A DNA stretch of 18,062 bases from Azonexus sp. (GTDB lineage: Bacteria > Pseudomonadota > Gammaproteobacteria > Burkholderiales > Rhodocyclaceae): positions 1 to 18,062 of the forward strand of contig JAITWU010000055.1 of NCBI GenBank assembly GCA_031285115.1, written 5' to 3'. Under the pieces are notes generated by a model. That model was given only the letters and a program-made list of their open reading frames with translations, did not search any database and was not told where the DNA came from. Positions 1 to 18,062 of the stretch are shown here, piece after piece (positions within the stretch are counted from its first letter, which is position 1; every line of letters starts with the position of its first letter). The position numbers were made by a program, and so were the translations under genes.

Positions 1-3
1 GGG

Positions 4-20
4 ACCATGCGCAGCATGGT
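4..20. repeat. Short perfect inverted repeat at window edge
   Basis: ACCATGC (4-10) and GCATGGT (14-20) are exact reverse complements separated by GCA. The 7-bp hairpin has no T-tract on either side, so it is not an obvious intrinsic terminator. Its role cannot be judged because it lies at the window edge. Confidence 0.3.
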
Positions 21-209
21 GGAGGGGTAGGCGAGCGCGAAGTCATGGTTGGCTTATTTACGGGCAAGTTCTCAGCACTGCGTTGAAATGACAGGGAATT
101 TGATGCTCTGGCCCTGGCGGCGAATCCCCTCGTCGGCCATGACAAAACGACATGTTTGCCATCAATTGCCCGTTGCTCACTTTTGCTGTCGTCATAAATA
201 AATATTAAA

Positions 210-222
210 AATCAATATGCTA
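210..222 (+). promoter_or_regulatory. Candidate IHF binding site
   Basis: AATCAATATGCTA matches the IHF consensus WATCAANNNNTTR at every defined base except one (C for the first T of TTR). It is preceded by an AT-rich run at 193-210, a common accompaniment of IHF sites. It lies about 17 bp upstream of the -24 element, between the promoter and any upstream activator site, which is where IHF bends DNA at sigma-54 promoters. Function is inferred from position and consensus only. Confidence 0.45.
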
Positions 223-238
223 TGCGGTTATTTCTGAC

Positions 239-255
239 TTGGCTCCAATTTTGCT
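239..255 (+). promoter_or_regulatory. Sigma-54 (-24/-12) promoter
   Basis: TTGGCTCCAATTTTGCT matches the sigma-54 consensus TTGGCACGNNNNTTGCW at all but two defined positions. GG (241-242) and GC (253-254) are separated by exactly 10 bases, the spacing sigma-54 requires. Transcription would start near 266, leaving a leader of about 74 nt before the first gene at 340. An NtrC-type activator with an intact GAFTGA loop is encoded in the same gene cluster (8509-9846), and a candidate IHF site lies just upstream. Together these make it the likely main promoter of the operon. Confidence 0.7.
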
Positions 256-339
256 AAGAGGCAAAGCGTGGCAAGACGAAAGCTTGTTCTTTCTGATTCT
301 TTCTGCTTGCTGCGCCGACGAGAGGAGAACACATTGTCG

Positions 340-684
340 ATGAAAAAACAGCAGACTGTGCCGCGCCATCGCGCCGGACGGGCGTGGTTGCGGGCTTGCC
401 TGGGTGTATGCGCCCTGGCGGGGGGCGCTGCGCTGGCGATGGAGACGGTGAATTCGCCGCCCGACGTTGCCGCGCCCTACATTGCCGGTGTTGCGCCGGA
501 TCACCGGCGCGCCGACGTGCCGGTCATTACGGCGGCGCCGCCGCTGGATGAAAAACGCGCATTTCACGGCATCAGCCAGCCCTACCCGGCATCGCTTGGC
601 GTCTTCAAGGATCAGGGCGCGTGGTACACCCCGTTCATCCGGCCCGGCATGGCATCGCCCTACGATCTGCGAGGTTTTCATTGA
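340..684 (+). CDS. Small secreted protein of unknown function
   Basis: This ORF encodes 114 residues. The ATG at 340 is chosen because AGAGGAG (321-327) lies 12 nt upstream and a signal peptide follows directly: a basic start (MKKQQ, then RHRAGR), a hydrophobic core (ACLGVCALAGGAALA) and an Ala-x-Ala-like cleavage site near residue 33. A TTG at 334 is an alternative start; the in-frame ATG at 268 would spoil the signal peptide. The mature part of about 80 residues is Pro-rich, has no Cys and no heme motif, and ends with an aromatic segment (GAWYTPF, then SPYDLRGFH). I do not recognise the family. It is the first gene after the sigma-54 promoter, so it probably belongs to the Met-rich/Dms system. 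A periplasmic or outer-envelope accessory role is a guess. Confidence 0.6.
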   Translation: MKKQQTVPRHRAGRAWLRACLGVCALAGGAALAMETVNSPPDVAAPYIAGVAPDHRRADVPVITAAPPLDEKRAFHGISQPYPASLGVFKDQGAWYTPFIRPGMASPYDLRGFH

Positions 685-848
685 TGAAGCCGTATTGCTG
701 CGGCGCGCGCCGACTGGCGAGTTTCTGCGATCAGCGGAAAACGCCGCGCGTCCCGGCTGCCCCGCATCGCACCTGGAAAATGCCGCATGACCGGGCGCTT
801 CCGGGTGATGCACAACCCACTACTCATGAGGAAGGAAACAAACGATGA
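684..848 (+). CDS. Possible 54-codon small ORF bridging two genes
   Basis: The reading frame starts at ATG 684, which overlaps the stop of the upstream gene (TGATG). It ends at TGA 846-848, which overlaps the ATG of the Met-rich protein (ATGA). GAGG at 671-674 is well placed as a ribosome binding site, 9 nt upstream. The product starts MKPYCCGARRLASFC, so it has three Cys in its first 15 residues, then becomes basic and Pro-rich, with no signal peptide or membrane segment. The overlaps at both ends would allow translational coupling from the first gene to the repeat protein. It may equally be chance: the composition resembles a random G+C-rich frame and no homologue is recognised. Confidence 0.3.
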   Translation: MKPYCCGARRLASFCDQRKTPRVPAAPHRTWKMPHDRALPGDAQPTTHEEGNKR

Positions 849-1405
849 AAGCAACCAAAACTGTTATCGCCGGTTTGATGGCCATGTGCCTGGCTGGCGC
901 CGCGGCTGCCGCTGACCAGAAGGGCATGTCGGGCATGTCCGGCATGGAAGGTCAGAAAGGCATGTCCGGCATGTCGGGTATGGAAGGCCAGAAGGGTATG
1001 TCGGGCATGTCCGGCATGGAGGGCCAGAAAGGCATGTCGGGTATGTCCGGCATGGAAGGTCAGAAGGGCATGTCCGGCATGTCGGGCATGGAAGGTCAGA
1101 AAGGCATGTCGGGTATGTCTGGCATGGAAGGCCAAAAAGGTATGTCCGGTCAGAAGGGTATGTCGGGCATGAGCGGCCAGAAGGGCATGTCGGGCCAGAA
1201 GGGCATGTCAGGCATGTCCGGACAGAAAGGCATGTCGGGCATGAGCGGCATGGAAGGCCAGAAGGGTATGTCCGGCATGTCGGGCATGGAAGGCCAGAAA
1301 GGCATGTCGGGAATGTCCGGTATGGAAGGTCAGAAAGGCATGTCCGGTATGTCTGGCATGGAAGGCCAGAAGGGCATGTCCGGTATGAGCGGCGACAAGA
1401 AGTAA
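845..1405 (+). CDS. Secreted methionine-rich tandem-repeat protein
   Basis: The protein has 186 residues. Residues 1-23 form a Sec signal peptide (MKATK, then a hydrophobic core ending AGAAAAA). The rest is almost entirely repeats of QKGMSGMSGMEG: ten full 12-residue units, three 9-residue units lacking MEG and two 6-residue units (QKGMSG), ending in DKK. The mature region of about 162 residues has 38 Met (near 23%), no Cys and no aromatic residues, so it is probably unstructured. The start is supported by GAGGAAGGA at 828-836, 8 nt upstream. Composition recalls the MxKDx-repeat proteins of Burkholderiales and the MrpX peptide of Azospira, a periplasmic hypochlorite scavenger repaired by a methionine sulfoxide reductase. 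Location before a Dms-like S-oxide reductase suggests an oxidant sink or substrate store. Cu(I) or Ag(I) binding by the Met residues is an alternative. Confidence 0.85.
   Translation: MKATKTVIAGLMAMCLAGAAAAADQKGMSGMSGMEGQKGMSGMSGMEGQKGMSGMSGMEGQKGMSGMSGMEGQKGMSGMSGMEGQKGMSGMSGMEGQKGMSGQKGMSGMSGQKGMSGQKGMSGMSGQKGMSGMSGMEGQKGMSGMSGMEGQKGMSGMSGMEGQKGMSGMSGMEGQKGMSGMSGDKK
917..1393 (+). repeat. In-frame tandem repeats of 36 bp with 27- and 18-bp variants
   Basis: The repeat array inside the Met-rich gene has six 36-bp units, then shortened units of 18, 27, 18 and 27 bp, then four 36-bp units and a final 27-bp unit. Every length variant is a multiple of 9 bp, so the frame never shifts. Copies differ mostly at third positions (ggc/ggt, aag/aaa, tcg/tcc/tct and agc for Ser) while the peptide is essentially invariant. 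That suggests selection on the protein rather than very recent DNA duplication. Confidence 0.9.
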
Positions 1406-1416
1406 GTCGCGTCGAC

Positions 1417-1442
1417 AAAGGGGGATTCGTCCCCCTTTTTTT
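1417..1442 (+). terminator. Strong intrinsic terminator-like hairpin with UUCG loop
   Basis: AAAGGGGGA (1417-1425) pairs perfectly with TCCCCCTTT (1430-1438) across a TTCG tetraloop, and a run of seven T (1436-1442) follows. It starts 11 bp after the stop of the Met-rich gene, but only 24 bp separate its end from the cytochrome start at 1467. That leaves little room for a separate promoter. It may therefore act as a partial terminator or 3' stabiliser that makes the upstream genes much more abundant than the enzyme genes. A promoter inside the repeat gene is an alternative. Confidence 0.8.
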
Positions 1443-1466
1443 CAATTCTCGATAAATGGAATTGCC

Positions 1467-2336
1467 ATGCCGCTTCACAAAAAAGTGATTCTGCTGCTCG
1501 GCATCGTCTGCGCGGTTGCCCTGGGCGCTATCCTCAGCCGGGTGAGCGTCGGGGATGGCGTGCTGTCCTCTGCCTCAGCGCGCGCCAAAAACGTGGATTA
1601 CCAGCGCGCCGTCTGGGACCCCCTGCATTTCAAACCGGCCATCGACAACGCCCGCGATGAACAATGCCTCGCCTGTCACCAGGAAGTGCTGGAAAACTCC
1701 GTGCGCCAGACATCAACCGCTGGCGTCGAGGCGGCCAGGTCGCTGGCCTGGTATCAGACGCTCGACACCTATCAGGGCGAGCAGGGCACGTTCCACTGGC
1801 GGCATCTGAAATCGCCCTATGCGACGCAGGTGATGCAGATGAAGTGCAACACCTGCCATCAGGGCGGCAATCCGCGCGACTACGCGGTCAATCCGCCGGA
1901 TGCGAACAATACCGCGCATGTCTTGCGCAAGAACACCAATCCCGAAACCTGCCTGATGTGCCACGGCGCTTACCCGGCTGAGGTGATGGGGCTGCCGCCG
2001 TGGCCCGAGGTTCGGGATTCGCTGCAAAACAACTGCCTTTCCTGCCATGTGGCGATCCGCACGGCGCGGCATCAGGTGAATTTTCTGAAACCCGAGGCCA
2101 TCGAGCAACTGGCTGCGGAAAAAGGCGGCGATGTCTGCTACGGCTGCCACGGCGGGCGGCAGTGGTATCGCATCAGTTATCCCTATCCGCGCCATACGTG
2201 GGAAGGCATGGCGGCGGAAATTCCCGACTGGGCGAAAAATCGCCCGACACAATCGGAAGCCCGCTTTTTGAGCGGCATGGCGAGTCGTACCACTACTAAT
2301 AGCACCACTCACCCCACCAGCGGGAGCAAACCGTGA
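1467..2336 (+). CDS. Pentaheme c-type cytochrome, probably membrane-anchored
   Basis: This 289-residue protein has five CxxCH heme-binding motifs: CLACH (67-71), CNTCH (127-131), CLMCH (162-166), CLSCH (190-194) and CYGCH (224-228). A hydrophobic segment at about 7-26 after a basic start (HKK) exports it and may stay as an anchor; an ARA-type cleavage site near residue 40 is possible. Additional His residues between the motifs could serve as distal heme ligands. Heme spacing does not fit a clear NapC/TorC pattern from memory, so I do not assign it to that family. Its stop overlaps the GTG of the molybdoenzyme gene, and no DmsC-type quinol-oxidising anchor is present, so it probably carries electrons between the quinone pool or another periplasmic carrier and the DmsAB-like enzyme. 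The ribosome binding site is weak (TGGA at 1457-1460). Confidence 0.85.
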   Translation: MPLHKKVILLLGIVCAVALGAILSRVSVGDGVLSSASARAKNVDYQRAVWDPLHFKPAIDNARDEQCLACHQEVLENSVRQTSTAGVEAARSLAWYQTLDTYQGEQGTFHWRHLKSPYATQVMQMKCNTCHQGGNPRDYAVNPPDANNTAHVLRKNTNPETCLMCHGAYPAEVMGLPPWPEVRDSLQNNCLSCHVAIRTARHQVNFLKPEAIEQLAAEKGGDVCYGCHGGRQWYRISYPYPRHTWEGMAAEIPDWAKNRPTQSEARFLSGMASRTTTNSTTHPTSGSKP

Positions 2337-4918
2337 CCCCGAACATTCATCCTTTGATCGACGAAAACGGCATCATCGACTGGCTGAAACGCGCCCCGGA
2401 ACAGGCGGCGCTGATGAGCCGCCGCCATTTTCTCAAGGCGGCGATGGCTGCCTCAGCCCTCGGCGCGACCGGCCTGATGTCGCTGCCGCGTCTGGCCCGC
2501 GCCTTTGCCTACGAGCCGTATCCGCGCGACGACGATTTGCAGACCGTGGTCACCTCCTGCGCCCACAATTGCGGCTCGCGCCACATGCTGGTGGCGCATA
2601 AAAAGGGCGATGTCATCGTCCGGCTCTCGACCGACAACGGCGCTTATCAGGCGGGCGGCCACTTCGGCCTCGACACCGAGGCGCTGCCGCAGTTGCGGGC
2701 CTGTCTGCGCGGGCGTTCCTACCGCTCGCGGCTGTATTCGCAGGAACGCCTCCTCTACCCGATGATCCGCGTCGGCCAGCGCGGCGAAGGCAAGTTCAAG
2801 CGCGCCTCGTGGAATGAGGCGCTCGATCTGGTGGCGGGCAAGATGCTCGATCTCAAACAGAAATACGGCCCCACCGCCATTCTCGATCAGGCTTACGCTG
2901 GCGCGTCTTACGGCGTCCTGCATAAATCCGACCAGATCGAAGGGTTGCTCGCGCGTTTTCTCGGCCTTTTCGGCTGCCGCACCAATTCCTGGTCGGTGCC
3001 GTCTTATCAGGGCACTACCTTCAGTTCGCGCATGACCTTCGGCACCATCGAGGATGGCAATGAAGACGACGCCTTTGCCCACTCGAAGCTGATCATCATG
3101 TGGGGCTGGAACCCGGCCTATACCTTCCACGGCGGCAACACCTTTTACTACATGCGGCTCGCCAAGCAGCGCGGCTGCAAATTTGTTCTGGTCGACCCGC
3201 AATACACCGATTCCGCCGCCGCTTACGACGCCTGGTGGATTCCCATCCGGCCCAATACCGATGCGGCGATGCTGGCCGGGATGGCGCATTACATTTTTGC
3301 CAACAATCTGCACGACCAGACATTCATCGACCGTTTCTGTCAGGGCATGGACTCCGGCACCCTGCCGGAATGGGCGCAGGATAAGGAGAATTTCCGCGAC
3401 TATATTTTCGGCAAATACGACGGCACGCCGAAAACCCCGGAATGGGCGGCGGCAATTTGCGGCGTCAAGGCCGAAGACATCAAAAAGCTCGCCGATCTCT
3501 ACGCCCGCACCAAACCGGCGGCCTTGAAAGCCTCGTGGTCGCCGGGGCGCAATGCCTACGGCGAGCAGTACAACCGCATGGCCGCCGCCGTGCAGGCGAT
3601 GACCGGCAATATCGGCATTCTCGGCGGCTGTTCGGAAGGCGTCGGCAAGGCGTTTCATACCGAATCGGTCGCTTACCCCTACGACGACGATGCCAATCTC
3701 TGGTGGGGGTCGATCAAATCCGACCGCTGGGCGCATTGCGTCCTGAATTACCCCAACTTGAAGCGCGAAGAAATCGGCCTGTGGCCGCGTGATGACGAAC
3801 TCGACGGCCAGATTCCGAATATCCGCGCCATCTGGTGGCACGGCTCCGACTGGTTCAATCAGCTCACCAATATCAATAAAGAAATCGCCGCCGTCAAAAA
3901 GCTCGATTTCATCGTCTGCAACGATTCGACCATCACCCCCTCCGGCATCTGGGCCGACGTGCTGTTCCCGATCGCCACGCATTTCGAGCGGCACGATGTC
4001 GCCCTGCCCTGGTACAAGGGGCATTACTACATCCACCGGCCCAAGGTCATCCAGCCGCTCGGCGAATCAAAAACCGATTTTCAGGTCTTCACCGAACTGG
4101 CTTTCCGCCTGGGCTTTGGCGAAAAATACAACCCCAAGGCGACGCGCGACTATTTCGACAACGACGACGCAGTCGACGAACAATATCTGCGCGAATGGTG
4201 GGAAAACCGCGTCATGGCCAATCAGGGCGTCACGATGGGCTGGGAGGAATTCAAAAAACGCGGCGTCTACAAGTTTGAACTGCCCGAGCCAAAAGTCGCC
4301 TTCCGCGCCCAGATCCAGCATGGCGAGCCGTTCGAGACGCCCTCGGGCAAGATCGAAATCCTGTCGACCACGCTGGCGCAAACCACGGACTGGACCAAAA
4401 CCCAGTACGGCTACGAAATTCCCTACATCCCCAAGTGGATCGAACCGTGGGAATCGCTCAATCACCCCAAGGCCAAGGATTACCCTTTCCACCTCATCAG
4501 CCCGCATCCGCGCTGGCGCACTCACAGCATTTTCCACAACATCCCCTGGCTGCGCGAAACCTACAGTCAGGAAGTGACCATCAACGCCAGCGACGCCGCC
4601 CGGCTCGGCATCATCATGGGCGACACGGTCGAACTGTGGAACGACCGGGGCCGCGTCGTCGTCCCGGCCTACGTGACCGAACGCTGTATGCCGGGCGTGC
4701 TGGTGCTGCACGAAGGCGCGTGGATGGATTTGGACGACAAACAGGTCGACCGCAGCGGCAACCCGGATTTTCTGACCAAGGATGATCCCAGTCCCGCCGG
4801 AGCCTTCGCCTACAACACCGTGCTCTGCAACATCAAGAAAACCGATCTGGCCCACCGCCCCGGCTGGGACCAGCTTGCCACCGCGCGCAGCCACATCTTC
4901 CGCCGTGGCGACCACTAA
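2333..4918 (+). CDS. dmsA: DmsA-family periplasmic molybdopterin oxidoreductase, catalytic subunit
   Basis: The 861-residue protein starts at GTG 2333, overlapping the cytochrome stop by 4 bp, with GGGAG at 2322-2326. A Tat signal is visible (SRRHFLK at 29-35, hydrophobic stretch, LARAFA near 54-59), so the enzyme is folded and cofactor-loaded before export. It follows E. coli DmsA closely from memory: ACLRGRS (123-129), GEGKFKRASW (151-160), WIPIRP, TGNIGILGG and the C-terminal NDRGRVVVPAYVT cofactor-domain segment. Ser224 aligns with the Mo-coordinating Ser of DmsA. The Fe-S site reads CAHNCGSRH (76-84) plus C124, so the third Cys of the DmsA pattern CxxxCxxxC is His84. The family reduces S- and N-oxides or runs related oxo-transfers; the real substrate is not determinable here. 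The symbol is at family level only. Confidence 0.85.
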   Translation: MTPNIHPLIDENGIIDWLKRAPEQAALMSRRHFLKAAMAASALGATGLMSLPRLARAFAYEPYPRDDDLQTVVTSCAHNCGSRHMLVAHKKGDVIVRLSTDNGAYQAGGHFGLDTEALPQLRACLRGRSYRSRLYSQERLLYPMIRVGQRGEGKFKRASWNEALDLVAGKMLDLKQKYGPTAILDQAYAGASYGVLHKSDQIEGLLARFLGLFGCRTNSWSVPSYQGTTFSSRMTFGTIEDGNEDDAFAHSKLIIMWGWNPAYTFHGGNTFYYMRLAKQRGCKFVLVDPQYTDSAAAYDAWWIPIRPNTDAAMLAGMAHYIFANNLHDQTFIDRFCQGMDSGTLPEWAQDKENFRDYIFGKYDGTPKTPEWAAAICGVKAEDIKKLADLYARTKPAALKASWSPGRNAYGEQYNRMAAAVQAMTGNIGILGGCSEGVGKAFHTESVAYPYDDDANLWWGSIKSDRWAHCVLNYPNLKREEIGLWPRDDELDGQIPNIRAIWWHGSDWFNQLTNINKEIAAVKKLDFIVCNDSTITPSGIWADVLFPIATHFERHDVALPWYKGHYYIHRPKVIQPLGESKTDFQVFTELAFRLGFGEKYNPKATRDYFDNDDAVDEQYLREWWENRVMANQGVTMGWEEFKKRGVYKFELPEPKVAFRAQIQHGEPFETPSGKIEILSTTLAQTTDWTKTQYGYEIPYIPKWIEPWESLNHPKAKDYPFHLISPHPRWRTHSIFHNIPWLRETYSQEVTINASDAARLGIIMGDTVELWNDRGRVVVPAYVTERCMPGVLVLHEGAWMDLDDKQVDRSGNPDFLTKDDPSPAGAFAYNTVLCNIKKTDLAHRPGWDQLATARSHIFRRGDH

Positions 4919-4930
4919 GGGGAGACGACC

Positions 4931-5605
4931 ATGAACGACCAGACCCCCGCCAAAGACATCGAACGCATCAAGGAAGCCGTCAAAGCGCGCAAAAAGGAAG
5001 TCTACGTCCCGGTCAAGCCGGAAAAACAGCTTGGCTTCGTGCACCACAACGTCGACTGCATCGGCTGCCGCGCCTGCGAAATCGCCTGCAAGGACAAAAA
5101 CGGCCTGGCCGCCGGGCCGCGTCTGCGCCGCGTCATGTACATCGAAGGCGGCGCTTATCCCGAGGTATTCGCCTACAAGGTCAACGTCTCGTGCAACCAC
5201 TGCGCCGAACCCGCCTGTCTGCCCACCTGCCCGACCGGCGCCATCTGGAAGCGCGTCCAGGACGGCATCGTCGACATCGACAGCACCCTGTGCATCGGCT
5301 GCCGCCGCTGCCAGGCCGCCTGTCCCTACGGCGCGCCGCAGTATGACCCGGCGGAAAATGTCGTCAAAAAATGCAATATGTGCGTCGACGAAATCGAATC
5401 CGGGCGCACCCCGTATTGCGTCCAGGCGTGCATGATGCGCGTCCTCGACATCGGCCCGATCGACCAGTTGCGCGCCGGAAAACACCCGACCAAGGCCGTC
5501 GGCCCGAATGACAAAGTGGTGCGGCAGGTCAAAAACTTCACCAACCCGGAACTGACCAATCCCTCCATCGTCTTCGTCCCGCACAGCCGGGGCCGGATCG
5601 AGTGA
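4931..5605 (+). CDS. dmsB: DmsB-type electron-transfer subunit with four [4Fe-4S] sites
   Basis: This 224-residue protein has sixteen Cys in the four-cluster pattern of DmsB: C43, C46, C49, C53; C88, C91, C96, C100; C121, C124, C127, C131; C148, C151, C163, C167. The segment CIGCRRCQAACPYGAPQY (121-138) closely resembles the DmsB cluster region. There is no signal peptide; subunits of this type are exported bound to the Tat-targeted catalytic subunit. GGGGAGA (4919-4925) precedes the ATG. It lies 12 bp after the catalytic subunit gene and overlaps the chaperone gene by 4 bp. Its role is to pass electrons between the pentaheme cytochrome, or another donor, and the Fe-S/Mo centres of the catalytic subunit. 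Confidence 0.9.
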   Translation: MNDQTPAKDIERIKEAVKARKKEVYVPVKPEKQLGFVHHNVDCIGCRACEIACKDKNGLAAGPRLRRVMYIEGGAYPEVFAYKVNVSCNHCAEPACLPTCPTGAIWKRVQDGIVDIDSTLCIGCRRCQAACPYGAPQYDPAENVVKKCNMCVDEIESGRTPYCVQACMMRVLDIGPIDQLRAGKHPTKAVGPNDKVVRQVKNFTNPELTNPSIVFVPHSRGRIE

Positions 5606-6393
5606 ACCGGATGTCAGCCGACCTCGCCCTTGCAAGCGCCGCCGAAAGCGCCACCGCCAGCGCCCAGTGGCAAACGCTGGTGGCCGAGGATTTATCGCTC
5701 CTCGCCCGTCTGCACGGCCTCGAACTCGATGCCGCAACGCTGGCGGCGTTGCGGGCGGCGCAATTTCCCGATTGCCTCGCCCTGCCGCCCGTCAGCGGCG
5801 AAGGCAAAGAAGCGCGGCAACTGGCGGCAGAGGCCGTCGCCAGCTCTGACCCGGCCTTCGCCCTGCCGCTCGACGACCTTGCCGCCGACTACGCCGCCAT
5901 CTACCTCACGGGCCGCTACCACGCTTCGCCCAATGAATCCGCCTGGCTCGACGAAGACGGGCTGGAACGTCAGGAAGCGATGTTCGCGGTGCGCGAGTGG
6001 TATCGCCGCCACGACCTCGGCGCGGGCGACTGGCGGCGGCGTCAGGACGACAACCTGAGTCTGCAACTGCAATTCATCGCCCATCTTTGCCGCGCCGCCG
6101 AGAACAAAACCGACTGGCGCGCCGTCGCCGATTTTCTCGACAAGCACCCGCTGCGCTGGCTGCGCCGCTTCGCCGAGCGCGTCGCCGGTCGCGCCATGAC
6201 CCCTTTTTACGCCGCGCTCGGGATGCTCACCGCCGACTACCTGAGCGCCCTGCGCGCCGCCCTGATCCGCCTCGCCGACGCCCCCCTGCCGCCGCCGGAG
6301 GACGAAAACGCCCGGCCCGCAAAAGCATCGCCGTGTGCAACCGGCTGCGATGAAGCCGCCCCTTTCGTGCCGGGCGTTGGCCCCACCTGGTAG
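5602..6393 (+). CDS. TorD/DmsD-family molybdoenzyme maturation chaperone
   Basis: This 263-residue, Ala-rich, mainly helical protein carries the characteristic central region of Tat/molybdoenzyme chaperones (LAADYAAIYLTGRYHASPNESAW is the core, at about residues 94-116), followed by an Arg/Trp-rich helix and a hydrophobic second half. Such proteins bind the Tat signal of the molybdoenzyme in the cytoplasm and hold it until the Mo cofactor is inserted. The start is GTG 5602, giving a GTGA overlap with the ferredoxin subunit gene; ATG 5611 is an alternative. The C-terminal tail holds two Cys (CATGC) of unknown meaning. Position directly after the A and B subunit genes supports the assignment; which of TorD, DmsD or NarJ is the closest relative cannot be told here. 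Confidence 0.8.
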   Translation: MNRMSADLALASAAESATASAQWQTLVAEDLSLLARLHGLELDAATLAALRAAQFPDCLALPPVSGEGKEARQLAAEAVASSDPAFALPLDDLAADYAAIYLTGRYHASPNESAWLDEDGLERQEAMFAVREWYRRHDLGAGDWRRRQDDNLSLQLQFIAHLCRAAENKTDWRAVADFLDKHPLRWLRRFAERVAGRAMTPFYAALGMLTADYLSALRAALIRLADAPLPPPEDENARPAKASPCATGCDEAAPFVPGVGPTW

Positions 6394-6439
6394 ATAGCGG
6401 GATTTATCCGGGCCATTGCTCATCGCTGGCAAGCCGGTT

Positions 6440-8512
6440 ATGGTGGCCCAAGCCTTCACTTTCCCTCATGTCATGACCGCCATCGCCAACTCCGGCGCTC
6501 CGCCTTTCGCTACCGCCCCCCCGCGCCGGGCGCGGTATCTGCGGGCGTGGTGGGCGGCCGGCCTGCGGCGCAAGATCATGCTGGCCATGCTGGCGGCGGC
6601 GGCGTTGGCTTCCCTGTTGTTGCTGCTGGCTTTCTTTGCCGTCTATCGCAGCCAGTTGGCGCAGGAGCGCAGCGTCGCCTCGATGCAGGTCAATCGCCTC
6701 CTCGAAGCGGCGCTGAAAAACGCCATGTTGAAGCGCGATGTGCCCGGTTTGCAGGAAATCGTCAGCAGCCTTGGCGAGCAGCAGGGGATTCTCGCGGTGC
6801 GCATTCTCAACCCGGCGGGCGTCATCCGCTTTGCTTCCGACCCCCGCCTGAGCGGCTGCCCCAAGAGCGCCTCGCCTCTTGCCGCCAGTGACGCCTCTCC
6901 CCCGGCCCCTCTCCCGCGAGGGAAGACGGGAGCGCCAGCGAGCGCCGCCGCTTGCGACAAACGGCTGGCCGACGAGCGGATGGCATTGCCGGGCGATCTG
7001 CCAGCCGCTGGCATTGCCCATTTCACGGGCGGCGACGATGGCCGGGAAGTGCTCCGCGCCATCAAGCCGGTGTTCAACGAAAAACCCTGCGCCGTCTGCC
7101 ACGGCTCGCTGGAGCAGCATCCGCTGAACGGCGTGCTGGTGGTCGATTACGATGCCCGAACCCTGCGCGTGCAGGCGCGCGACAGCGCCTTCGGACTGAC
7201 CGCCGGGGCGGCGCTGGTGATGTTGCTGTCGTGCATTGTCGGCTATTGGGCGCTGCGCCGTTATGTGATTGCGCCGGTCGATACCCTGGCTGCCGCCGCC
7301 CGGCGCTTGAGCGAGGGCGATCACGACGCCCGCGTGCCGGTCAGGGATGATGACGAACTGGCCCAGCTTGGCCGGACCTTCAACGACATGGCGAGCAATC
7401 TCGCCGCCAGCGTCAGCCAATTGCAGGCGCAGCAGGATTACCTGCGCCGCCTGCTCGACAGCCTGCCCGACGCGGTGCGCGTGATCAGCCCGGGGTATCG
7501 CGTGCTGGCCGTCAACGAGGCGTACTGCAAATTGCTCGGTTTGAGCCGCGACGCCGCCCTCGATCAGGCGTGTTACCGCAGCAATCACGCCCGTGATGAA
7601 CCCTGCCCGCCCACTCTGGTGACCTGCCCCTTGCACGTCCTCAGCGACGCCCAGCCGGTGCTCAAGTACGAACAGCGCCTGCAACGCGCCGATGGCGGCG
7701 AGGTCGCGGTTGAAACCGTCGCCGCGCGCATCCTGCTGGCCGGGCCGCAGGGCGAACAGGCTTGCGTCGTCGAGTCCCTGCGCGATTTGTCGACGCTCGC
7801 CCGCTATTCGCAGGAACAGCGCCTCTCGGAAATCGGCATGTTGGCCGCTGGCATCGCCCACGAAATCCATAATCCGCTCGGCTCCGTCCGGCTCGCTGTG
7901 CAGAGCCTGACGCGCAGCGCCGACAGCGCGGTGTTGACCAAGGATGACGTGCAGGAGGGCCTCGCTCTGGTCGATGGCGAAATCGACCGCTGCATCGAAG
8001 TCACCCGCCGCCTCTTGCTGCTCTGCCGCCATCCGGACGAAGCCCTGCAATGCGTCGATGTGAACCACGCCATGCACGACGCCGTCATGCTGCTCGGCTA
8101 CGAGGCGCTCGCGGGCGGCATCGAGCAGATCGAGGACTACGCGGCGGAATCGCCGCTGGTGTGCGCCGATCCCGGCGAGTTGCGGATGATGATTTTCAAC
8201 ATGGTGCAGAACGCCCACCACGCCATGCCGCACGGCGGCGAGGTTCGCCTGCGCAGCCGCATCGAGGGCGAGATGGCGCTGATCGAAATTGCCGATAACG
8301 GCGTCGGCATCGCGCCGGAAAACCTCCTCCGCGTTTTTCAACCCTTCTACAGCCAGCGCGCCGACGGCGAGCCGGGAACCGGCCTGGGGCTGTCGATCGT
8401 GCGCTCGACCGTCACCCGCTATGGCGGTCAGATCGAAGTCGATAGCGCGCCGGGGCGCGGCGCCTGTTTTCGCATCCGCCTGCCGAGAGTTGATCCGGGG
8501 AGCGCGACGTGA
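6440..8512 (+). CDS. Membrane histidine kinase with periplasmic CxxCH motif
   Basis: About 690 residues, counted from ATG 6440. No start has a good ribosome binding site; TTG 6416 and ATG 6473 are alternatives. Order: transmembrane helix (about 45-68), periplasmic sensor, second helix (about 252-275), HAMP, PAS (about 332-430), dimerisation domain with IAHEIHNP (His474 phosphoacceptor) and ATPase domain with N-box (FNMVQNA), DNGVGIA and GTGLGLS. The periplasmic domain ends in NEKPCAVCHG (CxxCH at 217-221), a c-type heme attachment motif seen in redox sensor kinases. The PAS domain has a Cys set (CYRSNHARDEPC, then TCPL) of a kind recurrent in anaerobe sensors. It overlaps the response regulator gene by 4 bp, so the two form a pair. 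It probably senses redox state, an oxidant or a substrate in the periplasm. A Pro/Ala-rich stretch between two Cys (140 and 172) looks like an insertion. Confidence 0.85.
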   Translation: MVAQAFTFPHVMTAIANSGAPPFATAPPRRARYLRAWWAAGLRRKIMLAMLAAAALASLLLLLAFFAVYRSQLAQERSVASMQVNRLLEAALKNAMLKRDVPGLQEIVSSLGEQQGILAVRILNPAGVIRFASDPRLSGCPKSASPLAASDASPPAPLPRGKTGAPASAAACDKRLADERMALPGDLPAAGIAHFTGGDDGREVLRAIKPVFNEKPCAVCHGSLEQHPLNGVLVVDYDARTLRVQARDSAFGLTAGAALVMLLSCIVGYWALRRYVIAPVDTLAAAARRLSEGDHDARVPVRDDDELAQLGRTFNDMASNLAASVSQLQAQQDYLRRLLDSLPDAVRVISPGYRVLAVNEAYCKLLGLSRDAALDQACYRSNHARDEPCPPTLVTCPLHVLSDAQPVLKYEQRLQRADGGEVAVETVAARILLAGPQGEQACVVESLRDLSTLARYSQEQRLSEIGMLAAGIAHEIHNPLGSVRLAVQSLTRSADSAVLTKDDVQEGLALVDGEIDRCIEVTRRLLLLCRHPDEALQCVDVNHAMHDAVMLLGYEALAGGIEQIEDYAAESPLVCADPGELRMMIFNMVQNAHHAMPHGGEVRLRSRIEGEMALIEIADNGVGIAPENLLRVFQPFYSQRADGEPGTGLGLSIVRSTVTRYGGQIEVDSAPGRGACFRIRLPRVDPGSAT
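6894..6934. repeat. REP-like sequence inside the kinase sensor domain
   Basis: The C-rich run CCTCTCCCCCGGCCCCTCTC (6894-6913), followed by CCGCGAGGGAAGACGGGAGCG, resembles dispersed intergenic REP-type elements of proteobacteria. TCCCGCGAGGGA forms a small dyad. Here it is translated in frame as a Pro/Ala-rich stretch (SPPAPLPRGKTGAPASAAA) within the periplasmic domain. Assignment rests on recalled similarity to common repeats and on composition, so it is tentative. Confidence 0.35.
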
Positions 8513-9846
8513 AAAAAACCGTCTTGGTCATCGACGACGACCGCGTCTTCAACGCCCTGCTCGTCAAAAACTTTCAACGCATGGGGCTGGAGCCAGTCAG
8601 CGCCGCGTCCTGGCGCGAGGCGGAAAAACTCCTGACCCAGCACGAGCCGGATCTCATCCTGCTCGATTTCCGTCTGCCCGACGCCGACTGCGAACGCCTC
8701 CTGCCGCTGCTCGCGGCGCAATATCCGGTCATCGTGCTGACCGGCTTTGGCACCATCCGCAACGCCGTCAGCATGATTCAACTGGGCGCCAGCGAATACC
8801 TGACCAAGCCGGTCGATCTCGCCGAACTGGAACTGACCGTCAGCCGCGTGCTGGAAACTGCGGCGCTGCGGCAAACGCTGGAGCACTACCGCAAGCGCGT
8901 CAATCAGGATCAGAGCGCGCTGGTCGGCGACAGCAAAGAGATGCGCGACGTGCACAGCCTCATCGACGCCGTCGCCCCGACCGACGTGACCGTGCTCATC
9001 CAGGGCGAAAGCGGCACCGGCAAAGAAATGGCGGCGCGCGCCGTGCACGAACGCAGCCCGCGCGGCGACCGGGCGCTCGTCATCGTCGATAGTTGCGGCT
9101 TGCAGGAACAACTCTTTGAGTCGGAACTGTTCGGCCACGAGCGCGGCGCTTTCACCGGCGCCGACCAGCAGAAAAAGGGCCTGATCGAAGAAGCCGCTGG
9201 CGGCAGCCTGTTCCTTGACGAAATCGGCGAAATCCCGCCAGCCATTCAAGCCAAGCTCCTGCGCGTCATCGAAACCGGCACCTTCCGCCGCCTGGGCGGC
9301 ACCAAGACGCTGCGCGCCGACGTGCGCTTCATCGTCGCCAGCAACCGCGACCTGCTCGGCATGAGCAAAAACGGCAGCTTCCGCAGCGACCTCTACTATC
9401 GGCTGTCGAGTTTCATCATCACCCTGCCGCCCCTGCGCGAGCGGCGCGAAGACATTCCGGCCCTGGCCCGGCATTTTCTCGACAGCTTCCGCAAGACGGA
9501 AGCCAAGGAACTGACGCCGGAAACCTTGAAGCGCCTCTTGGCCTACGACTGGCCGGGCAATGTGCGCGAACTGCGCAACACCGTCGAGCGCGGTTTCATC
9601 CTCTCCCGTGGGGCGCGCAAGATACTGCCCGACCACCTCGCCTTCATCCCCGGCCTCGTCAGCGGCAACAACGACACGACCCTACAGTACGGCTTCGAGC
9701 CGACGCTCGAAGACATCGAACGCGACTATTTCAGCAAACTGCTGGTCAAATACGGCGGCAACCGCCAAAAAGCCGCCGCCGCCCTCGGCATCAGCGAACG
9801 CCACGCCTACCGGCTGATCGTCAAATATCAGTTGTCGGATTTGTGA
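8509..9846 (+). CDS. NtrC-family sigma-54-dependent response regulator
   Basis: The 445-residue protein has a receiver domain (acidic D10/D11, phosphoacceptor Asp53 in LLDF, Thr78, Lys100), an AAA+ domain with Walker A GESGTGK (166-172), the sigma-54 contact loop GAFTGA (213-218), Walker [12 protein letters not shown] (231-241) and RSDLYYRLS, and a C-terminal Fis-type helix-turn-helix ([20 protein letters not shown]). All elements needed for phosphorylation-controlled sigma-54 activation are intact. It starts at GTG 8509, overlapping the kinase stop by 4 bp, with GGGGAG at 8497-8502. A well-formed sigma-54 promoter at 239-255 heads the same gene cluster, so positive control of the operon, and of its own synthesis, is the natural inference. 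Confidence 0.93.
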
Positions 9847-9851
9847 GCTGT

Positions 9852-9868
9852 GAGGTCCGATGGGCCTC
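9852..9868. other. Short hairpin between converging genes
   Basis: GAGGTCC (9852-9858) and GGGCCTC (9862-9868) pair with one G-T wobble across a 3-nt loop, 6 bp after the response regulator stop. A second, widely spaced pair, ATTCCATT (9869-9876) and AATGGAAT (9919-9926), spans the rest of the convergent gap. No T-tract follows the hairpin on either strand, so efficient intrinsic termination is doubtful. Confidence 0.3.
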
Positions 9869-9925
9869 ATTCCATTGCCAGACCAAACGATTACTTTGTC
9901 GACTTCGCTCGATCTGAAAATGGAA

Positions 9926-10474
9926 TCAGTCAGCCGCAGGCGCGCCGGATTCGGGCGGGGCTGTTTTTTTCGCCTCGCTCGCCGGGGCGATGCCGCCGGA
10001 TGGCTTGCTGCCATAGGCCGCCGTTTTCGGGTAACCCGCCAAATCAAGCAGATTGTTGTAGGCGTTGGCCTCAAAACCGCGATAACTCTGCTGGCCAACC
10101 TTGATGCTCGGGACAAAAGCATCGCCAACCAGCGCCTTCAGTTCGTTGGCGTCTTCGGCCTTTTGCAGCATTTTTTCACTGAATGGCACGCCACGGCTGT
10201 TGAGCAGGTCGCGCGCCTGGCGGCACAAATCGGTGCAGTCGGCAGCCGTGTACAGAATCACCGGGAAATTTTCCCGCGCTTTGCGCGTGGCGAACGATTC
10301 GTCGCCGCTTGTCGCTGCTGGCTCACCGCTTGTGCGGCTGATCGCCTTGGCCTTGCCCGGCGGCGGCGTGTCGGAAATGACGACGCGGCCCGAGGAATCG
10401 ATCCAGCGATAGGTTTCGGCGGCAACACCGGCGCTGACGAGGAGCGCAAGGCAGAGGACGGACAATTGACGCAT
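9926..10474 (-). CDS. Periplasmic DUF4124/glutaredoxin-like protein
   Basis: The protein has 182 residues from the ATG at 10474, chosen because GGGAG lies just upstream and the Met is followed at once by a signal peptide (MRQLSVLCLALLVSAGVAA); a longer frame from 10504 would overlap the prlC stop. After the signal comes a DUF4124 segment (ETYRWIDSSGRVVISDTPPPG), then a glutaredoxin/thioredoxin-like domain: VILYTAADCTDLCRQA, RGVPFSEK, the cis-Pro region FVPSIKVGQQ and a C-terminal helix. The active-site Cys pair is spaced CxxxC, not the usual CxxC. The tail is Pro/Ala/Lys-rich and disordered-looking. It lies 19 bp after prlC, in an apparent operon. Periplasmic thiol-disulfide activity is inferred from the fold; the substrate is unknown. 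Confidence 0.8.
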   Translation of the reverse strand: MRQLSVLCLALLVSAGVAAETYRWIDSSGRVVISDTPPPGKAKAISRTSGEPAATSGDESFATRKARENFPVILYTAADCTDLCRQARDLLNSRGVPFSEKMLQKAEDANELKALVGDAFVPSIKVGQQSYRGFEANAYNNLLDLAGYPKTAAYGSKPSGGIAPASEAKKTAPPESGAPAAD

Positions 10475-10493
10475 CGGGATCTCCCTGGATAGG

Positions 10494-12551
10494 CTAGCCG
10501 ACAATCATACCGCTATGGCGCAGCAGCGCGTCTACCGTTGGCTCGCGGCCACGAAAGGCGATGAAGGATTCGAGCGCCGGGCGGGCGCCGCCCATGCTCA
10601 GGATTTCGTCGAGAAAACGCCGCCCAGTAACGGTGTCGAACGGGCCGCCCGCTTCTTCAAAGGCGGCGTAGGCGTCCGCCGAGAGGACTTCGGCCCATTT
10701 GTAGCTGTAGTAACCGGCGGCGTAACCGCCGCCGAAAATGTGCGAGAAACTTTGTGGAAACCGCTGCCAGGCGGGCGGCAGGAGGACGGCGACTTCGGCG
10801 CGGACTTCGTTGAGGAGGTCGAGCACGGTTTTGTCGCCAGCGGGGTCGAAGCCGCCATAAAGCAGCATGTCGAAAAGGGAAAATTCGAGTTGGCGCACGG
10901 TCATCATGCCGCTCTGGAAATTTCTCGCCGCCCGCATTTTGTCGTAGAGCGGGCGCGGCAAGGGTTCGCCGCTGTCGATGTGGGCGGTCATTTCTTGCAG
11001 CACCGGCCATTCCCAGCAGTAGTTTTCCATGAACTGCGAGGGCAGTTCGACGGCGTCCCATTCGACGCCGTGGATGCCGGAAACGCCCAGTTCCTCGCCA
11101 CGGGTGAGCAGGTGGTGCAGGCCGTGGCCGGTTTCGTGAAAGAGGGTGATGACTTCGTCGTGGGTGAAGGTCGCCGGTTTGCCGCCGACCGGGCGGGCGA
11201 AATTGCAGTTCAAGTAGGCGATGGGTTTTTGCCAACCAGCGCCGTCCCGGCGGCGCGACCGCGCTTCATCCATCCAGGCCCCGCCGCGCTTGGTTTCGCG
11301 GGCGTAGAGGTCGAGGTAAAACTGGCCGACCAGTTCGCCGCCCGGCGTTTCAAGGCGGTAGAAACGCGCGTCTTCATGCCAGAGCGGGGCCGTGTCCGGC
11401 TTGACGCGGACGCCGAACAGGCTTTCGATGACCTTGAACAGGCCACCGATGACCTTCGTCTCGGTGAAATATTGTTTGACCTCCTGCTCGGAAAAGGCGT
11501 AGCGCGCCTGCAACAGCTTTTCGGAAGCGTAGGCCGCATCCCACGGCTGAAAATCGGCGATGCCCAGCGTTTCTTTGGCAAACGCCTTGAGTTCGGCGAT
11601 GTCTTTTTCGGCAAAGGGTTTGGCCTTGCCAGCCATGTCGCGGAGAAAAGCCAGCACCTGTTCCGGCGTGTCGGCCATTTTGGTTTGCAGCGAGAGTTGG
11701 GCGAAATTGGCAAAGCCGAGCATCCGCGCCTCTTCGCCGCGCAATTCGAGCAGCCGGGTGATGATCGGCGTGTTGTCCCATTCCGGCTTGCTGGCGCCAT
11801 CGGTCAATTCGGCGGCGCGGGTGGCGTAGGCGCGGTAGAGGCGCTGGCGCAGCTCGCGGTTGTCGGCGTACTGCATGACCGGGCCGTAAGAGGGCGCGTG
11901 CAGGGTGAATTTCCAGCCGTCGCTCTCTATTTTTTGCGCCGCTTCGCGGGCGGCGGCGATGGCGTCAGCGGGCAGCCCGGCAAGCAGGCGCTCGTCGGTG
12001 ATGATTTCGGCAAAGGCATTGGTCGCATCGAGCAGGTTTTCCGAAAATTTGGCGGCAAGCTGCGACAGTTCTTCCATGATCGCCTGATAGCGCGGCTTTT
12101 GTTCTTCCGGCAGTTCGGCCCCGGCAAGGCGGAAGTCGCGGATTTCGTTGGCGACGATCTGTTTCTGCTCGACGGATAACGTGGCGTATTCCGGGCTGGC
12201 TTTGAGGGCGCGATATTGGTCGAACAGTTTGAGGTTCTGCCCCAATTCGGCGTAAAAGCGCGAGACTTCCGGCAGCATTTCGTTATACGCCGCCCGCCAG
12301 TCGGGCACGTCATTGACCGAATGCAGATGGCCGACCACGCCCCAGGCGCGGCCAAGCGGCTCCAGCCCCAGCGCCAGCGCTCCGGCAAAATCCCGCCAGG
12401 TGGCGGGCGTGGCGTCGCTGGCAAGGCGCTCGATCAAGGCGCGGCCATCGGCCAACAGTTGCGTGATGGCCGGTTTGACGTGAGCCGGTTGAATGAGGTC
12501 GAAACGGGGAAGGTCGGTGAAGTCGAGGAGGGGGTTTGGCGGGGTGGTCAT
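10494..12551 (-). CDS. prlC: Oligopeptidase A (M3 family zinc metallopeptidase)
   Basis: The protein has 685 residues from the ATG at 12551, close to the E. coli enzyme (about 680). The zinc-binding motif HETGH in LFHETGHGLHHLL is intact, with downstream family signatures (GVEWDAVELPSQFMENY, and GGGYAAGYYSYKWAEVLSAD near the C terminus). It is a cytoplasmic enzyme that degrades short peptides, including cleaved signal peptides. The frame continues upstream to 12647 through the dispersed inverted repeat; I start at MTTPPNPLLDF because family members begin there, although no good ribosome binding site precedes it. The DUF4124/glutaredoxin gene follows 19 bp downstream on the same strand. Confidence 0.93.
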   Translation of the reverse strand: MTTPPNPLLDFTDLPRFDLIQPAHVKPAITQLLADGRALIERLASDATPATWRDFAGALALGLEPLGRAWGVVGHLHSVNDVPDWRAAYNEMLPEVSRFYAELGQNLKLFDQYRALKASPEYATLSVEQKQIVANEIRDFRLAGAELPEEQKPRYQAIMEELSQLAAKFSENLLDATNAFAEIITDERLLAGLPADAIAAAREAAQKIESDGWKFTLHAPSYGPVMQYADNRELRQRLYRAYATRAAELTDGASKPEWDNTPIITRLLELRGEEARMLGFANFAQLSLQTKMADTPEQVLAFLRDMAGKAKPFAEKDIAELKAFAKETLGIADFQPWDAAYASEKLLQARYAFSEQEVKQYFTETKVIGGLFKVIESLFGVRVKPDTAPLWHEDARFYRLETPGGELVGQFYLDLYARETKRGGAWMDEARSRRRDGAGWQKPIAYLNCNFARPVGGKPATFTHDEVITLFHETGHGLHHLLTRGEELGVSGIHGVEWDAVELPSQFMENYCWEWPVLQEMTAHIDSGEPLPRPLYDKMRAARNFQSGMMTVRQLEFSLFDMLLYGGFDPAGDKTVLDLLNEVRAEVAVLLPPAWQRFPQSFSHIFGGGYAAGYYSYKWAEVLSADAYAAFEEAGGPFDTVTGRRFLDEILSMGGARPALESFIAFRGREPTVDALLRHSGMIVG

Positions 12552-12853
12552 GGCGATGGTTTTTGGAATGGTTGGCGTTTGCGGCGTTTGTAAGGTTTGT
12601 AGGATGGGTAGAGCGCAGCGAAACCCATCGCGCGCCGTTAGCGTCATCCTGATGATGGGTTTCGCTGCGCTCTACCCATCCTACGGCGGCTTTACGATCA
12701 ATTTTTAGTAAACACGGGGCAGGGAAAACCGCGCCCCCGCTTGGTACTTCTGGAGCCACTTCGTCGGGCGGTGTTTTTTCCGACGTGTTGGGATACCAGC
12801 CTTCCGGCGAGGGCAAAGCCAGTATAGACCTGCGGCGCTGAAAACTGTTTTTT
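12552..12853. other. 302-bp intergenic region between purC and prlC
   Basis: It holds the perfect 31-bp inverted repeat at 12599-12684 and otherwise no gene I can support. Read on the minus strand, the sequence just after the purC stop (GGCTGTAAAAAAAACAG followed by TTTT) forms a small CTGT/ACAG hairpin before a T-run, a weak terminator candidate. The part at 12710-12835 contains short complementary runs such as CGTCGG (12771-12776) and CCGACG (12780-12785 region) around a T-rich loop, of unknown meaning. A prlC promoter must lie here, but I see no clear -35/-10 pair. Confidence 0.4.
12599..12684. repeat. Perfect 31-bp inverted repeat (dispersed intergenic element)
   Basis: The left arm (12599-12629) and right arm (12654-12684) are exact reverse complements over 31 bp, with a 24-nt loop. 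The arm core GGGTAGAGCGCAGCGAAACC is, from memory, a very common dispersed intergenic repeat in beta- and gammaproteobacteria. The element lies 47 bp upstream of the prlC start, so it would be transcribed in a prlC leader or in purC read-through. There it could form a very stable hairpin. No transposase is linked; it may be a non-autonomous MITE or REP-like element. Confidence 0.9.
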
Positions 12854-13786
12854 TTACAGCCTTTGCCCGGTCAGCTTTTCGCAGGCTTCGAGATATTTGG
12901 CGCTGGTTTTGGCGATGACTTCGGCGGGGAGTTTCGGGCCGGGGGCTTTTTTGTTCCAGTCGAGCGTTTCAAGGTAATCGCGCACGTACTGCTTGTCGTA
13001 GGACGGCGGATTGCTGCCTTCGACGTACTGGTCGGCGGGCCAGAAACGCGAGGAATCGGGCGTCAGCGCCTCGTCGATGAGGTGCAGCGTCCCGGCGGCG
13101 TCGATGCCGAACTCGAATTTGGTGTCGGCAATGAGGATGCCGCGCGTCGCGGCGTAAGCGGAAGCCTCCTGATACAGCCGGAGGGCGGCGTCGCGGGCTT
13201 CGGCGCATAGTCCGGCGCCGGTTTTGCCGGTGTTTTTGAGGGCGTCCTGCAAAGCCGCCTCGCAATCGGCGGCGGCGCGCGCGAAGGAGACATTTTCGTC
13301 ATGGTCGCCCGCTTCGGCCTTGGTTGCCGGGGTGAAAACCGGTTGCGGCAGTTTTTGCGCCATTTTGAGGCCGCCCGGCAGGGTAATGCCGCAAATCGCG
13401 CCAGTCTGCTGGTAATCCTTCCAGCCGGAGCCGATCAGGTAACCACGGACCACGGCTTCGATCGGCAGGGGTTTGAGTCGCTTGACGACGATGGCGCGAC
13501 CGCGCACCTGCGCGCGCTCGTTGTCGGCGACCACCGATTCGGGGTCGATGCCGGTCAACTGGTTGGGGACGATGTGGCCGAGCCGGGCGAACCAGAAATT
13601 GGCGACCGCCTGCAAGACCGCGCCTTTTTGCGGAATCGGGTCGGGCAGGATGACATCGAAGGCGGAAAGGCGGTCGGTGGTGACGATCAGGAGCTTATCG
13701 ACGCCAACGGCGTAAATGTCGCGGACTTTGCCCTGGGAAATGAGTGGCAGGCTGGTAATGGATGAAGCGAAAAGTGGCGCGGTCAC
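12854..13786 (-). CDS. purC: Phosphoribosylaminoimidazole-succinocarboxamide (SAICAR) synthase
   Basis: The 310-residue protein catalyses the ATP-dependent joining of aspartate to CAIR in purine biosynthesis. Signatures seen: the N-terminal ATP-grasp-like segment [11 protein letters not shown] and [17 protein letters not shown], then [24 protein letters not shown] and IADTKFEFG, and [15 protein letters not shown]. The length matches the long form of PurC found in betaproteobacteria and yeast. It starts at GTG 13786, giving MTAPLFASS; no ATG is better placed. A TATAAT box on the minus strand lies 24-29 bp upstream, inside the 3' end region of the DUF3422 gene, suggesting its own promoter. Confidence 0.95.
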
Positions 13787-13809
13787 GGCGGCTGTCCCAA
13801 AAAGCCTCG

Positions 13810-13815
13810 ATTATA
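13810..13815 (-). promoter_or_regulatory. Perfect -10 box (TATAAT) upstream of purC
   Basis: On the minus strand TATAAT occurs in the short gap between the DUF3422 stop and purC. A start site would fall near 13803, about 17 nt before the purC start codon. No good -35 hexamer is seen at 17-bp spacing (GAAGAA), so promoter strength is uncertain. Confidence 0.4.
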
Positions 13816-13817
13816 AA

Positions 13818-15134
13818 TCAGTGCTCGGCGCCTTCTTCGGCGGCGAGTCTTCGGCGCATCCGCCGCGTGCCCCAGGCGAGCAGTCCGGCGATGATCGGGA
13901 TCGAGACGGCGGTGATGATGTCGGTATCGAGGTGATGCAGGAGTTTGGTGCCTTTGGCGAGGTATTGCACCAGTTGCGAGCCGTAGTAGGTGAGGACGAC
14001 CACCGACAGTCCTTCGACCGTTTCCTGCAAGCGCAATTGCAGTTTGGCGCGGCGGTTCATTTGCCCCAGCAGTTCCTGATTCTGGCGCTCCAGTTCAATA
14101 TCGACGCGCGTCCTCAGCAACTGGCTGTTGCGGGCGACGCGGGCGGAGAGTTCTTCCTGACGGCGGCTGATCGCTTCGCAGGTGTTCATCGCGGGCAACA
14201 GGCGGCGCTGCATGAATTCGGTGAAAGTCGGCAGCCCCGGAATGCGCGTCTCGCGCAGTTCCTCGATGCGCTGGATGACCAGACTGTGATAGGCGGCGGC
14301 CGCGCCAAAACGGAAGGTGGTGCGGGCGACCGAGTGCTCGACCTCGGCGGCCAGCGTCGACAGGGCCGAGAGCACATCACGCTCGTCATCCGGCGTGCGC
14401 GCCTGGCCGATCCGGTCCATCAACCCGGCCAACTGTTTTTCGCCATTGTGCAGCCAGCGGCTGATTTCCTTGGCCACCGGCAGGCCGAGCAGGGCCATCA
14501 GCCGGTAGGTTTCGATCTCGACCAGCCGCTGCACGGTACGCCCGGCCTGGCGCAGGGTCATGCCAGCATTGAGCACGAGAAAGCGCGAAAAACCGTTGTC
14601 GAGCATGAAATCGGTAAATATCCAGGCCGCGTCATCAGCGACTTTGGCGGCCACCATCGTCCGGCCATTGGGGATCAGGCCATCGAGCACCGATTCCGGG
14701 CTGACCTCATCGACCGAGCGCAATTCAACCTGGGTGGCGACCATCAGTTGCCCGGGAATGCCAGCCAGCCAATCCGGGGCCACGGCGTCAAAAGCGGTGG
14801 CGTCGGGATGCAGCGCCTCGCCTGCCGCCAGATCCCGGAAAAAGGTGTAGCCGGAAAATTCCGTGTGCAACTCCCAACGCATACGAAAAGCCCCGGTTTC
14901 GACCATCAGGTGCGCATCCGAACTATCGACCGAGGTGCACAGATGGCTTTGCAGCAGTTTGGCGAGATTGTCGCGTTCGTTTTGCCCATCGCTCGCGCTG
15001 CTGTGTTTGAAAACCAGATGCGAAACCAGCACCGGCCCGGCCAGCGGCACCGGGGGGCGGGCGTGGAATTCGTTATTGAGCCGCTGACGCAGCGGATGTT
15101 CTTTGAGATTGGCGAGGGTCAGGCGCGGGTGCAT
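13818..15134 (-). CDS. DUF3422 family membrane protein
   Basis: The 438-residue protein begins MHPRLTLANLKEHPLRQRLNNEFHARPP, typical of DUF3422 proteins, and has a long soluble region with helical, Arg/Glu-rich segments, likely coiled coil (about 290-390). Near the C terminus is a hydrophobic hairpin: VVLTYYGSQLVQYLAKG and DIITAVSIPIIAGLLAWG, ending in RRMRRR. This layout suggests a large cytoplasmic domain with a C-terminal membrane anchor. Function is unknown. Its ATG at 15134 lies one base after the stop of the LysR-type gene, so the two are probably co-transcribed and translationally coupled. No separate ribosome binding site is clear. Confidence 0.85.
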   Translation of the reverse strand: MHPRLTLANLKEHPLRQRLNNEFHARPPVPLAGPVLVSHLVFKHSSASDGQNERDNLAKLLQSHLCTSVDSSDAHLMVETGAFRMRWELHTEFSGYTFFRDLAAGEALHPDATAFDAVAPDWLAGIPGQLMVATQVELRSVDEVSPESVLDGLIPNGRTMVAAKVADDAAWIFTDFMLDNGFSRFLVLNAGMTLRQAGRTVQRLVEIETYRLMALLGLPVAKEISRWLHNGEKQLAGLMDRIGQARTPDDERDVLSALSTLAAEVEHSVARTTFRFGAAAAYHSLVIQRIEELRETRIPGLPTFTEFMQRRLLPAMNTCEAISRRQEELSARVARNSQLLRTRVDIELERQNQELLGQMNRRAKLQLRLQETVEGLSVVVLTYYGSQLVQYLAKGTKLLHHLDTDIITAVSIPIIAGLLAWGTRRMRRRLAAEEGAEH

Positions 15135-15135
15135 T

Positions 15136-16080
15136 TCAGGGTACAGGAGTCAGATAGGGAGAGAATTCGAGGTTAAGGGCGCGGCCCGTTTCGTCGAGGA
15201 GAAACTGGCGGAACTGGATACCGGCGGGCAGGAGGCGCTTGGTGTTCATGTGCACGACATTCCAGGTGCGCTCGACCGGCGTGCAGGCGGCATCCAGAAT
15301 CGCCACTTCGCCGATGCGCAACTCCAGCGACAGGGTATGCAGCGACAGGAGGCTGATACCCATCCCGGCCATCACCGCCTGTTTGATCGTTTCGTTGCTG
15401 CCCAGACTGATCGTGCGCCGGGGCGTAAATGACTGGTTCCTGAACATTTCTTCGGCCACCTGACGCGAACCGGAGCCTTCCTCACGCAACAGAAAAGTCT
15501 CGTCAGACAATTCCTGGAGGGGGAATTTTTTGCGCCCGCGCCAGGGATGATCGACCGGCGCGACCAGCACATAAGGGTGCGGGGCCATGACCTCGCCCTG
15601 CGCCTCGACTTCAAGCGGAATGCGCCCCATGACGGCGAGATCAATCATATTGTCCTGCAATTTTTGCAACAACATACTGCGGTTGCCAATCGTGAACTGC
15701 ACGTCGATCCCCGGATGCGCCTTGCCAAACTGGGCCAAGAGACGCGGCATGAAATACTTGGCAGTGCTGACCAGCCCGACCGACAGGAGACCGCTTTCGC
15801 CGCCGCTCAAGGCTTGCAGGCTGGCCTCGGCATCCTTGATTTCGCCGAGCACGCGCAAGGCATGATGCACCAGCAACTCCCCCGCCCCGGTCAACGCCAC
15901 ACCGCGCCCCATACGCTCGAACAGCGGCAGACCGACATTGCCTTCGAGCTGCTTCAACTGCATCGACACCGCTGGCGGCGTCAAATGCAACTCTTCCGCC
16001 GCCCGAACATAACTCTGATGGCGGGCGGCGACGACAAAAATCTGCAACTGGCGCAAGGTGAGGGTGCGGACGAAATTCAT
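15136..16080 (-). CDS. LysR-family transcriptional regulator, CbbR-like
   Basis: The 314-residue protein has an N-terminal winged helix-turn-helix (LTLRQLQIFVVAARHQSYVRAAEELHLTPPAVSMQLKQLE, about residues 8-47; only the pattern is diagnostic) and a two-lobed effector-binding domain (LLSVGLVSTAKYFMPRLL, GVMAPHPYVLVAP-type strands, SLGSNETIKQAVMAGMGISLLS). The helix-turn-helix and effector domain resemble CbbR/RbcR-type regulators, but no Calvin-cycle gene is in the window, so the target is unknown. It heads an apparent operon with the DUF3422 gene. A candidate LysR site lies 35 bp upstream of its start, fitting autoregulation. Confidence 0.9.
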   Translation of the reverse strand: MNFVRTLTLRQLQIFVVAARHQSYVRAAEELHLTPPAVSMQLKQLEGNVGLPLFERMGRGVALTGAGELLVHHALRVLGEIKDAEASLQALSGGESGLLSVGLVSTAKYFMPRLLAQFGKAHPGIDVQFTIGNRSMLLQKLQDNMIDLAVMGRIPLEVEAQGEVMAPHPYVLVAPVDHPWRGRKKFPLQELSDETFLLREEGSGSRQVAEEMFRNQSFTPRRTISLGSNETIKQAVMAGMGISLLSLHTLSLELRIGEVAILDAACTPVERTWNVVHMNTKRLLPAGIQFRQFLLDETGRALNLEFSPYLTPVP

Positions 16081-16114
16081 TGAAAGCTGAATGTTTCGGC
16101 AATGACGACAAGCG

Positions 16115-16129
16115 TTAGCTTAACTCTAA
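16115..16129. promoter_or_regulatory. Candidate LysR-type box (T-N11-A) upstream of the regulator
   Basis: TTAGCTTAACTCTAA is a dyad (TTAG-N7-CTAA) containing the T-N11-A pattern of LysR-type binding sites. It is centred about 42 bp upstream of the regulator start codon. A flanking 8-bp inverted repeat, TGAAAGCT (16081-16088) with AGCTTTCA (16130-16137), adds symmetry. Autoregulation by the adjacent gene product is inferred from position; the motif is short and can arise by chance. Confidence 0.35.
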
Positions 16130-16264
16130 AGCTTTCAACCGGAAAACAAATGACTGAAATTGACGGGGTAGTTCCCATCCTGCGCCACTTCACGCCAATG
16201 AAATTGCGGTTGATAGATATGAAGCAGCGGCCTTGAGCGGCGGGACTGTTACGGCATCTTGTTT

Positions 16265-16777
16265 TTACAAAAGGTTCCGGCATTGCTGCCGGAAGTAACT
16301 TTCCTGATCGGAGGTTAGTCCCAAGGTTGCAGTAATGCGGGTTTCGCATTCGCCTTGCAGCCCGACCGTACCTCGGTAGCACCCCACCTTCCGCTGTGCC
16401 TGACTCCATCCCGACAGGCCGGATGTCGCCGTGATCTTCATCAGACAGGCATGGATGCGATTACGGGTTTCCGAGTCATCGGGGCCACCACTGGTTTTTT
16501 GGGGCTGACCAAGTATCGCGGGTGGCGTCAGCTCGGTCGTGCTCGCTTGCTGGGCTTGAGCGATGATATTTTTCTGCCGTTGGAGATCGGCTCGGTGATC
16601 TCTGAGCGAAGCTGGATTGATATGCTCGCTGGGCGCGATGGAAACCGTTACCTTGCCTTCGTCACAGGGCAACGATGAAATCATTATTTTCCCGTTGGCG
16701 TTCCTGCACTTGTAGGCGTCGGCGTGGGTCAGGGAATAGGGCAAGAAAAACAACAATAAAAAGAAGTAAGGTCGCAT
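16265..16777 (-). CDS. Secreted DUF4124-domain protein of unknown function
   Basis: The 170-residue protein has a signal peptide (MRPYFFLLLFFLPYSLTHA) followed by a DUF4124-type segment (DAYKCRNANGKIMISSLPC) with two Cys, a polar Gln-rich helix (LQRQKNIIAQAQQ), and a C-terminal part with four Cys (HACLMK, VGCYRG, GECETR, QQCRNLL) that could form two disulfides. Base composition is visibly less G+C-rich than the neighbours. No clear ribosome binding site precedes the ATG. DUF4124 occurs in many proteobacterial periplasmic proteins without a known biochemical role. It stands alone, with gaps of about 185-200 bp on both sides. Confidence 0.7.
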   Translation of the reverse strand: MRPYFFLLLFFLPYSLTHADAYKCRNANGKIMISSLPCDEGKVTVSIAPSEHINPASLRDHRADLQRQKNIIAQAQQASTTELTPPAILGQPQKTSGGPDDSETRNRIHACLMKITATSGLSGWSQAQRKVGCYRGTVGLQGECETRITATLGLTSDQESYFRQQCRNLL

Positions 16778-16827
16778 TGCGGTGTAAATGGCCGTCCGGC
16801 TATTAGTTCAGCAATCAAACACACATC

Positions 16828-16850
16828 CCGTTCGGACTGAGCCTGTCGAA
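16828..16850. repeat. Fragment resembling a dispersed CTGAGCCTGTCGAA repeat
   Basis: The segment at 16828-16850, with core TTCGGACTGAGCCTGTCGAA, resembles one arm of a widespread proteobacterial intergenic inverted repeat. The matching arm is not found intact nearby, so it appears to be a solo or decayed copy. The rest of the 197-bp gap (16778-16974) shows nothing I can support. Confidence 0.4.
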
Positions 16851-16974
16851 ATCCGCTCTCCACACAGCCCTTCGCTCCTTCCTGACGCTCATGGCTCAGA
16901 AGGCGGGCACTGAGTGGCCACAAGATACATATTTGGTTGCTGGGTTAATAATCAAAAGGTGTGGTGAGAGTCAT

Positions 16975-17955
16975 TTATCTGTCCAATCCGATGATGCTCG
17001 ATTTGCGGAATTCGTCGCTGGGGAAGACGCGGCCACTCAGCAAAGTCTGGAAGATGTGTTTGAAAACCAGGCCGGGTTCGCCTTTTTTGGTTCCGGAGCG
17101 GAAATAGGAATGACCCTTGGGGTTGTCGTAGAGGGTGTTCACTTCGTCGCAGTCGATGGCGTAGACATTTTTCGGTGTCTTATCCATGTCTTCCGGCCCG
17201 GTGTGGCCGAGGCGGCGCGAGGCTTCGGCGTTTTTCAGGTTGGCGACCTTGCTGGCGCGCAGGGCGAGATCGTCGGAGGCGTAATAGACGACGACATTGC
17301 GCGAGGCGTGGCTGATGAGTTCGCCTTCCTCACCTTTGTGCAGTGATTCGTTGACGATGTCGGCAGCGACGAGAAAGGTGTTGCGAAAGAGCAGCGGCAG
17401 TCCCTGCGGCTGGTCGTAGCGCCGCCAGTTGGCGAGCGTCTGGCGCAGCACGCGGTTGCCCATCGAGTGGGCGAGGATGTTGATGCGTTTGAGGCAGGGA
17501 TCGTCTTCGGGATTGGCTGCGGCTGAATTGCGCCAGGCCATGAAACGCTGCATCAGGCGGGCGAAGGTGAAGGCGCTCTGGTCGGCGGCTTTCTGGTCAT
17601 CCCAGTAGTCCTTGATGATGCCAAGGTCGGCGTCGCACGGCCAGATCAGCGGCAGAACCAGGATTTCGCCGGGTTTTTGCTTGTCGCACAGCTTCTGGAG
17701 TTCTTCGGCATTGGCGAAAATGTCTTCGGGCAGGTTGGAGAAGCCGTGGATATAGATGAGAACCTGGCGGCATTTTGCCGTTTTCAGGGTTTGCAGCATC
17801 TGCATACTGCCGATTTCCTCATACTGCCCTTTTTTGTGACGCTGGCAGCAGAAGAAACTGCGCGAGGATGAGTTGTTTTGGAGGTCGAAAACAAAGTTTT
17901 TGTTGAATTCCGGCTCGGTGTTGATGGTCGGCATCCGGCTGGTAATGAACAGCAT
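16975..17955 (-). CDS. DUF900-type alpha/beta hydrolase
   Basis: The 326-residue protein has an alpha/beta-hydrolase core: oxyanion strand VLIYIHGFSN (about 65-74), nucleophile elbow AHSMG (GxSxG-like with Ala first), and a late His in GHSYF that may complete the triad with a preceding Asp (YAIDCDEVNTLYDN). Spacing of HGF and AHSMG matches the DUF900 family (predicted esterase/lipase-like hydrolases of unknown substrate). There is no signal peptide, so it is probably cytoplasmic. A strong ribosome binding site (GAGGAGA) precedes the ATG at 17955. It is not obviously linked to the neighbouring genes. Confidence 0.8.
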   Translation of the reverse strand: MLFITSRMPTINTEPEFNKNFVFDLQNNSSSRSFFCCQRHKKGQYEEIGSMQMLQTLKTAKCRQVLIYIHGFSNLPEDIFANAEELQKLCDKQKPGEILVLPLIWPCDADLGIIKDYWDDQKAADQSAFTFARLMQRFMAWRNSAAANPEDDPCLKRINILAHSMGNRVLRQTLANWRRYDQPQGLPLLFRNTFLVAADIVNESLHKGEEGELISHASRNVVVYYASDDLALRASKVANLKNAEASRRLGHTGPEDMDKTPKNVYAIDCDEVNTLYDNPKGHSYFRSGTKKGEPGLVFKHIFQTLLSGRVFPSDEFRKSSIIGLDR

Positions 17956-18004
17956 GGCGTTGTCTCCTCGGAAATGGCGGGCCTGCGGCGAAGGCCGGAT
18001 TTGA

Positions 18005-18033
18005 CGTTAGTGCGACCGGAGCGCCTATGTCAA
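18005..18033 (-). promoter_or_regulatory. Possible promoter of the hydrolase gene
   Basis: On the minus strand a perfect -35 hexamer, TTGACA (18033-18028), is followed at 17-18 bp by a poor -10 (CTAACG or TAACGT). The distance to the start codon at 17955 suits a short leader. The weak -10 makes this tentative. Confidence 0.25.
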
Positions 18034-18062
18034 TCGCATTTTGGCGTCTGGTTCGGCCAAAA

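What the first reader, a model, noticed from the sequence alone, without database searches (positions are those of the whole stretch)
845..6393. Met-rich secreted repeat protein coupled to a Dms-type S-oxide reductase: a candidate oxidant sink and repair system
A signal-peptide protein with about 23% Met, no Cys and no aromatics sits directly upstream of a Tat-exported DmsA-family enzyme, DmsB, chaperone and pentaheme cytochrome, with a two-component system behind. In Azospira, periplasmic MrpX (Met-rich) scavenges hypochlorite and is repaired by the YedY1 Mo-enzyme; in Haemophilus, DmsABC has been linked to S-oxide reduction under hypochlorite stress. Here both ideas may be joined: a polymeric Met sink recycled by respiration-linked MetSO reduction. 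The physical linkage is seen; the function is inferred. Cu(I)/Ag(I) binding or simple DMSO respiration are alternatives.
Basis: partly seen in the sequence, partly recalled or inferred. Interest (0 to 1): 0.85.

Follow-up and report, generated by a model that had tools for sequence, protein, structure and literature searches.

The report
Methionine-polymer operon with DMSO-reductase-like enzyme
Many environmental bacteria carry, next to one particular molybdenum enzyme, a gene for a secreted protein that is about a quarter methionine, and the pair looks like a way of soaking up oxidants outside the cell and repairing the sponge with respiratory electrons, though this has not been tested.

Summary
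The window encodes, in one direction: a small secreted orphan protein, a (Gly-Met-x)n protein (mature form 23% Met, no Cys, Gly at 53 of 53 third positions), a pentaheme cytochrome, DmsA-, DmsB- and TorD-like proteins, a histidine kinase with a heme-c motif, and a sigma54 regulator. The set recurs in Beta-, Gamma- and Alphaproteobacteria. In the genus, QKGMSGM arrays occur in 16 of 19 dmsA-positive and 0 of 41 dmsA-negative genomes. In a separately drawn class sample, 8 of 11 orthologous loci have an array and 0 of 29 other molybdoenzyme loci do. Among loci with full flanks, kinase and regulator are nearby in 25 of 28 with the array and 0 of 9 without. The enzyme is a distinct clade: Ser ligand kept, one FS0-cluster Cys replaced by His in 95 of 95, no DmsC. 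It is not MrpX/YedY (other repeat, enzyme, regulation), but the nearest working model is the same: an oxidisable Met polymer repaired by a respiratory Mo enzyme. Function is inferred; small-molecule respiration with a Met shield, a scaffold, or Cu(I) binding remain open. New variant of a known kind; interest 0.72.

The parts
240..255 (+). sigma54 (-24/-12)-like promoter, TGGCTCCAATTTTGCT, ending 84 nt before the start codon at 340
   Evidence: 13.4 bits with recalled weights; upstream of the small gene in relatives, 16 of 40 regions (window included) score at least 14 bits on the gene strand and 0 of 40 on the other strand; several rows are close relatives
340..684 (+). small secreted protein, orphan family (IAGLxPxxRPxxAPVI ... 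QGAWYTPFxxPGMxGPYDIRGWH)
   Evidence: alignment A1 of 39; no Pfam or NCBIfam match; 31 database proteins including the window's own, those with a name all called hypothetical; tblastn hit in 40 of 42 Met-rich loci with at least 2.5 kb upstream
845..1405 (+). secreted (Gly-Met-x)n Met-rich repeat protein
   Evidence: Pfam Collagen 96.6 bits (cut-off 27.2), which I put down to the Gly register
1417..1438 (+). terminator-like hairpin AAAGGGGGATTCGTCCCCCTTT with T tail, between the Met-rich gene and the cytochrome gene
   Evidence: 22 such sites on both strands of 150-9900 against 10.0 in shuffles, so single sites prove little; a site of this kind directly after the Met-rich gene in 20 of 70 loci, against 2 of 70 after the cytochrome gene, 1 of 70 after dmsA and 2 of 70 on the reverse strand; some rows are near-copies
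1467..2336 (+). pentaheme c-type cytochrome with N-terminal hydrophobic segment (anchor or signal)
   Evidence: five CxxCH; alignment A2 of 50; no convincing PDB relative by sequence (best E 0.92) and none by fold of a middling model
2333..4918 (+). DmsA-like Mo-bisMGD catalytic subunit with Tat-like motif (SRRHFLK)
   Evidence: TIGR02166 617 bits against cut-off 777.7; TAT_signal 21.1 against 22.7; Ser224 aligns with the DorA Ser taken as Mo ligand (ligand role recalled) and with Ser205 of E. coli DmsA; His84 stands at Cys71 of E. coli DmsA, 95 of 95
4931..5605 (+). DmsB-like iron-sulfur subunit
   Evidence: TIGR02951 194.9 bits against cut-off 214.1
5602..6393 (+). TorD/DmsD/NarJ-family maturation chaperone
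   Evidence: PF02613, 66.3 bits
6416..8512 (+). sensor histidine kinase with a CxxCH heme-c motif (CAVCH) in its N-terminal sensor part, HAMP and PAS
   Evidence: CxxCH present in 37 of 37 relatives whose sensor part is covered
8509..9846 (+). sigma54-dependent response regulator (receiver, AAA+, Fis-type HTH)
   Evidence: PF00158 211.5 bits, PF00072 68.1 bits

Best explanation
This is a regulated envelope oxidant-buffer. The (GMx)n protein is exported as a water-exposed polymer of thioethers, made in excess of the enzyme, and is oxidised to methionine sulfoxide in place of other envelope proteins. Quinol electrons pass through the pentaheme cytochrome and DmsB to the Ser-ligated Mo centre of DmsA, which reduces the sulfoxides back, so the sink is catalytic and linked to respiration. 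A heme-c histidine kinase senses the redox or gas state of the envelope and switches on a sigma54 promoter ahead of the small gene and the Met-rich gene through the paired regulator. Shown here: gene set, conserved linkage, absence of the regulators where the array is absent, ligand pattern, promoter and terminator signatures. Inferred: export, oxidation of the Met residues, the enzyme's substrate, the direction of electron flow, heme binding and signal of the kinase, and the excess of the Met protein.
For: Linkage: of 95 DmsA rows in the tree (88 different), 70 have the array, 12 lack it and 13 are cut off too early; no array anywhere in the stretches held except upstream on the gene strand. 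Genus: 16 of 19 against 0 of 41, p 6e-12, all 16 with an array 0.9-1.7 kb upstream of dmsA. Class sample: 8 of 11 orthologous loci against 0 of 29 other molybdoenzyme loci, 24 of which have at least 2.5 kb upstream. Kinase and regulator nearby in 25 of 28 against 0 of 9. These p-values ignore relatedness. In GMx runs x is mostly Ser or Gly, counted over all loci. The Ser that aligns with the Mo ligand is conserved 95 of 95. Precedent: DorA reduces MetO in proteins and, of two peptides tested, works better on QWGAGM(O)QAEED (PMC7402097). The window's genome and three close relatives with the cluster (79, 93 and 97% complete) show no MsrP match. GMx-like proteins found by search carry c-type cytochrome domains in 23 of 86 cases, several of them near-copies.
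Against: No biochemical datum. DmsA orthologues persist without the array in 12 loci, so the enzyme has a use without it. Where DorA has SYGW, the motif PMC7402097 calls necessary for sulfoxides, this enzyme reads AYAG, though E. coli DmsA does not keep SYGW in the alignment either. MsrP over cut-off occurs in 13 of 19 dmsA-positive genus genomes and 12 of 41 negative ones, so many carriers already have a periplasmic MetO reductase. GMx stretches also occur in unrelated exported proteins, so they may have a general, non-redox use.
Confidence: 0.45

Rival explanations
1. The enzyme respires a small molecule (DMSO, another S- or N-oxide, or an oxyanion) and the Met polymer is only a passive shield against reactive by-products or outside oxidants, repaired by other means.
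For: The enzyme's best family model is DMSO/selenate reductase; 12 orthologous loci lack the polymer; in perchlorate reducers a Met-rich peptide guards against by-product hypochlorite (PMC4623255, passages); MsrP is present in 13 of 19 carriers in the genus.
Against: The polymer is tied to this one enzyme clade and to none of 29 other molybdoenzyme loci; the window's own genome and its nearest carriers show no MsrP.
Confidence: 0.27
2. The polymer is a scaffold or docking strand: a Gly-x-y chain that gathers the cytochrome, DmsAB and perhaps the small protein, with Met chosen for sticky, flexible contacts with heme proteins.
For: Strict Gly register (53 of 53); c-type cytochrome domains in 23 of 86 GMx-like proteins found; conserved small orphan protein in the set.
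Against: Length varies widely between loci (core 50 to 363 aa, some cut by contig ends). Whether Met can be swapped for another hydrophobic residue was not tested, because arrays were found by their Met.
Confidence: 0.15
3. The polymer binds Cu(I) or Ag(I) through its MxxM spacing and serves metal handling in the envelope.
For: M-x-x-M-x-x-M spacing is like thioether copper sites (recalled).
Against: None of the recurrent neighbour families that I looked at (four by Pfam, the rest by eye) is a known copper protein, but no systematic search was made; His is absent from 59 and Cys from 58 of 72 array cores; linkage is to a molybdoenzyme and a heme-motif kinase.
Confidence: 0.08

Closest known systems
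MrpX with YedYZ (Azospira suillum) and BcrX with BcrQP (Brucella melitensis)
   Same: Met-rich peptide gene in one operon with a periplasmic MsrP-type MetO reductase system, which in E. coli draws on the quinone pool (PMC4623255 and PMC8315932, passages; the 2015 mBio paper itself was not held).
   Different: There the repeat is MXKDX (said of BcrX, homologous to MrpX), the enzyme MsrP with MsrQ, and the regulator an ECF sigma/anti-sigma pair. Here the repeat is GMx, the enzyme DmsAB with a pentaheme cytochrome, and the neighbouring regulator a heme-motif kinase with a sigma54 activator.
E. coli DmsABC and the YnfE/DmsA subfamily (TIGR02166)
   Same: 37.4% identity over 791 aligned positions, Ser at the ligand place, Tat-like motif, DmsB-like partner.
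   Different: Below the family cut-off; His at Cys71, one of four Cys taken as FS0 ligands (recalled); no DmsC; pentaheme cytochrome, Met-rich and small orphan genes instead.
Rhodobacter sphaeroides DorA
   Same: Ser-ligated DMSO reductase fed through a multiheme cytochrome (recalled); reduces MetO in proteins (PMC7402097).
   Different: DorA has no DmsB and, as far as I recall, no linked Met-rich gene; SYGW motif not kept here.
Haemophilus influenzae MtsZ-MtsY
   Same: Periplasmic Mo MetO reductase with a membrane cytochrome partner (PMC8340005 passages).
   Different: MtsZ is described as acting on free MetO; our cytochrome scores below the NapC/NirT cut-off (18.2 against 24.1).

Membership tests
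MrpX/BcrX-type Met-rich peptide system | MXKDX pentapeptide repeat | tested here: not met
   the three NCBIfam matches are collagen-like adhesins below cut-off, no MXKDX family at E up to 0.1; repeat is QKGMSGMSGMEG
MrpX/BcrX-type Met-rich peptide system | operon with MsrP/MsrQ (YedYZ) | tested here: not met
   no MsrP (NF003767) match in the held genome, 83% complete; neighbours are DmsAB-like and pentaheme cytochrome
MrpX/BcrX-type Met-rich peptide system | sacrificial Met oxidation and repair | not testable with these tools
   needs biochemistry
DmsABC (DMSO/selenate reductase, TIGR02166) | curated score cut-off | tested here: not met
   617.3 bits against 777.7; 0 of 185 class genomes have a match over it
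DmsABC (DMSO/selenate reductase, TIGR02166) | Ser ligand to Mo | tested here: met
   Ser224 by alignment, 95 of 95 rows
DmsABC (DMSO/selenate reductase, TIGR02166) | four-Cys FS0 cluster site (role recalled) | tested here: not met
   three of four Cys kept; Cys71 of E. coli aligns with His84, 95 of 95
DmsABC (DMSO/selenate reductase, TIGR02166) | DmsC membrane anchor | tested here: not met
   no PF04976 in the held genome; E. coli control rings
Collagen-like proteins (PF01391) | Gly at every third position | tested here: met
   53 of 53; 96.6 bits
Collagen-like proteins (PF01391) | triple helix, usually Pro-rich | tested here: inconclusive
   no Pro in the mature protein; helix itself not testable here
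NapC/NirT-TorC quinol dehydrogenases | PF03264 domain | tested here: not met
   18.2 bits against cut-off 24.1

The most novel reading that the evidence does not exclude
The (GMx)n protein is not just protected but is itself the dedicated respiratory substrate: a rechargeable redox capacitor outside the membrane. Oxidants or oxic periods charge it as poly-methionine-sulfoxide (38 Met in the mature protein, two electrons each), and in anoxia the DmsAB-pentaheme branch discharges it as a terminal electron acceptor, with the heme-c kinase matching synthesis to redox state. That would be a proteinaceous, genetically encoded electron-acceptor store.
Probability: 0.07. Interest if true: 0.95.

Novelty: new variant of a known kind. 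Interest (0 to 1): 0.72.

Why it matters
If right, the Met-sink-plus-Mo-reductase idea has arisen a second time with different parts (GMx polymer, DmsAB-type enzyme, heme-motif kinase) and is spread over three proteobacterial classes, including Dechloromonas and Thiodiazotropha symbionts. It would give a natural protein substrate to a DMSO-reductase-family enzyme, name a function for an enzyme clade that annotation would probably call DMSO reductase, and give a simple test system for methionine as an antioxidant. It also warns against counting these genes as DMSO respiration in metagenomes. In the listings of eight literature searches I saw no paper that describes the gene set; that library misses most subscription journals.

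Tried and rejected
Fold search of the small orphan protein was not run: its model is low in confidence (pLDDT 70, pTM 0.29, little secondary structure). The cytochrome model (pLDDT 68, pTM 0.55) gave no PDB match. The first repeat pattern (four M in MxG register) hit 52 of 60 genomes; I think it is confounded by the Gly-Met tail of GroEL (recalled, not checked), and it was replaced by QKGMSGM. Collagen adhesin: the matches rest, in my reading, on the Gly register; rejected as a family assignment. Canonical DMSO reductase: rejected on cut-off, His ligand and absent DmsC. A chance ORF: rejected because the array gene recurs in three classes. GMx stretches elsewhere in the 12 array-less genomes: 5 of 12 have a GMSGMSG hit, seven hits in all; by eye three are short lipoproteins, one is on an ammonium-transporter-like protein, two on binding-protein-like lipoproteins and one on an efflux-type protein.
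Full report
WHAT IS THERE. The window is a whole contig (G000:C388) of a 2.6-Mb, 83% complete draft genome. From 240 to 9846 the genes of interest read rightward: a sigma54-like promoter, a small secreted gene, the Met-rich gene, a terminator-like hairpin, the pentaheme cytochrome, dmsA-, dmsB- and torD-like genes, a histidine kinase and a sigma54 response regulator. The Met-rich protein has a signal peptide of about 22 residues (by eye; no predictor was run) and a mature part of 164 residues: 38 Met, no Cys, no aromatic, no Pro, Gly at 53 of 53 third positions. I put the Pfam Collagen match down to the strict Gly-x-y register. Ten units are identical in protein but differ by 4.2 bases per 36 on average; the units were picked for identical protein sequence, so only the DNA spread is informative.

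IS THE LINKAGE REAL. A scan of the genome collection (one genome for each of 84,980 species) with DmsA gave 293 relatives, of which the best 80 were kept; 18 more loci came from the genus search, several of them apparently the same genomes again. The set small / Met-rich / cytochrome / dmsA / dmsB / dmsD recurs, not always complete, at 76-92% identity of DmsA in records titled Beta-, Gamma- and Alphaproteobacteria. Counting ORFs with at least 18 residues in GMx runs, 69 of 99 loci (window included) have one on the gene strand upstream of dmsA and none has one elsewhere in the stretch held. L008, L009, L087 and L088 have looser arrays seen by eye. For the tree four rows were dropped: L056 (no upstream sequence), L087 and L089 (copies of L008 and L007) and L088, which I wrongly took for a copy and which has an array. 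That leaves 95 rows, 88 different: 70 yes, 12 no (at least 2.5 kb upstream and no array) and 13 too short. The 12 are nine rows of one betaproteobacterial group of ten, plus three scattered rows. Shuffled labels need 11.4 changes on average, the data 5; near-copies make this a weak test.

CONTROLS. In 60 genomes of the genus, dmsA orthologues occur in 19 and the QKGMSGM pattern in 16, all among the 19, with 0 hits for the reversed pattern. In each of the 16 an array lies 0.9-1.7 kb upstream of dmsA; G005 has a further piece at the end of another contig. Of the other three, G009 is cut by the contig end, and G011 and G015 show no hit with this pattern and no array in the 1.4 kb held upstream. 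In 300 genomes of the order, dmsA occurs in 8 and GMSGMSGM in 9; 6 overlap, in 4 of which the array is near dmsA and in 2 on another contig. Two dmsA-positive genomes are missed by this pattern, one of which (G047) has QKGMSGM. Three of 292 dmsA-negative genomes also hit, two of them with Thr in place of Ser. In a class sample, 185 genomes were searched with the DmsA family; of 41 matches, all but the window's were fetched. The sample was drawn separately, but its species may overlap with those. Eleven are orthologues (69-78% identity) and 8 of them have the array; the other three are a contig end (L163), a locus with 2.2 kb upstream and no array (L156) and a second copy without detected partner genes (L159). 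The 29 others (23-31% identity) have none; 24 of these have at least 2.5 kb upstream, five are cut shorter. All p-values given ignore relatedness.

REGULATION. Among 37 loci with at least 8 kb on both sides, 25 of 28 with the array also hold the kinase and regulator and 0 of 9 without it do (p 2e-6; the nine are not all independent, and the rest of those genomes was not searched for the pair). CxxCH is present in 37 of 37 kinase relatives whose sensor is covered. Upstream of the small gene, 16 of 40 regions score 14 bits or more for a -24/-12 site and 0 of 40 on the other strand; 22 of 40 reach 12 bits, none of them among the 7 array-less loci in the set. The weights were recalled, not fitted, and many rows are close relatives. 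Eleven loci with the array do not reach 12 bits there; in some of these the Met-rich gene precedes the small gene, and of 30 regions upstream of the Met-rich gene 8 reach 14 bits (0 on the other strand), several being the same sites. A terminator-like site follows the Met-rich gene in 20 of 70 loci, against 2, 1 and 2 of 70 at three control places. From this I infer, weakly, that the Met protein is made in excess.

THE ENZYME. It is 37.4% identical to E. coli DmsA and falls below the TIGR02166 cut-off. Ser stands at the place of the Mo ligand, the third FS0 Cys is His in 95 of 95, and DmsC is absent from the held genome; the ligand roles are recalled. The cytochrome has no convincing solved relative by sequence or fold. 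Its N-terminal stretch looks uncleaved in the window but cleavable in gammaproteobacterial forms (by eye), so direct quinol oxidation is not shown. A strong NapC/NirT-family match lies elsewhere in the genome.

HOW IT MOST LIKELY WORKS. I favour a repairable Met sink. [quoted passage not shown]). Known: a Met-rich peptide in operon with MsrPQ contributes to HOCl resistance in Brucella, with a like system in Azospira (PMC8315932 and PMC4623255, passages). New here: a conserved pairing with different parts. Against: the SYGW motif of DorA is not kept; 12 loci do without the polymer; MsrP over cut-off is present in 13 of 19 carriers of the genus and 12 of 41 non-carriers (p 0.006), so MsrP is if anything more common in carriers, although six carriers, among them the window's own genome, G004, G041 and G049, have none.

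WHAT REMAINS UNKNOWN. The oxidant, the substrate, the kinase signal, the role of the small protein and of the extra genes in some relatives (a polyferredoxin family in 36 of 81 loci, a thioredoxin-NHL family in 19, a cytochrome c family in 15; clustering, Pfam for one member each). In the protein search with the Met-rich protein, 23 of 86 hits carry c-type cytochrome domains, several being near-copies; only the 8000 candidates sharing most words were scored. This keeps a scaffold role open.

Noticed in passing
L007 (WQUQ01000246.1): A record titled Desulfobulbus sp. carries the whole cluster at 91% DmsA identity to the window; the contig is probably a betaproteobacterial one in the wrong bin.
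   Followed up: no
P0012, P0079: NapC/NirT-type cytochromes with a C-terminal GMSGMQGM-type Met-rich tail; 21 further hits of the same search join GMx stretches to PF00034/PF13442 cytochromes c, several being near-copies.
   Followed up: partly
L146, L147, L149: Short Met-rich GMx lipoproteins (by eye) encoded away from dmsA in genomes whose dms locus lacks the array.
   Followed up: partly
L026:14474-15550, L026:15688-17280: In part of the loci a polyferredoxin (36 of 81) and a thioredoxin-NHL lipoprotein-like gene (19 of 81) stand near the dms genes, mostly downstream of the chaperone gene.
   Followed up: partly
L026 Met-rich protein and P0025, P0036, P0039, P0040, P0045, P0074: GMx arrays are interrupted or flanked by a short aromatic motif such as GYFKITPQGQIFFYP; it might be a small beta-hairpin module.
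   Followed up: no
L047 (relative -545 to -90 from dmsA): A second Met-rich protein, lipoprotein-like, sits between the cytochrome and dmsA in this alphaproteobacterial locus.
   Followed up: no
L159 and L160 (G400): One genome has two dmsA orthologues: one with the set and one copy with no partner gene detected in the 8 kb held.
   Followed up: no
window 9929-10504 (-): Next to the regulator, on the other strand, a DUF4124 protein with a glutaredoxin domain, apparently exported.
   Followed up: no
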